A DNA stretch of 64,000 nt, taken from Acidobacteriota bacterium. Lineage in GTDB: Bacteria; Acidobacteriota; Vicinamibacteria; Vicinamibacterales; SCN-69-37. This document shows positions 1 through 64,000 of this stretch, in pieces (position 1 is the first letter of the stretch; each line of letters begins with the position of its first letter). A program made the position numbers and the translations under genes. The notes beneath the pieces were generated by a model, which worked only from the letters and a program-made list of their open reading frames with translations, searched no databases and was not told where the DNA came from. Location of the stretch: positions 62,001-126,000 of the forward strand of contig JADYYY010000010.1 in NCBI GenBank assembly GCA_020853395.1, given 5' to 3'.

Positions 1-2
1 GT

Positions 3-437
3 GCGGACTGCCACGGCGTCGAAATCGTCCTGGCCGCCCCTCACGCCAAGCTCAGAACGCCGGCGGACCAGACGGAAAGGCTCGTGAACGCGGTTCGCAC
101 GCCGTGGGTACACGTGCTGGCGCACCCGCGCGGCCGGATGGCCGGCTCACGACCGGGCGTCACGGCCGATTGGGATGCGGTGTTCGAGACGGCCGCCCGC
201 AGCCACGTCGCCGTCGAGCTCGACGGCGATCCCGCCCGGCAGGACCTCGACCACGCTCTCGCCGCCCGCGCTCTCGCGGCGGGCTGCACGTTCGCCCTCG
301 ACAGCGACGCCCACTCCAGCCGTCAGCTCGGCTATGCCGACACTGCCCTTGCGCACGCTCGCCTCGCTGGAATTCCCGCGGACCGCATCATCAACTGCTG
401 GCCGCTCGAACGGCTCCTCGATTGGCTGGAACGATGA
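3..437 (+). CDS. PHP domain, C-terminal part (probable PolX), truncated by window edge
   Basis: Only the last 144 codons are in the window; the frame is open to the left edge and stops at TGA 435-437. It reads like the end of the PHP domain found at the C-terminus of bacterial family X DNA polymerases: a metal-ligand HPRGR motif after VHVLA, the strand VELDGDP, the metal-binding SDAHS motif, and a closing helix RIINCWPLERLLDWLER. In PolX this domain supplies Mn-dependent 3'-5' exonuclease and phosphatase activity in base-excision or end repair. A free-standing PHP hydrolase cannot be excluded because the polymerase part lies outside. Ku starts 34 bases downstream on the same strand, which favours a repair role. 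Confidence 0.75.
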   Translation, partial: ADCHGVEIVLAAPHAKLRTPADQTERLVNAVRTPWVHVLAHPRGRMAGSRPGVTADWDAVFETAARSHVAVELDGDPARQDLDHALAARALAAGCTFALDSDAHSSRQLGYADTALAHARLAGIPADRIINCWPLERLLDWLER

Positions 438-471
438 GGGCCTGGCCCACGTTTTGCTGACGTACGCCGCC

Positions 472-1347
472 ATGGCAGCGCGCTCGAGCTGGAAGGGATC
501 GCTGAAGCTCAGCCTGGTCACGATCCCCGTCCGTGCCTACCCTGCGACGAATCCCGGCAGCGACGTCTCGTTCCATCAGCTCCATCGGAAGTGCCACACC
601 CGCATCCAGTTGAAGAAATGGTGTCCGCACTGCCATGAGGAGGTTGGAAAGGACGACATCGTGAAGGGCTACGAGTCGTCCAAGGGCCAGTACGTGATCG
701 TCGAAGAGGAGGAGATCGCGCGGCTGCGGCCCAAGTCGTCCGGGCTCGTCGACGTCTCGCACGTCGTCGATGCCGCCGCGGTCGATCCGATCTTCATCGA
801 GCGCGCGTACTACCTGGCGCCTGACGGCAAGGCGGCCGGGCCGGCGTTCGCAGTCGTTCGCGCCGGGCTCGACGGGCGCGCCGCGATCGGCCGGGTCGCG
901 CTCCACGGCCGCGAGTACCTCGTCGCCGTGACACCGCGTGAGAGCGCGCTCATCCTGTACACCCTGCGGACCGCCGGCGAGGTTCGCGACATGGACGACG
1001 TCGAAGAGCTGTCGTCCGCAGCGAAGGCTCGGCCCGAGGAAGTGAAGCTCGCGCGGCAGATTCTCGACAGCTTCGAGTCCACCGCTGATCTCTCGACGTT
1101 CGTGGACAACTACGAGGTCGCGCTGAAGCAAATGCTCCGGACGAAAGGCACGAAGGCCGTTTCGGAACCCGAAGCGCCGGCCAAGCCGGCCCGCGTCGTC
1201 AACCTCATGGATGCGCTGCGGCAGAGCCTGGAGCGCGTCAGCGCCGGCAAGAAGCCTCCCGCGGTGGCGCGGCCGAAAGCCACCACGAGCCATGCGGCCC
1301 GTCCGGCCGGAAAGCACGTGGAGCGGCGTTCGCGGCGCGCCAGTTGA
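472..1347 (+). CDS. ku: Ku protein, non-homologous end joining
   Basis: A 291-residue bacterial Ku homologue, which binds double-strand DNA ends as a homodimer and recruits LigD. The N-terminus MAARSSWKGSLKLSLVTIPV is the typical Ku beta-barrel opening, followed by the family signature DDIVKGYE. The ATG at 472 was chosen because the Ku homology begins there; the frame is open further upstream but that part is antisense-like read-through. Cys41, Cys51 and Cys54 (HRKCH and WCPHC) form a possible zinc site, as in a subset of bacterial Ku proteins. The last 40 residues are basic and disordered (KKPP, RRSRR), as in Ku C-terminal DNA-binding tails. No ligD is seen in the window. Confidence 0.93.
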   Translation: MAARSSWKGSLKLSLVTIPVRAYPATNPGSDVSFHQLHRKCHTRIQLKKWCPHCHEEVGKDDIVKGYESSKGQYVIVEEEEIARLRPKSSGLVDVSHVVDAAAVDPIFIERAYYLAPDGKAAGPAFAVVRAGLDGRAAIGRVALHGREYLVAVTPRESALILYTLRTAGEVRDMDDVEELSSAAKARPEEVKLARQILDSFESTADLSTFVDNYEVALKQMLRTKGTKAVSEPEAPAKPARVVNLMDALRQSLERVSAGKKPPAVARPKATTSHAARPAGKHVERRSRRAS

Positions 1348-1450
1348 GCGCTTTCGCCCGCACGGCTATCCGGTCGCGCGTTCGTGCGCGGTCAACCGGT
1401 CGACCATGTCGCGAAGTGCGCGCGCGTTTCGTCGCAGCTCTGGATCCCGG

Positions 1451-3238
1451 CTACTGAACGATGCGGAATGGCAGCAGACGCCGTTCGGTGTCGTCCCCGC
1501 GGCCGGCGACGACCTCGAGCACGTAGTCTCCCGGCGCCAACTGGGTCAACGCAAACGTCGTGGACATCGTCGGCGTTCCGGCGGTCACGCCATCCGTGAG
1601 GGTCAAGGTCACGGGCGTCGGCTCGCCGGTACGTCTGAGCAGGCGCGCGGTGCGGCGATCGGCAGGCTGTACGACCGCCCATTCGACGAAGAGCCGTTCG
1701 GACCGCGAGAACTGGTACTCGGCGGTGGGTTGCAGGGGCGAGCGCGCCGATCCCTGCCCACGCCACACGCGGGCGGCACCGAGCCACGCCCCGCCCGTCG
1801 ACGCCTGGGCGGCGTCCTCGAGCACTGCGCCCTCCGCCCGGATCTTCACGGCGGCACGGAACGGACCGCGGCTCGCCGGGAGGGGCTGGCCGGCGGCATC
1901 GTTCAGCGGAATGCCGACCATCACGGCCCTCGTGCCCTTCTCGATGCGGCCGGCCGCGGTGCCGACGAGGGCGCCGGCGCTGTCCGTAACCGCGACGTCC
2001 ACGTCCGCGCCGGCCGTCCACTTCGCCGCGTATTCCCGCGACGAGATCTCGGCGACGACCGCAACGAAGCCGCGCTGCGCCGAGGCGCTCACGAACGTTC
2101 GCCGGCTCTCGAGCGCACGGCCGAGGGCGGTCACGGCGGCATCGACCGGCGCGTCGAAAGCCGGCGCTTCACCCTTGACCATGTCGGGCGGACCGGGCGC
2201 GACGTACGACCGCCGGAAGCGCAGGCTGACGCCGCCACGGCGCACCTTGACGTCGAGCTTGTGCGGCTTGCCATCGCGCGGCGCGGCCGGCTCGAACCCG
2301 ATGAGATAGTAGGAAGCGTTCTCCGCAAGGACCTGGCGCACGCCACTCTCGAGCTGCGCGTAGCCGATCGCGCGGCCGCCCGTGTTCTCGGCGAGCGCCA
2401 GCAGCGTGCCCTGTCCGCTGCGGTCGACCGGGCCGCCGACGTCGAAGCCGAAGATGCCGATGCCCGCCGCCTGCGCCGCGCGGATGAGATCTTCGAGCCG
2501 ATCGGCCGTCGAGGAGAGCCAGCGCCGCGCGAAGTCCACCTCCGGCGGCAGGCCCACGTACACCACCACCTTCTTCTGCTGCGGCATTTGGTCCATGTAG
2601 CCGATCACCTGTCGCAGCGTTGCGATCATGCCGACGCGGCCGCGCGCCGTCTGCATCAGCGCCATCGCCTCGGCTTCCCCGGGAGGACGGAACTGCTCGA
2701 TGGCGGCCGTCAGCTTCGACGACATGTTCGTGAAATCGGGGTAGCCTCGCAGGTCCCGCGTCAGCACGACCGCGCCGAAGTCCTTCGGACCGAGCGACTG
2801 CACGATCTGCCGGGCGACCTTCTTGGCCTCGGGGATGTAGATCGAATTGCCGGCCGGCGTGCTCGCGTTGCCGAACGGCAGCCCGAAGTCGTCCAACACG
2901 ATCGCGACGAGGCGGCGGTCGGCGAACTGCGGCGCGCTCAGATCGGGCGCCGCGATCTCGTCCGCCATCACGATCGGCCCATCGCGCGCCGGGACCTCGA
3001 CTTCCGAGAACTGCACGATGCGCTGGGGCGTCCCGTCCTCGAGAAGCGTGAAGTCATCGGCCGACAGGCCACGGACCGGCTGCCGATTGCGGTCCACCAC
3101 GGCGATGCCGAGCTCGATCAGCTCGACGCCGCTCCGGAACACCGGAGGACGCTGCTCGCCCTGCGCCAGAGCGATCGTGGCGCCCGCGGCCGCCAGCCCG
3201 ATCGCGGCCCACGACGTCGAACGGCGCGGCATCGGCAT
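1451..3238 (-). CDS. Secreted VWFA-related Acidobacterial domain protein
   Basis: 595 residues. An N-terminal hydrophobic stretch (about residues 10-25, ending ALAQG) looks like a signal peptide, so the product is probably exported. Residues about 35-85 (GVELIELGIAVVDRNRQPV, then DDFTLLEDGTPQRI) are the opening of the VWFA-related domain (TIGR03436) that is abundant in Acidobacteriota. The MIDAS site is degenerate: the expected DxSxS is DDFGL at residues 116-120, so classical metal-dependent ligand binding is unlikely. Function unknown. ATG codons at 3238 and 3232 are both possible starts behind GGAAGG. It follows panD by 7 bases and is probably the last gene of the glcDEF-panD operon. Confidence 0.85.
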   Translation of the reverse strand: MPMPRRSTSWAAIGLAAAGATIALAQGEQRPPVFRSGVELIELGIAVVDRNRQPVRGLSADDFTLLEDGTPQRIVQFSEVEVPARDGPIVMADEIAAPDLSAPQFADRRLVAIVLDDFGLPFGNASTPAGNSIYIPEAKKVARQIVQSLGPKDFGAVVLTRDLRGYPDFTNMSSKLTAAIEQFRPPGEAEAMALMQTARGRVGMIATLRQVIGYMDQMPQQKKVVVYVGLPPEVDFARRWLSSTADRLEDLIRAAQAAGIGIFGFDVGGPVDRSGQGTLLALAENTGGRAIGYAQLESGVRQVLAENASYYLIGFEPAAPRDGKPHKLDVKVRRGGVSLRFRRSYVAPGPPDMVKGEAPAFDAPVDAAVTALGRALESRRTFVSASAQRGFVAVVAEISSREYAAKWTAGADVDVAVTDSAGALVGTAAGRIEKGTRAVMVGIPLNDAAGQPLPASRGPFRAAVKIRAEGAVLEDAAQASTGGAWLGAARVWRGQGSARSPLQPTAEYQFSRSERLFVEWAVVQPADRRTARLLRRTGEPTPVTLTLTDGVTAGTPTMSTTFALTQLAPGDYVLEVVAGRGDDTERRLLPFRIVQ

Positions 3239-3245
3239 CCCTTCC

Positions 3246-3641
3246 CTACCGCGGCGAGGGCACCTCGATCAGATCCTCGGCCGCCGCGGTACCCTCGAGG
3301 TAGCGCACGAAGCGGTTCTGATCGTTCACGACGATCATCTGCGGGTCGACCGGCTCATCGGTCAAACAGAACGCGGCGACGATGATCCGGTCGCCGGGAC
3401 TGAAATGGTGCGCGGCCGCACCGTTGACGATGACGGCGCCGGAGCCGGCGGCGAGCGGGATCGCGTACGTCTCGATCCGCCGGCCGTTGTTGACGTTCCA
3501 GACGGCCACCTGCTCGCCGCGCACGATGCCGGTCAGGTCCATGAGCGTGGCGTCGATGCCGATGCTCCCCACGTAGTCCAGGTCCGCGGCCGTGACGATC
3601 GCGTGATGGATCTTGGACTCGCAGATGACCCGCAGCTTCAT
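3246..3641 (-). CDS. panD: Aspartate 1-decarboxylase proenzyme
   Basis: 131 residues, the normal PanD length. The enzyme converts L-aspartate to beta-alanine for pantothenate and CoA synthesis and self-cleaves to make a pyruvoyl group. The cleavage site is Gly25-Ser26 in ADLDYVGSIGID; Lys10, Arg55 (NNGRRIETYA) and Tyr59 match the known active-site residues, and the GAAAHH segment is conserved. ATG 3641 gives the canonical MKLRV start; ATG 3650 three codons upstream is possible. It lies 13 bases after glcF and 7 before the VWFA gene, so beta-alanine supply appears co-transcribed with glycolate oxidation. No other pan genes are nearby. Confidence 0.95.
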   Translation of the reverse strand: MKLRVICESKIHHAIVTAADLDYVGSIGIDATLMDLTGIVRGEQVAVWNVNNGRRIETYAIPLAAGSGAVIVNGAAAHHFSPGDRIIVAAFCLTDEPVDPQMIVVNDQNRFVRYLEGTAAAEDLIEVPSPR

Positions 3642-3654
3642 ACCAGCCATTGTC

Positions 3655-4998
3655 CTACGGGACGCGCGCGACGCCACCCGGCGATGACGCGTCGAGCCGA
3701 TCGCCTCGTATCGACGCCGCGAGGATCTCGATCGGATGCAGCACGGGGACCTTCGCGCCCAGGCTCGCGCAGGCGCCGCCGATCTGCATCGTGCAGCCGG
3801 GATTCGCCGTCGCCACGGCGTCCGGCGCCAGCGTCTGGATCTGCTGGCCCTTCCGGCGTCCGAGGTCCTCGGCCGCCCGCGGCTGGACGAGATTGTAGAT
3901 GCCGGCGCTGCCACAGCAGATCTCGGGTTCCGGCAGCTCGAGCAGCTCGATGCCGGGAATCGACCGCAGCAGATCCCGCGGCTCGGCCCGGATCCCCTGC
4001 GCGTGCGCGAGGTGGCAGGCGTCGTGATACGCGACCCTCGCGGCGATCGGATGGCGCGCGGCGCGCGGCGGCCCCAGCTCCCCAACGAGCTCGGAGACGT
4101 CGCGCACCTTCGCCGCGAAGGCACGCGCGCGCACGGTCCACGTCGCATCACCCTCGAACAGCTCGCCGTACTCCTTCATCGACGACCCGCAGCCGGCCGC
4201 GTTGACGACGATGCGGTCGACGCCGGCTTGCTCGAACGTCTCGATGGTGCGGCGGGCGAACGCGCGCGCCTCCTCGAGCCGTCCCGCGTGGCGCGAGAGC
4301 GCACCACAGCATCCCTGCCCCGCTGGCGCGAGAACGGTGCACCCCTCGGCGGAGAGGACGTCGAGCGTCGCGCGATGGACCTGCGGAAACACGACACGCT
4401 GCACGCACCCGGTGAGCAACCCGACCGTGAGCCTCGGGCTCCCCGCGGCGGCCGTGCGTTCCGGGATCGCGCCCGTGATGCCGCTCCACGTGACGCTCGG
4501 GGCCAGCCGCAGGATCGCCGACACACGTGCCGGCAGCCACCGGATCTGGCCGATCGCCCGCACGAGGCCACCAGCCACAACGAGCGGCGCGAGCAGCAGG
4601 CGCATCACGCCGGGATACGGCAGCGTGCGGAACAGCGCGCCTCGAAACAACCGATCTGCCGTGCCGCGCTCGTAGTGCCGCTCGATCTGGGCGCGCGTGC
4701 GTTCGATGAGCGGGCCGTACTGCACGCCCGACGGGCAGGCGGTGACGCACGATAGACACCCGAGACACGCGTCGAAGTGTCCGACCATCGTGTTCGACAG
4801 CGTCGCGCGCCCGTCGAGCGCGCTCCGCATCAGGTAGACGCGTCCTCGCGGCGAGTCCATCTCCTCGCCCCACAAGACGTAGGTCGGACAGGTCGGCAGG
4901 CAGAACCCGCAGTGCACGCACGTGTCGAGCAGCTCGCGCGGAGGCGTGTCGACGCCGTGAAATGCCGGCCGCCCGACCGGCGCGGTCGTCGTTGCCAT
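3655..4998 (-). CDS. glcF: Glycolate oxidase iron-sulfur subunit
   Basis: 447 residues. Two 4Fe-4S ferredoxin motifs lie near the N-terminus (CVHCGFCLPTCP and CLGCLSCVTACP). Two C-terminal CCG domains follow, each with a cysteine pair (CCGALSRHAG and CCGSAGIYNL). This is the GlcF architecture: it carries electrons from the flavin subunits GlcD and GlcE to the quinone pool during oxidation of glycolate to glyoxylate. Start ATG 4998 overlaps the glcE stop by one base (TGATG), indicating translational coupling. The family also includes lactate and glycerol-3-phosphate dehydrogenase subunits, but the glcDEF order settles the assignment. Confidence 0.93.
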   Translation of the reverse strand: MATTTAPVGRPAFHGVDTPPRELLDTCVHCGFCLPTCPTYVLWGEEMDSPRGRVYLMRSALDGRATLSNTMVGHFDACLGCLSCVTACPSGVQYGPLIERTRAQIERHYERGTADRLFRGALFRTLPYPGVMRLLLAPLVVAGGLVRAIGQIRWLPARVSAILRLAPSVTWSGITGAIPERTAAAGSPRLTVGLLTGCVQRVVFPQVHRATLDVLSAEGCTVLAPAGQGCCGALSRHAGRLEEARAFARRTIETFEQAGVDRIVVNAAGCGSSMKEYGELFEGDATWTVRARAFAAKVRDVSELVGELGPPRAARHPIAARVAYHDACHLAHAQGIRAEPRDLLRSIPGIELLELPEPEICCGSAGIYNLVQPRAAEDLGRRKGQQIQTLAPDAVATANPGCTMQIGGACASLGAKVPVLHPIEILAASIRGDRLDASSPGGVARVP

Positions 4999-6278
4999 CA
5001 GATGGGCCCTCGCCCGGCATTCAGCACGCCGGCGGGATCGAGCGACTGCTTCAACAGCCGGCTCACCGCCGCGGTGCCGTCCGAGAGACCCCAGACGTCC
5101 ACGGCACGCCGTACTTCGGCGGACGCGTGCACGAGCACGACGTTGCCGACGACCGCGCGGCGTTCGCGCAGCATGGCGATCGCACTTGGAATGCTGGCCC
5201 CCTCGCCGGCCAGCCGCAAAAGGCCCACTCCAAGCGCCGCACGTCCGGTCAAATGCACATCGTCGAATCGCTGGCCGGCCAACTCCTCGAGCAGCGCCAG
5301 GACCGCCGCCAGATCGTTCGGCATCCAGCTCAGCTTCACGACGGTCCCGTCATCGCGCCACACCTGCTCCGCGTGCTCTCGCCACCATCGATCGTCGTCG
5401 TCGCCGCTGAGCTGGCGCGCGTCCACGGGCGCCCACGCGTCGGCCAGCCGCACGGCGGAAGCGATCTGCGCGTCGACGGGCACCGCCATGCCGGCCATGC
5501 GCACGATCAGCCGATGCGTCGCGTGGCCCGCCCTCACTCGCGTCTCGACGTCGAGCGCGACGGGATCGAGCTGGCTCGCGGCAAGCTCGGCGGCTGCGGC
5601 CGCGATCGACTCGCGCGTCCCAAACGTCAACAGCAGCGTGGTCGCTGCCGCCGGCACCGGCGACAGCTTGAAGGCGGCGCCGACGATGACGGCGAGGCTG
5701 CCGAAGGATCCGGCGACGAGCCGGCCGAGGTCGTACCCGGCGACGTTCTTCACGACGCTGCCGCCAGCCGACGCGATGCGGCCGTCGGCAGTTGCGATCC
5801 GGATGCCGATGAGGACGTCGCGCGGCGCCCCGTAGCGATGCCGGAGTGGCCCGCTCTCGTTCGTCGCCACGACGCCGCCGATCGTCGCGGCCTCGCCGCG
5901 GGCGTCGAGCGGCAGCCACTGACGATGGCGCGCCAGCTCGGAGTTGAGATCGGCGATCCGCATCCCCGCTTCGACCGCGACCGTCAGATCGCCCGGTTCG
6001 TACCTCGTGAGCCTGTTGAGCGCGCGCGTGGAGAGCAGGACGTCCACGCGCTCGGGCGGCCGGCCCCAGGACAACTTCGTGCCGCCGCCGCGGGCCAGGA
6101 CGGATCGCCGTTCGCGCGCGCACCACGAGAGCACCTCGCCGACCGCTTCGGCGGTGGCCGGCTCGACGACGACCGACGGCCGGATGCCGTCCACCAGATC
6201 CGCCGGCGCCGGATCGCGCACGCACGCCGGCCCGACGATCTGCGCGAGATCGATCACGGACGCGGCCGCGGAGCGCAT
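4998..6278 (-). CDS. glcE: Glycolate oxidase FAD-binding subunit GlcE
   Basis: 426 residues, a PCMH-type FAD-binding protein. The FAD-binding motif is RGGGTKLSWG, followed by VEAGMRIADLNSEL and the second signature ATIGGVVATN; the C-terminal DPAGVLNAGRG is the usual end of this flavoprotein family. It is shorter than GlcD and lacks the cysteine motifs of GlcF, which is diagnostic for GlcE. Start ATG 6278 overlaps the glcD stop by one base (TGATG); an upstream in-frame ATG at 6347 lies inside glcD and is less likely. It acts with GlcD and GlcF in membrane-associated glycolate dehydrogenase. Confidence 0.92.
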   Translation of the reverse strand: MRSAAASVIDLAQIVGPACVRDPAPADLVDGIRPSVVVEPATAEAVGEVLSWCARERRSVLARGGGTKLSWGRPPERVDVLLSTRALNRLTRYEPGDLTVAVEAGMRIADLNSELARHRQWLPLDARGEAATIGGVVATNESGPLRHRYGAPRDVLIGIRIATADGRIASAGGSVVKNVAGYDLGRLVAGSFGSLAVIVGAAFKLSPVPAAATTLLLTFGTRESIAAAAAELAASQLDPVALDVETRVRAGHATHRLIVRMAGMAVPVDAQIASAVRLADAWAPVDARQLSGDDDDRWWREHAEQVWRDDGTVVKLSWMPNDLAAVLALLEELAGQRFDDVHLTGRAALGVGLLRLAGEGASIPSAIAMLRERRAVVGNVVLVHASAEVRRAVDVWGLSDGTAAVSRLLKQSLDPAGVLNAGRGPI

Positions 6279-7786
6279 CAGAAGCGCTCCGCCAGGCCGG
6301 CGGCTTCGACCGGGTGCTGCTTGTAGGGGCCCGGCACTTCGCCGCACAGCCTCGGCGTCGGCAGGACCTTGCCAGGATTGCAGATGTCCGTCGGGTCGAG
6401 CGCGCGCCGCACGTCGCGCATCACCGCGAGATCGATCGCACTGAACATCTTCGGCATCGAGTCACGCTTGTCGCACCCGACGCCGTGTTCGCCGGTGATC
6501 GACCCGCCGGCTTCGACGCAGTAGCCGAGGATCTCCGCGGCGACCTCGGCAGCGCGCTGCGACTGGCCCGGAATGCGCTCGTCGTAGCAGATGAGCGGGT
6601 GCAGGTTGCCGTCGCCCGCATGGAAGACGTTGCCGATCCTCAGGCCGGAGCGCACCTCCAGGTCGCGGATCCGGCCGAGCACGTGCGGGAGCTTCGTCCG
6701 GGGCACGACCCCGTCCTGCACGTAGTAGTTCGGCGAGATGCGGCCCATCGCGGCGAACGCCGCCTTGCGGCCCTTCCAGATGCGGGCGCGCTGCGCTTCG
6801 TGCTCCGCCACCTCGACGGCGCTCGCCCCGAGCGATCGGAAGATGCCCAGCACGACGTCGGAGAGCGCCCGTACTTCCGGGGCTGGGCCGTCGAGCTCGA
6901 CGATCAGCACCGTGTTGGCTTTTGGAAAGTTCGGATGGACGGCCGCTTCGGCCGCCTCGATGGCCAGCGCGTCCATCATCTCGATCGCGCCCGGCACGAT
7001 GCCGGCCGCGATGATCTCGGACACCGCCTGCCCGCCCGCTTCGATCGTGTCGAACGCCGCGAGGAACGTCTGCACCGCCTCGGGCTTCCGCACGATCCGC
7101 ACCACGGCTTTCGTCGCGATGCCGAGCGTCCCTTCGGAGCCGACGACGAGCCCGAGCAGATCCGGACCAGGCGCGTCGAGCCGGCGATCGCCGATCGTGA
7201 CCAGCTCGCCGTCCGGCAGCACGAGCTCGAGCGCGAGCACGTGGTGCACGGTGAAGCCATACTTGAGGCAGTGCGCGCCACCCGAGTTCTCCGCGATGTT
7301 CCCGCCGATCGAGCACACCTGCTGGCTCGACGGGTCCGGCGCGTAGTAGTAGCCGTAGGGCGCGACGTGCTTCGAGATCGACAGATTGGTCACGCCAGGC
7401 TCGACGGTCACGCGCCGGTTCGGGATGTCGATGTCGAGCACGCGGTTCAAGCGGCTGAGGCCGATGACCACACCGCCCGGCACCGGCAGCGCGCCACCCG
7501 ACAGCCCGGTGCCGTGGCCGCGTGCGACGAACGGCAGCCCTTCGCGATGACAGAATCGGACGACGGCCTGGACCTCTGCGGCGCTCGACGGCAGCACGAC
7601 GGCCGCGGGCGAGGCGCGAAGGTGTTCGAGCGCATCGCACTCGTAGGCGAGCAGGGCGGGCGGCGTCGACAGCACCGACCCCGGCGCGCACAGGCGCTCG
7701 AGCTCCGCAATCTGACGTGAGTCCAGAGTGGTACCCGTGAGTCCGCGAACTTCAGGGAGTATATCGTGGGCCCGCGCGGCCGGCAT
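6278..7786 (-). CDS. glcD: Glycolate oxidase FAD-linked subunit GlcD
   Basis: 502 residues. N-terminal PCMH FAD-binding domain (ARGHGTGLSGGALPVPGG, then CSIGGNIAENSGG) and C-terminal FAD-oxidase_C domain with NVFHAGDGNLHP and the catalytic-region motif SITGEHGVGCDKR, ending DPTDICNPGKVLP. It oxidises glycolate to glyoxylate. The start is uncertain: ATG 7786 is the only ordinary start before the conserved region, and it makes the gene overlap the divergent glycosyltransferase by about 50-59 bases. First gene of the glcDEF-panD-VWFA operon; its promoter must lie inside or beside the divergent gene. Confidence 0.92.
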   Translation of the reverse strand: MPAARAHDILPEVRGLTGTTLDSRQIAELERLCAPGSVLSTPPALLAYECDALEHLRASPAAVVLPSSAAEVQAVVRFCHREGLPFVARGHGTGLSGGALPVPGGVVIGLSRLNRVLDIDIPNRRVTVEPGVTNLSISKHVAPYGYYYAPDPSSQQVCSIGGNIAENSGGAHCLKYGFTVHHVLALELVLPDGELVTIGDRRLDAPGPDLLGLVVGSEGTLGIATKAVVRIVRKPEAVQTFLAAFDTIEAGGQAVSEIIAAGIVPGAIEMMDALAIEAAEAAVHPNFPKANTVLIVELDGPAPEVRALSDVVLGIFRSLGASAVEVAEHEAQRARIWKGRKAAFAAMGRISPNYYVQDGVVPRTKLPHVLGRIRDLEVRSGLRIGNVFHAGDGNLHPLICYDERIPGQSQRAAEVAAEILGYCVEAGGSITGEHGVGCDKRDSMPKMFSAIDLAVMRDVRRALDPTDICNPGKVLPTPRLCGEVPGPYKQHPVEAAGLAERF

Positions 7787-9197
7787 CCTGACGGCCGCCG
7801 TCGCGCTGCGCGCCGCGCACCTCGGCACCGAGAGCCTCTGGTTCGACGAGGCCTATTCGGTTCGGCTCGCGTCGCGGCCCGTGTCGGCCATCCTTGCCGA
7901 ACGATGGATCGACATCCATCCACCGCTCTACTACCTGCTCTTGCACGCCTGGGTCGGCGTCGCCGGCACGTCCGAGGTCGCGGTCCGTTCGCTCTCCCTC
8001 CTCCTCGACGTCGCCGCCATCGTCGCGGCCTGGCGCGTCGCGTCGCGCCTGCTCGGCCGCGACACCGGCGCGCTCGCAGCCCTGTTGCTGGCGCTATCTC
8101 CGTTCCGCGTGGAGTACGCGCAGGAAACCCGGATGTACGCCCTGCTGGGGCTGCTGAGCACCGTGTCGATGGGAGCGCTGCTGTCGCTGATCGCGGCGCC
8201 GCGCCGCCGCACTCGAGTCGTGTACGCGGTGTCCACGGCGCTCATGCTCTACACGCACGCGTACGGCGCGTTCGTCGCGGCGGCCCAGCTCGTCGTGCTG
8301 GCCGGCGGGCGCCTCGCCGACCGTGCGCGCTTCGATCGCGCGTGGCGGCCCTGGCTCACCGCCGCTGCCGGCGCGGCGCTCCTGTACGCGCCGTGGCTGC
8401 CGACGCTGATCGACCAGGCCGGCCGCGTGCAGTCGGCGTTCTGGATCGATCGGCCGGGCTGGCTCGCGATCGCCGAGCCGTTTCGCGCGTACGCCGGGTC
8501 CAGCCTGCTGCTCGTGATCTCGGCGGGGCTGTGCGCCGCCGGCGTCTGGTCGCTGGCCCGCCGGCCCCAGCCAGACCGTGCACTGCTCCCCTGGATCCTG
8601 CTCGCCTGGATCGGCATGCCGACGATCGTCCCGTTCGTGCTCTCACGGCTCAGCGCACCGATCTTCCTCCCGAAGTACACGATCGCCGCGTCGGTGCCGT
8701 TCGCGATGCTGGTGGCCGCGGGCGTCATCGCGGCTCGCCGGCGCGCCTGGCGCGTCGTGCTCATCGGCGCGCTCGTGCTGCCGCTCCTGCCCGTGTATCG
8801 CTCGTACTACGGCACGCCGCAGAAGGACGGCTGGCGCCGTGCAGTCGCACGGCTGGAGGCCGACGCACGGCCCGGCGATCTCGTGGTGTTCTACCCGTGG
8901 TACAACCAGGTGCCGTACGACTACTATCATCGCCGCGACGATCTCACGCGCGAGCCGCTGATTCCCGACATCCACATCGTCCTCGCCGATCCGCGCGACG
9001 TTCCGGAGATCGTCGCGCGCGTCGCCGGCCATCAGCGCCTCTGGTTCGTCGTCCTCCAAGGCACGCCACGGCGCGACGTCATCGTCGAGGAGCTCTCGCG
9101 CGTCATGCGTCCAGCGGCGCATACCGTCGCCGAGCACGTGGAACTGTGGCGGTTCGAAGCGTCCGGCGCGCGACTTGGCACTGCCGCTCCCCGGTGA
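7728..9197 (+). CDS. GT-C family membrane glycosyltransferase (PMT/ArnT-like)
   Basis: About 489 residues with around ten hydrophobic segments. The first periplasmic loop carries WFDEAYS, the acidic motif of the dolichyl-phosphate-mannose or ArnT-type (GT39/GT83) superfamily, followed by DIHPPLYYLLLH and QETRMYALLGLL, both typical of the PMT_2 fold. Such enzymes transfer a sugar from a polyprenyl-phosphate carrier to lipid, glycan or protein at the outer face of the inner membrane; substrate unknown. Starts GTG 7728 or GTG 7737, with no clear Shine-Dalgarno. Divergent from and overlapping glcD. No polysaccharide operon surrounds it. Confidence 0.8.
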   Translation: MVPVSPRTSGSISWARAAGILTAAVALRAAHLGTESLWFDEAYSVRLASRPVSAILAERWIDIHPPLYYLLLHAWVGVAGTSEVAVRSLSLLLDVAAIVAAWRVASRLLGRDTGALAALLLALSPFRVEYAQETRMYALLGLLSTVSMGALLSLIAAPRRRTRVVYAVSTALMLYTHAYGAFVAAAQLVVLAGGRLADRARFDRAWRPWLTAAAGAALLYAPWLPTLIDQAGRVQSAFWIDRPGWLAIAEPFRAYAGSSLLLVISAGLCAAGVWSLARRPQPDRALLPWILLAWIGMPTIVPFVLSRLSAPIFLPKYTIAASVPFAMLVAAGVIAARRRAWRVVLIGALVLPLLPVYRSYYGTPQKDGWRRAVARLEADARPGDLVVFYPWYNQVPYDYYHRRDDLTREPLIPDIHIVLADPRDVPEIVARVAGHQRLWFVVLQGTPRRDVIVEELSRVMRPAAHTVAEHVELWRFEASGARLGTAAPR

Positions 9198-9205
9198 TCT
9201 TTGTC

Positions 9206-9211
9206 TATAGT
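9206..9211 (+). promoter_or_regulatory. -10-like TATAGT six bases before the start codon at 9218
   Basis: TATAGT ends 6 bases before ATG 9218, so transcription starting at the usual distance would begin at or next to the start codon. No -35 match at 16-18 bases is seen. No Shine-Dalgarno is present for the downstream gene, consistent with a leaderless message. Confidence 0.4.
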
Positions 9212-9217
9212 CATCGG

Positions 9218-9724
9218 ATGGAATATCCAATCCTGATCTTCCTGCACGTCGCGGCCGGCATCCTCTGGGCCGGTGGAGCGGTTTCGACGGGGCTCTTCAT
9301 CGTTCCCGCGCTGATCGAGGCCGGCCCGGCGGCCGGTGCCGTCATGGCCGGCGTGGCGCGACGGAAGTATCCGGCGTTGATGACCGCGCTCGGCATCGTC
9401 GCCGTCCTCACCGGCGCCCGACTCTACATGCTGCGGTTCAGCACCGCGTGGCTCGCCTCCCCCGCCGGCATCGTCATCACGCTCGGCGCGATCCTCGGGC
9501 TCGGAGGGTTGGCGATCGGCATGTTCGTGCAGAAGCCGTTGGCGCAGCGGCTCGGCCGGATGGCCGCGCAGGCCGCCGCCTCCGATCAGCCGCCATCACC
9601 GGCACAGATCGCGGAGATGCAGGCCATGCGCGCCCGGTTCCAGCGCGTCGCGCGTTTGACCGCGTTCCACCTGCTCGGCGCAGCGGTGCTGATGGCCGCG
9701 TATCGCCTCGCGGCCGCGATCTGA
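9218..9724 (+). CDS. Small four-helix integral membrane protein, function unknown
   Basis: 168 residues. Four hydrophobic helices can be seen: ILIFLHVAAGILWAGGAV, a second around LMTALGIVAVLTG, a third around IVITLGAILGLGGLAIGMF, and a C-terminal LLGAAVLMAAYRLAA. A charged, proline-containing amphipathic loop precedes the last helix (SDQPPSPAQIAEMQAMRARF). The FLHVAAGILWAGGA opening resembles the DUF2269/CopD-like group of four-helix membrane proteins, but no haem or copper ligand set is obvious apart from His near residue 9. It lies 20 bases after the glycosyltransferase but has its own -10-like sequence. Convergent with nuoN. Confidence 0.65.
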   Translation: MEYPILIFLHVAAGILWAGGAVSTGLFIVPALIEAGPAAGAVMAGVARRKYPALMTALGIVAVLTGARLYMLRFSTAWLASPAGIVITLGAILGLGGLAIGMFVQKPLAQRLGRMAAQAAASDQPPSPAQIAEMQAMRARFQRVARLTAFHLLGAAVLMAAYRLAAAI

Positions 9725-9751
9725 AGGGCGCCGGCCCGACACCCCGCCGCG

Positions 9752-11179
9752 TCAGAACAACGTCTGCGCGATGTGGGCGAGCTCGGCGATCCAGGGGCCC
9801 GGATAGATCCCGACGGCGACGACGCCGAACGAACAGATGGCGATCGCCACGCCGAGCGCGCGCGGTACTGCAATGGGCTCGGGTCGGACCGGCTCGTCGA
9901 TGTACATCCGGCTCGCGACCACGAGGTAGTAGTAGAGCGCGACGACGGTGAGGAGCGCGCCGAGGAAGACCAGCCCGTACATCCCGCGATCGACGGCGGC
10001 CCAGAACACGTAGAGCTTCGCCCAGAAGCCCGCGACGAAGGGGATCCCGCCGAGCGAGAGCAGGAACAGGAGCATGGCCAGCGCGAGCACCGGCGACCGC
10101 TGGGCCAGGCCGCGGTACGCGTCGAGATGATCGGACTGCTCGGCCGTTCCGACGGCCTGCACGACGAAGAACGCGCCCATGTTTCCGAACAGGTACGCGA
10201 CGAGATAGAAGAGCACCGTCGCGACGCCGGCGCTCGACATCGCGGCAAGGCCGATCAGCATGTAGCCGATGTGGGCGATGCCCGAGTACGCGAGCAGGCG
10301 CTTGATGTTCTGCTGGGGAATCGCCATCAAATTGCCGGCCACGATGGTCACGCCCGCCAGCGCGGCCACGACGGGCAGCCACACCAACACCGCGGATCCG
10401 ACCCCTTCGACGTACAGCCGCAGGATGACGACGAACCCCGCCGCCTTCGGCGCGACCGACAGCCAGGCCACGAACGGCGGCGCGCCGGCCTCGTAGGCGT
10501 CCGGCACCCACATGTGGAACGGCACCGTCGCGATCTTGAACCCGAGGCCGGCCAAGACGAGCGCCATGCCGAGGCGCATCAGCGGGCTGCCGTCCTCGAG
10601 CGCACGCGGGATGGCGTCGACCGCCGTCGTCCCGGTGACGCCGTACACGAACGAGAAGCCGTACAGCACGATCGCCGACGACACGGTACCGACGACGAAG
10701 AACTTCAACGCCGCCTCTGCTGCGACGTCCTCCCGCTTCCGGAAGCCCGTCAGGAAGTACAGCGGAATCGACATCAGCTCGAACGAGACGAACAACAGGA
10801 TCAGCTCGCGTGACGACGCGAGGACGAGCATGCCGAGAAGTGACGCCAGCAGCGCGAAATGGTACTCAGGCGCGCGGCGCACGAAGGGCCCGCGGTCGAA
10901 GGCCATCGACGCGAGCACGCTGACGGCCGACGACGCCAGGAAGAGGCGCTTGATGAACAGCGCGAGCGCGTCCACCACGAACGCGCCGCCGAACGCGGTC
11001 TGGCCCGGCTCGATCCAGCACGAGCCGACGAGCAGCGCCGCCAGGCCCGCCACCGTGATCCCTGCCACGGCGCGGCCGGCCCGTACTCCCGCGATGCCCA
11101 GAATCAACGCGAGCAGCGCCAGCGCGAGGACCCCGATCTCGAGCCAGAGCGGCGCGAGCCATGCCGATGCCGCGGTCAC
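9752..11179 (-). CDS. nuoN: NADH-quinone oxidoreductase subunit N
   Basis: 475 residues, an antiporter-like proton-pumping subunit of complex I (Mrp-type, 14 helices). Conserved features include the helix-5 glutamate in [16 protein letters not shown], the lysine and histidine region [20 protein letters not shown]-like, and [19 protein letters not shown]. Start GTG 11179 overlaps the nuoM stop as GTGA. Last gene of the nuo operon. The frame is also open far upstream through nuoM, but that part does not resemble protein. Confidence 0.95.
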   Translation of the reverse strand: [475 protein letters not shown]

Positions 11180-12714
11180 GGAGCGCCTCCCAGACCGCGA
11201 AGCAGCGGGACCGTCGCCGTGTCGATCGGGTCGATCGCGAGGCTGGGCACGACGCCGAACACCACGATGACGACGACGAGGATCCCGAGCGCGACCCACT
11301 CGGTGCCCTGCGCATCCGGCAGGTGCTGGAAGTGCGGGTCGGCGCTCTTCGGTCCCCAGAAGATGCGTTTGGTCACGCGCAGCACGTACACCGACGTGAG
11401 GAACGCTCCCGCGACGGCGGGAAAGAGCCACCAGCCGTGAGCCGACTGCCAACTGCCGAGGAACGTCAGGAACTCCGCCACGAACCCCGCAGTCGCCGGC
11501 AGCCCGAGCGACGACAGGCCGCCGATCGTGAACGCCGTCGCGATCCCCGGCATCATCGTCGCGAACCCGCCCATCTTCAGAATCTCGCGCGAGTGCGCCT
11601 TCTCGTAGACGAGCCCGACCAGCGCGAAGAAGAGGGCCGTCATGACGCCGTGGGCGAACATCTGGAACACGGATCCGTTCAGCCCCGACTCGGTGAGCGT
11701 CGCCGCCCCGAGCATGACGACGCCCATGTGCGAGACGGACGAATAGGCGATGACGTACTTCAAGTCCGTCTGGGCCATCGCGCTGAGCGCGCCGTAGACG
11801 ATGTTGACGCAGGCGATGGTGCCGACGAGCCACGCCCAGTCCACGGTGCCCTCCGGCAGCAGGCCCATACCGAGCCGGACGACGCCGTACGCGCCGAGCT
11901 TCATGAGGACGCCGGCGTGCAGCATCGACACCGCGGTCGGCGCCGAGGCGTGGCCATCGGGCGACCACGTGTGGAGCGGCCAGATGCCGGCCAGGATGCC
12001 GAAGCCGACGTAGAACGCCAGGAACACCCACGACTGGAGCGCCGGATCGAACCGAACCATCCGGAGCGCACCGAACGAGAACGTCGTCGATCCGTTCGCC
12101 ACGAAGAGCGCCAGGATCCCGACCAGGATGAAGGCAGACCCGAAGAGCAGGTACAGGGTCAGCTTCATCGCGGCGTACTCCTTCGTGCCGACGCCGGTAC
12201 GTCCGAACGCCCAGCCGAAGAGCCCCTGCGGCCTGACGTGGCCGCTCGATCCCCAGATCCCGATCAGCAGGTACATCGGGAGCACGGCGATCTCGTAGAA
12301 CAGGAAGAACAGAAAGAGATCGAGCGACACGAACACGCCGAAGACGCCCGTGACGAGCACGAGCAGCAGCGCGTAGAACTCCTGGCCGCGCGCCTTGATC
12401 GTCCACGAGGCGAACGCGCCGGCGAACATGATGATGGCCGTGAGCAGCACGAGCAGCAGGCTCATGCCGTCCACCGCCAGTTCATACGAGATGCCGAGCG
12501 TCGGAACGAGTGGAAACACCTCGCGGAACTGGAAGCCCGCCACCGTCCGGTCGTAGGCGGCGTACAACCAGAGCGACAGGACGAGCGACACGCCGGTACC
12601 GGCGACCGACGTCCAGCGCACGAGCTGCGGCCGATGGCGCGCGGCGAACATGATGACGAGCGCGCTCACGAACGGCGCCCACGTGATGATCGACAGCACC
12701 GGCAGCCCGCTCAT
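11176..12714 (-). CDS. nuoM: NADH-quinone oxidoreductase subunit M
   Basis: 512 residues, second antiporter-like subunit. Visible are the helix-5 glutamate in FYEIAVLPMYLLIGIW, LHTWSPDGHASAPTAVSMLH (NuoM proton-channel signature), and DLKYVIAYSSVSHMG. The insert around residues 150-165 (RPQGLFGWAFGRTGVGT) before the next helix is typical for NuoM. ATG 12714 overlaps the nuoL stop as ATGA and the gene ends overlapping nuoN as GTGA, so L, M and N are translationally coupled. Confidence 0.95.
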   Translation of the reverse strand: MSGLPVLSIITWAPFVSALVIMFAARHRPQLVRWTSVAGTGVSLVLSLWLYAAYDRTVAGFQFREVFPLVPTLGISYELAVDGMSLLLVLLTAIIMFAGAFASWTIKARGQEFYALLLVLVTGVFGVFVSLDLFLFFLFYEIAVLPMYLLIGIWGSSGHVRPQGLFGWAFGRTGVGTKEYAAMKLTLYLLFGSAFILVGILALFVANGSTTFSFGALRMVRFDPALQSWVFLAFYVGFGILAGIWPLHTWSPDGHASAPTAVSMLHAGVLMKLGAYGVVRLGMGLLPEGTVDWAWLVGTIACVNIVYGALSAMAQTDLKYVIAYSSVSHMGVVMLGAATLTESGLNGSVFQMFAHGVMTALFFALVGLVYEKAHSREILKMGGFATMMPGIATAFTIGGLSSLGLPATAGFVAEFLTFLGSWQSAHGWWLFPAVAGAFLTSVYVLRVTKRIFWGPKSADPHFQHLPDAQGTEWVALGILVVVIVVFGVVPSLAIDPIDTATVPLLRGLGGAP

Positions 12715-14591
12715 CGCGCCCACCCGAGCCAGACGATGACGGCGAGCACGCCGAAGGCGACGGCGTACACGTAGTCCTGCACCCGTCCGGTCTGCACGCG
12801 GCGCAAGCGGTCGCCGGCCACGAGCACCCAGGCGCTCACCACGTTGAGCAGCCCGTCCACGAGATACCGATCGATCCAGCCAACGACACGCGAGCCACCG
12901 AGCAACACGCGCGAGTAGAACGCGATCGCCATGTCGTCGATCCAGAAGCGATGGAGGGCGGCCGTCCGCAGCGGTCCCATCGCGAGGGCAAGGGCCCGAG
13001 GCTGGACGAGACGACGCTGATAGGTCGACCATGCCAGCCCGATGCCGCCCAGGGCGAGGCCGATCGCCAGCGGCGTGAGCCACGCCGGCGCCGGCTGCTC
13101 TTCGATCGGCGCGTGGTGCCACGTGAAGAACAGGCCGATCGCCAGCGAGAGCAGCGCGAGAACCCAGAGAGGTCCGCCCATGACAGCCGGCGCGTCGTGC
13201 GCGCCATGAGACGCGCCGTGCGCATCGGCGCCGTTGTCCACGGCGGCAACCACGGGCGCGCCGCCGAAGAACGTGAGAAACACGACACGGAACATGTAGA
13301 AGGCCGTGAGGAACGCCGCGATGGCCAGCAACGCGAACGGCCCCGGCAACCCGCCAGCCCACACGCCGCCGAGAATCTCTTCCTTGGACAGGAACCCGCC
13401 GAAGAACGGCACGCCGGCCAGCGACAACGTGCCGATCAGGAAGACGGCCGTCGTCTGTGGCATGCGGCGGCCAAGGCCGCCCATCTGCCGGATGTCATTG
13501 GTCCCGACGGCGTGGATCACGGCGCCGGCCGCCAGGAACAGGAGCGCCTTGAAGACGCCGTGCGTCAGCAGGTGGAAGAAGCCGGCGTCGGCGGCGCCGG
13601 CGCCGATGGCCGTCATCATGAAGCCGAGCTGCGAGACGGTGGAGTACGCGAGCACGCGCTTGATGTCGTCCTGCGCGCAGGCGAGGATGGCGGCGACGAG
13701 CGCCGTTCCGGCGCCGATCCAGCCGACGAGATGCAGAATCTCCGGCGTGAGCGCGAACAGCCAGGCCGTGCGGACCAGCAGGTACACGCCCGCCGTCACC
13801 ATCGTCGCCGCGTGGATCAACGCGGAGACCGGCGTGGGCCCTTCCATCGCATCCGGCAGCCAGATGTGGAACGGGAACTGAGCCGACTTGCCCGCCGCGC
13901 CGAGGTACAGACAGAACGTGATTGCCGACAAGCCTGCGAGCGGGACGAGCCCGGCTCCAGCCAGGCGCTGCAACTCGCCGAGATCGTACGTGCCGGCGTG
14001 CTTCCACAGGAGGACGAGACCGATCAGCAGGCCGACGTCGCCGGCCTTGGTGATCCAGAACGCCTTCACCGCCGCACGCGCGGCCTCCGGCTTCTGATAC
14101 CAGTAGCCGATCAGCAGGTACGAACAGAGGCCGACGAGCTCCCAACAAAGGAACATCTGCAGGAGGTTCGGCGCCAGCACGAGGCCCATCATCGAGAACG
14201 CGAACAGCGACTGATAGGCGTAGTAGCGGCCGAGCGAAGCCGGCGGTTCGTGATCGAGATAGCCGAGCGAGTAGACCTGCACGAGCGTCGCGACGAGCGC
14301 GACGAGCACGAGCATGATCGAGGACTGGCCGTCGACGAGCACGCCCACCGTCGCGATCGCGCCGTGCGACGACGGCAGCCAGTCCACCGCCAGCCGCCGG
14401 GCGTCGTCCGCGTCTCCGGCGAGGCGGACAGCGGACAGCGCCGCGGCGAGCGCGCCCAGGGCGCAGAGCGCCGAGAACAGGCCCGCGGGGCGGCCGAGCC
14501 GTCTGAACGGCGCGAGGATCGCGAGCACGAGGAACGCCGCCGCGGGCAGCAGCAGCGCGATCAGCGCGGGGGTCGCCGGGTCGCCCATCAT
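12711..14591 (-). CDS. nuoL: NADH-quinone oxidoreductase subunit L
   Basis: 626 residues, the distal antiporter-like subunit with the long lateral helix. Seen are WELVGLCSYLLIGYW (pump glutamate), AGKSAQFPFHIWLPDAMEGP and DDIKRVLAYSTVSQLGFMM. A His/Ala-rich loop (DAHGASHGAHDAP) precedes the C-terminal extension, and the final transmembrane helix is VYAVAFGVLAVIVWLG. ATG 14591 gives an ATGA overlap with nuoK; ATG 14588 directly after it is the alternative. Length is normal for NuoL. Confidence 0.95.
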   Translation of the reverse strand: MMGDPATPALIALLLPAAAFLVLAILAPFRRLGRPAGLFSALCALGALAAALSAVRLAGDADDARRLAVDWLPSSHGAIATVGVLVDGQSSIMLVLVALVATLVQVYSLGYLDHEPPASLGRYYAYQSLFAFSMMGLVLAPNLLQMFLCWELVGLCSYLLIGYWYQKPEAARAAVKAFWITKAGDVGLLIGLVLLWKHAGTYDLGELQRLAGAGLVPLAGLSAITFCLYLGAAGKSAQFPFHIWLPDAMEGPTPVSALIHAATMVTAGVYLLVRTAWLFALTPEILHLVGWIGAGTALVAAILACAQDDIKRVLAYSTVSQLGFMMTAIGAGAADAGFFHLLTHGVFKALLFLAAGAVIHAVGTNDIRQMGGLGRRMPQTTAVFLIGTLSLAGVPFFGGFLSKEEILGGVWAGGLPGPFALLAIAAFLTAFYMFRVVFLTFFGGAPVVAAVDNGADAHGASHGAHDAPAVMGGPLWVLALLSLAIGLFFTWHHAPIEEQPAPAWLTPLAIGLALGGIGLAWSTYQRRLVQPRALALAMGPLRTAALHRFWIDDMAIAFYSRVLLGGSRVVGWIDRYLVDGLLNVVSAWVLVAGDRLRRVQTGRVQDYVYAVAFGVLAVIVWLGWAR

Positions 14592-14887
14592 CCCTTGAGC
14601 AGGTCGATGTGGTCGGCCAGCACGGTCCGGCGCGTCCGGAACAGCAGGATGACGATCGCCAGGCCGAGCGCCACCTCGGCCACGGTCACGGAGATGGCGA
14701 ACAGCGTGAAGACCATGCCGTCGGTGTCGCCGTGGAACCGCCCGAACGCCACGAAGTTGATGTTCACCGCGTTGAGCATCAGCTCGATGCCGAGCAGCAT
14801 GCCGACCGTGTTCCGCCGGGTGATGACGCCGAAGAGCCCGATGGCGAACACGACGGCCGCCAGCACGAGATACGCCGAGAGCGCCAC
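14588..14887 (-). CDS. nuoK: NADH-quinone oxidoreductase subunit K
   Basis: 99 residues, three transmembrane helices. GIELMLNAVNINFVAFGR contains the conserved helix-2 glutamate, and the third helix has the second conserved acidic residue in ISVTVAEVALGLAIVILLF. It forms part of the proton path at the junction between the quinone module and the antiporters. Start is GTG 14887, directly abutting the nuoJ stop with no gap. Confidence 0.95.
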   Translation of the reverse strand: MALSAYLVLAAVVFAIGLFGVITRRNTVGMLLGIELMLNAVNINFVAFGRFHGDTDGMVFTLFAISVTVAEVALGLAIVILLFRTRRTVLADHIDLLKG

Positions 14888-15382
14888 TCAGTCCTCCGGA
14901 CGCGCGAAGTAGATCGCCCCGACGAGCGACACGAGCAGCAGCACGCCGAGCAGCTCGAACGCGAGCGCGAAGCGCGTCAACACCGCATCGCCAAGCTCGC
15001 GCGTGACGTCGCCGGTCAGCGCCGGCGACGCGCCGCCGAACGCGCTCCGCGCGACCACGTTCACGATCAGCAGGCCGAGCGCGACGGAAGCCACCGCGCC
15101 GAGACCGATGCGCCGGTTGGTCTGCGACAGGCGCTCCCCCACGAGCCGCTCGGTGACGACGATGGCGAAGACGACGACGGTGACGACGCCGCCGGCGTAC
15201 AAGAGCAGTTGCACGGCGGCGAGAAACTCCGCGTCGAGCGACAGGAAGATCCCGGCCGTACCGGTGAGGGCGAGCGCCAGCCACAGCACGGAATGGAACA
15301 GGTTCTTCGACAACACGACCGCCAGCGCCGAACCCACCAGCACCACGGCAAGGCCGCCGAACACGACCGGCGATCCGATCAC
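14888..15382 (-). CDS. nuoJ: NADH-quinone oxidoreductase subunit J
   Basis: 164 residues with five hydrophobic helices; the conserved helix-3 pattern LLYAGGVVTVVVFAIVV contains the pi-bulge region known from complex I structures. GTG 15382 makes a GTGA overlap with the nuoI stop. The frame is open upstream through nuoI but only this part matches NuoJ. Membrane-arm subunit next to NuoH, NuoA and NuoK. Confidence 0.93.
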   Translation of the reverse strand: MIGSPVVFGGLAVVLVGSALAVVLSKNLFHSVLWLALALTGTAGIFLSLDAEFLAAVQLLLYAGGVVTVVVFAIVVTERLVGERLSQTNRRIGLGAVASVALGLLIVNVVARSAFGGASPALTGDVTRELGDAVLTRFALAFELLGVLLLVSLVGAIYFARPED

Positions 15383-15933
15383 GCGCCGCCTCCGTGTTTC
15401 GGCGCGCTTTCGCCTTTCTCTTTCTTCGGCGGCGCCTGCATGTCGCGCAGCCGGTTGCCGGTCGCCCACGACGGCAGGAACTGCCTGCCGAGCGCGTGCA
15501 GCCGGTCCTTGTCGAGCAGGAGCTCCCGGCGGTCGGCCGTCGCCAGGTCGAACGATCGGGTCATGACGATCGCATCGGTCGGGCAGACCTGAACGCACAG
15601 CTCGCAGAACTCGCAGGCGTACAGCTCGAGCGTGAAGGTCTTCGCGTAGTTCCGCTTCTCGCCCTTGAGCATCTCGACCTTGATGACCGCCGGCGGACAG
15701 ACGTACTCGCAGAGGCGGCAGCCGATGCAGGCCTCCTCGCCGGTGTCCGGTTCGTAGACGAGCGCGAGCAGCCCGCGGTACCGGTCGGGGTAGGGTCGCG
15801 GCCGATCCGGGTAGTGCACGGTGACCGGCGCGCGGAACAGGTTCACGAGCGTGACTCGCATCGCGCGCAGCACGGCGAGCAGCACCGACACCGGCGTCTG
15901 GTCCGCCCCACGCACCGCCGGGGTGCGGGTCAT
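15379..15933 (-). CDS. nuoI: NADH-quinone oxidoreductase subunit I, 2x[4Fe-4S] ferredoxin
   Basis: 184 residues. Two ferredoxin motifs, CIGCRLCEYVCP and CEFCELCVQVCP, bind clusters N6a and N6b that relay electrons towards NuoB. An N-terminal amphipathic helix region (LLAVLRAMRVTLVNLF) precedes HYPDRPRPYPDRYRG, the standard NuoI entry. The C-terminal tail is Lys/Gly-rich (PKKEKGE, KHGGG). ATG 15933 overlaps the nuoH stop as ATGA. Confidence 0.96.
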   Translation of the reverse strand: MTRTPAVRGADQTPVSVLLAVLRAMRVTLVNLFRAPVTVHYPDRPRPYPDRYRGLLALVYEPDTGEEACIGCRLCEYVCPPAVIKVEMLKGEKRNYAKTFTLELYACEFCELCVQVCPTDAIVMTRSFDLATADRRELLLDKDRLHALGRQFLPSWATGNRLRDMQAPPKKEKGESAPKHGGGA

Positions 15934-16931
15934 CGTCCCCTCCCGACCACGTAGGTCGCCGTCGCAACGAGCAGCAGCAGCGTGCCGGGCAAGAGCAGCT
16001 TCCACGACACGGCGAGGATCTGATCGACGCGGATCCGGATGAAGCTCCAGCGAATCCAGGTGAGCAGCAGGAAGAGGAGCAGCGCCTTCAGCAGGAACCA
16101 CGCGGGCCCGAGCCATGCCGGGCCAGGGCCCGCCCAGGCGCCGAAGAACAGCAGCGCGCCGAGAAACGACGTGCCCAGCACGTGCGAGTACTCGCCGAGC
16201 TGGATGAGCGCGAACTTCATCCCGGAGTACTCGATGCGGAAGCCGGCGACCAGCTCCGACTCGGCCTCGAGGATGTCGAACGGCACGCGGTTCTCGCCGG
16301 CCACGGCGGCGATCACGAATGCCGCGAAGGCGAGCTGTCCGAGCACGGGCACGAACACGAACCAGAGCCCGGCCTGCGCGGCCGCGATGTCGGACATGCG
16401 CAGCGACCCGGCGAGCAGCACCGGCACGAGCGCGGCGAAGATGAGCGGCAGGTCGTAGGAGATGATCTGATTCACGGCGCGCATGGCCGAGAGCAGCGCG
16501 TACTTGTTGTTCGAGCCCCAGCCGGCCATGAACAGCCCGACGATCTCCATCGACGAAACCGCGAGGAAGAACAGCACGCCGATGTTCAGGTCCGCGACGC
16601 CGAGGCCGGGCGCGAACGGGATCGACGCGAAGATGAGCATGCAGGGCACGAGGAAGACGATCGGCGCCAGGTTGAACACGCGGCGATCCGCCGCGCGCGG
16701 CACGACGTCCTCCTTCATCATCAGCTTGAGCGCGTCGGCGATCGGCTGCAGCAGGCCGTGCGGGCCGACGCGATACGGGCCGACGCGCGACTGCATCCGC
16801 GCCGCGAACTTCCGCTCGAGGAGCGTCACGTACGTCACGACCGCGATGAGCGCGTTCAGCACGATGAAGCCGGCGATGAACGCCACGGCCGCCGGCGGCA
16901 GGGCCATCAGCGTCGCGGGCATCTCGGCCAT
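15930..16931 (-). CDS. nuoH: NADH-quinone oxidoreductase subunit H
   Basis: 333 residues, eight-helix quinone-site membrane subunit. The signatures ERKFAARMQSRVGPYRVGPH and RVPFDILEAESELVAGF are intact, including the acidic residues of the E-channel. Start ATG 16931 overlaps the nuoD stop by one base (TGATG). It follows nuoD directly: the nuoE, nuoF and nuoG genes that often separate D from H are absent here. Confidence 0.96.
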   Translation of the reverse strand: MAEMPATLMALPPAAVAFIAGFIVLNALIAVVTYVTLLERKFAARMQSRVGPYRVGPHGLLQPIADALKLMMKEDVVPRAADRRVFNLAPIVFLVPCMLIFASIPFAPGLGVADLNIGVLFFLAVSSMEIVGLFMAGWGSNNKYALLSAMRAVNQIISYDLPLIFAALVPVLLAGSLRMSDIAAAQAGLWFVFVPVLGQLAFAAFVIAAVAGENRVPFDILEAESELVAGFRIEYSGMKFALIQLGEYSHVLGTSFLGALLFFGAWAGPGPAWLGPAWFLLKALLLFLLLTWIRWSFIRIRVDQILAVSWKLLLPGTLLLLVATATYVVGRGR

Positions 16932-18127
16932 CAGCGGTCCACCTCGCCGAAGACCGGGTCCACCGAGCCGATGATCGCGACGACGTCGGCCACCTTGTGC
17001 CCCGGGATGATGTGCGGCAGGACCGAGAGGTTGGAGAACGACGCGCCACGCCACTTCATCCGGTACGGCTTCGGCCCACCGTCGCCGATGAGGTAGCACC
17101 CGACCTCACCGCGCGGCCCTTCGGCCCGCGCGTACGCGTCGCCCTTCGGGATGCGAACCTGCGCGACCGACTTCAAGCCGGGCCGCGACGAGATCGGCCC
17201 CTCGGGCAGGCCGTCGAGAACCTGCCGGACGATGCGGATCGACTCGCGAAACTCGACCATGCGCACGCGGTAGCGCGCGAAGCAGTCGCCGGCCGTCTCG
17301 ACCGGCACCGTGAAGGCGAAGTCCTCGTACGAGGAGTAGGGCGCGGCGCGGCGGATGTCGAACGCGACGCCCGAGCCGCGCAGCAGCGGCCCGCTCACGC
17401 CCACCGTCCCGGCCACCTCGCGCGAGATCACGCCCACGCCCTCCGTGCGCATGCGGAAGAACGGGTTCTCGCCGAGCATCGCCTCGTACTCGGCCACGCG
17501 CGCCTCGATCACGTCCATCGTCTCGCGGCACTGATTCGTCCAGCCGGCGGGCACGTCGTACCGGACGCCGCCGACCTGATGGAAGCCGTACAGCAGGCGG
17601 GCCCCGACCAGCGACTCGAACAGGTCCAGCACGAGCTCGCGCTCGCGGATGCAGTACAGGAAGATCGTCGCGCCGCCGCCGAGCGCGCCGCCCATGTCCA
17701 TGCACCACGTGCCCAGCCACAGGCAGTGCGAGGCGATCCGCTGCAGCTCGGCCACGAGAACCCGGAGGTACTGCGCCCGCTTCGGCACGTCGATCGCGCC
17801 GATGCGCTCGGCCGCCATCACGTACGCCAGCTCGCTCGTCATCGCCGCGACGTAGTCCGTCTTCGACGCGATGGTGGGGTACTGCGCGTAGGTCAGCGTC
17901 TCGGCGAGCTTCTCGTGGCAGCGGTGCAGGTAACCGAGCACCGACTCGACGGCCACGACGGTCTCGCCTTCGAGCGTGAGCACCGCGCGGAACACGCCGT
18001 GCGCCGACGGGTGCTGCGGGCCCATGTTCATCGTGAGCCGCTCGCTCCCCGTGTAGTCGAGCACCCGGACGACGCGGTCGGCCACGGACGCGTCGGGCAG
18101 CAACTGGGAAGGCTCGTGGAGGGCCAT
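16931..18127 (-). CDS. nuoD: NADH-quinone oxidoreductase subunit D (49 kDa)
   Basis: 398 residues. N-terminal NMGPQHPSAHGVFR is the hallmark, containing the quinone-site His; the protein ends with the family-typical VFGEVDR. The conserved quinone-site Tyr lies in LAETLTYAQYPTIAS. ATG 18127 is 2 bases after the nuoC stop. NuoC and NuoD are separate genes, not the CD fusion of enterobacteria. Forms the quinone-reduction site with NuoB and NuoH. Confidence 0.96.
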   Translation of the reverse strand: MALHEPSQLLPDASVADRVVRVLDYTGSERLTMNMGPQHPSAHGVFRAVLTLEGETVVAVESVLGYLHRCHEKLAETLTYAQYPTIASKTDYVAAMTSELAYVMAAERIGAIDVPKRAQYLRVLVAELQRIASHCLWLGTWCMDMGGALGGGATIFLYCIRERELVLDLFESLVGARLLYGFHQVGGVRYDVPAGWTNQCRETMDVIEARVAEYEAMLGENPFFRMRTEGVGVISREVAGTVGVSGPLLRGSGVAFDIRRAAPYSSYEDFAFTVPVETAGDCFARYRVRMVEFRESIRIVRQVLDGLPEGPISSRPGLKSVAQVRIPKGDAYARAEGPRGEVGCYLIGDGGPKPYRMKWRGASFSNLSVLPHIIPGHKVADVVAIIGSVDPVFGEVDR

Positions 18128-18129
18128 GG

Positions 18130-18594
18130 TCAGCGATACGGCGGATGCGGCGTGTCCACCGCGTAGCTCTTCAAGAGAGGATGCCCGACCCAGTCGTCCG
18201 GCAGCAGGATCCGCCGGAGATCGGGATGACCGTCGAAACGGATCCCGAACAGGTCGAAGCACTCCCGCTCCATCCAGTCGGCGCCGCGGTAGACCGGCAC
18301 GATCGATGGACAGACGGCCTCGGCCGCCGGCCCGACGCGCGTGCGCATCATCACCGCGAAGCCGGCGTCGCACGATTCCACGCGGGCGACGACCTCCAGC
18401 CCGCCATCCTTCCAGTCGACGGCCGAGAGGAACGAGAAGAAGGCACACCCGAGCGTGTGGCGGGCGAACTCGCCGAACGCGGCCCACCGCTCGACCGGCA
18501 CGTCGACCTCGAGCGTGGCCGGCGTCGCCGCGGCGACGGTGGGCGACACGCCGACGTGCTGCTGGATGAGCGCCGGCGCCTGATCGAGCGTCAC
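18130..18594 (-). CDS. nuoC: NADH-quinone oxidoreductase subunit C (30 kDa)
   Basis: 154 residues. The diagnostic segment is [20 protein letters not shown] followed by [19 protein letters not shown], the core signature of the 30 kDa subunit. GTG 18594 is the start, 1 base after the nuoB stop. It is on the short side for NuoC because the C-terminal tail ends soon after the signature, which is common outside proteobacteria. Confidence 0.94.
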
Positions 18595-18595
18595 G

Positions 18596-19225
18596 TCAAT
18601 CCACCTTGGGGCCGGGCGGCGGCCGCTGCCCGGTGCGGCGGAAGTGCCCGATCTGATCCTGGAGCAGCAGCAACCCGTTCAGCAGCGATTCGGGCGGCGG
18701 CGGACAGCCCGGCACGTACACGTCGACCGGGATGATCCGATCGACGCCCTTGACGACGTGGTAGCCGTGGCGAAAGGGCCCGCCGGAGTTGGCGCAGGAG
18801 CCCATCGACAGCGCCCATTTCGGATCCGGCATCTGGTCGTAGATGCGCGTGAGCATCGGCGCCATCTTGATCGTGACGGTCCCGGACACGATCATCAGGT
18901 CCGCGTGACGCGGCGAAGCCCACGGCACCATGCCGAGCCGCTCGACGTCGAAGCGCGACGCGAACGTCGCCATCATCTCGATCGCGCAGCACGCCAGGCC
19001 GAACGTCAGCGGCCACACCGACGACTTGCGCGCCCAGTTCAGGAAGCCGTCCGCGACCGTCGTGACGAGGAACCCGCCGGGAAACGCGTGGATGCCCTCG
19101 GTCAGCGCCTCGAACGTCCGCGAATGCCTGTCACCCGAGTCCGGCCGCCGGCGATGATGGGTTTCCCATTCCTGCAGGTCTTTCAGGTCGCGCCAGACCG
19201 GAGCCGGCACGACCGGCGCCTTCAC
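18596..19225 (-). CDS. nuoB: NADH-quinone oxidoreductase subunit B, [4Fe-4S] N2 subunit
   Basis: About 209 residues. The four N2 cluster cysteines are visible in [20 protein letters not shown] and VPGCPPPPE, and the spacing is normal. GTG 19225 is proposed as start because it gives the GTGA overlap with nuoA used throughout this operon; TTG 19231 two codons upstream is the alternative. An N-terminal extension of about 50 residues ([13 protein letters not shown] onwards) precedes the conserved core. Passes electrons to quinone. Confidence 0.95.
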
Positions 19226-19575
19226 TTCCAATCGAGCACCCCCTCACGACGCGCGTACAGCCATCCCAACGACAGCACCGCGAGGAACGCGAGCATCACC
19301 AGCAGCCCCCACACGCCGAGACCGCCGAGCGAAAGCGCCCAGGGAAAGAGGAACACCGCGAGCGCGTCGAACAGGAGGAAGACGAGCGCCACGAGGTAGA
19401 ACCCGACGGGAAACTGCACCCACGCCTCGCCGATCGGCTCGGCGCCGCACTCGTAGGTGTCCAACTTGGCGGGATAGGGGCGGGACGGGCGCAGGAGCCA
19501 CGCCGCGGCCAGCGACACCACGGCGAAGGCGACGATCAGGGCGAGGAAGATCAACACGCCAAGGTATCCGCTCAT
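19222..19575 (-). CDS. nuoA: NADH-quinone oxidoreductase subunit A
   Basis: 117 residues, three transmembrane helices. The loop [20 protein letters not shown] is the NuoA signature, including the conserved cysteine of the quinone-gating loop. First gene of the operon nuoABCDHIJKLMN; ATG 19575. A -10-like TATACT (minus strand, 19611-19616) lies 35 bases upstream of the start. Confidence 0.95.
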
Positions 19576-19610
19576 CGCTGTGTGGGCCCCCCGACCGCGC
19601 GGCCGGGCCG

Positions 19611-19616
19611 AGTATA
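19611..19616 (-). promoter_or_regulatory. Candidate -10 element for the nuo operon
   Basis: TATACT on the minus strand, 35 bases before the nuoA ATG, in the 132-base gap between the TonB receptor stop and nuoA. No convincing -35 hexamer is seen at 16-18 bases, so this is only a suggestion. Confidence 0.3.
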
Positions 19617-19707
19617 CAGCACGGCGGTCCTCAGTCTCGGGTCCCGAGCCTCGTCCGACGCCGCGAACCGCAAGCCGTCACGCGGCCGGTGTCTGCGCTG
19701 CGCGCTT

Positions 19708-22014
19708 TCATCTGCCGAACGTGAGGCCGCCGTACAGCGCTCGACCCGCCGACGGTTCGTAAAATCGATCGCCGAAGGCATTCGGCACGATCGACCCGTT
19801 GTACCGCTCGTCGAAAAGGTTGTCGATCCCAAGGAAGGGCCGCGCGCCGAGCCAGCCGATCCCGCGCGTCCAGGCGAGCCGCACGTCCACGACCGTGAAT
19901 GCCCAGTTCGAGAACGTGTTCGCGTTGTTCGCCGGATACGCGTCCACCCACCGTGCGTCCGCGGTGGCGCGCAGCCCCCACGCGGCTTCGTAGGAGAGGC
20001 TGCCGAAGAGCTGCTGCGGCGGCGCGCCGGGCTCGCGGTGACCCGAGTAGTCGCCGGCGTCGGTCGCGAACCGCACGAACCGGAACCGTTGATACGTGTA
20101 GGCGATTCGCGCCGCCAGCCGCGGCGCCGGCCGCCACTCCAGCACGAGCTCGACGCCCTTGCGCGACGACTCGCCGGCGTTCCGGTAGAAGTCCTGCTCG
20201 TCTTCGCGCTGGTACTGCACGAGCGCGTTCTTCAGCGTCGAGACGTAACCGGCCACGTCGAACCGCAACCGCCAGCGCGGAACGAACCCGCGCACGCCGC
20301 CCTCGTAGGAGACGAGATCCTCAGGCTCCAGCTCCGTGTTGAAGCCGCCCTCCCCCGTCGGCCGGTTCGACAGCTCCTGCGTCGTCGGCGTTTCGTAGGC
20401 GGTCGCGGCGTTGCCGTAGACGTTGAGCCCCGACATCGCCGCGTAGGTGACGCCCACGGTCGGGCTGAACGCGTCGAGCGTGCGGCCGCCCGACTGGTCG
20501 CCGTTCGCCAACAGATGATCGTCCGCCTCGAACCGGTAGTTGTCGTAGCGGAGACCCGCCGTGATCGTCCAACGGGCGTGCGGCGCCAGCGTGACTTGCC
20601 CGAACGGCGCGAGCGATCGCACGCGCTCGAGCTGATCGACGAGCAGGTCGCCGGTGCGCGTGCGGCCGCCGCCGGCGACGCCCTCGTTGGCGAGCTCGAG
20701 CGAGTCGTCGCGCTGGAGCGACGTGTCGATCCCGGCGATCCACGTGATCGGCACGGCGGTGCGCGTGGTCGATCCGCCGAGCTCCGTACGGAATCCTCCG
20801 CCAGTCCGCCAGAGATCGACCACGCGACCGGGGATCGGATTCCAGACGTCTCGCCACATGCCCCAACCGGTCGCGCGCAGCACACCTCCCGCGGCAAAGC
20901 GATGTTCCATCGTCAGGCCGCCCTGCCCTTGTGTGGACGCTTCGCCGAACCCCTGGTCGATCGCGATCTGCCGGACGGCTCGCGGCCGAAGGCGCGCGTC
21001 CTCGAGACCGACGGTGCTGGGGCTCTCGGCAAACGGCATGTCGAAGAGGTTGAACACGCCTCGCACGTCGGTCGACGCGGACATCGCCGCGCGGACGACG
21101 ACGTTCGCCTGGCGGGACTCGGCATGGCTGTGCTGCCGGAAGCCATCGGTCTCCATGCGGCTCGCGTTCACGAGATAGCCTACCCGGCCCGACGTGCCGG
21201 CCAGCTTCACCTGCTGCCGCTGATAGCCCTCGCTGCCGAACTGGAGATCGGGCTGCACGAGGAGCGCGCGGGCCGGTGGGATCTCGCTCGACAGCGTCAC
21301 GACGCCGCCCGCCGAGTTGCCGTAGAGCACGGCGCTCGGACCGCGGATGACTTCGATGCGGCCCGCAGATCCCAGGTCGATGTTCGTCGGTTGCGTCGTT
21401 CCGTCCGCCAATGTGAGCGGCACACCGTCCTGCACCATCTGGACGCCACGCACGCCAATCCCGACGCCGCGCACCGGTGCGCGCAGCGACAGCCTGACGC
21501 CGAACGACTCGCTGTAGTTGCCGCGGTCGTGAGCGAACACGCCAGGGATGCCACGCAGGCTTTCGCTGAGCGATACGCGACGCTGCCCCGGCTGCACGTC
21601 GACCTCGGTCACGACGTCGATCGCCTGAGGGACGACCGCCAACTCCTGATCGGCGCGCGTGACCGTCACGGTTTCGGCGACCGACGCGACCGCAACGGTG
21701 AGGTCGAGCGTGCGTGACTCGGCGGCACCGATCGAGATCCGCATCGGCTCGCTGCGAAAGCCGGGGCGGCTAGCCTCCACCACGTAGTCGCCCGCCACGA
21801 GCGCAGGCACGCGGTACGCCCCTCGACCGTCCGTGACGGCCGTCGCCGCCACGCCGGAAGCGACCGACCGGACGGTGACGACGGCGCCAACGACTGCCCC
21901 ACCGCTGTCGTCCCTGATCGTGCCGGCAAGCTCGGCCTGACGCGGCTGCGACAGCGCCGGGCCCGCGATCGCAAGGCAGCACATCAAGAGAACGGCACCG
22001 GCGCGAATCCTCAT
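19708..22014 (-). CDS. TonB-dependent outer membrane receptor with N-terminal CarboxypepD_reg domain
   Basis: 768 residues. Signal peptide to about residue 22 (ending ALSQ). Residues about 27-105 form a carboxypeptidase-regulatory-like beta-sandwich (GTIRDDSGGAVVGAVVTV, VPALVAGDYVVEASRPGF), common in Bacteroidota and Acidobacteriota receptors. The plug domain follows, with SLSESLRGIPGVF and GRIEVIRGPSAVLYGNSAGG. The rest is a beta-barrel with the late NLFDERYNGSI motif. Likely imports a chelated metal or other large ligand; substrate unknown. ATG 22014 has a good GGAGG 7 bases upstream. No TonB, ABC transporter or riboswitch that would reveal the ligand was found nearby. Confidence 0.9.
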   Translation of the reverse strand: MRIRAGAVLLMCCLAIAGPALSQPRQAELAGTIRDDSGGAVVGAVVTVRSVASGVAATAVTDGRGAYRVPALVAGDYVVEASRPGFRSEPMRISIGAAESRTLDLTVAVASVAETVTVTRADQELAVVPQAIDVVTEVDVQPGQRRVSLSESLRGIPGVFAHDRGNYSESFGVRLSLRAPVRGVGIGVRGVQMVQDGVPLTLADGTTQPTNIDLGSAGRIEVIRGPSAVLYGNSAGGVVTLSSEIPPARALLVQPDLQFGSEGYQRQQVKLAGTSGRVGYLVNASRMETDGFRQHSHAESRQANVVVRAAMSASTDVRGVFNLFDMPFAESPSTVGLEDARLRPRAVRQIAIDQGFGEASTQGQGGLTMEHRFAAGGVLRATGWGMWRDVWNPIPGRVVDLWRTGGGFRTELGGSTTRTAVPITWIAGIDTSLQRDDSLELANEGVAGGGRTRTGDLLVDQLERVRSLAPFGQVTLAPHARWTITAGLRYDNYRFEADDHLLANGDQSGGRTLDAFSPTVGVTYAAMSGLNVYGNAATAYETPTTQELSNRPTGEGGFNTELEPEDLVSYEGGVRGFVPRWRLRFDVAGYVSTLKNALVQYQREDEQDFYRNAGESSRKGVELVLEWRPAPRLAARIAYTYQRFRFVRFATDAGDYSGHREPGAPPQQLFGSLSYEAAWGLRATADARWVDAYPANNANTFSNWAFTVVDVRLAWTRGIGWLGARPFLGIDNLFDERYNGSIVPNAFGDRFYEPSAGRALYGGLTFGR

Positions 22015-22235
22015 GACGAGCCTCCGTGAACGAGCCAGAGGTGGGGACTCGATCGCCTGTCGGGGTGCAAGAAGCGCACCTCGCCGCAACCGCGCGCGCC
22101 TTGCGCCGGCAGCACGCCTGCAGCGCGGACTGCGGGGTTTCACGCGGTCGTCCAGCCAAGGAGCGTGGATGCCTGGCTGCGCGAATGGCGTCGGTCAGGT
22201 TGAGGACCTCGCCGTCGGCGGCCAGAAGTCGGACG

Positions 22236-22241
22236 TATGAT
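22236..22241 (+). promoter_or_regulatory. -10-like TATGAT eight bases before the start codon at 22250
   Basis: TATGAT ends 8 bases before GTG 22250. The intervening TCGGGGCC is not a good Shine-Dalgarno sequence. No -35 match is seen. Candidate leaderless promoter. Confidence 0.4.
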
Positions 22242-22249
22242 TCGGGGCC

Positions 22250-22771
22250 GTGAAGATCGACTTCAGCGATGTCCGTCTCGTCGCCGCGACGCCCGGCGAT
22301 GCGGAGGCGATTGCGGCGCTGCACACGGAGAGCTGGCGCAGCGCCTATCGCGGGCTCGTCCCGGACGCCTACCTCGCCGGTCCGATCGTCGAGGACCGGC
22401 GGCAGGTCTGGACGGCGCGCCTGGCCGTGCCGGACGCCGCGCAGTTGGTGCTGAAGGCCGTCGAGGACGACCAGCTCGTCGGCTTCACCTGCGTGCTGCG
22501 CGACGCCGATCCGGCCTGGGGACCCCTCCTCGACAACCTGCACGTGCGCCCCGGCCGCCGCGGCCGCGGCATCGGCGCCGCGCTTCTCCACGCCGCACGC
22601 CAGTGGTCGGCCACCGTCTCGCCGGGCCAGCCCATGCACCTCTGGGTCATCGAAGGGAACGTCCGCGCGCGGCGCTTCTACGACCGCGAGCACGGTCGCG
22701 TCGTGGAGCGCCGCGACATCGAGCTGACTGCCGGCATCGTCACGCCGGCGCTGCGGTATGTGTGGGAGTGA
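22250..22771 (+). CDS. GNAT family N-acetyltransferase
   Basis: 173 residues. The fold is clear from ALHTESWRSAYRGLVPDAYL at the N-terminus, the acetyl-CoA pyrophosphate loop RPGRRGRGIGAALL (motif A, consensus Q/RxxGxG/A), and the late NVRARRFYDREHGRVV motif that stacks on CoA. Acetyl acceptor unknown: small amines, antibiotics or protein N-termini are all possible for this family. Start GTG 22250. It is a single gene between a receptor and a lipoprotein on the other strand. A short GGCGCC inverted repeat just downstream (22781-22795) may act as a shared hairpin end with the convergent lipoprotein gene. Confidence 0.88.
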   Translation: MKIDFSDVRLVAATPGDAEAIAALHTESWRSAYRGLVPDAYLAGPIVEDRRQVWTARLAVPDAAQLVLKAVEDDQLVGFTCVLRDADPAWGPLLDNLHVRPGRRGRGIGAALLHAARQWSATVSPGQPMHLWVIEGNVRARRFYDREHGRVVERRDIELTAGIVTPALRYVWE

Positions 22772-22795
22772 GCACGCGCTGGCGCCCCGGGCGCC

Positions 22796-23536
22796 CTACT
22801 TGCAGACGGTCCCGGTGGCCAAGATCGTCGTCGTGGTCGTGACGGAACCGGCGCCGTAGTTCTGGAGCAGCGTCACGGGGTTGCCGTTGGCGTCGTACGT
22901 CGCCACCTGAACACCGAGGCCCGTGATGGTCGTCGTCGCCGTGCGCGCGGCGTCGTTGTAGACAATCGTCAGCGCCCCAGTGGCCGAGCCGCTGCCGGCC
23001 GTGGGACGGCCCGACGAATCCCACGCTGTGTACACCGTGTTGATCGCACCGCCGCTGCTGCTGTTCGTGAAGCCGGTCAGCCGACGCTGGCCGTCGTAGC
23101 CGTTCACCAACGAGAACGCCGTGCCTCCGCTCGCGGTCGTGCCGATCGACAGCGTCAACGGCGGCACGACCTTCACTTCGTCCACGAACTCGGCGACCGA
23201 ACGGTAAGACGTCACCTGCGTGTAGGAGAACGCCGGTCCGGCGCTGTCCACGTAGCTGGTGTTGAGCGTCGTCTGCATCGACGAGGTATTGAACGTACCG
23301 GAATACGTGAGCGTGACGACGGAGCCGCCCCCCGTGGTGATGTCCCTGCCCGACGTGATGTAGGTACGACAGGTGCTGCCGCCCGGACCGGTCGGATTGT
23401 TCGTGTTCGAATTCGTTCCGGAAGTGCTCTTCTTGCTGCAGCCGGCCACGGCTGTCAGCGCGATCAGCACGATGCCAAGAGCTGACCGGCAGGCATTCGA
23501 TATCGCGCTCGCGACCGATCTCCGTCCTGCAGCCAT
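22796..23536 (-). CDS. Putative lipoprotein with Thr/Ser-rich beta repeats, unknown function
   Basis: About 246 residues from ATG 23536 (in-frame ATGs at 23584 and 23620 are alternatives). A type II signal peptide is visible: GIVLIALTAVAGCSKKS, with the lipobox AVAGC giving a lipidated cysteine. A low-complexity linker follows (SGTNSNTNNPTGPGG). The remainder is rich in Thr, Ser and Gly with alternating patterns and short Tyr/Asp motifs (VYNDAARTATTTI, VATYDANGNPV) resembling Rhs-like or beta-sandwich surface proteins. Codon use shows more A and T than its neighbours. No known domain recognised. Single gene, convergent with the GNAT gene. Confidence 0.7.
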   Translation of the reverse strand: MAAGRRSVASAISNACRSALGIVLIALTAVAGCSKKSTSGTNSNTNNPTGPGGSTCRTYITSGRDITTGGGSVVTLTYSGTFNTSSMQTTLNTSYVDSAGPAFSYTQVTSYRSVAEFVDEVKVVPPLTLSIGTTASGGTAFSLVNGYDGQRRLTGFTNSSSGGAINTVYTAWDSSGRPTAGSGSATGALTIVYNDAARTATTTITGLGVQVATYDANGNPVTLLQNYGAGSVTTTTTILATGTVCK

Positions 23537-23776
23537 CCTGAACCCCGTCTTGCCGTCGTGGGAGCACGTCGCCAGACGCCGCATCGGCGAGGCGCCTGAG
23601 TCGTGGAGACAGGCCGACATTCTACCCAGATCCGCTGCGGGCCGCGAAGCAGCGGCCGTATCGAGCCTCCTCGCAGGACTCCGGAGAGCGTCAGCGGGCT
23701 TGGTGAGTCAGCACTTCGCAAGCGCACGTTCCTCGCGGTGACTGCAGCGGCGGCGCGGCGCCTTCGATCACCCCGA

Positions 23777-24083
23777 TCACCCCAGCGTGTCGCCCAGCAC
23801 GTTCGCAATCCCGGATCGTGTTCCAGTTGCGGGTGGTGACCGGCGTTCCGAAGAGCCGATCGACTCTGCCCAGGTAGCGGACAGCCTCTGGGTGTCGTCG
23901 ATAGAGCCGAGCGGCGATCTCGGTGCGCAAGGCGGTTCGTCCGGTCGGCTGGCGAACGACGAAGGTACCGGCGGCGCCGATGCTGACGACGTCGAGGTGC
24001 GGAAGCTGCTCTCTCAGCTTCGACGGCCGGAACGCTCTCCGGCCGCCGATGTTGACTCCCCATAGAAAGACCACCAGTGCCAT
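23777..24083 (-). pseudogene. DUF1697 gene with internal deletion and frameshift
   Basis: From ATG 24083 the frame reads MALVVFLWGVNIGGRRAF and continues to VVSIGAAGTFVVRQP, a good DUF1697 N-terminus. It then jumps from LRTEIAARL straight to YRRHPEAVRYLGRVDRLFG, the C-terminal part, so about 70-75 residues normally found between them are missing. After TTRNWNTI one extra base in CCGG (23811-23814) shifts the frame. In the corrected frame the expected end IANVLGDTLG plus TGA (23777-23779) appears. The uncorrected frame runs on to TGA 23691 with unrelated residues. Two independent lesions argue for a decaying gene. It is the last element behind the GntR-SPFH operon. Confidence 0.7.
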
Positions 24084-24144
24084 GGTGCGGTGGCGATTGA
24101 TCGCGTTGCCGTTCGGAAGCCCGCCGATGCTCGCCGTACTGTTC

Positions 24145-24486
24145 CTACACGACGTGCAGCACACCGGCGGACGGGCGCCGTCGCCGCAAGACGATCAGCA
24201 ACAGGGCGCCGAGCAGCCCGCCGACGAACCCGGCAAGATACGCCGCCGTGAGCAATCGGTACTGCACGACGACGACAGCGGCGGCCATGACGAGCCCGAG
24301 GCCGCCGACACCGGCGACCCGGACGTGCGCGATGTTGACGACGTCCAAGAGCCGGAAGTCGCGCGCGAACGGATCCGGCACGACGAGCCGTGACGGCGAC
24401 CACCCCGCCCTGAAGGCTGCGGCGACGAGCGCGCCGGCAGCTCCACCGATCGGTCCGATCAAGAACAGCGCGTCCGTTGCCGTCAT
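24145..24486 (-). CDS. Small three-helix membrane protein coupled to SPFH protein
   Basis: 113 residues, three hydrophobic helices (around LFLIGPIGGAAGALVAAAF, VAGVGGLGLVMAAAVVVV and LAGFVGGLLGALLLIVL) and a short basic C-terminus RRRRP. ATG 24486 overlaps the stop of the SPFH gene by one base (TGATG) and also has a strong AAAGGAGG, so it is coupled and well translated. It does not look like the NfeD partner usual for slipins, as no beta-barrel OB-fold is visible. Function unknown; probably an interacting membrane partner of the SPFH protein. Confidence 0.7.
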   Translation of the reverse strand: MTATDALFLIGPIGGAAGALVAAAFRAGWSPSRLVVPDPFARDFRLLDVVNIAHVRVAGVGGLGLVMAAAVVVVQYRLLTAAYLAGFVGGLLGALLLIVLRRRRPSAGVLHVV

Positions 24487-25445
24487 CACGCCTCCTTTGC
24501 CTGGCTCGCAGGCTTGTTCTCGACCCCCGTCACGACGTCGCCGCCCGTGAGCGTCGCCTGCCGCAGCGCCGCCGCGCCCATCAGGCCGCCCATCCCCATG
24601 GATTCGACCGCGCTGCTCGGCACCAGCATCAGCGCGCCCTTCTCCTTCAGCCCTTCGTACAGCATGTTCATGGCCCTGAGGTGCAGGGCGGTGGGGTTCT
24701 CGTGGTACGACTTGGCCGCCTCGGCGAACGACTGGGCGATCTCGAGCTCGGCCTGGCCGAGAATGATGCGGGCCTGCTTCTCGCGTGCGGCCTGAGCCTC
24801 GCGCAACATCGCGTCCTGAAGCGCGCCCGGAATCACGACGTCGCGCATTTCGACCGACGACACGGTGACGCCCCACGGATTGGAGCGCGTGTCGATGAGC
24901 TGCTGCAGCTCGCCCTCGATGCGCTCGCGGCCGCGCAGCAGATCGGTCAGGGTCGTGCGGCCGATGATGTCGCGCAACGCGGTCTGCGCGGCCCAGCTCA
25001 CCGCCTGCGAGTAGTCCTGGACTTCGAGCGCCGCCTTCTCGGCATCGTGCACCATCCAGAACAGCACCGCGTCGACGTTGACCGGTACGGTGTCGGACGT
25101 GAGCGTCTGTTCGGCGGCGAAGCTCGTCGTGATCGTACGCTGATCGATCCACGTCGGCACACGATCCACGAACGGCGCGATCCAGAACAACCCGGGGCCG
25201 CGCAAGCCGACGAACCGCCCCAGCCGCAGCACCACGGCCCGCTCCCACTGTGAGGCGACCTGCGGCGACTGCATCAGCACGAGGCCGAGCGCTGCGAACA
25301 CCAGGATCGGCAGCGGGGTACCGGCCGCCAACGACCAGGCACCGCCGGCGGCGACCGTGAGCATCAGGATTGCGACGCCGATGACGTTGACTCGCGGGCC
25401 GGCCGGTCGATCCTCGGCGCGACGAAGCAGCACAGTCGGAAGCAT
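24486..25445 (-). CDS. SPFH/band 7 (slipin/stomatin-type) membrane protein
   Basis: 319 residues. Two N-terminal hydrophobic stretches (about residues 20-57) are followed by a complete SPFH domain: QWERAVVLRLGRFVGLRGPG, IDQRTITTSFAAEQTLTSDT and DTRSNPWGVTVSSVEMRDV. A coiled-coil-forming helix rich in Ala, Glu and Gln follows (QDAMLREAQAAREKQAR). Slipins oligomerise in membrane microdomains and often act with a membrane protease or NfeD; neither is next to it here. One base separates it from the GntR gene stop, so it is co-transcribed with the regulator. Confidence 0.9.
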   Translation of the reverse strand: MLPTVLLRRAEDRPAGPRVNVIGVAILMLTVAAGGAWSLAAGTPLPILVFAALGLVLMQSPQVASQWERAVVLRLGRFVGLRGPGLFWIAPFVDRVPTWIDQRTITTSFAAEQTLTSDTVPVNVDAVLFWMVHDAEKAALEVQDYSQAVSWAAQTALRDIIGRTTLTDLLRGRERIEGELQQLIDTRSNPWGVTVSSVEMRDVVIPGALQDAMLREAQAAREKQARIILGQAELEIAQSFAEAAKSYHENPTALHLRAMNMLYEGLKEKGALMLVPSSAVESMGMGGLMGAAALRQATLTGGDVVTGVENKPASQAKEA

Positions 25446-25829
25446 CTACGTCCCTTCCTTTCGGTGAGAGTCGAGCGTCGCCATCAGCTCGTCGATCGTG
25501 AGGCCGGCGCGATCGGCGTCGGCCAGCACGCGCGTGACGAACGCATGCAGCCGGCGCTGGTGCTCGCGCGGCGGATGGGCCTGCGCCGGCGTCGCGGCGA
25601 CGAACGAGCCGACGCCCCGCCGCGTCTCGATCACGCCCGCCCGCTCGAGGTCCACGTAGACCCGCGCGACCGTGTTGGCGTTGATGCGCAGCTCGACGGC
25701 GAGCTGCCGGACGGTTGGAAGCTGGTCGCCAGGCCGGAGCCGGCCGGTGGCGATCGCCGCGCGCAACCCGCGTTCGAGCTGCGCGTAGATGGGCGTTCGG
25801 TCGCCCGGATCCAGCGTGATCAGCGCCAC
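25446..25829 (-). CDS. GntR family transcriptional regulator, YtrA subfamily
   Basis: 127 residues: an N-terminal GntR winged helix (PIYAQLERGLRAAIATGRLRPGDQLPTVRQLAVELRINANTVARVY, quoted in pieces: PIYAQLERGLRAAI, DQLPTVRQLAVELRI, NANTVARVYVDLERAG) and the very short helical C-terminal region typical of the YtrA group, which lacks an effector domain. Usually a repressor of its own operon, most often ABC transporter genes; here it leads an SPFH operon. GTG 25829 sits only 7 bases after a consensus TATAAT, so the message may be leaderless. A TACTA-N6-TAGTA inverted repeat in the promoter spacer is the likely operator for autorepression. Confidence 0.9.
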   Translation of the reverse strand: MALITLDPGDRTPIYAQLERGLRAAIATGRLRPGDQLPTVRQLAVELRINANTVARVYVDLERAGVIETRRGVGSFVAATPAQAHPPREHQRRLHAFVTRVLADADRAGLTIDELMATLDSHRKEGT

Positions 25830-25836
25830 GCGACCT

Positions 25837-25864
25837 ATTATACTAGTTCATTAGTACAAGTCAA
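25837..25864 (-). promoter_or_regulatory. Strong sigma-70 type promoter with embedded inverted-repeat operator
   Basis: On the minus strand TTGACT (25864-25859), a 16-base spacer and TATAAT (25842-25837) make the best promoter match in the window. The spacer and the first bases of the -10 contain TACTA-N6-TAGTA (25841-25856), a perfect 5-base inverted repeat in a locally AT-rich patch, well placed for repression by the YtrA-type regulator encoded directly downstream. The GTG start follows the -10 by 7 bases. Confidence 0.75.
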
Positions 25865-25909
25865 CAGCGCGAGGCGTGTGAGGCTTTCGAGGGCTTGCTG
25901 GCTCCGCGC

Positions 25910-26878
25910 CTACACCCACCGCCGATGCACGACCAGGAAACCGGCACCGACGACGAAGATGCTGATCGGCAACGCCTGCGGCCAAGGGCCGAGATGCCCG
26001 AGCAGCCAGTGCGCCGCGATGGCCGTGAGCAGCGCCAGCCCGAGGCACGCCAGGCCGGCGAACCAGAGGCCGCGCCGGACTTCCGCGCGCTCGGCGACGA
26101 CCGCATCTCTGGCCTTCGTCGCATACTGCAGCCGGATGATCCAGAGCACGCCTGCGCCGATCACCAGGATGAAGAGCCCACCGGAGATGAACGCGGGCGC
26201 GAGGTTCCGCGCCTGCACCTGATGGCGCTGCCATGCGGGCTCCGGCACGGCGCCGCGCTGGATCTCGAACTGCGCCATCAGGGTCGCGCCTTCGCCTGGC
26301 GGCAGGCTGTCGCGCGCGGCGAACAGTCCCCGCGGACGCCGCTCGACCGTCCACCCCGCCTCGGCCACGCCGGACCCGTCGAGCGGCTCGATGCCGATTG
26401 GCAGCTCGAGCGTCCCCGTCACGTGCCCGATCGCTTCGCGCCGATCGGCGCGAACGATCGGCAGCGTCAGCAGGCCGCGCGGCCCCTCCAATCCGACACC
26501 GCCCTCGACTCGGTACCGAAGCGCGATCTCGCGCGCCACGGTGGACGGCCCGCGCGCCGTCACGCGGACGCCCAGCGCTTTGCCGGCCGACGCCGCGAAC
26601 TGCACATCGCCGGCTGCGGCAAGCGGCGCGCCGTCAATCGTCGCGGACATGAGCGACATCTCGTCGGCCCACGTGCCGTCGATGGCCCGCTCGAACACCG
26701 CACCCGCGACCGGGAATCGGGCCGTCGCGGTCTCGACGACCTCGACACCGCCATCGGCAGTGACGCCGACGTGCACGTCGAGCCGCTCGAGGAGCGCCGC
26801 GGGCGCGGGGCGGCACGCGACGGCACCCAGCGCGGCGAGCATCGCCGCGCGGCCCACGCAACCAAGCTGGCGGATCAT
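25910..26878 (-). CDS. Membrane-anchored protein with DUF2207-like N-terminal ectodomain
   Basis: 322 residues. N-terminal signal or anchor (MLAALGAVACRPAPAAL; the Cys could be a lipobox). Residues about 30-230 form a predicted beta-rich exported domain with the pattern VDVHV-like, VVETATARFPV and FERAIDGTWADE, resembling DUF2207-type proteins, which carry such a domain before membrane helices. Two C-terminal transmembrane segments are clear (ISGGLFILVIGAGVLWII and GLACLGLALLTAIAAHWLL), plus a third near LPISIFVVGAGFLVV. ATG 26878 overlaps the rsgA stop as ATGA. The domain assignment is tentative and the role unknown. Confidence 0.6.
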   Translation of the reverse strand: MIRQLGCVGRAAMLAALGAVACRPAPAALLERLDVHVGVTADGGVEVVETATARFPVAGAVFERAIDGTWADEMSLMSATIDGAPLAAAGDVQFAASAGKALGVRVTARGPSTVAREIALRYRVEGGVGLEGPRGLLTLPIVRADRREAIGHVTGTLELPIGIEPLDGSGVAEAGWTVERRPRGLFAARDSLPPGEGATLMAQFEIQRGAVPEPAWQRHQVQARNLAPAFISGGLFILVIGAGVLWIIRLQYATKARDAVVAERAEVRRGLWFAGLACLGLALLTAIAAHWLLGHLGPWPQALPISIFVVGAGFLVVHRRWV

Positions 26879-27954
26879 CGGCCGGGCCGGCCGTCTTTCG
26901 GCGTGGTCGGACCGCGCGGCCGCGCTTTCACCTGACGTTCGGGCGTCTCCCGCGCGCGCTCTTCGCGGCGGCGCTCGATCTCGGTCTGCTCGGCCTGCAG
27001 CTTCAGGAAGTTGGCGTAGCGGTGTGCGTCGAGCGCGCCGGCTTCGACGGCCGCCTTGACGGCGCATCCCGGCTCACGGTCGTGCCGGCAGTCGCGGAAG
27101 CGGCACGACGCGGACAGCTCGGCCACGTCCTCGAACGCATCGGCGACGCCTTCCGGATCCCAGAGCTGCAACTCGCGCATGCCGGGCGTGTCGATGATCA
27201 GCCCGCCAGCCGCCCGCCGCACGAGCTGCCGGTGGACGCTCGTGTGGCGGCCGCGCGCGTCCCAGGTGCGGACGTCGCCGGTCGGCAGCATCTCGGCGCC
27301 GACGAGGCGGTTGACGAGCGACGACTTGCCGACGCCCGATGGCCCGAGGAGCGCCGCGGTCCGACCGTCGACCAGGTACGCCTCCAGCGCGTCCAGCCCG
27401 GCGCCTGTCCGAGCGCTGACCGTGCAGACTCGCACGTCACCGACGGTGCGACGCACGTCGTCGCGCAACGCGGCTGGATCGCCGGCGAGATCGGCTTTGT
27501 TGAGCACGATCACCGGCACGGCACCGCTGAGACGCGCCGCGACGAGGTACCGTTCGATCGCGCGCACGCTGAACCGCTCGTCGAGCGCGAAGACGACGAA
27601 GACGGTGTCGATGTTGGCGGCCACGATCTGCGCCTCCGTCGTGCGGCCGGCGCTCTTGCGCGCGAAGGCGCTCGTGCGCGGCAGCACGGCGCGGATCTGG
27701 CTGCGCGGTCCGGCCGGCTCGAGACGGAGCGCGACCCAGTCGCCGACGACCGGCAGGTGCGCGCGCGCCTGCGCCTCGTGTTTGAGCCGCCCGGCCGCCT
27801 CCGCCAGGACCTCGCCGTCCGCCGTCAGCACCCGGTAGACATGGTTGTGTTCGAGCGAAACCCGACCGGGCACGAGCTCCTCGCGCCGCCACGGCTCGAA
27901 CGCCTCGGCCCGCGCCGCCGTCCAGCCGAGCGGGCCCAGGGCGTCGTCAGCCAT
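26875..27954 (-). CDS. rsgA: Ribosome small subunit-dependent GTPase A
   Basis: 359 residues. Circularly permuted GTPase with OB-fold first (PVVGDWVALRLE), then G4 NKAD, SARTGAG (G5), G1 GPSGVGKSSLVN and G3 DTPGMREL in that order. The C-terminal zinc-binding domain has CRFRDCRHDREPGC. RsgA checks late 30S maturation at the decoding centre. The C-terminal tail is long, basic and Pro-rich (RRREERARETPER). Start ATG 27954 overlaps the end of hpt by 8 bases. Family identity is certain; the operon with hpt is positional inference. Confidence 0.95.
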   Translation of the reverse strand: MADDALGPLGWTAARAEAFEPWRREELVPGRVSLEHNHVYRVLTADGEVLAEAAGRLKHEAQARAHLPVVGDWVALRLEPAGPRSQIRAVLPRTSAFARKSAGRTTEAQIVAANIDTVFVVFALDERFSVRAIERYLVAARLSGAVPVIVLNKADLAGDPAALRDDVRRTVGDVRVCTVSARTGAGLDALEAYLVDGRTAALLGPSGVGKSSLVNRLVGAEMLPTGDVRTWDARGRHTSVHRQLVRRAAGGLIIDTPGMRELQLWDPEGVADAFEDVAELSASCRFRDCRHDREPGCAVKAAVEAGALDAHRYANFLKLQAEQTEIERRREERARETPERQVKARPRGPTTPKDGRPGR

Positions 27955-28456
27955 CGAGCACGGAGATGTCCGGGAGGTTCCGGAAGCGGCTGTCGAAGTC
28001 CATGCCGTAGCCGACGACGAAGCGGTCCGGGATGACGAAGCCGACGTAGTCGACGTGGACGTCCACTTCGCGGCGCGATCGTTTGTCGAGCAGACACGCC
28101 GTGCGCAACGATCGCGGCCCCCGCGCCCGCAGCGTCGCGAGCAGGAACGACAGCGTCCGCCCCGTGTCCACGATGTCTTCGACGATGACGACGTCGCGGT
28201 CCTCGATCGACTGGTCGAGGTCCTTCGTGATGCGGACTTCTCCCGACGATCGCTGCCCCGCGCCGTAGCTGGCGACCGCAAGGAAGTCACAGGTCACCGG
28301 CCCGTCGCACGCCCGCATCAGATCCGCGAGGAAGATGAACGCACCGTTCAGCACCGCCACGCAATGGACCGGACCGCCGATGTCGCGGCACATCGCCGAG
28401 GCGATGGCCGACACGCGATCAGCGATCGCCGCGCGGGAGATCAGCAGGTCGGGCAT
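27947..28456 (-). CDS. hpt: Hypoxanthine phosphoribosyltransferase
   Basis: 169 residues, normal for bacterial Hpt. It converts hypoxanthine (and often guanine) plus PRPP to the nucleotide in purine salvage. The PRPP-binding motif is VVIVEDIVDTGRTL, the flexible loop begins LAVASYGAGQRSSG, and the purine-binding region is YVGFVIPDRFVVGYGMDF. ATG 28456 has no Shine-Dalgarno: the bases directly upstream are a tandem repeat built of CGTCGTACC units. First gene of hpt-rsgA-membrane protein. Confidence 0.95.
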   Translation of the reverse strand: MPDLLISRAAIADRVSAIASAMCRDIGGPVHCVAVLNGAFIFLADLMRACDGPVTCDFLAVASYGAGQRSSGEVRITKDLDQSIEDRDVVIVEDIVDTGRTLSFLLATLRARGPRSLRTACLLDKRSRREVDVHVDYVGFVIPDRFVVGYGMDFDSRFRNLPDISVLDG

Positions 28457-28680
28457 ACGACGGGTACGACGGGTACGACTGGTACGTCGGGTACGACTGG
28501 TCCCAGGAACGAACTGACGCAGTCGTCTTCTTCGACGGGTACGACCGGTTCGTCGGGTACGACGGGTTCAAGGAACGAACTGACGCAGTCATCTTCTTTC
28601 GACAGGTACGACAGGTACGACCGGTACGACGGGTCCGAGGAACGAACTGACGCGGTCACCCTCTTTGGAATGGGCACAAC
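28457..28680 (+). repeat. Tandem repeat array A (66-67 base unit with internal 9-mers), next to hpt start
   Basis: Begins at the base next to the hpt start codon. Layout: five 9-mers of the form GGTACGACN, then a core GGAACGAACTGACGCAGTC at 28506-28524, TCTTCTTC, more 9-mers, a second exact core at 28572-28590, more 9-mers and a third core with one change at 28639-28657. Core-to-core spacing is 66 and 67 bases. The same repeat family occurs at 55892-56040 and, inverted, at 56117-56478. Frames are open on both strands because of composition; I do not call a gene. Between 28681 and 28829, before the tRNA, I see only a perfect 12-base palindrome TCTCTCGAGAGA at 28751-28762. Confidence 0.85.
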
Positions 28681-28829
28681 AGGTACGGACGGCGCTGCTG
28701 GATGACGGCGGCGGACGGTGGGTTCCACGGGGGAACTCATGGCGTCGCGCTCTCTCGAGAGAAGAAGATGGCCAGCGGCGCCCCTGTCGTGGACCCGTCG
28801 TCCTTGGTGTCCTGTCGAGCCAGAAAGGT

Positions 28830-28905
28830 TGGTGGGCGCTAGTGGACTCGAACCACTGACCCCCGCCGTGTGAAGGCGATGCTCTACCAACTGAGCCAAG
28901 CGCCC
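28830..28905 (-). tRNA. tRNA-Val (anticodon CAC)
   Basis: Full 76-base cloverleaf on the minus strand. Acceptor stem GGGCGCT pairs with AGCGCCC, D-stem GCTC/GAGC with loop AGTTGGTA, anticodon stem TCGCC/GGCGG with loop TTCACAC (anticodon CAC), a 5-base variable loop GGGTC, and T-stem AGTGG/CCACT with TTCGAGT. Discriminator A followed by an encoded CCA (28832-28830). Reads the GTG valine codon. Confidence 0.97.
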
Positions 28906-28960
28906 AACCGTTCGCGAAGCGGTCCCAGCTTATCGTAGTCGCCGCGTCTCGGCCAAGCCG

Positions 28961-29075
28961 TGGCGAAGCCACGGCGACCCATCACGAGGTGGCGAAGTCG
29001 CGGCCAGCCATCACGACGCGGCGAAGCCACGGTCAGCGATCACGGCGAGGCCAGCCATGGCGGCCAATCACGATG
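28961..29075. repeat. 29-base degenerate tandem repeat between tRNA-Val and DUF948 gene
   Basis: Three to four copies with a 29-base period: GGCGAA occurs at 28962, 28991 and 29020, and ATCACG at 28981, 29010, 29039 and 29067. Each unit contains a small hairpin GTGGC-GAA-GCCAC or a variant. Copies decay towards 29120, where the DUF948 stop codon lies. Units are adjacent without unique spacers, so this is a minisatellite and not CRISPR. Confidence 0.75.
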
Positions 29076-29119
29076 CCGCAACGCCGCGGCGGGCCGATGA
29101 AGACGAAGCGACGCCGCGG

Positions 29120-29542
29120 TCAGCCGACGAACAGCGTGTCTTCGTCGTCGTGCCGGCCGCGGCCGGCCGGCGCCGGCGTGCGGCGCAGCGCCGAGAGGAT
29201 CGCCTTGATGGCCATGACGACGGCCGCGCCCTGACGAATCGGGCCGCCCATGGCGGCGCGGAGGACCGTGGCGGCCTCGTCGACGCGGGCGGCCGTGGCC
29301 GCCATCGCCTGGTCGATGCGCTCGACCTGCAGCGTCGCGAGCGAGGCCGCCTTCGCCGCGTCGTCGGCGATGCGATTGACCTTGTCGAGCAGGGGCCGGA
29401 GCTCCTTGCGGGCATCCTCGATCGTCGCCGACATCCGGAGGACCAGCCGGATGCCCGCGGCGATCAGCGCGATCTGGATGATCGCCATGAGCGCGAGCGA
29501 CACCGCCATGACGCCCAGCCAGACCACCGCCCAGTCGGTCAC
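29120..29542 (-). CDS. DUF948-like membrane-anchored coiled-coil protein
   Basis: 140 residues. One N-terminal transmembrane helix (VWLGVMAVSLALMAIIQIAL) is followed by an amphipathic helical region (SATIEDARKELRPLLDKVNR and onwards) and a polar tail RGRHDDEDTLFVG, matching the DUF948 pattern. Such proteins usually occur beside YtxH proteins, as here: GTG 29542 overlaps the YtxH stop as GTGA. Function unknown; possibly envelope stress or membrane scaffolding. Terminal gene of the uvrB-mlaEFD cluster. Confidence 0.75.
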   Translation of the reverse strand: MTDWAVVWLGVMAVSLALMAIIQIALIAAGIRLVLRMSATIEDARKELRPLLDKVNRIADDAAKAASLATLQVERIDQAMAATAARVDEAATVLRAAMGGPIRQGAAVVMAIKAILSALRRTPAPAGRGRHDDEDTLFVG

Positions 29543-29808
29543 AGGCTCTCCTTCCGCACCTTCTCGTACGCCTCGCGGCCACGCTCGACGGCGGACGCGA
29601 TCGTGTCGCGCTGACGATCGAAGAACTCGCGCCCTTCCTCGGCCAGCGCCTCGGCTCGCTCCCGGCCTTCGCGGGCTTTCTCGGCGAGCTTCCGCCGCAG
29701 ATCCTCGCCGGCGGCCGGCGCGTACAGCAGCGCCACCGCTGCGCCGGCAATCGCGCCGAGGACGAACGAGACGAGCACCGTCCCTGCGGAACTTCCGTGG
29801 TTCGACAT
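29539..29808 (-). CDS. YtxH domain protein
   Basis: 89 residues. The N-terminal helix TVLVSFVLGAIAGAAVALLYAP is the YtxH signature, followed by a charged amphipathic helix (RRKLAEKAREGRERAEALAE). ATG 29808 was chosen over GTG 29814 because a GAGAGG lies just upstream at suitable spacing. Gas-vesicle-like or general stress protein family; precise role unknown. Coupled to the DUF948 gene by GTGA. Confidence 0.8.
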   Translation of the reverse strand: MSNHGSSAGTVLVSFVLGAIAGAAVALLYAPAAGEDLRRKLAEKAREGRERAEALAEEGREFFDRQRDTIASAVERGREAYEKVRKESL

Positions 29809-29835
29809 GGTCACCTCTCAGCGGCTCTCGTGCCG

Positions 29836-30876
29836 TCAGAAGATGCTGACGTTGACGCGCAGGTATTTCCGCGGATCCTTCTTGATCTCCCCGAGCAGAT
29901 CTCGCAACTCGGTGACCGCGCGGTTCATGTTCTCATAAAGGGCCCGGTCCTGCAGCAGTTGGCCGGCCGTGCCGCGCCCCGCGTTGAGGCCGTTGACGAC
30001 CTCGTCCACGCGGCCGGCCATGCTGTTGAGCCGGTCGTACAGTTGCTGGTCGGTGAGCAGCTTGCCGGCCGTCCCTTCGCCCCGAGTCAGCCTGCCGGTG
30101 ATCTGCTCGACGTTGGACGAGGCGGCCGACATCGACCGTCCCATCGCCTCGTCGTTCAGGAAACGGCCGAGCGCGCCCTGCCCGCTGTTGATGCGCGCGG
30201 TCATGGTCTGGACGTTGGCGAGCGAGGCGCGCAGCGTGTCGTGCACGGACGGGTCCTTCAGGAGCGCCCCGAGCGTCCCCCGCCCGCTGTTGAGCGTCCG
30301 CGTGAGGTCACCGGCCGAGGTGACGAACGCCTGCATCTCGTTGTACAGCGCATCGTCGGCCACGAGCTTGCCGAGCGTGCCGCGGCCCGCGCGCGCGTCG
30401 GCGAGCAGTTGGTTCAACTGCTCGAGGCTCGCCGACGCCGTGCTCGTCAGATCCGCCATCGATGCGGCCGACGCGCTCGCCTTCACGTACTCCCAGTCGT
30501 TCAGCGGCCGGCCGCCTGGCCGTCCTTTCAGATCGATGATGGGCTCGCCGAGCAGGCTGAGCGATCCGACGGCCGCCGTGGCCTCGGTCGTCACGAGCGG
30601 CCGCACTGCCTCGAGCAGCTCGAAGACCGCCTCGAGCTGCGTGCCGGCGAACTCCACGCTCGTCACGGTCCCCACCTCTTTGCCGTTGAGCCGGACCACG
30701 GCACCGGCCTTGAGGCCGGCGATGTCGGTGAACCGCGCCTTCAGGGGATAGCGGCTCTGCCAGAATCCTCCCTCACCGCCCACCTGGAAGATCAGGAAGC
30801 TGGTGAGCGCGAAGGCAACGACCCCGATGATGCCGACTTTCAACTGGGACCAGGCGATGGAACGTGTGCGTGGCAT
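29836..30876 (-). CDS. MlaD/MCE-domain phospholipid transport protein
   Basis: 346 residues. N-terminal anchor helix (KVGIIGVVAFALTSFLIFQV), MCE domain at about residues 40-110 (YPLKARFTDIAGLKAGAVVR, NGKEVGTVTSVEF), then a long helical region. That region holds five spaced copies of a GxGTxGxLLxDxxLY-like motif (RGTLGKLVADDALY, RGTLGALLKDP, QGALGRFLND, EGTAGKLLTDQQLY, RGTAGQLLQDRALY) about 38-40 residues apart. MCE proteins form rings that shuttle lipids between membranes with MlaE and MlaF, the two genes just upstream. A good AGTAGGA precedes ATG 30876. Confidence 0.88.
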   Translation of the reverse strand: MPRTRSIAWSQLKVGIIGVVAFALTSFLIFQVGGEGGFWQSRYPLKARFTDIAGLKAGAVVRLNGKEVGTVTSVEFAGTQLEAVFELLEAVRPLVTTEATAAVGSLSLLGEPIIDLKGRPGGRPLNDWEYVKASASAASMADLTSTASASLEQLNQLLADARAGRGTLGKLVADDALYNEMQAFVTSAGDLTRTLNSGRGTLGALLKDPSVHDTLRASLANVQTMTARINSGQGALGRFLNDEAMGRSMSAASSNVEQITGRLTRGEGTAGKLLTDQQLYDRLNSMAGRVDEVVNGLNAGRGTAGQLLQDRALYENMNRAVTELRDLLGEIKKDPRKYLRVNVSIF

Positions 30877-30992
30877 GTGCGCGTCCTACTCCCGGAACGT
30901 CCTCAACGTGATATGGGCGATGGCGCCGGCGCGTGCGCTCGCCCGGCGCGCTCCGGCGCGTTGGTCCCACATCATCGCCAGCGACCTTCCGT

Positions 30993-31841
30993 CTAGCTCA
31001 AGAACTCCCTCAGGTACGTGTCGGTCGTGGCCCGCAGCTCGCCGGCGGTTCCCTCGAACGCAATGCGGCCGTCGCGCAGCACGATGAACTCCGAGCGCTC
31101 GGCGTGGTCCGGCGCCACGGGCACGATCGCAATCGCGTCGCCGCGCCGAACGGCCTCGTGCGTCGCCACGAAGAACGCATCGCGCAACTGGTGCGTGACC
31201 ACGATCGAGCTGACGCCCTCGAGATCGCGGAGCTTGATGATCTCCTGGTCCACGGTGAGCGCCGTGATCGGATCGAGGCCGGTCGTCGCCTCGTCGTACA
31301 GCATGATCTGCGGCCGCGAGGTCATGGCGCGGGCGATCGCCACACGTCGCCGCTGGCCGCCCGACAGCTCCGACGGCATCCGGTCGGCGAACTCCGCGAG
31401 CCCGACGAAGCCCAGCACCTCCATGACGCGCGCGTCCACCTCGGCGAGCGGCTGATCGGTCTCCTCGTACAGCCGGTAGCCGACGTTCTCGCGCACGGTG
31501 AGCGAGTCGAAGAGGGCGCCCTCCTGAAAGACCATGCCGAGCCGCTGGCGCACGGCCATGAGGGCCGACTCGCTCAGCTCGTCCACGCGTTCGCCATGGA
31601 CGAAGATGCGCCCGGCGTCCGGCCGCAGCAGGCCCAGCAACAGCCGCAGAATCGTGGACTTCCCCGCCCCGCTCGCGCCGAGAATGACCTTCAGCCGGCC
31701 GGGCAGCAGCGTGAAGCTCACGTCGCGAAGGATCACCTTGTCGTCGAAGGCCAGCGTGACGCGATCGAACCGGACGGCCGGAATCGGCGCGTCGTCGGCT
31801 GCCGGTGCGGCCACGGCGGCGGCGCGAGGCGCGGACGTCAT
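30993..31841 (-). CDS. mlaF: Mla-type ABC transporter ATP-binding protein
   Basis: 282 residues. Walker A GASGAGKST, Q-loop MVFQEGALFDSLTV, signature LSGGQRRRVAIARA, Walker B IMLYDEATTGLD and switch His in VVTHQLRDAF. The FQEGALFDSLTVRENV segment is characteristic of MlaF. The C-terminus YLREFLS matches the MlaF tail. The first 20 residues are Ala/Pro-rich and probably disordered. Energises lipid transport with MlaE and the MCE protein; ATG 31841 overlaps the mlaE stop (TGATG). Confidence 0.92.
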   Translation of the reverse strand: MTSAPRAAAVAAPAADDAPIPAVRFDRVTLAFDDKVILRDVSFTLLPGRLKVILGASGAGKSTILRLLLGLLRPDAGRIFVHGERVDELSESALMAVRQRLGMVFQEGALFDSLTVRENVGYRLYEETDQPLAEVDARVMEVLGFVGLAEFADRMPSELSGGQRRRVAIARAMTSRPQIMLYDEATTGLDPITALTVDQEIIKLRDLEGVSSIVVTHQLRDAFFVATHEAVRRGDAIAIVPVAPDHAERSEFIVLRDGRIAFEGTAGELRATTDTYLREFLS

Positions 31842-32620
31842 CAGTACAGGACCGCCATGAGGAACTTCGTGATCAGGAAGTCGAGCACGAGCACGGCCAC
31901 CGACGCCGCGACCACCGCTTGCGTCGTCGCCCGGCCGACGCCCTGGGTGCCGCCGTGCGCGCGCAGGCCGAGGTAGCAGCCGATCGACACGAGCGCGAAC
32001 CCGAAGATCACGGGCTTGACCAGCCCCATCCAGATGTCGTCGAGGTACAGGCCCTCGTAGACGTTCGCCCAGTAGATGCTCGCCGCCACGCGAAGCTGCA
32101 TGACCGAGATGACCATCCCGCCGATCATCCCCACGGCATCGCTGACGACCGTGAGCACCGGCACCATCACGAGCCCGGCCACGACGCGCGGCACGACGAG
32201 CTTGCGGATCGGATCGGTGCCGAGCGACCGCAGCGCCGCGATCTGCTCGGTCACGACCATCGACCCGAGCTCCGCTGCGATGCCGGACCCGACGCGGCCC
32301 GTGACCATCAGGGCCGTCAGCACCGGGCCGAGCTCGCGCAGCATGGACGCGCTCACGAGCTGGCCGACGACCGACCGGGCGCCGAACCGGTCGAGCGTCA
32401 TCCCGGTCTGGAGCGCCAGGACCATGCCGGTGAACAAGCCCGTCAGGACGACGACGGTGAGCGAGCCGATCCCGATCGTGTCGAGCTGCTCGACGATGTC
32501 ACGCGCGTAGATCGGCCGCGTGACGAGCGCGCGGCCCACCTGCCCGACGAGCAGCAGGTACTCCTGCACCTCCAACACGGCACGCTTGAGCCAGCCGCCC
32601 GCCGTCGCCACGGGGCTCAC
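31841..32620 (-). CDS. mlaE: Mla-type ABC transporter permease
   Basis: 259 residues, MlaE/YrbE family permease with five to six helices. [26 protein letters not shown] is the family signature (seen as [15 protein letters not shown] then [13 protein letters not shown]), followed by [14 protein letters not shown], the coupling helix that meets MlaF. Start GTG 32620 overlaps the uvrB stop as GTGA. GTG 32611 three codons later is an alternative. Confidence 0.93.
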
Positions 32621-34653
32621 GCGCGCGGCTCCTCGACCACCGCCCCCGCCGCGACGACGGCATCGGGGCTGCGCAGTTTCCTGAGCCGATCGCGGATCTT
32701 CGCCGCCCGCTCGAACTCGAGGTTCGCCGCCGCCGCACGCATCTCGGCCTCGAGCGACGCGATGAACGCCTCGAGATCCGCCGGCGTGCGGAAGCGCTCG
32801 CGCTCGTCGGCGACCGTCGGGATGGTGACGTAGTCGCGCTCGTACACGCTCGACAGCACGTCGTCGATGTGCTTGACGATCGACGCCGGCGTGATGCCGT
32901 GCTCGTCGTTGTAGGCCTGCTGCACGCGGCGACGCCGGTCGGTTTCCGCCATCGCCTGCCGCATGGAGTCGGTCATGACGTCGGCGTAGAGGATGGCGCG
33001 GCCGCGGACATGGCGCGCGGCGCGCCCCACGGTCTGGATGAGCGCACCCGACGAGCGGAGGAACCCTTCCTTGTCGGCGTCGAGCACCGCGACGAGCGAC
33101 ACCTCCGGCAGGTCGAGGCCCTCGCGGAGCAGGTTGATGCCGATGAGCACGTCGAAGTTGCCCAGCCGGAGGTCGCGCAGGATCTGCACGCGCTCCAGCG
33201 TGTCGATGTCGGAATGCAGGTACCGTACCCGGACGCCGAGCTCCTGATAGTACTGCGACAGGTCTTCGGCCATCCGCTTGGTGAGGGTCGTGACGAGCAC
33301 ACGCTCGCCGCGTGCCACGGTCGCGCGGATCTCGGCCAGCAGATCGTCGACCTGGCCCTTGACGGGGCGCACCTCGATCGCCGGGTCGACGAGGCCCGTC
33401 GGCCGGATGATCTGCTCCACGACGACGCCGCCCGCCTGCCGCAGCTCGTACGGCCCGGGCGTGGCGCTCACGTAGACGACCTGGCCGACGCGACCTTCCC
33501 ATTCCGCGAAGCTGAGCGGCCGGTTGTCGAGCGCCGATGGCAGCCGGAAGCCGTAGGAGACGAGCACCTCTTTGCGTGCCCGATCGCCGTGGTACATGCC
33601 TCGCAACTGCGGGACGGTCTGGTGGCTCTCGTCGACGATGATGAGCGCATCGGACGGCAGGTAGTCGAGCAGGGTGGGCGGCGGCTCACCCGGCGCCCGG
33701 CCGGAGAAATGGCGCGAGTAGTTCTCGATGCCGTGGCAGTAGCCGATCTCCTTGATCATCTCGAGGTCGAACATCGTCCGCTGGTGCAACCGCTGCGCCT
33801 CGAGCACGCGGCCTTCGCGTTCGAGCTCGGCGAGGCGCTCCGCGAGCTCCGCCTTGATGGCATCCACGGCTTGCGTTGCGCGCGCGCGCGGCATGACGAA
33901 GTGCGACTTGGGGTACACCGCGAGCCGCTCGTGCCGGCGCAGCTCGCGGCCCGTCAGCGGATCGAACGACACGAGCTCGTCGATCTCGTCGCCGAAGAAC
34001 CCGATCCGGATCCCGATGTCCTCGTAGGCCGGATAGACCTCGACGATGTCGCCGCGGACGCGGAACGTCCCGCGGACGAACTCATGGTCGTTGCGCTCGT
34101 ACTGGATCTCCACGAGCTTGCGGAGCACCTGGTCGCGCTCCATGCGCACGCCCCGCTGCAGCGCCAGCATCAGCCCGTAGTACGCCTCCGGCGACCCGAG
34201 GCCGTAGATGCACGACACGCTGGCGACGATCAGCACGTCGCGGCGCTCGAACAGCGAGCGCGTCGCCGACAGCCGCAGCCGGTCGATCTCGTCGTTGATG
34301 ATCGCTTCCTTCTCGATGTACGAGTCGGTGGCCGGCATGTAGGCTTCCGGCTGGTAGTAGTCGTAGTAGCTGACGAAGAACTCGACGGCGTTGTGCGGAA
34401 AGAAGCGCCGGAACTCCTGGAAGAGCTGCGCGGCGAGCGTCTTGTTGTGGGCCAGGACGAGCGCGGGACGGTTCACGCGCGCGAGCACCTGCGCCATCGT
34501 GAAGGTCTTGCCCGATCCGGTGACACCCAACAGGACCTGCGCCCGGTCTTCGCGCTCGAGGCCGGCCACCAGCTCGTCGATCGCGCGCGGCTGGTCGCCT
34601 TTCAGCTCGAAGTCGGTTTCGATGAGGAAACGATCGGCGGCTCCGGCGCGCAT
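32617..34653 (-). CDS. uvrB: Excinuclease ABC subunit B
   Basis: 678 residues from ATG 34653 (an in-frame TTG 34668 lies 5 codons upstream). Walker [13 protein letters not shown], the damage-verification beta-hairpin [12 protein letters not shown], the DEAD-like box [19 protein letters not shown], helicase motifs V-VI ([30 protein letters not shown]) and the C-terminal UVR domain ([20 protein letters not shown]) are all present. UvrB verifies lesions for UvrA and recruits UvrC. The gene ends in a GTGA overlap with mlaE, an unexpected coupling of repair and lipid transport genes. Confidence 0.97.
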
Positions 34654-34731
34654 ATCCAGAACATTCAATGGTACTACGAGCCCCCGGGAGCCCGGCCGCC
34701 CGGCCGCGGCCCGGTCCGCCGGACGTCCGCG

Positions 34732-34737
34732 TATAAT
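34732..34737 (+). promoter_or_regulatory. -10 TATAAT eight bases before the DHH gene start
   Basis: A perfect TATAAT in a GC-rich gap, with GTG 34746 starting 8 bases later. The -35 region is GC-rich and shows no match. The distance suggests a message with no or almost no leader. Confidence 0.5.
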
Positions 34738-34745
34738 CGGGGATT

Positions 34746-36179
34746 GTGCGTGCGCTGGCTGTCTGCCAGGACGAGCTGGTCATCCGGCTGTTGCACCGGG
34801 TGCTGGCGTCATCGTTCGACCTCGAATTCCTCGTCGAGAGCCGCCCGCTGGCGCGGCGGCTCGTCGACGACGGCATCGCCGCGACGTTCGGGGATCCCCG
34901 CCGGGTCGACGCCTATCTGCGCGTCGATCTCACGCCGAACACCTGCGTCATCGTCGAGGACAACGCGCGCCGTGGCCTGAAGCGGATCCTGACCTCGATC
35001 CGCGACGCCGGCGGCAACCTGATCTACCTGCTGCACGTCGACGGGCACGCGGCCCGCCGCGGCGCCGACGAGCTGCGCGCCGTCGTGCCGGAGCTCGCGC
35101 ACCTCGATCTGGCGGAGCTGCTCGCGCCGACGCTGACGTCCGAGCTCGGGCGGTCGCTGACGCGTGCGCGCGTCCAGCAGTACCAGCGGTACTTCGCGGA
35201 CGCCGACCGCGTGCTGATCCTGCTCCACAACGAGCCGGACCCGGACGCGCTGGCCGCCGGCCTCGCGCTGCGCAACGTGCTGCGCCGCACGCGGACGACC
35301 GCCATCATCGGCGCGCTCCAGGGCATCACGCGCCCGGAGAACCTCCGCATGGCGGACCTGCTCGACATCCAGCTCGAGACGATCACGGCCGACGAGTTCC
35401 CGAGCTTCGACCGCATCGCGACCGTCGACGTGCAGCCGCACTACTTCGGCGGCCTGCTGCCGCGCGTCGATCTCGTCGTCGACCACCATCCCGAGCAGCC
35501 CGGCTACACCGCGGTGTTCAAGGACATCCGGGCCGATTACGGCTCGACCTGCACGATCCTGACGGAGCACCTCCGGGCGGTCGACGTGAACATCTCGGAG
35601 CGCACGGCCACCGCGATGCTCTACGCGATCAAGTCGGACACCCTGTTCTTCGCCCGGCAGACGAACCGCGTCGACCTCGAGGCGTTTTCGTTCCTGTATC
35701 CGTTGGCCGATGCCGCGCTCATCCGCAAGATGGAGGGATCGGACCTCACGCTCGAGCGGCTCGAGCACGTCACGCGCGCGTTGTCGGCCAGCCGCCTGAA
35801 GAACCAGGTCTTCTCTGCGTTCCTCGGCGAGACGTCGCGCGAGGACTTCATCCCCTACACCGCCGATTTCCTGCTGCAGGTCGACGACGTGAAGTGGACG
35901 ATCGTGTCGGGGATCGTCGGCGGCCAGCTCATCGTGAGCGTGCGGAACCTGGGCTACAGCCGCAACGCCGGCGAGTTCGTGAAGGCCTGCTTCTCGGACA
36001 TCGGCAACGCCGGCGGCCATCGCGCCATGGCCAAGGCCGTCGTGCCGATCGATCGGTTCCGCGCCAAGTTCGGCGATCTCTCCGCGGTCGGCATCGCGGC
36101 GCGCATCGGGGACCTCGCCGAGGAGTTCCTTCGCGAGCCGGCACCCGAACGCAAGGCCGCCGTCAAGCTCGCTGAGTGA
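34746..36179 (+). CDS. DHH family phosphoesterase with N-terminal TrkA-N-like domain
   Basis: 477 residues. Residues 1 to about 125 look like a Rossmann-type TrkA-N domain ([48 protein letters not shown]). The DHH domain follows with [22 protein letters not shown] and the DHH motif [13 protein letters not shown]1 C-terminal domain ends with [12 protein letters not shown], the RNA/nucleotide-binding GGHxxAxG-like motif. Related enzymes (NrnA) degrade short oligonucleotides or cyclic dinucleotides; the substrate of this fused form is unknown. GTG 34746. Its last 17 bases overlap the convergent patatin-like gene. Confidence 0.85.
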
Positions 36180-37578
36180 GCTCCTCGAGGCTGAACCGTT
36201 CGCCCGCCGCCACGGTGGGCTCGATGAACGTCCGGTACGCGTCGGCGTAACCCTGCGCGGTCAGCTCCCCGATCGTGCGCTGCCGGTCCGACGCCTCGTC
36301 GTACACCGCGCCGAAGTCGAACGGCCCGATCGGATTGTGGTCCGGCCGGACGACGAAGACGCCGGAGAACCGGCCCGCGGCAAAGGCCACCGCATCCGAC
36401 AGCGCGGCCGTTTCGAGCGATCGCAACACCTCGCCGAGCCGGCCGCGCAGGTCCGCACGGCGGGCGCGCATGGCGTGCGGCCCGGCGGGCGCGGGCGCCG
36501 CGGCGACGATGACGACCTGCTCGACGCCGATGGCGGCCAGCTCCTCGACGAGCCGCACGGCCAGCTCGGGCCGATCGCAGAGGTGATGACGCTCGCCGCG
36601 CCAGTAGCTGTCGCTCGCGAACTGCACGGGCGCCGGCAGCGTGGCGACCGGCAGACGCAGCGCGCCCTGCAGCACGCCGACCAGCAGCTCGCGCTGAGGG
36701 CCGGTGAAGTCGAGGATCTCGGCCTCGCGCGGCGCGCCGCGCCGCCGGCCCTCGAACGCGCCGCGGGCCGGCGCGGCCAGCACCGCGCCGACCAGATCCC
36801 GGCGGCTGTCGAGGTCGTGCGCGCCGACGAGCACCTCGTGAAAGCCGGGCTGACCGAAGTTGTCCGACAGGATCTCGACGTACCGGCGCCCGATGTCGGC
36901 CGCCGCCGGCCGCGGCTCGTGCGACGCGCCGCGGACGAGCGTCCACAGCGTCTCGACCATCGTCGCGCCCGGCTCGGCCGCATCGAGCGGCGCGCCCACG
37001 AGGTGCCACCAGAAGGTGCCGCGCCGGCGCCGCGGGGATCGCTCCTCCCGCGCGGCCCGGATCGCGGCGAACGCGAGCACGGCCACGATCGCGCCGACGG
37101 CCAGCACCAGCGCGCGCGGCAGCATCGTCGGCAGAATCGGCGGCGTGAAGAGCGACTGGACGAGCGTCCCGTAGAGCGCGACGAGCCGCGCGGAGACGTC
37201 GACGAGATTGACGAGCGCCGCGAGGAAGCTGAGCGCGTAGACGACCGCGGCCGCGGCGAGCATCAGCAGCGGCGACGCGAGGAGCAGCACGACGGCCGCA
37301 CCGCCCCAGGCGGCGATTCGCAAAGAGCGGCGCCAGCGGTAGGCGCGCGCAAGCCGCGGCGACGCCCAGACGCTGTCGGGGCCCCAGACGCGCGGGCCGC
37401 CGTCGATGGCGGCCGCGAGCGCCGTCATGACGCCGGCGCCGTGCGCCGCGACGACATCGATCTTGATGCCGGCTTCGGTGAGCGCCTGCAGCACGCCGGC
37501 GTGGTACGCGCCGGCGGTGCCGCTGCCGCACAGCACGACGCCGGTGCGCAGCTTCGGCGAGTACGTGGACTGCGGCAT
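36163..37578 (-). CDS. Patatin-like membrane protein lacking catalytic residues
   Basis: 471 residues. The N-terminus GVVLCGSGTAGAYHAGVLQA followed by LTEAGIKIDVV aligns with the patatin oxyanion loop and first helix. The nucleophile motif that should read GTSAG is AHGAGV, so Gly replaces the catalytic Ser, and the DGG motif is replaced around SYWRGERHHLCDRPEL. Both members of the Ser-Asp dyad are therefore missing. Two long hydrophobic stretches lie at about residues 85-125 and 150-175, so the protein sits in the membrane. Probably a non-enzymatic or repurposed patatin fold. Convergent overlap with the DHH gene; greA lies 13 bases upstream on the same strand. Confidence 0.65.
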   Translation of the reverse strand: MPQSTYSPKLRTGVVLCGSGTAGAYHAGVLQALTEAGIKIDVVAAHGAGVMTALAAAIDGGPRVWGPDSVWASPRLARAYRWRRSLRIAAWGGAAVVLLLASPLLMLAAAAVVYALSFLAALVNLVDVSARLVALYGTLVQSLFTPPILPTMLPRALVLAVGAIVAVLAFAAIRAAREERSPRRRRGTFWWHLVGAPLDAAEPGATMVETLWTLVRGASHEPRPAAADIGRRYVEILSDNFGQPGFHEVLVGAHDLDSRRDLVGAVLAAPARGAFEGRRRGAPREAEILDFTGPQRELLVGVLQGALRLPVATLPAPVQFASDSYWRGERHHLCDRPELAVRLVEELAAIGVEQVVIVAAAPAPAGPHAMRARRADLRGRLGEVLRSLETAALSDAVAFAAGRFSGVFVVRPDHNPIGPFDFGAVYDEASDRQRTIGELTAQGYADAYRTFIEPTVAAGERFSLEELTQRA

Positions 37579-37591
37579 CGGCGGCGCCGGG

Positions 37592-38059
37592 CTACTCGTC
37601 CTCGTCGTGCACGGTCACCAGCTTGACGATCTCCAGCGTGCGCGAGCCGCCCGGCGTCGGGACGACGACCTCGTCGCCGGCTTCCTTGCCGACGAGAGCG
37701 CGGCCGATCGGCGAGGCCACCGAGACGAACCCGGCGTCGGGATTCGCGTCCTCGGGCAGCACCAGCTCGTACACGAACTGGCGGTCGCCCTCGCGCAGCG
37801 TCAGCTTCGCGCCGAATCCCGCCCGATCCTTCGGGATCTTGTCGAGGTTCATCAACTGGATCTGCGACACGCGCGTACGCAACATCGACACGCGCGCCTC
37901 GACGAAGCGCTGCCGCTCCTTCGCGGCCGCGTACTCGGCATTCTCGCGGAGATCGCCCAGCTCGCGGGCGCGCTGGATCTCCTTCGGCAGCTCCATGGTG
38001 AGCTCGCGCTCCAGTTGCACGATCTCGAGTTCGAACCGCTTGATCAGTCGAGCTTTCAT
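37592..38059 (-). CDS. greA: Transcription elongation factor GreA-type
   Basis: 155 residues. N-terminal coiled coil with the acidic tip DLRENAEYAAAKERQ, the GreA/GreB hallmark that stimulates transcript cleavage by backtracked RNA polymerase. C-terminal FKBP-like domain with GDEVVVPTPGGSRTLEIVKL. ATG 38059. The coiled-coil hinge VSQIQLMNLDKIPKDR is slightly unusual, so a Gre-factor paralogue is possible. Divergent from the SpoU methyltransferase; the 37-base gap must hold both promoters. Confidence 0.9.
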   Translation of the reverse strand: MKARLIKRFELEIVQLERELTMELPKEIQRARELGDLRENAEYAAAKERQRFVEARVSMLRTRVSQIQLMNLDKIPKDRAGFGAKLTLREGDRQFVYELVLPEDANPDAGFVSVASPIGRALVGKEAGDEVVVPTPGGSRTLEIVKLVTVHDEDE

Positions 38060-38084
38060 GAGGGCACGCCAAGAATAGCAAAAG

Positions 38085-38090
38085 TAAGAT
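38085..38090 (+). promoter_or_regulatory. -10-like TAAGAT six bases before the start codon at 38097
   Basis: TAAGAT in the short AT-rich gap between divergent greA and the methyltransferase gene; GTG 38097 follows after 6 bases. No Shine-Dalgarno and no -35 match. Candidate leaderless promoter. Confidence 0.35.
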
Positions 38091-38096
38091 AGGCGT

Positions 38097-38885
38097 GTGC
38101 GGATCGCCAGCCGACAGCATCCGGTGATCGCGCGGTTCCGCGCGCTCGCCACGCGCACGCCGGCGGGCATCGCGCTGCTCGACGGCGACCATCTCGTCGC
38201 CGAGGCCCTCGCGGCCGGCGTGCCGCTCGAGGTCGTCCTGGGCGACGAGCGGGCGGCGCCGTTGCTCGCGCGGGCGCGCGCCGCGGGCGCCGCCACATTC
38301 GAAGCCTCCGCCGCGGTGCTGAGCGCCGCGCGGCCAGTGCGCGGCGCGGCCGGCGGCGCGGTCGCGCTCGCGGCCTGGTCGGCGCGGTCGCTCGACGCGG
38401 TGTTCCGCACGACACCGCCGGTCGTGCTCGGCTTGGTCGACGTGCAGGATCCCGGCAATCTCGGCAGCGCGATCCGCAGCGCCGACGCGCTCGACGCGGG
38501 CGCGGTGCTCGCGCTCGGCGACTCGGCTCACCCGGGCGGCTGGAAGGCGTTGCGCGGCGCGATGGGCAGCACCTTTCACCTGCCGGTCGGCCGCGGCTCG
38601 ACGGCCGACGCCCTGGCGCTCGCGCGCCAGCACGGCCTAGCCGTGGCTGCCACGGTCGCTGAAGGCGGAACGCCGATCGAGGAAGCCAACCTCACGCAGC
38701 CGCTTCTCGTCCTCGTCGGCAACGAGGGCGCCGGGCTGCCGGCCGAGATCGTCGGCCACGCCGACCTCCGCCTCACCATCCCGATGCGCCCGAGCGTGAA
38801 CTCCCTGAACGTCTCGGTGACCGCCGCGCTCGTGCTCTGGGTGCGCCGTCACCAGGCGCAACGTCGCGCCAGGACGCCGCTGTGA
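38097..38885 (+). CDS. SpoU/TrmH family RNA 2'-O-methyltransferase
   Basis: 262 residues. N-terminal substrate-binding domain ([20 protein letters not shown]) followed by the knotted SpoU domain with all three motifs: [31 protein letters not shown] and [18 protein letters not shown]. Such enzymes (RlmB, TsnR type) methylate the ribose of rRNA or tRNA using S-adenosylmethionine; target unknown. The gene ends as GTGA overlapping the rarA start, so the two are coupled. Confidence 0.9.
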
Positions 38886-40234
38886 GCGAAACGCTCTTCC
38901 CGGACGACGAGGTTCCGGCGCGAGCGCCAGCGGCGTCCACACCGCTCGCCGAGCGCATGCGCCCGCGCACGCTCGACGAGTACGTCGGGCAGGCGCAGAT
39001 CGTCGGCGAGGGCCGCCCGCTGCGGCAGGCGATCGATCGGGGCCGGCTGCACTCGCTGATCCTCTGGGGACCGCCAGGCACCGGCAAGACGACGCTGGCG
39101 CGGCTGCTGGCGTCGACGGCCGGCGCCGACTTCGTCGCCTTCAGCGCCGTCACGTCCGGGATCAAGGACATCAAGGACGTCATCGCCGCGGCCGAGCGAC
39201 GCCGCCGGTACGACGGGCGGCAGACCATCCTGTTCGTCGACGAGATCCATCGCTTCAACAAGGCGCAGCAGGACGCCTTCCTGCCGCACGTCGAGGGCGG
39301 AACGATCATCCTCATCGGCGCGACCACCGAGAACCCCTCGTTCGAGGTCAACTCGGCGCTGCTCTCGCGCGCGAAGGTGTACGTCCTCCAGCCGCTCACG
39401 ACCGAGGACGTGGTGGCAATCCTGAGGCGGGCGTTGACGGACTCCGATCGCGGGCTCGGCCGCACGGGGCTCACGGCCGGCGACGACGTGCTGAGCGCTC
39501 TGGCCGTGCATGCGAACGGCGACGCGCGCGTATCGCTGAATCTGCTCGAGCAGCTCGCCACGGCGCTCGCCGATCCGGCCGGCGCCCCGAAGACGGTCGA
39601 CCACGCGATGCTCGCGGCGTTTCTCGAACGGCGCACGCTCGTCTACGACAAGTCCGGCGAGGAGCACTTCAACCTCGTCTCGGCGCTTCACAAGTCGATC
39701 CGCAACAGCGACGCCGATGCGGGTCTCTACTGGCTCGCGCGGATGATCGAAGCCGGCGAAGATCCGCTGTACGTCGCCCGGCGGCTCGTCCGATTCGCGT
39801 CGGAGGACGTGGGCCTGGCGGACCCGCGCGCGCTCGAGATCGCGCTCGCGGCGAAAGACGCGGTGCACTTCCTCGGCATGCCAGAAGGCAACACGGCGCT
39901 GGCGCAGTGCGTGGCGTACCTCGCCGCCGCGCCGAAGAGCAACGCCATCTACGTGGCCTACGGCGCGGCCGCCGCCGACGCGCTCGAGGACGTCGCGTCC
40001 CCGGTGCCGCTTCACCTGCGCAACGCGCCGACCTCGCTCATGAAAGGGCTCGGCTACGGCCGGGGGTACAAGTACGCGCACGACGAGGCCGAGGGCGTCG
40101 CAGAGATGACGTGCCTGCCCGAGCACTTGAAGGATCGCCGCTACTATCGACCGACGGATCGAGGCGTGGAAGCCCGCGTCAAGGCCGCGCTGGAGCACGC
40201 GAGCCGGAAACGGCGGCCCGATCCCTCTTCTTGA
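38882..40234 (+). CDS. rarA: Replication-associated recombination protein A (MgsA/RarA AAA ATPase)
   Basis: 450 residues. Walker [13 protein letters not shown], Walker [14 protein letters not shown], sensor 1 [11 protein letters not shown] and arginine-finger region LLSRAKVY, then the RarA-specific C-terminal tetramerisation domain ([39 protein letters not shown]). Acts at stalled replication forks, clamp-loader-like. GTG 38882 overlaps the previous stop (GTGA). Convergent with mutL. Confidence 0.96.
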
Positions 40235-40239
40235 TGGGA

Positions 40240-40259
40240 GCGGCCGCGCAGGCGGCCGC
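40240..40259. terminator. GC-rich hairpin between convergent rarA and mutL
   Basis: GCGGCCGC-GCAG-GCGGCCGC, an 8-base perfect stem with a 4-base loop, in the 30-base gap between the two stop codons. No T-tract follows on either strand, so it may be a weak bidirectional or Rho-assisted terminator or simply a 3' stability hairpin. Confidence 0.5.
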
Positions 40260-40264
40260 CGCGA

Positions 40265-42034
40265 TCAGGTCCGCTCGAAGCTCCGCTCGATTTCGCGCCG
40301 GGTGAGCCGCAGCACCACCGGCCGCCCATGCGGGCAGACGGACGAGTGCGCGGTGCGGCGCAACTCGTCGAGCAGGTACTGCATCTTCTCGCGGGTGAGC
40401 GGGTCGTTCGCCTTGACGGCGGCGTGACACGCCATCGTCGCCGCCAGCCGCCGCAGCAGCGCGTCGACGCCATCTCCCGGCGACAGATCGTCCAGGTCGA
40501 TCGCCGCGGCACGCAGCGCCGCTTCGCTCCTGCGCCAGTCGAGGATCGCCGGCACGGCCGCGACCGACAGCGACGTGCCGCCGAAGTCGTCCAGATCGAA
40601 TCCGAACCGCGCCAGCGCGGCGCGATGGCCCAGGAGCGTCTGATGCTCGCCGGCCGTCAGCTCGAGCACGACCGGGCTCAGCAGGCGCTGCGACTCGAGG
40701 GCGCGCGACGTCAGACGCTCCGAGATCTGCTCGAACAGGATGCGTTCGTGCGCGACGTGCTGATCCACGATCGCCATGCCCTCGTCGTCGACCGCGACGA
40801 TGAACGTGTTGCGGAACTGCCCGAGCGGCGTCATCGGCTGGATGAGCGTCGCGACCGACACGTCGCCGGGCGCGGTGCGCAGGTGGGGATCCGGCGCGAA
40901 CGCCGGCGTGCCGGCCAGCGGCGGCGGCGCGGGATCCGGCGTCGGCCCGGCGCTCCAGACGTGCGCCATGCCGAGCGGCAGCGCCGGCGCCGTCGCGTCC
41001 GAGGAGCGAGGGGGCACCGCCGGCGCGAGCACGAGTTGAGGCGCCCCGGTGGCGCCGAGCGCGTCGATGACGGCGCGGCGCAGGATCTCGTGGACGAGCC
41101 CCTGATCGAGGAAGCGCACTTCGGCTTTCGTCGGGTGCACGTTGACGTCCACGCGATCGGGCGCGATGTCGAGGAACAGGTGGACCTCCGGGCTGCGCTC
41201 CTTGATGGTCGCGACGCTGTAAGCCTGCTGGATCGCGTGGGCGATCGTCCGGTCGCGGACGATCCGGCCGTTGACGAAGACGTGCTGCGGGCCGCGCACC
41301 GGGCCCTGCTCGCCGAGCGCCGCGACGTAGCCCTGCACCGAGATCCCCGCGGCGTGCTTCTCGACGCGCAGCAGATCCGGCCGATCGCCGTAGATCTGAT
41401 AGAACCGCTCGTCGAGCGACGCGGCCGGCGGCGCCTCCAGCAGCAGCCGGTCGGCGCTCCGCAGCGTGAAGCCGATCTGCGGTGCGCCGAGCGCCAGTTG
41501 CGTCACGAGGCGCGAGACCTGGGCCGCCTCGGCCGTGTCGGCCTTGAGGAACTTCCGCCGTGCCGGCAGGTTGTAGAAGAGATCCGCGACCTCGACGAGC
41601 GTGCCCTCCGGCGCGCCGACCTCCCGCACCGAGGCGAGGGCGCCGCCCTCCACGCGCACGTCGGTCCCGACGAGCGTCCCGCGCGCCCGCGTCCGCAGGC
41701 GAAACCGCGACACCGAGGCGATCGACGGCAGCGCCTCACCGCGGAACCCGAGGGTGCGAATGGCGGCGAGGTCGGTCGCGCTCGCGATCTTGCTCGTCGC
41801 GTGGCGCTCGATCGCGAGCGACGCGTCCTCGCCCGTCATGCCTTCGCCGTTGTCCTCGACGGCCACGAGCGTCTTGCCGCCGAACGCGATCGCGATCGCC
41901 ACGCGCGTGGCGCCCGCGTCGATCGCGTTCTCGACGAGCTCTTTGGCGACCGACGCCGGCCGCTCGACGACCTCGCCCGCCGCGATCTGATTGGCGAGCG
42001 CGGGCGGCAGACGATGCACGCGGTTCACAGCCAT
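40265..42034 (-). CDS. mutL: DNA mismatch repair protein MutL
   Basis: 589 residues. GHKL ATPase domain with catalytic Glu32 in KELVENAIDAGAT, DNGEGM, RHATSKI and LGFRGEALPSIASVS. A Pro/Ala-rich linker follows (about residues 355-400). The C-terminal dimerisation domain carries an endonuclease-type motif VDQHVAHERILFEQI (consensus DQHAxxExxxxE, here with Val for Ala), plus ACHAAVKAN and CPHGRP, so this MutL is probably a nicking enzyme as in organisms without MutH. ATG 42034, or GTG 42028, which would give a GTGA overlap with corA. Confidence 0.95.
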   Translation of the reverse strand: MAVNRVHRLPPALANQIAAGEVVERPASVAKELVENAIDAGATRVAIAIAFGGKTLVAVEDNGEGMTGEDASLAIERHATSKIASATDLAAIRTLGFRGEALPSIASVSRFRLRTRARGTLVGTDVRVEGGALASVREVGAPEGTLVEVADLFYNLPARRKFLKADTAEAAQVSRLVTQLALGAPQIGFTLRSADRLLLEAPPAASLDERFYQIYGDRPDLLRVEKHAAGISVQGYVAALGEQGPVRGPQHVFVNGRIVRDRTIAHAIQQAYSVATIKERSPEVHLFLDIAPDRVDVNVHPTKAEVRFLDQGLVHEILRRAVIDALGATGAPQLVLAPAVPPRSSDATAPALPLGMAHVWSAGPTPDPAPPPLAGTPAFAPDPHLRTAPGDVSVATLIQPMTPLGQFRNTFIVAVDDEGMAIVDQHVAHERILFEQISERLTSRALESQRLLSPVVLELTAGEHQTLLGHRAALARFGFDLDDFGGTSLSVAAVPAILDWRRSEAALRAAAIDLDDLSPGDGVDALLRRLAATMACHAAVKANDPLTREKMQYLLDELRRTAHSSVCPHGRPVVLRLTRREIERSFERT

Positions 42035-42990
42035 CGCATCCTGCGGAACACCCACAGCATGACACCGCCGAGCGTGCCCATGATCGCCATCACCCACCAG
42101 AACTGCGCGGCCTCGCCGCCGGGCAGGTGCGGCAGCGGCACGTTCATGCCGTAGAGCCCGGTGAGCACGGTGAGCGGCATGAAGATCGTCGCGATCACCG
42201 TGAGCACCTTCATGACCTGGTTCATGCGGTTGGACTGCGTCGACAGGTGCGCGTCGAGCAGGCCGGTGAGCCGATCGTGGAAGAACGCGCTTTCTTCGGT
42301 CAGCCGCACGAGATGGTCGTACACGTCGCGGAACCGGTAGGCGATCGGCTCGGGGATCTCCGCGAACTCGCGCCGCGCCAGCCGCGAGACGACGTCGCGC
42401 TCCGGCACCGCCACGCGCCGCAGCGCCGCGACGTCACGTTTGAGCGACAGAATCGCGCGCAGCGGGTCGGTGCTCGGGTCCTCGAACACGACTTTCTCGA
42501 GAGCTTCGAGCCGCGCCTCGAGAACGTCGACGACCGGCTGATAGGCGTCCACCATGTCGTCGACGATCCGGTGCATCAGCGCGACCGGCCCTTCGGCGAG
42601 CACGAGGTGATGCCTGAGGCAGACGGCCTGCTGCGCCTCGATCGCCGCGGAGCGGGCGGTGTGCACCGTCACGAGCGCGTTGGCCGTGACGAAGAAGTCG
42701 ACGTCGCGCGTGCCCGGCCCCGACAGCTCCTCGAACGGCACCATCTCGTGCAGGATCACGTAGAGGAACCCGTTGTAGCTCTCGATCTTGGGGTGGTGGA
42801 TCGCCGCGAGCGCGTCCTCGACCGCCAGATCGTGGAAGCCGAACGTCTCCTGCAGCAACGGCCGATCCTCTTCGGTCGGACCGTCGATGTTCACCCACAC
42901 GCGCTCGGGCGCGCCCGGAGCGAGCCACGCCGGATCCAGCGAATCCACTCGCCGCGTGACGCCGTTGGCGTGGACGAGGATGCTTCTCAT
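42025..42990 (-). CDS. corA: CorA family Mg2+/Co2+ transporter
   Basis: 321 residues. A large N-terminal cytoplasmic domain (FGFHDLAVEDALAAIHHPKI) and a long stalk helix lead into two C-terminal transmembrane helices. The selectivity motif YGMNV follows the first (LTVIATIFMPLTVLTGLYGMN). Pentameric channel family. Coupled to mutL by a short overlap. A second magnesium transporter, MgtE, is encoded 7 kb away. Confidence 0.94.
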   Translation of the reverse strand: MRSILVHANGVTRRVDSLDPAWLAPGAPERVWVNIDGPTEEDRPLLQETFGFHDLAVEDALAAIHHPKIESYNGFLYVILHEMVPFEELSGPGTRDVDFFVTANALVTVHTARSAAIEAQQAVCLRHHLVLAEGPVALMHRIVDDMVDAYQPVVDVLEARLEALEKVVFEDPSTDPLRAILSLKRDVAALRRVAVPERDVVSRLARREFAEIPEPIAYRFRDVYDHLVRLTEESAFFHDRLTGLLDAHLSTQSNRMNQVMKVLTVIATIFMPLTVLTGLYGMNVPLPHLPGGEAAQFWWVMAIMGTLGGVMLWVFRRMRWL

Positions 42991-43042
42991 CGAGCGCGGC
43001 GCGATGCCTGACGCGTCCGATCGGCGCCGGCGGCGTCAGCCC

Positions 43043-43074
43043 CCTGATCGCGGGGCGCACGCCCCGCGATCGGG
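43043..43074 (-). terminator. Perfect long hairpin downstream of ppdK
   Basis: GATCGCGGGGCG, a CA loop, then the exact complement, extended by three more pairs (one G-T) to about 15 base pairs. It lies in the 122-base gap between the ppdK stop and the corA start, 39 bases after ppdK. There is no T-tract, so it may act as a transcript 3' end or stabilising structure and not as a classical intrinsic terminator. Confidence 0.55.
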
Positions 43075-43112
43075 AGCCGGGCCGCCCGCGCGCGGACGGC
43101 GGCTCGACGCCA

Positions 43113-45905
<2,793 letters not shown>

Positions 45906-45913
45906 CTGCCTCT

Positions 45914-48163
45914 CTACTCCGATGCCACGATCTCCGAGATGTCACCCAGCCGCAGGATCAACGTTTCCAGCCGCTTCAACAGCCGTAGCCGCGCCTGCCG
46001 CAGCCGCATATCATCGCTCATCACGAACACCTCTTCAAAGAAGCGGGCGACGACCGGCTCGAACTGGGAGGCTTCGACGTAGGCTTCGCGGAACCTGGTG
46101 CCGCTCGACACCGCGCGCTCGATCACGCCGCGGCGGCGCTCGATCTCCTCGAGCAGCGCCCGCTCGGCGGGCTCGGTGAGCACCGTCTCGAGCGCGGGCC
46201 CGGTCCGCTCGTCGTCGGCGAACGTCTCCGGCCGGTACTCGCGCCCGATGTTGCGCACGCGCTTGAACGCCGTCGCGAGCTGGCGGAACGGGGCGGACCG
46301 CGCGAACTCCGGCAGCGCCCGCGCATTCTGCTCGAGGTCGGCGAGCGGGCGCTCGAGCGCGGCGCTCGCGTCCGGCACGGCGGCCCGCAGCGCGCTGCGC
46401 TCGGCGCCGCGCGTCTCGAGCACGTTGTGCAGCCGCTCGAACAGGAACTCGCGCAGGCTGGCCTCGCCGTCGGCCGCCGGCTCGAGCCCGCCGGCCAGGC
46501 CGGCGAACCCTTCGCGGGTCTTGGCGATCAGCGCCGCGAGCGGCGTGCGGATCCGGACGCCGGCGAGCGGCTCGGCGTCGAGCAGGATGCGCAGAATCCC
46601 GTGCGCCTGCCGCCGCAGGCCGTACGGATCGCGCGATCCGGTCGGCCGTTCGCCGGCGAGCAACAGCCCCACGAGCGTATCGAGCTTGTCGGCGAGCGCC
46701 ACGGCCGCCCACGTCACGGCGCCGCCCCCGAGGCTCGCGGTCGACGGCGCGCCGTTCGCTTCGACGGCCGTCGGCAGGTACTGGCAGTAGATCGCCTTCC
46801 ACACCGCCTCGGGCTCGCCGGCACCGCGCGCGTAGATGCCGCCCATCGTGCCCTGCAGCTCCGTGAACTCGCGCACCATGTCGGTCGCCAGATCGGCCTT
46901 GGCCAAGCGCGCCGCCCGCGCGGCATCGGCGGCCGCGTCCGGCCGTCCCAGCACGTCACGCGCAATCCAGTCGGCGAGCTGCTCGATGCGCGCCGCCTTG
47001 GCTCCGTACGATCCAAGCTGCTTGTGGAACAACACCGTCTCGAGCCGGGGCAGCCGCGCCTCGAGCGGGATCTTGCGGTCCGCGTCCCAGAAGAAGCGCG
47101 CGTCGCGCAGCCGCGCGGCGACGACGCGCTCGGCGTTCGTGCTGATCGCGCGCTCGTTGCTCGTCTGCGTGTTCGTCACCGCGAGGAACGCCGGCATCAG
47201 CGCGCCCGACGGTGCGAGCACGGGGAAGAACTTCTGATGATGAATCAGCGTCGTCGTCAGCACCTCCTCGGGCAGCTCGAGGAACTCGGCGCTGAACGCC
47301 CCGGAGACGACGGCCGGGAACTCGACGAGATCCGGCACTTCATCGAGCAGCGCTTCGGCCTGGACGCGCTGCTGCAGCATGGCACGGCCGCCGAGACGGC
47401 GCGCGTGCGCCTCGAGGTCGCGCAGGATCCGGTCGTGCCGTTCGATCCGCGAGAGCACGACGAAGTTCTCGGCGAGCTTGCGCCGGTACTCGTCGAAGCT
47501 CCGCACTTTGATCGCGCGGCCGGCGCGGCCGCTCGTCGCGAGGAACCGGTGGCCGTACGTCACGGCGCCGGACGTCACGTCCTGGACGCGCGGGCTCGAC
47601 GCGAGCGCCTGCCGCGCGATCGTGAATGGCACGACGCGGCCGCCGTACAGGAAGAGGAGCCAGCGAATCGGCCGGCCGAACACGAACTCCCCTTTCCCTT
47701 CGAGCTCGGCGTCCCAGTGCATCTGCTTCGGGAAGGCGAGGTCGCGCAGCACGCGGCCGAGAATCTCCGGCAGCACGTCGACGGTGGCCTTGCCGCGATG
47801 CCGGCGCGTGTACGAGAGGTACTTCCCTCGAGGCGTGTCGACCTGGACGAGGGCGTCGAAGTCCACCTCGAGCTTGCGCGCGAAGCCCAGCCCGGCGTTC
47901 GTCGGATGCCCCTCGGCATCGAACGCCGCCGAGACCGGCGGGCCCATCAGCGTCTCGTCGCGATCCTCCTGGCGATCGACGAGGCCCGGCACGCACGCGG
48001 CGAGCCGCCGCGGCGTCGAATGCCCTTCGATCGGCAGCTTGATCGGCAGCCCTGCCTCGGTCAGGCGCGCGTGCAGCTTCGTGGTCAACTGCTCGGTCAG
48101 GCCGGGCAGCCACGAGGCCGGCATCTCCTCGACGCCGATCTCGAGCAGCAGTTCACGATCCAT
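45914..48163 (-). CDS. glyS: Glycyl-tRNA synthetase beta subunit
   Basis: 749 residues. N-terminus [20 protein letters not shown] is the standard GlyS opening, with the B-domain segment [23 protein letters not shown] (given in parts: [20 protein letters not shown]), the HHQKFFPV motif and the C-terminal anticodon-binding region ([12 protein letters not shown]). Pairs with GlyQ as the alpha2-beta2 enzyme, which recognises tRNA-Gly. ATG 48163 overlaps the glyQ stop by 11 bases. Confidence 0.95.
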
Positions 48164-49037
48164 GCTGAGCTCCCTCCGCCGCCTCGGCGCCGACCCAGGC
48201 TTTCGCGATGTCGACGGCCAACTGCCGCACGCGCAGAATGTAGGCGGTGCGTTCGGTCACACCGATGCTCCCGCTCGCGTCGAGCACGTTGAACAAGTGC
48301 GAGCACTTGAGACAGTAGTCGAGCGCCGGGAGCACGAGGCCCGAGTCGACGAGCGCGCGCGCGAAGTCGTAGTGCTTCGTGAACATCTCGCGGTGGAATT
48401 CCGCGAAGCGTCCGGGCGGCAGGTTCACCTGTCCGAAGGCGTATTTCGACTGCTCGATCTCGTCGCGCAACCGCACCTCCCGGTAGGACACGCCCGGCGC
48501 CCACTGGAGGTCGTACACGTTGTCCACCCCTTGCAGCGCCATCGCGAAGCGCTCGAGCCCGTAGGTGAGCTCCACCGAGATCGGCGAGAGATCCTGGCCG
48601 CCGGCCTGCTGGAAGTAGGTGAACTGCGTGATCTCCAGGCCGTCGTAGAGGACCTGCCACCCGATGCCCCAGGCCCCGAGCGTCGGCGACTCCCAGTTGT
48701 CCTCCTCGAAGCGGACGTCGTGCGCGCGAAGGTCGATGCCGCAGGCTTCGAGGCTCTGCAAGTAGAGGTCCTGCACGTCGTCGGGCGCCGGCTTGAGGAT
48801 CACCTGGAACTGGTGATGCTTGAAGAGCCGGTTCGGGTTCTCGCCGAATCGGCCGTCGGCCGGCCGGCGCGACGGCTGCACGTAGGCGACGTTCCAGGCC
48901 TGCGGCCCGAGCACCCGCAGGAACGTCTCCGGGTGCATCGTCCCGGCGCCCATCTCGATGTCCAGCGGCTGCTGGACCAGGCAGCCCTGCGCGGCCCAGT
49001 AGTCGGACAGCTTGCCGATCAAGTCCTGCAACGTCAC
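48153..49037 (-). CDS. glyQ: Glycyl-tRNA synthetase alpha subunit
   Basis: 294 residues, class II catalytic subunit. [21 protein letters not shown] and [16 protein letters not shown] open the catalytic core, with [20 protein letters not shown] and [10 protein letters not shown] as the motif 2 and 3 regions. GTG 49037 overlaps the recO stop as GTGA. The recO-glyQ-glyS-ppdK order resembles the recO-glyQS-(ppdK) clusters of Gram-positive and other bacteria. Confidence 0.96.
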
Positions 49038-49801
49038 GATTCCGCCCTCAGTTCTTTGAGCACCCTCGCCGACCGCACCTCTTTGTCGAGGTGGAGCGCG
49101 ATGAGCGCCTGATGTGCCTGCTCCAGCTCCCGCAGCGCTCCCGCGGGAACGTCGGCCGCGCCGGCCTCGGCCGGCGTTCGCCGTCCGGCCTGCCGCAAGA
49201 ACGCCATCGCGGCGGCCGAAACGCGGCCCCCTCCGTCGGCGCAGCGGTCGCAGACGTAGGCCCGGTCGCGCGCCGCCAGCACGGCACCGGCCGCCAGGCG
49301 GCCATCGCCGCAGCGAGGACAGCGATCGACGGCCGGGTACACGCCTTCGAGCCGCAACAGCCAGTACTCGAAGTACCGCGCCAGCGCGTCCACCGACGCC
49401 GCGCCGCCGAGCGCGCCGGCGACGCCGGCCCCCAGCCGGAACAGCCGCTCGTTCGGCTGATCGTCCGGCGCCCATTCGTCGATCAGCTCCGCGAAGTACG
49501 CCGCGTGCCCGAGCATCCGGGCCCCGTCGCCACCGGTCGCGGCGTCGAGCCAGCGCAGCGGGCTGTCGTGCGGCTCGATCCGATCGAGCCGCACGAGATC
49601 ACGGCGCTCGCGCTCGAGGTACGTGACGCGGCCGCGCGTCAGCGATTCGAGCGCCGCGCCGAACCGGCGCCGCGACGCCGTCGCGTTGAGCGCCACGCCC
49701 CGCTTCTTGCCCCGGTCCTCCGTTAGGAACACCACAATCCGGTTCGCTTCGCCGTAGCGATACGAACGCAGCACCAGGGCATCAGCGACATGGACGGGCA
49801 T
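49034..49801 (-). CDS. recO: DNA repair protein RecO
   Basis: 255 residues. N-terminal OB-fold ([34 protein letters not shown]), helical middle, and a zinc finger formed by CPRCGDG and CDRCADGG. RecO loads RecA on SSB-coated DNA with RecR. ATG 49801. A -10-like TATGAT lies about 57 bases upstream on the minus strand (49858-49863) and may start the recO-glyQS-ppdK operon, but no -35 is evident. Confidence 0.93.
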
Positions 49802-49895
49802 GGCATGTCAACCCGCGGCAGGGGAACGGAGGCCGCTGGCCCGCGATTTGCCCGATCATCATACCTGTAAATGCAGGATGGACGCGCGCGGCGGC

Positions 49896-51269
49896 CTATC
49901 CGTGAAGCAGGAAGCGCACGAACACCGTCGCGAGGCCGAGGAACGACAGGAACCCGAACACGTCGGTGAACGTCGTGATGAAGACCGAGGACGCGAGCGC
50001 CGGATCGACCTTCAGCGCGCGCAGCCCGAGCGGAATCATCGTGCCGGCGACGGCGGCCACGAACATGTTGATGATCATCGCGGCCATGAGGATCAGCCCG
50101 AGCGGCCAGTTGCCCCGCGTGATGACCGTGACGACGAGCGCGCCGACCACGCCGACCGCCAGGCCGTTGGCCAGCCCGACGATGCCCTCCTTGAACAGCG
50201 CCTGGCGGGCGTTGGTCCACGTCAGCTCGCCGAGCGCGAGACCGCGCACGATGACGGCGAGCGTCTGCGTCGCCGCGTTGCCGCCCATGCCGGCGACGAC
50301 GGGCATGAACGTGGCCAGCGCGACCACCTGGTTGATCGTACCTTCGAAGAACGCGACCACCGACGCGGCGAGGAACGCCGTCACGAGGTTGACGAGCAGC
50401 CAGGGCAGCCGCCGCCGCAGCGAATCGCGTGGCGGCGTGAGCACGCCATCGTCGGCCGACACGCCGGCGAGCCGGTAGACGTCCTCGGTGGCCTCGTCCT
50501 TGATGACGTCGATCACGTCGTCGACGGTGATGACGCCGACGAGCTTGTTCTCGGTGTCCACGACCGGGATGGCGAGCAGGTTGTAGGACGCCACTTGGCG
50601 CGCCACTTCTTCCTGGTCGGTGTCGGCGCGCACGCTGTAGACGTCCGACGTCATGATGCGCTTGAGCGGCGTGTCGGGCGGGACGAGGAGCAGCCGCCGG
50701 AGCGAGACGACGCCGACGAGGTGACGCCGCTCGTCCACGACGTAGAGGTAGAACACCATCTCGACGTCGCGCGCCGCCTGCAGCGCCGTGATGGCTTCGC
50801 CGGCCGTGAGGTCCTCCGGCAGGGCGAAGACGTTCGGATTCATCAGGCGGCCGGCGGTCTGCTCGTCGTACTCGAGCAGCTCGCTGACGCCGCCGCCGGG
50901 TTTCGGCCGGATCAACTCCAGGACCGCCGCCGACAGCTCCGCCGGCAGGTAGTCGATCAGCGCGGCCGCGTCGTCGGACGGAATCTCCTGCGTGAGGCGC
51001 GCGATCTCCTCGGCGGATCGCAGCGCGAGCAGCTCGGCGCCTTTCTCTGCGCCGAGCTCGCTCACGGCCTCCATCGCGAGCTTGCCGTTCTTCTCGACGA
51101 GCAGATTGAACGCGGCGTGCCGTTCCTTCTCGGGCAGCTCGGCGAAGATCTGCGCGAGGTCGGCCGGATGCTGCTTCTGGAGCAGGTTGAGCAGGTTCGG
51201 CATCGCGCCCATGCGCATCAAGCGACGCACCGACTCGAGGATGAGATCGATTCTTCGCTGGGTGGCCAT
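49896..51269 (-). CDS. mgtE: Magnesium transporter MgtE
   Basis: 457 residues. N-domain of helical repeats (HPADLAQIFAELPEKERHAAF), two CBS domains (MNPNVFALPEDLTAGEAI and MTSDVYSVRADTDQEEV, IPVVDTENKLVGVITVDDV), the connecting plug helix, and a five-helix membrane domain with GMGGNAATQTLAVIVRGLALGE, the Mg2+ pore signature (GGNAxTQ). The cytosolic domains gate the channel by sensing magnesium. A clear GAGGAG precedes ATG 51269. Probably its own unit after era. Confidence 0.95.
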   Translation of the reverse strand: MATQRRIDLILESVRRLMRMGAMPNLLNLLQKQHPADLAQIFAELPEKERHAAFNLLVEKNGKLAMEAVSELGAEKGAELLALRSAEEIARLTQEIPSDDAAALIDYLPAELSAAVLELIRPKPGGGVSELLEYDEQTAGRLMNPNVFALPEDLTAGEAITALQAARDVEMVFYLYVVDERRHLVGVVSLRRLLLVPPDTPLKRIMTSDVYSVRADTDQEEVARQVASYNLLAIPVVDTENKLVGVITVDDVIDVIKDEATEDVYRLAGVSADDGVLTPPRDSLRRRLPWLLVNLVTAFLAASVVAFFEGTINQVVALATFMPVVAGMGGNAATQTLAVIVRGLALGELTWTNARQALFKEGIVGLANGLAVGVVGALVVTVITRGNWPLGLILMAAMIINMFVAAVAGTMIPLGLRALKVDPALASSVFITTFTDVFGFLSFLGLATVFVRFLLHG

Positions 51270-51354
51270 GGCGCTCCTCGCGCGCGGACCGTCCCGTCAG
51301 ATCCGGCGGACGCCGGGACGAGAACGAGACAGACGAACCGTTATTAGTAGCACA

Positions 51355-52248
51355 CTAGCCGCGGTCTCCGAGGCCGAGTTCGTCGAGCAGACGGTCGTCG
51401 TCGCGCCATCGCTCCCGCACCTTGACGTGCAGATCGAGGAACACGCGGCCACCGAGCATCTCCTCGAGATCGTGCCGCGCCTCGGTGCCGATCCGCTTGA
51501 TCATCTCGCCGCGTTCGCCGACGACGATCGGCTTCTGCGAGTCGTGATCGACCAGGATCGACGCGTAGATCCGCGTGAGCGCGCCCTCCGCCTCCGGCTC
51601 CTCGAACCGGTCGACGATGACGGCCGTGGAATAGGGCAGCTCGTCGCGCGTGTGCCGCAGCACCTTCTCCCGAATCAGCTCGGCGGCCAGCACGCGCTGC
51701 GTCTGATCGGTCAGGTACTCCTCGGGGTAGAGCGGTGGTGCCTCGGGCAAGTGCCGCACGATCTCGCCTTCGAGCGCCTCGACGCCGTCGCCGGTGAGCG
51801 CCGAGATCGGCACGATGGCCGCGAACACGCCGGTGGCGCCGTAGCGTTCGAGGATCGGCAGCAGGCGTGGCTTGCGGACGAGATCCACTTTGTTCAGCGC
51901 CAGCACTGCGGGGGTCTTGGCCCGGCCGATGAGGTCGAGCACGAACTGGTCGCCGCGTCCCGTCGGCAGGCTGGCGTCCACGACGAGCACGACCAGGTCC
52001 ACGTCGCGCAGCGTGCTCGTGGCCGTCGCCACCATCCGGCGGTTCATCCGGTGCATCGGCTTGTGGATGCCGGGCGTGTCGATGAAGACGAGCTGCGCGC
52101 CGGGCACGTTGCGCACGCCGAGAATCCGGTGGCGCGTGGTCTGCGGCTTGTCGGACACGATCGCGAGCTTCTGCCCCGCGAAGCGGTTCAGGAGGGTGGA
52201 CTTGCCGGCGTTCGGACGGCCGAGCAGGGCGACGAGCCCGCTTCTCAC
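51355..52248 (-). CDS. era: GTPase Era
   Basis: 297 residues. G1 GRPNAGKSTLLN, G2 region KPQTTRHRILG, G3 DTPGIHKP, G4 NKVDL, G5 SALTGDG, then the KH RNA-binding domain (VVGERGEMIKRIGTEARHDLE). Era binds the 3' end of 16S rNA precursor during 30S assembly. GTG 52248 overlaps the corC stop as GTGA. Last of the phoH-ybeY-corC-era run, a widespread ribosome-maturation gene order. Confidence 0.97.
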   Translation of the reverse strand: MRSGLVALLGRPNAGKSTLLNRFAGQKLAIVSDKPQTTRHRILGVRNVPGAQLVFIDTPGIHKPMHRMNRRMVATATSTLRDVDLVVLVVDASLPTGRGDQFVLDLIGRAKTPAVLALNKVDLVRKPRLLPILERYGATGVFAAIVPISALTGDGVEALEGEIVRHLPEAPPLYPEEYLTDQTQRVLAAELIREKVLRHTRDELPYSTAVIVDRFEEPEAEGALTRIYASILVDHDSQKPIVVGERGEMIKRIGTEARHDLEEMLGGRVFLDLHVKVRERWRDDDRLLDELGLGDRG

Positions 52249-53474
52249 GGCGTCACGTCCGCCGGCGAGGGCTGCCGTCGGCGGACCCGCACCTTGTGGA
52301 TGCGCCGCCGCTCCGCCTCCAACACCTCCACCTCGAGGCCGTCGGCGTCGACGCGCTCACCGACGGCCGGCACGCGCCCGGCCCGCGCCAGCACGTAACC
52401 GCCGACCGTCTCGAAGCCGCCGTCCTCGATCTCGATGCCGAGCCGGTCGGTCATCTCGCCGATCCCGACCTTGCCGCTGAACACGTACGCGTCCTCGCCC
52501 TCGCGGACGATCGGCTCGGCGTCGCTGTCGTACTCGTCGCGGATCTCGCCGACGAGCTCCTCGACCACGTCCTCGACGGTGACGAGGCCGGCCGTCCCGC
52601 CGTACTCGTCCACCACCATCGCGAGCTGGAAGCGCCCCTGCCGGAACTCGCGCAGCAGGTCGGCCACGCGCTTCGTCTCCGGCACGAACGCCGCCGGACG
52701 CATCATCTCGCTGACCGGGCGGCTGCCGTCGGGCTCGGCCGTCATCTGGATGAGATCCTTCACGACGACGAGCCCGACGATGTTGTCGAGGTTGTCGGTG
52801 TAGACCGGCAACCGCGAGTACTCCTGCTCGCGGACGAGCTGCCGCAGCTCGTCGATCGTCGCGTCGGCCTTGATCGCGACGATGTCGGGACGCGGCGTCA
52901 TCACCTCACGGACGAGCGTCTGGCCGAAGTCGACCACCGATCGAAGCAGTTGGCTCTGTTCGCCCGGCTCCTGGGCGCCGCCGTCGGCCGGCGCGTGCGC
53001 ATCGTCGGTCTGGCCGTCACCGGCGCCACCGCCGTTCGTCACGCGCGGCGTGCCCATCCAACTGATCACGAGCATCGTCAACGGCGCGACGACGTTGGCC
53101 GCCGCGGTGAAGGCCGGCAGCAGCATCTCGAGCACGCGTTCCGGCGCGCGCCGGACGATGAGCGTGGGGATGATCTGTCCAACGCCCACGGCGATGCCCG
53201 CTCCCGACGCCAGCAGCACGAGCCACCCGGGAAATCCGGGAGGGACCTTCTGCGCCAGCAGCGTGACGATCAGCGCGAGCAGCACGCCGCGCATCGATCG
53301 CGCCGGCACGAAGAAGCGCAGCGGGTCCTCGAGATAGGCCGCCAGGGCCTCGTTGTGGATCGCGCGCTCGGCCTCGAGCCGCTGAGGCAGGCGCATCAGC
53401 AGCCCGAACGCCGTCTCCACGAGCGCGAAGAACAGCAGCCCGCTCGACGCCAGGAGGACGAGAATCGGAATCAT
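52245..53474 (-). CDS. CNNM/CorC-type hemolysin family transporter protein
   Basis: 409 residues. N-terminal DUF21/CNNM membrane domain with about four hydrophobic helices, a Gly/Asp/Ala-rich linker (about residues 148-170), a CBS pair (VVDFGQTLVREVMTPRPDIV, MMRPAAFVPETKRVADLL, FQLAMVVDEYGGTAGLVTVE) and a C-terminal CorC_HlyC domain (GGFETVGGYVLARAGRVP). Family members transport Mg2+ or Co2+. ATG 53474 overlaps the ybeY stop as ATGA. Confidence 0.9.
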   Translation of the reverse strand: MIPILVLLASSGLLFFALVETAFGLLMRLPQRLEAERAIHNEALAAYLEDPLRFFVPARSMRGVLLALIVTLLAQKVPPGFPGWLVLLASGAGIAVGVGQIIPTLIVRRAPERVLEMLLPAFTAAANVVAPLTMLVISWMGTPRVTNGGGAGDGQTDDAHAPADGGAQEPGEQSQLLRSVVDFGQTLVREVMTPRPDIVAIKADATIDELRQLVREQEYSRLPVYTDNLDNIVGLVVVKDLIQMTAEPDGSRPVSEMMRPAAFVPETKRVADLLREFRQGRFQLAMVVDEYGGTAGLVTVEDVVEELVGEIRDEYDSDAEPIVREGEDAYVFSGKVGIGEMTDRLGIEIEDGGFETVGGYVLARAGRVPAVGERVDADGLEVEVLEAERRRIHKVRVRRRQPSPADVTP

Positions 53475-53967
53475 CGCGGTGGCCGAGGCGTCCGGCCGAT
53501 CAGACCCGCCGGCAAACCGGCGCGCCGGCGCAATCGTTCTTCCAGCCGGCGCATCGTACCCCGATCCCGCTCGTGATCGTAGCCCAACAGGTGCAGCAGG
53601 CCGTGGAGAGCGAGCACCCTCAGCTCGACGGCCAGCGGGTGCCCGTACGCTCTGGCCTGCGCACGCGCGACGCCCACGGCGATCGCCAGCTCGCCCAGGA
53701 CGCCCTCACGCTCGGGCGCGGCGAACGCTGCGTCGGCGGGAAACGACAGGACGTCGGTCGGCGCCGCTTTGCCGCGGAACCTCCGGTTGAGGCGGCGCAT
53801 GTGCGCGTCGGACACGAGCGCGACGACGACCTCACCCCGGGCGGAGGCGGGCGCCGCCCGCGCCAGCCACTCGCCGAGGCCCGCCGCCGCGCGCGATCGC
53901 GGCCGGCCGACGATGATCACGCGCAGGTCCGCCCGGCGGCGACGGCCCGGCCTGGCTGCCGGCGTCA

Positions 53968-53968
<1 letters not shown>
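53471..53968 (-). CDS. ybeY: Endoribonuclease YbeY (16S rRNA maturation)
   Basis: 165 residues. The metal-binding motif is HGLLHLLGYDHERD (consensus HGxLHLxGYDH), and TDVLSFPAD is the second family signature. Takes part in 16S rRNA 3'-end processing and ribosome quality control. The first 30 residues are Arg-rich and may be non-essential. ATG 53968 overlaps the phoH stop by one base. Confidence 0.95.
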
Positions 53969-54924
<956 letters not shown>

Positions 54925-54997
54925 TCCTCGGCTACAGACTAGCACGCGCCCGGACGCCGGGCGGCGCACCACCTCGCCGGGTTCGAGCCATGTCCGG

Positions 54998-55891
54998 TCA
55001 TCGCCACAACCATGCGGCGCCGCGGACGCCGCTCGCGTCGCCGTACTTCGACGGCACGAACCGGGTGGCCACGGTATCCGAGAACACCCAGGTTCCCCAG
55101 AGCTTGGGGACGTCCGTGTAGATCGAGGCAATCCGCGAGAGCCCCCCGCCGACCACGATCACGTCGGGATCGAGCAGGTTGATGACGGTCGCGAGCGACT
55201 TGGCGAGGCGACGCGTCCAGGCCTCGAGTGACGCGCGCGCCAGCGGCTCGCCGCGCGCCGCGCGCTCCACGATCTGCTCGCCCGGCACCTCGCCACCGCC
55301 CCGCCGGCGGTAATCGGCCGACAGGCCGGGGCCCGACAGGAACGTCTCGATGCAGCCATCCAGGCCGCAGTAGCACGCCGGCCCGGGGCGTTCTTCCGCG
55401 TCCGGCCACGGCAAGGGGTTGTGTCCCCACTCGCCCGCGATCGCGTTCGGACCGGTGAGCACGCGGCCGTGGACGGCCACCCCGCCGCCGGTGCCGGTGC
55501 CGAGGATTACGGCGAACACCACGTCCGCTCCGGCCGCGGCGCCGTCGGTGGCCTCGGAGACGGCGAGACAGTTGGCATCGTTGGCGAGCCGCACTTCACG
55601 GCCGACGGCGATGTCGAGATCCTGTTTCAGCGGACGGCCGTTCAGCCACGTGGAGTTGGCGTTCTTGATCAGGCCGGTGGCCGGAGAAATCGCGCCAGGA
55701 ATGCCGACGCCGACCGTGCACGTCTGCTCTACGGCCTGCTCGCCCTCGCGCACGAGACCGGCGATCGCCGCCACCGTCGCGTCGTAGTCGTGCCGCGGCG
55801 TGGGAACCCGACGCTCCCAGCGCACCTGGCCATCGGCACCGAGCACGACGGCCGCGATCTTCGTGCCGCCGAGATCAACGCCCAGCAGCAT
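54998..55891 (-). CDS. ROK family sugar kinase
   Basis: 297 residues. ATP-binding [13 protein letters not shown] at the N-terminus, VGVGIPGAI, the sugar-binding [12 protein letters not shown] with catalytic Asp, GTGTGGGV and the zinc-binding ROK signature [10 protein letters not shown] followed by [15 protein letters not shown]. Probably a glucokinase, fructokinase or N-acetylglucosamine kinase; specificity cannot be told. ATG 55891 has no Shine-Dalgarno, because repeat array B starts at the base next to it. Confidence 0.9.
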
Positions 55892-56040
55892 GATTCGGGT
55901 ACGACGGGGACGACCGGTACGACGGGTACGACAGGTCCAAGGAACGAACTGACGCAGTCATCTTCTTCGACGGGGACGGCAGCTTCGGCGGGCACGACAG
56001 GTTCAAGGGAGATGCCGGAACGGTCATCGTCTTGTTCGTA
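55892..56040 (+). repeat. Tandem repeat array B, next to the ROK kinase start
   Basis: Same layout and orientation as array A next to hpt: four 9-mers (GGTACGACN or close variants), then an exact core GGAACGAACTGACGCAGTC at 55941-55959, TCTTCTTC, more degenerate units, and a badly decayed second core at 56007-56025. The core spacing is 66 bases, as in array A. Between 56041 and 56116 I see no further clear unit and no gene. Confidence 0.8.
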
Positions 56041-56116
56041 TTCCGACGGCACGATAGACGGCGGCACGCGCGGGTGCTGCGGTTGGCGTGCGCAGGGTGT
56101 GACGCAAGCTCCAGAG

Positions 56117-56478
56117 TCAAGTTGATAGCGTCAGCTCGTTCCCCGAACCTGTCGCGCCGGTCGTGCTCATCGTGCGTGCCCGTATCCTTCGTGTCCGTCG
56201 CACCCCAAACAACAGCTGCGTCAGTTCTTTCCTCGGACTCCTCGTACCGGTCGCACGCCTCGTCCCCATCGGGCGAAAAAAAATCGACAGCGTCAATCCG
56301 TTCCTTTGACCTGCCGTACCCATCGTACCAATCGCACCGGTCGCACCCGCCGACACTGAGTGCGTCAGCTCGTTCTTGGACTCGTCGTGTCGGCCGTACG
56401 CGTCGTTCCCGCCGCACGAAGAAGTTGACAGCGTCAGTCCGTTCCTCGGACCCGTCGTACCTGTCGTACCCGTCGAAC
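56117..56478 (-). repeat. Tandem repeat array C, inverted, next to the aspS stop
   Basis: On the minus strand, starting beside the aspS stop: three 9-mers, GGTCCGAGGAACG, then five diverged cores. Plus-strand positions of the cores are 56427-56445, 56358-56376, 56286-56304, 56214-56232 and 56124-56142, spaced 69, 72, 72 and 90 bases. An open frame runs through all of them from ATG 56482 (ATGA overlap with the aspS stop) to TGA 56117, 121 codons. It would encode Gly-Thr-Thr runs and a repeated RNELT-like motif. All other frames are also largely open, so I do not call it a gene. Confidence 0.75.
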
Positions 56479-58251
56479 TCATCTCAGCTTGATGTGCAGT
56501 TCCCGCAGTTGCTTCTCCGAGACCGGCGAGGGAGCGTGCATCAGCAGGTCTTCGGCGTTCTGCGTCATCGGGAACGCGATGACCTCGCGGATGTTGGGTT
56601 CCTGCGCCAGGAGCATGACGATCCGATCGATGCCCGGAGCGAGCCCGCCGTGCGGGGGCGCGCCGTATCGGAACGCCGACAGCATCCCGCCGAAGCGCTT
56701 CTCCACCTCGTCCGGACCGTAGCCGGCGATCTCGAAGGCGCGCAGCATGATGTCGGGCCGATGGTTGCGGATCGCACCGCTCGACAGCTCGACACCGTTG
56801 CACACGATGTCGTACTGGAACGCCTTGATCGACAACGGGTCCCGGCCGTTGAGCGCCTCGAGGCCCCCTTGCGGCATCGAGAACGGGTTGTGGCTGAACG
56901 CGATCTGCCCCGTCTCCTCGTCGCGCTCGTAGAACGGGAAATCCGTCACCCAGCAGCACCGGTACGCCTGAGGCTCGATCACGCCGAGCTCACGGCCGAG
57001 GTGGCCGCGCAGCCCGTCCACCGCGCGGCCGAGCGTCGCCGGCGGGCCGGCGGCGAAGAACAGCGCGTCGCCCGGACCGACGCCGGCGCGTTCACACACG
57101 TGCCGGCGCAGATCCTCCGGGAGGTACTTCGCCAGCGGCCCTCGCGGCGCCTCGCCGAGCACGAGATACGCCAACCCGCCGAGCCCGAGGGTTTCACCGA
57201 CGCCGACCGTCTTGTCGAAGAAGCTGCGCGACCGCTCCGCGGCGCCGGGCGCTGGAATCGCCCGCACGACCTCGCCGGCCTCGACCGCGTTGGCGAACAC
57301 GGCGAACGACGACCCGCGGAACAGATCGGTGACGTCGGCGGCACGAATCGGATTGCGCAGGTCCGGCTTGTCGGTGCCGAACGCGATCATCGCCTGCTCG
57401 TACGGAATCCGAGGGAACGGCGGCGGCGTGACCGTCCAGGTCGAGAACTCTTCGAACACCCCCGCCAACACCGGTTCGATCGCCGCGAACACGTCGTCCT
57501 GCGTGACGAACGACATCTCGACGTCGAGCTGGTAGAACTCGCCGGGAGATCGATCCGCGCGCGCATCTTCATCGCGAAAGCACGGCGCGATCTGGAAGTA
57601 GCGATCGAAGCCCGACACCATCAGCAACTGCTTGAACTGCTGAGGGGCCTGCGGCAGCGCGTAGAACTTGCCGGGATGGATGCGGCTGGGGACGAGGTAA
57701 TCGCGCGCGCCTTCCGGCGAGCTCGACGTGAGGATCGGCGTCTGGAACTCGAGGAAGCCCTGCGCCTGCATCCGGTGGCGGATGCTCGAGATGATGCGCG
57801 AGCGCAGCACGATGTTCGCGTGTGGCCGCTCGCGCCGCAAGTCCAGGAACCGGTAGCGCAGCCGCTGTTCCTCCGGAATCTCCTGCGGCGCGCCCACCTG
57901 GAACGGCAGCGGCTCGGCGGCCGAGAGCACGTCGACCGCGTCGGCCGCCAACTCCACGAGACCGGTCGGCAGGGCCGGGTTGACGTTCTCGGCATCGCGG
58001 GAAACGACGCGGCCGGCGACGCTCACGACCGACTCGAGCCGAACGGACGCCGCCGTGTCGAATGCCGGCGACTCCGGCGTGAACACGCACTGCGTGATCC
58101 CGTCGTGGTCGCGCAGATCGATGAACAGCAGTTGTCCGTGATCGCGCTTGCGGCTGACCCAGCCCGCGAGCCGCGCAGGCTGTCCGACCTGTTCCGGCCG
58201 CAGCGCTCCGCACGTCGTGCTTCGATATGAATTCCCTCGTCGCTCGCCCAC
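56479..58251 (-). CDS. aspS: Aspartyl-tRNA synthetase, bacterial type
   Basis: 590 residues, normal for the bacterial-type enzyme. N-terminal OB anticodon domain ([23 protein letters not shown] in parts: [28 protein letters not shown]), motif 2 [24 protein letters not shown]-like ([15 protein letters not shown]), the GAD insertion domain, and motif 3 [22 protein letters not shown] 58251 with GGGAG upstream. It is 9 bases after hisS. Repeat array C starts at its stop codon. Confidence 0.96.
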
Positions 58252-58260
58252 TCCCGCTCC

Positions 58261-59598
58261 CTATTCCGTGTCGCGCGTCAACTGCCCCACGAGATGCTCG
58301 ACCGCGTCGGCGCGCGGCACCGTCGCCTGACTGCCGGATTGCATGTCCTTCAGCGTCACGCTGTCCTGCGCCTGCTCATCGTCGCCGGCGATGGCGACGA
58401 AGGGATACTGGCGCAGCGAGGCGTACTTGAACTGCTTGCCCGGCTTGTCCGCGTCGGGATAGACGTCGACCCGCAGGCCGCCCTCGCGGAACCTCGCGGC
58501 CAGCCGATGCGCGTCGGCACGCGACGCGTCGCTCCACAGCGCGACCATCACGTCCGCAGGCCCGCGCCCCACGGAGGCCGGAAACATCCCGCGCTCCGCC
58601 ATGACGACGATGATGCGTTCGAGGCCGAGGGAGAACCCGCAGGCCGGCACGTCGCGCCCGAGGAACATGCCGATGAGCCGGTCGTACCGGCCGCCGCCGC
58701 CAAGGCTGCCGGCCAGATCCGGCACGGCGATCTCCATGATCGCGCCCGTGTAGTATGACAAACCCCGGGCGAGGCTCGGATCGACGCGGATCCGCCCCGC
58801 CGCCGGCGTCACCTCCGCCAGCGCGGCGATCGCGGCGACGTCCCGAACCGCCGTCCGCATCTCGCCGAGCTGCCGCTCGAGCCGCGCGATCGTCACGGCC
58901 GGACCGTCGTCCGGCGGCTGATCGAAGAGCGCGAGACAGGCGGACGCCGCGCGCGGATCGATCCCGCGAGCCGCCAGATCGGCGGCAACGCCCGCCGGGC
59001 CGATCTTGTCGAGCTTGTCGAGCGCGATGAGCGCCTCGGTCTCGAGCGCCGGCGGCACGCCCGCCTGCGCGAGGAGCGCCGCGAGCAGCCGCCGATCGTT
59101 GAGCCGGATCGTGAAGTCCGTGAACCCGAGCGCGGCGAGCACCTCGCTCACGGCCGCGATGACCTCCACTTCGACCGAGATCGACGTCGATCCGATCGCG
59201 TCGACGTCGCACTGGTAGAACTCGCGGAACCGCCCGCGGGCGGGCCGATCGGCCCGCCACACCGGCTGGATCTGGTACCGGCGGAAGAACTTCGGCAACT
59301 GGGCCTGATGCTCGGCGATCACGCGCGCCAACGGCACCGTGAGGTCGTAGCGCAGCGCGAGGTCTGCCTGCCCGGACGCCTCGTGCTCGCCACGCTTCAG
59401 AATCTTGAAGATGAGCTTCGCGCCTTCCTCGCCGTACTTGCCGAGCAGCGTCTCGAGGTTCTCGAACGCCGGCGTCTCCAGCGGCTCGAAGCCATAGCGC
59501 TCGTACACGCGCCGGACGATGGCGATGACGTGCTCCCGCCGGCGGAGGTCGGCGGGCAGGAAGTCGCGGGTCCCCCGCGCGGGCTGCGTGGATCCCAT
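58261..59598 (-). CDS. hisS: Histidyl-tRNA synthetase
   Basis: 445 residues, class II. Start ATG 59598 gives MGSTQPARGTRDFLPADLRR, the standard HisRS N-terminus. Motif 2 FRRYQIQPVWRADRPARGRFREFYQCD (in parts: QIQPVWRADRP, RFREFYQCDVD), the HisA motif RGLSYYTGAIMEI and motif 3 ACGFSLGLERII are present, with the C-terminal anticodon domain (VDVYPDADKPGKQFKYA). The hisS-aspS order is common in bacteria. It starts 8 bases after the gamma carbonic anhydrase gene. Confidence 0.96.
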   Translation of the reverse strand: MGSTQPARGTRDFLPADLRRREHVIAIVRRVYERYGFEPLETPAFENLETLLGKYGEEGAKLIFKILKRGEHEASGQADLALRYDLTVPLARVIAEHQAQLPKFFRRYQIQPVWRADRPARGRFREFYQCDVDAIGSTSISVEVEVIAAVSEVLAALGFTDFTIRLNDRRLLAALLAQAGVPPALETEALIALDKLDKIGPAGVAADLAARGIDPRAASACLALFDQPPDDGPAVTIARLERQLGEMRTAVRDVAAIAALAEVTPAAGRIRVDPSLARGLSYYTGAIMEIAVPDLAGSLGGGGRYDRLIGMFLGRDVPACGFSLGLERIIVVMAERGMFPASVGRGPADVMVALWSDASRADAHRLAARFREGGLRVDVYPDADKPGKQFKYASLRQYPFVAIAGDDEQAQDSVTLKDMQSGSQATVPRADAVEHLVGQLTRDTE

Positions 59599-59606
59599 GC
59601 GCGCGG

Positions 59607-60149
59607 TCAGGCCCGATAGTCGAGACGGTACTGGACGTACTGGGCCGCCGACGCCTGCAGCGCCGCGACTTCGTCGTCCGACAACGCACGCCGGACCCTG
59701 GCCGGGCTGCCCATCACCATCGATCTCGGCGGCACCACCATGCCCTCGGTGACGAGCGTGCCGGCCGCGACGATCGAATCGCCGCCGATCACGGCGCCGT
59801 TCAGGATGATGGCGCCCATGCCGACGAGCACACGGTCGGCAATCGTGCAGCCGTGCACGATCGCGGCATGGCCGATCGTCACCTCGTCGCCGATCTCGGT
59901 GGGATGCGTGCCACGCATGACGTGGACGACCGTGCCGTCCTGCACGTTCGTCCGGCGCCCGATCCGGATCCGGTGCACGTCGCCGCGAATGACGACGTTC
60001 ATCCACACGCTGCTCTCGGCGCCGATGACGACGTCGCCGATCACCTGGGCGCTCGGATCGACATAGGCGGACGGATCCACGGCCGGCTCGCGGCCCCGGT
60101 ATGGGCGCAACACGACGAGATCATATTTGGAAATTTCGGAATTTGTCAT
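59607..60149 (-). CDS. Gamma carbonic anhydrase family protein
   Basis: Up to 180 residues. Left-handed beta-helix of hexapeptide repeats (VIGDVVIGAESSVWMNVVI, RIRIGRRTNVQDGTVV) with the three zinc ligands in VVHVMRG and IGHAAIVHGC. YrdA/CaiE-like proteins of this family may be active carbonic anhydrases. The first 12 residues MTNSEISKYDLV are encoded in an AT-rich degenerate repeat; the family normally starts near RPYRGR, so GTG 60113 is a credible true start. Confidence 0.85.
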   Translation of the reverse strand: MTNSEISKYDLVVLRPYRGREPAVDPSAYVDPSAQVIGDVVIGAESSVWMNVVIRGDVHRIRIGRRTNVQDGTVVHVMRGTHPTEIGDEVTIGHAAIVHGCTIADRVLVGMGAIILNGAVIGGDSIVAAGTLVTEGMVVPPRSMVMGSPARVRRALSDDEVAALQASAAQYVQYRLDYRA

Positions 60150-60300
60150 TTGGGCATGGAATTCGCCGATTGGTCACCGAATCCGTGGTTCGGCCACGGA
60201 CACGCCGGCAGCGATCCATCGGATGTCGGGCGTCCAGACGTCCCGATGACCAATCAGTTTCCAATGGCCAATGTCGCGATGACCGAATCAACGCCCTGAC
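60114..60300. repeat. AT-richer degenerate CCAAT/GACCAAT-type intergenic repeat
   Basis: Compared with its surroundings this stretch is AT-rich and made of short related words: on the plus strand GATGACCAATCAG, TTCCAATGGCCAATG and GATGACCGAATC at about 60243-60290. Near 60120-60175 the complement of the same style appears (GACAAATTCC, GAAATTTCC, GTGACCAATCGG on the minus strand). It covers the gap between the carbonic anhydrase and moaA and probably runs into the annotated N-terminus of the former. Confidence 0.45.
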
Positions 60301-60325
60301 GACCATCCCCCGATTTGCCAAATGC

Positions 60326-60331
60326 GATAAT
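60326..60331 (+). promoter_or_regulatory. -10-like GATAAT just before moaA
   Basis: GATAAT ends 4 bases before ATG 60336 and 7 before ATG 60339. If used, the message would start at or beside the second ATG. No -35 hexamer at the right distance. Confidence 0.35.
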
Positions 60332-60335
60332 CGCC

Positions 60336-61364
60336 ATGATGGCTCTCCTCGACACCCTCGGCCGCCGAATGGGCACGCTGCGCCTGTCGGTGACCGATCG
60401 GTGCAACCTCCGCTGCCACTACTGCATGCCCGAGGAGGAGTACATCTGGCTCGAGCGGGACAACCTGCTCCGATTCGAGGAGGTCGTCACGCTCGCCGAC
60501 CTGTTCGGGGAGATCGGCGTGGGCCGGGTGCGCATCACGGGCGGTGAGCCGCTGCTGCGCCGCAATCTGCCAACGCTCGTCGCCGCGCTCGCCGCGCGCC
60601 CCTGGGTGCGCGACCTGGCGCTCACGACCAACGGCGTGCGGCTGGCGGACGCGGCGTCGGATCTTCAGCGCGCGGGTCTCGGGCGCGTCACCGTCAGCCT
60701 GGACAGCCTGCGCCGCGATCGGTTTCTCCGGCTCGCGCGCGTCGATGCGCTCCCGGCCGTGCTCGCCGGCATCGACGCCGCCCGCCGCGCCGGATTCCGC
60801 GGCCTGAAGCTCGACACGGTCGTCACCCGCGGCGACAACGACGACGAGCTGATCGATCTGCTCGAGTACGCGCGGAGCGTCGGCGCCGAGCTGCGATTCA
60901 TCGAGTACATGGACGTCGGCGGCGCCACGGCGTGGCGCCCGTCGGCGGTCGTCTCGTATGCCGACATCCTCGAGACGCTGACCGCGCACTACGGAACGAT
61001 CCAGCCGCTCGAGGCCGACGACCCGGCCGCGCCGGCGAGCCGATTCCGCCTGCCGAGCGGCCAGACGTTCGGCATCATCGCGTCCACGACGCGCCCGTTC
61101 TGCCGCACCTGCGATCGCGCGCGGCTGACGGCCGACGGCGTGCTGCTGCTCTGCCTCTACGCGCAGCACGGCACGGACCTGCGTCGGCCGCTGCGCGCCG
61201 GCGCGCCGCTCGACACGCTCCGCCGGATGATCGCGGCCGTGTGGGAGGGCCGAGCCGACCGCGGCGCGGAGGAACGCGCGGCGAGCCGCGACCGGGCCCC
61301 GTTCATCCCGCTCGCCGTCCTCAGGAAGGACGCGCACCTCGAAATGCACACGAGAGGCGGCTGA
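60336..61364 (+). CDS. moaA: GTP 3',8-cyclase MoaA
   Basis: About 342 residues. Radical SAM motif DRCNLRCHYCMPEEE, the SAM-binding ITGGEPLLRRN, and the MoaA-specific C-terminal cluster ligands FCRTCDRARLTADGVLLLCL. The chain ends HTRGG, the Gly-Gly tail needed for catalysis. Converts GTP to the cyclic precursor on the way to molybdopterin. ATG 60336 and ATG 60339 are adjacent; the second may be the start of a leaderless message. No other moa genes are in the window. An MFS exporter follows after 7 bases. Confidence 0.96.
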   Translation: MMALLDTLGRRMGTLRLSVTDRCNLRCHYCMPEEEYIWLERDNLLRFEEVVTLADLFGEIGVGRVRITGGEPLLRRNLPTLVAALAARPWVRDLALTTNGVRLADAASDLQRAGLGRVTVSLDSLRRDRFLRLARVDALPAVLAGIDAARRAGFRGLKLDTVVTRGDNDDELIDLLEYARSVGAELRFIEYMDVGGATAWRPSAVVSYADILETLTAHYGTIQPLEADDPAAPASRFRLPSGQTFGIIASTTRPFCRTCDRARLTADGVLLLCLYAQHGTDLRRPLRAGAPLDTLRRMIAAVWEGRADRGAEERAASRDRAPFIPLAVLRKDAHLEMHTRGG

Positions 61365-61371
61365 CGCGTCG

Positions 61372-62583
61372 ATGTCGGGCCGCCCGTCGCGCACCTCGGT
61401 GGGGATTCTGATCGCGCTCAGCGCCGCCCACCTGATCAACGATCTGCTGCAGTCGCTGCTGCCGGCGGTCTACCCGATGCTCAAGCAGGCGCTTCGCCTG
61501 AGCTTCTGGCAGATCGGCCTGATCACCTTGTCGAACCAGTTGACGGCGTCGCTGCTGCAGCCGCTCGTCGGCCTCTACACGGACGCGCGCCCGCAGCCCT
61601 TTCTGCTGGCTGTCGGCATGGGCGTCACGCTGGGGGGCATCGTGCTGCTCGCCGGAGCGCACCAGTTCGCGTGGCTGATCGTGGCCGCGGCGCTCGTCGG
61701 CGTGGGCTCTTCGGTGTTCCATCCCGAGTCGTCGCGCATCGCCCGCGCCGCCTCCGGCGGACGCCACGGGCTCGCCCAGTCGCTCTTCCAGACGGGCGGA
61801 AACTTTGGCTCCTCGCTCGGCCCGCTGCTCGCCGCGTTCGTGGTCATCCCGTACGGACAAGGGAGCATCTCGTGGTTCGCCGCGATCGCGCTCGTCGGCG
61901 TGATCGTGCTCTGGCGCGTGGGCCGCTGGTACGCCGGCAGCGGCGCGGCGGTGCCGGCCGCCCATGCCGCCGCCGATCATCCGGCCCGCACGCTGCCGCG
62001 CCGCGACGTCCAGATCGCGCTCGGCATCCTGGTCGTGCTCGTGTTCTCGAAGTTCATCTACCTCACGAGCTTGACGAGCTACTACACGTTCTACCTGATC
62101 CAGAAGTTCGGCGTCTCGGTGCAGAGCGCACAACTGCACCTGTTCCTCTTCCTCGGCGCGGTCGCGGCCGGCACGTTCCTCGGTGGGCCGATCGGCGATC
62201 GTGTCGGGCGGAAGGTGGTCATCTGGATCTCGATCCTCGGCGCCTTGCCGTTCTCGCTGCTGCTGCCGCACGTGAACCTGTTCTGGACCGGCGTGCTCAG
62301 CGCCATCGTCGGGCTGATCATGTCGTCTGCGTTCTCGGCGATCCTCGTGTACGCCCAGGAGCTCGTGCCCGGCCGGATCGGGCTCATCGCGGGCCTCTTC
62401 TTCGGGGTGGCGTTCGGCATCGGCGGTCTCGGCGCGGCCGCGCTGGGCTGGATCGCCGACGCCGCGGGCATCGAGTTCGTCTACCGGCTGTGCGCATTCC
62501 TGCCCGCGCTCGGCCTCTTCACCGCATGGCTCCCGGACGTCCGGACGCGACCGCACGCCCAGCCCGCGATGGCCGCCGACTGA
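61372..62583 (+). CDS. MFS transporter, fosmidomycin-resistance (Fsr) family
   Basis: 403 residues, twelve hydrophobic segments. The opening AHLINDLLQSLLPAVYPMLK and the loop SSVFHPESSRIARAASGGRHGLAQSLFQ (in parts: SSVFHPESSRIAR, GRHGLAQSLFQTGGN) match Fsr-type exporters, with the MFS loop GDRVGRKVVIWISI between the halves. Fsr exports fosmidomycin in E. coli; the natural substrate is unknown and the name does not prove drug resistance. Co-directional with moaA (7-base gap), convergent with the nuclease gene (4-base gap). Confidence 0.88.
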   Translation: MSGRPSRTSVGILIALSAAHLINDLLQSLLPAVYPMLKQALRLSFWQIGLITLSNQLTASLLQPLVGLYTDARPQPFLLAVGMGVTLGGIVLLAGAHQFAWLIVAAALVGVGSSVFHPESSRIARAASGGRHGLAQSLFQTGGNFGSSLGPLLAAFVVIPYGQGSISWFAAIALVGVIVLWRVGRWYAGSGAAVPAAHAAADHPARTLPRRDVQIALGILVVLVFSKFIYLTSLTSYYTFYLIQKFGVSVQSAQLHLFLFLGAVAAGTFLGGPIGDRVGRKVVIWISILGALPFSLLLPHVNLFWTGVLSAIVGLIMSSAFSAILVYAQELVPGRIGLIAGLFFGVAFGIGGLGAAALGWIADAAGIEFVYRLCAFLPALGLFTAWLPDVRTRPHAQPAMAAD

Positions 62584-62587
62584 CGCG

Positions 62588-63433
62588 TCAGCGCCCCAGC
62601 GCCGCGTTCAGCATGGCCGCGAGCCGCAGCCCGGCCAGCGCCAACTGCTCGTCGAGCGTCCGATCGAAGCGCGCGAAGTAACGATCGTCGAGGTCCGTGC
62701 CCGGTGGGACGAGCAGGCCGCTGGCGACGCGACTGCCGTCGAGCGCCCAGATGTCCGGCGCGGTCGGGCCCGCGCGCCAGAGGTTGGCCTTGATCGCGCG
62801 CTCCAGCCGGGCGGCCAACGCGGCGTCGCTCGTGTGCCGCCGCGCGATCGCCGAGGCGTCCCACGCGCCATGGAGCGTACACGCTCGGCGGTCGCCTCGC
62901 GCAGCCGACCCGCACTCGGCAGCGCCGAACACCGACACCCGTATGTCGTTGCCGCCGCGCGCGACCGCGGTCGTGTGGAGCGGCTGGTGCACGTCCGCCA
63001 CGAGGTGCACGAGGAACTTCAACGCGCGAGCCCGAGCCTGCGCATCCTGGGTGCGATCGCCGAGCTGCCGGGCGAAGCCGATGATCCGATCGACCACGCA
63101 GTCGCGTGCGTCGTCGCCGCGGCGCGCCGACGTCGGACAATCCCGTTCCCGGTCGTACGTCGCGGCTCCCTGGCGGAGGTTCACGAAGTGCCAAGGAGCG
63201 GTCTCCGGCTCGGCACCACGGACGTCGTCCGCCCAGCCCGCGACGCTCGCGAGCGATGCGCCGCCGAGCAGCGCCGTCACGTCGCGGCGCGCGGCCACCC
63301 CCAGATGATTCCAGGCGACGAGGGCGACAACGCGGTGGCCCTGCGCTCCCCAGGCTTCGAGCGAACGGGCGGTCGAGAGCGCGGCCGCACACACGGCCGC
63401 TGCCGCGATCGCCCTCAGCCCGCTCGCCCGCAT
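62588..63433 (-). CDS. S1/P1-type zinc-dependent nuclease, secreted
   Basis: 281 residues. Signal peptide to about residue 27 (AAAAVCAAALSTARSLEA), so the mature protein would begin near WGAQGH, where the N-terminal Trp is itself a zinc ligand in this family. Other ligands are visible in GWADDVR, APWHFVN, LVHLVADVHQPLHT and GGND. Cleaves single-stranded nucleic acids and 3'-nucleotides in the periplasm or outside. Cys pairs at CPTSARRGDDARDC and CGSAARGDRRAC may form disulfides. Divergent from the LOR/SDH gene with 44 bases between starts. Confidence 0.88.
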   Translation of the reverse strand: MRASGLRAIAAAAVCAAALSTARSLEAWGAQGHRVVALVAWNHLGVAARRDVTALLGGASLASVAGWADDVRGAEPETAPWHFVNLRQGAATYDRERDCPTSARRGDDARDCVVDRIIGFARQLGDRTQDAQARARALKFLVHLVADVHQPLHTTAVARGGNDIRVSVFGAAECGSAARGDRRACTLHGAWDASAIARRHTSDAALAARLERAIKANLWRAGPTAPDIWALDGSRVASGLLVPPGTDLDDRYFARFDRTLDEQLALAGLRLAAMLNAALGR

Positions 63434-63440
63434 GGCGGTC

Positions 63441-63446
63441 TATAAT
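63441..63446 (+). promoter_or_regulatory. Candidate -10 for the LOR/SDH gene
   Basis: TATAAT followed by TTCA, 31 bases before ATG 63478. The -35 region overlaps the start of the divergent nuclease gene and shows no consensus. Confidence 0.4.
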
Positions 63447-63477
63447 TTCACGTTCCGCATCCCGCCCGACACACGCG

Positions 63478-64000
63478 ATGACACCACGTTCCGCCCGTTA
63501 CTCCGCAATCGTCAGCGCCGAAGGGCACCTGGTCGACTCGCAGTTGCTGAAGTCGATCTTCGATCGGATCATCGAGCGGGGCGGCGACTTCGAGGTCCTG
63601 CACTTCGAGCTCGGCCGCACGAACGACGACTTCTCGAAGCTCACGCTCAAGATCACGACCGCCGAGGAGCCGGTGCTCGCCCAGCTCGTCGAAGATCTCA
63701 TCCCGTTCGGCTGTCGCGCCGTCGGCGAGCGGGACGCGCTGATCCGGCCGGCCGATCGCAACGGCTGCGTCCCCGAGGATTTCTACTCGACCACCAACCA
63801 GCGGACGCAGGTGCGCGTGAACGGCCACTGGATCGACGTCGATCGCCAGCGCATGGATGCCGCCATCGTCGTCACCGATGCGGGCGCGGTGTGCCGGAAG
63901 ATCCGCGACGTGCGCGTGGGCGACCGCGTCGTGTGCGGGCTCGAGGGGCTCCGTGTCATTCCCGAGTTCCGGGATCGCGAGCGGAGCGACTTCTCGTTCA
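63478..64000 (+). CDS. LOR/SDH domain (TIGR00300-type) protein, truncated by window edge
   Basis: The first 174 codons are present and the frame is open at the right edge. SAEGHLVDSQLLKSIFDRII, GGDFEVLHFELGRTNDDFS, PEDFYSTTNQRTQVRVNG and VCGLEGLRVIPEFRDRERS match the N-terminal LOR/SDH bifunctional-enzyme domain of TIGR00300 proteins, which include the archaeal-type ornithine cyclodeaminase and the domain linked to arginine dihydrolase in cyanobacterial ArgZ/AgrE. The activity of this protein cannot be fixed without the NAD-binding second half. ATG 63478; no Shine-Dalgarno seen. Confidence 0.8.
   Translation, partial: MTPRSARYSAIVSAEGHLVDSQLLKSIFDRIIERGGDFEVLHFELGRTNDDFSKLTLKITTAEEPVLAQLVEDLIPFGCRAVGERDALIRPADRNGCVPEDFYSTTNQRTQVRVNGHWIDVDRQRMDAAIVVTDAGAVCRKIRDVRVGDRVVCGLEGLRVIPEFRDRERSDFSF

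Follow-up and report, generated by a model that had tools for sequence, protein, structure and literature searches.

The analysed window, a stretch of 64,000 nt from an Acidobacteriota bacterium (contig JADYYY010000010.1), encodes a membrane protein of the patatin type that has a glycine in place of the nucleophilic serine, and this serine-less patatin is under strong purifying selection across the class Vicinamibacteria. Because the fold is kept under such selection without the cutting serine, its function is probably not the usual cleavage of lipids. The reading that we favour, at about even odds, is that the membrane-anchored protein binds a lipid or acyl ligand without hydrolysing it and thereby serves as a regulator or carrier. 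The gene occupies the minus strand (36163-37578) and has an open frame 471 codons long. The features of the gene and its neighbours are the following:

37592..38059, minus strand: greA, directly upstream of the patatin gene with a gap of 13 nt (Pfam).
36163..37578, minus strand: serine-less patatin-like membrane protein of 471 aa, P0002 (ORF, Pfam, orthologues).
37495..37533, minus strand: glycine-rich (oxyanion) loop G-S-G-T-A-G-A-Y, residues 16-28 (orthologue alignment).
37432..37446, minus strand: nucleophile elbow A-H-G-A-G, residues 45-49, with Gly at position 47, which is Ser in patatins (orthologue alignment).
37051..37323, minus strand: hydrophobic insert, residues 86-176, with a long helix at about 88-122, a linker helix and a second hydrophobic helix at about 153-175 (hydropathy and model).
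36808..36819, minus strand: HDLD, residues 254-257, counterpart of the patatin TDLxTG strand, with D255 in 93/96 orthologues (profile and orthologue alignment).
36583..36603, minus strand: W-x-G-E-x-H-R motif, residues 326-332, placed by the profile alignment in an insertion ahead of the aspartate (orthologue and profile alignment).
36574..36576, minus strand: D335, the residue that is matched, with some uncertainty, to the catalytic Asp in the DGG motif (HMM-HMM alignment).
36211..36348, minus strand: C-terminal patatin segment RPxHNPxGPxDF...YDExSDR...GYxDAYRxFIEP, residues 411-456 (profile and orthologue alignment).
34746..36179, plus strand: DHH/DHHA1 phosphoesterase-like gene, convergent, overlapping the end of the patatin gene by 17 nt; a neighbour that lies outside the system (Pfam).

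Judged by its sequence, the window protein is a member of the patatin family by descent. It scored 28.3 bits against the Pfam family Patatin (PF01734, cut-off 27.7), with a match that covered residues 14-79 only. All 30 members of the profile (set A1) matched PF01734 at E<=1, and the cut-off was not reached by some orthologues. In NCBIfam only a weak similarity to RssA was found, with E<=0.01 in 25 of the 30 members. The three motifs that the earlier note had quoted are present at residues 17-33 (CGSGTAGAYHAGVLQAL), 45-50 (AHGAGV) and 325-332 (YWRGERHH).

The orthologues that were aligned numbered 96, fetched out of 167 strongly matching genomes, and comprised 79 sequences of the window's order and 17 of other orders. 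The position of the GxSxG serine was Gly in all 96, and this Gly47 was encoded by all four Gly codons. The elbow thus reads [GA]-x-G-x-G, with Gly (83) or Ala (13) at the first position and Gly at the third (96) and fifth (95). In the comparison set of ordinary patatins, GxSxG was found in 38/38 and D[GS][GA] in 37/38. A search for orthologues with an intact serine, which would have pointed to recent decay, yielded none among the 96. The change from Ser to Gly would appear to be early, no later than the last ancestor shared by the known members. Position 46 was considered as the site of an alternative nucleophile and was rejected, as it is unconserved: R, H, Q, S, K, T, C, V or A may stand there. 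Beside the elbow glycine, the 96 orthologues thus share no Ser, Thr or Cys. The glycine-rich loop in front of the elbow has the exact form GGGx[RK]G in patatins. In the serine-less family G18, G20 and Y25 were each invariant (96/96), and the second Gly and the Arg/Lys of this form were absent from all 96 sequences, with position 19 never G and position 22 never R or K. The glycine-rich loop is counted as a defining motif of patatins (PMC12871566).

The second catalytic residue of patatins, the Asp of the DGG motif, did not give an equally simple result. A DG[GA] motif is indeed gone from the aligned site. The earlier note had located the site at YWRGERHH, but the profile alignment puts the catalytic Asp just after this stretch, at D335 (CDRP), a placement that is uncertain. 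The posterior for the alignment of the Asp with D335 depended on the subset: all 47 sequences gave 0.68, those from other orders (17) 0.82, those of families f16 and f17 (13) 0.91 and those of the window's order (30) 0.39; the four sequences of family f19 do not align at D335 in the HMM-HMM comparison with ordinary patatins. The C-terminal half of the 47 sequences matched ordinary patatins at E 1.5e-5, with a template made from 35 of the 38 ordinary patatins (L165, L166 and L187 left out), and this alignment is more than chance because 20 column shuffles (at least 0.036) and the reversed alignment (0.42) scored far worse. The signal was weak in subsets, with E 0.0028 for the window's order alone (best shuffle 0.042) and E 0.009 for f19 (best shuffle 0.018). 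Alternatively, the DGG motif may align on the W-R-G-E stretch, which needs a shorter insert before it and a longer one after it. At D335 an Asp was present in 83/96 orthologues (73/79 in the window's order and 10/17 in other orders). Of the earlier claim that both catalytic residues are replaced, the part on the serine thus stood, while the part on the aspartate did not hold in most members if, as seems most likely, the Asp column is D335. The YWRGERHH stretch itself, as read from the orthologue alignment, holds a new conserved motif, W-x-G-E-x-H-R, in which E329 (96/96), G328 (95/96), H331 (93/96) and R332 (91/96) are invariant or nearly so; W326 was found in 79/79 sequences of the window's order.

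The fusion to hydrophobic segments, which had been proposed from the window protein, is shared by the aligned orthologues. At least two windows of transmembrane type were found within residues ~60-190 in 96/96 orthologues, and in the same part of ordinary patatin domains in 0/47. The best hydropathy windows of the insert were 95-113 and 155-173, and its helices in the model were 74-122, 126-144 and 148-179. When outgroup members are aligned by profile, the gap starts near residue 86, around 40 residues past the elbow glycine. Lipolytic patatins have lid-like segments at the place where the insert sits. The insert is probably a membrane anchor. Basic residues are present on both of its outer flanks, which suggests a cytoplasmic location for the two halves of the patatin domain. 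The protein would reside in the inner membrane. In sum, a family that belongs to the patatins by descent lacks their serine and oxyanion features, and it carries a hydrophobic hairpin as well as a conserved loop of a new kind.

Structural comparison was made with two AlphaFold2 models built from three sequences, both of them weak (mean pLDDT 50 and 52). The top match of both models in VIA-align was PlpD, with Z 10.5 over 167 aligned residues (rmsd 3.9) and Z 12.8 over 165 (rmsd 3.1), and unrelated chains of the lumazine-synthase fold came next at Z 9.1 and 10.8, within 1.4-2 Z of PlpD. The second VIA-align list also contained CapE, cytosolic PLA2, patatin-17 and ExoU. With Foldseek, PlpD was ranked first for one weak model (E 0.053), and no patatin-like chain was among the first 48 ranks for the second model. 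A structure unrelated to patatin, which had been named as a finding that would speak against the earlier reading, was thus not clearly indicated: PlpD was the best VIA-align match twice, but the top rank in Foldseek was reached with one weak model only. The full-length profile of the window's order alone aligned with patatins over the N-terminal 46 columns only. In a quick tree with 28 rows drawn from the 96 of the family, together with 47 of ordinary patatins, the serine-less family formed one side of a branch against the ordinary patatins (SH-aLRT 98), with long branches elsewhere. In summary, with no Ser in 96/96 and a structure not clearly unrelated to patatin, the reading of the protein as a patatin that has long been conserved without its serine and that carries a membrane insert holds.

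Next, the distribution of the family. The serine-less patatin was matched in 39/40 genomes, the window's own genome among them. A 30-sequence profile, with at most 8 candidates scored per genome, had matches at E<=0.001 in 173/193 genomes of the class; at E<1e-20 the count was 167/193, with the exclusion of six genomes with a weaker best match. In family f18 of the class the protein was not found in 10/10 genomes (G057-G066); for three of these, a second search scored all candidates. Among the matches listed from 396 phylum-wide genomes, those outside the class spanned the N-terminal patatin stretch only and reached at most 42 bits. One scan of viral contigs yielded no relative, and a plasmid search was likewise without a match. 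The dN/dS values of 11 orthologue pairs with more than 82% identity, some of which share a member, were 0.05-0.19. Recent decay of an ordinary patatin, i.e. a pseudogene in progress, has nothing in its favour except the general observation of missing catalytic residues; it is ruled out by the presence throughout the class, by dN/dS values far below 1 and by the absence of Ser from 96/96 orthologues, and its probability is practically nil.

Both neighbours named in the earlier note, greA and the DHH gene, were recovered with Pfam. Upstream and on the same strand, greA was found in 32/40 loci. The distance between the match ends of greA and the patatin gene was at most 78 nt in 24/24 loci of the window's order and in 2/2 of family f17. 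In 6/10 loci of family f16 (L143, L144, L145, L149, L150 and L158) greA was about 1 kb away, and it was not found within the fetched stretch in 4/10 loci of f16 and 4/4 of f19. Co-transcription of greA and the patatin gene would be expected. The DHH gene was convergent in 24/24 loci of the order. Rfam had no match at the gathering score in the region 34000-41000. As a separate observation, genes resembling mlaD-mlaF-mlaE for lipid transport (29836-34653; names from reading of the sequence) lie near the patatin gene, downstream of uvrB and on the same strand as it, and such a cluster was present in part of the order's loci.

Another side observation concerns a small membrane protein (about 180 aa) whose gene is adjacent or close to that of the patatin in f19 (L154-L157) and f16 (L143, L145, L146, L147, L150, L153 and L158). 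It was matched in 136/193 genomes of the class, with a single match each in all but two, and one of two members scanned resembled DUF5673 at E 0.021, below the cut-off. The f18 genomes G057-G066 are not in its list of matches. Among the 14 genomes from the family to which the window belongs it was found in none, and 13 of them carry the serine-less patatin; for this reason it was rejected as a required partner.

Three known systems were compared. The domain is collinear with patatins of the PlpD/RssA type (PF01734; PlpD 5fqu, 5fya), since the 17 members from other orders align over residues 6-464 (L063 numbering) with residues 10-290. In contrast to these patatins, the family is without the nucleophilic Ser, GGGx[RK]G and DGG, and it adds the two-helix hydrophobic insert and the W-x-G-E-x-H-R loop. 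The second system is plant pPLAIII, which is described as having GxGxG for GxSxG and an altered DGG in most members (PMC4253999, PMC4204433, PMC4623698). The Asp is stated to be replaced by Gly, Thr or Ser in most pPLAIII members and kept in one rice member (PMC4623698), and the group is called plant-specific (PMC4253999). Hydrolysis of phospholipids or acyl groups by pPLAIII with GxGxG is nevertheless reported (PMC4204433, PMC4623698), and therefore, a missing serine is not proof of inactivity. The comparison, made by published descriptions, extends to the shared GxGxG esterase box and carries no claim of a common origin of the Ser loss; in contrast to pPLAIII, the family studied here is bacterial and has the hydrophobic insert. 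The third system is ABHD5/CGI-58, which is likewise a lipase fold with a replaced serine (PMC8850477). However, it belongs to the alpha/beta-hydrolase family and its known partner is an active patatin, whereas here 8/21 genomes had no other patatin match. Among the matches listed in a literature search, no paper on this bacterial serine-less patatin family was found.

We hypothesize that the patatin fold is held in the inner membrane by the two-helix hairpin, inserted at the site of the lid-like segments, and that the old active-site pocket has been remodelled, with the W-x-G-E-x-H-R and glycine-rich loops at its core. The pocket would then most likely bind a lipid head group, an acyl chain or an acyl intermediate at the surface of the bilayer without hydrolysing it, and the protein would act on the bound ligand as a regulator or carrier. 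The place of the new loop at the pocket, the binding of a ligand, the lack of catalysis and the cellular role are what we infer. The label pseudoenzyme, used in the earlier note, is likewise an inferred one because plant pPLAIII with the same change from Ser to Gly is reported to be active. The role of lipid sensor or scaffold that the earlier note suggested would be compatible with these results. Measured as mean majority frequency over segments whose limits were chosen by the analyst, conservation was highest at the glycine-rich loop among the segments compared (0.86), followed by 0.76 for the GExHR/D335 loop and 0.65 for the elbow, with an overall value of 0.57 and 0.43 for the insert. Equally high values were obtained for segments that are not known to be at the pocket, namely NxGQPGFxE (0.79), the C-terminal helix (0.74) and RPxHN (0.72). 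Because these segments are about as conserved, the reading of a ligand pocket is weakened and that of a structural or assembly scaffold, in which the patatin fold is a mere frame around a pocket without a ligand, is raised. Many pseudoenzymes are scaffolds. Nevertheless, we regard a scaffold as rather improbable here, as the best-kept segment is the glycine-rich loop, a part of the old active site, and position 47 is invariably Gly and not free to vary.

The presence of Asp at D335 in 83/96 orthologues speaks against a dead site, as it is more than a dead site needs. The protein might still be an enzyme, an acyl hydrolase or transferase with a non-serine mechanism that employs water or another nucleophile, activated by E329/H331/D335, and that is convergent with pPLAIII. 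The plant proteins, with Ser changed to Gly and the Asp mostly changed as well, are a reported active precedent (PMC4623698), and E329, H331 and D335 (96, 93 and 83 of 96) lie in a loop that is well conserved, as is the glycine-rich loop. The lack of a conserved Ser, Thr or Cys beside the elbow glycine, the missing Asp at D335 in 13/96 and the complete absence of the Arg/Lys from the oxyanion loop argue against it, and in balance this mechanism seems unlikely, though worth serious attention. Its class-wide form, in which these membrane-embedded patatins would be acyl hydrolases or transferases with an E-x-H-R/Asp site in place of the Ser-Asp dyad, we hold to be doubtful. Regulation of an active patatin paralogue by the serine-less protein as its inactive partner, in the manner of ABHD5 and PNPLA2, has a precedent in that ABHD5 (Ser to Asn) coactivates a patatin (PMC8850477). 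However, the serine-less patatin was the sole PF01734 match in 8 of the 21 genomes searched, not all of which are complete, so that an active patatin partner in the same genome is not general, and this role is very improbable.

Taken together, the family provides a bacterial test case for how GxGxG patatins could be active, as reported for pPLAIII, or what else they do: G47, E329, H331 and R332 are near-invariant, the hydrophobic insert is defined and greA is often a neighbour. If it were an enzyme with an E-x-H-R/Asp site, bacteria would have arrived independently at the chemistry that is claimed for pPLAIII of plants, and catalysis of any kind would mean that the same fold supports lipid chemistry in a second way. 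If the protein is non-catalytic, it would represent an old serine-less family of the lipase fold that has been kept across most of a bacterial class.
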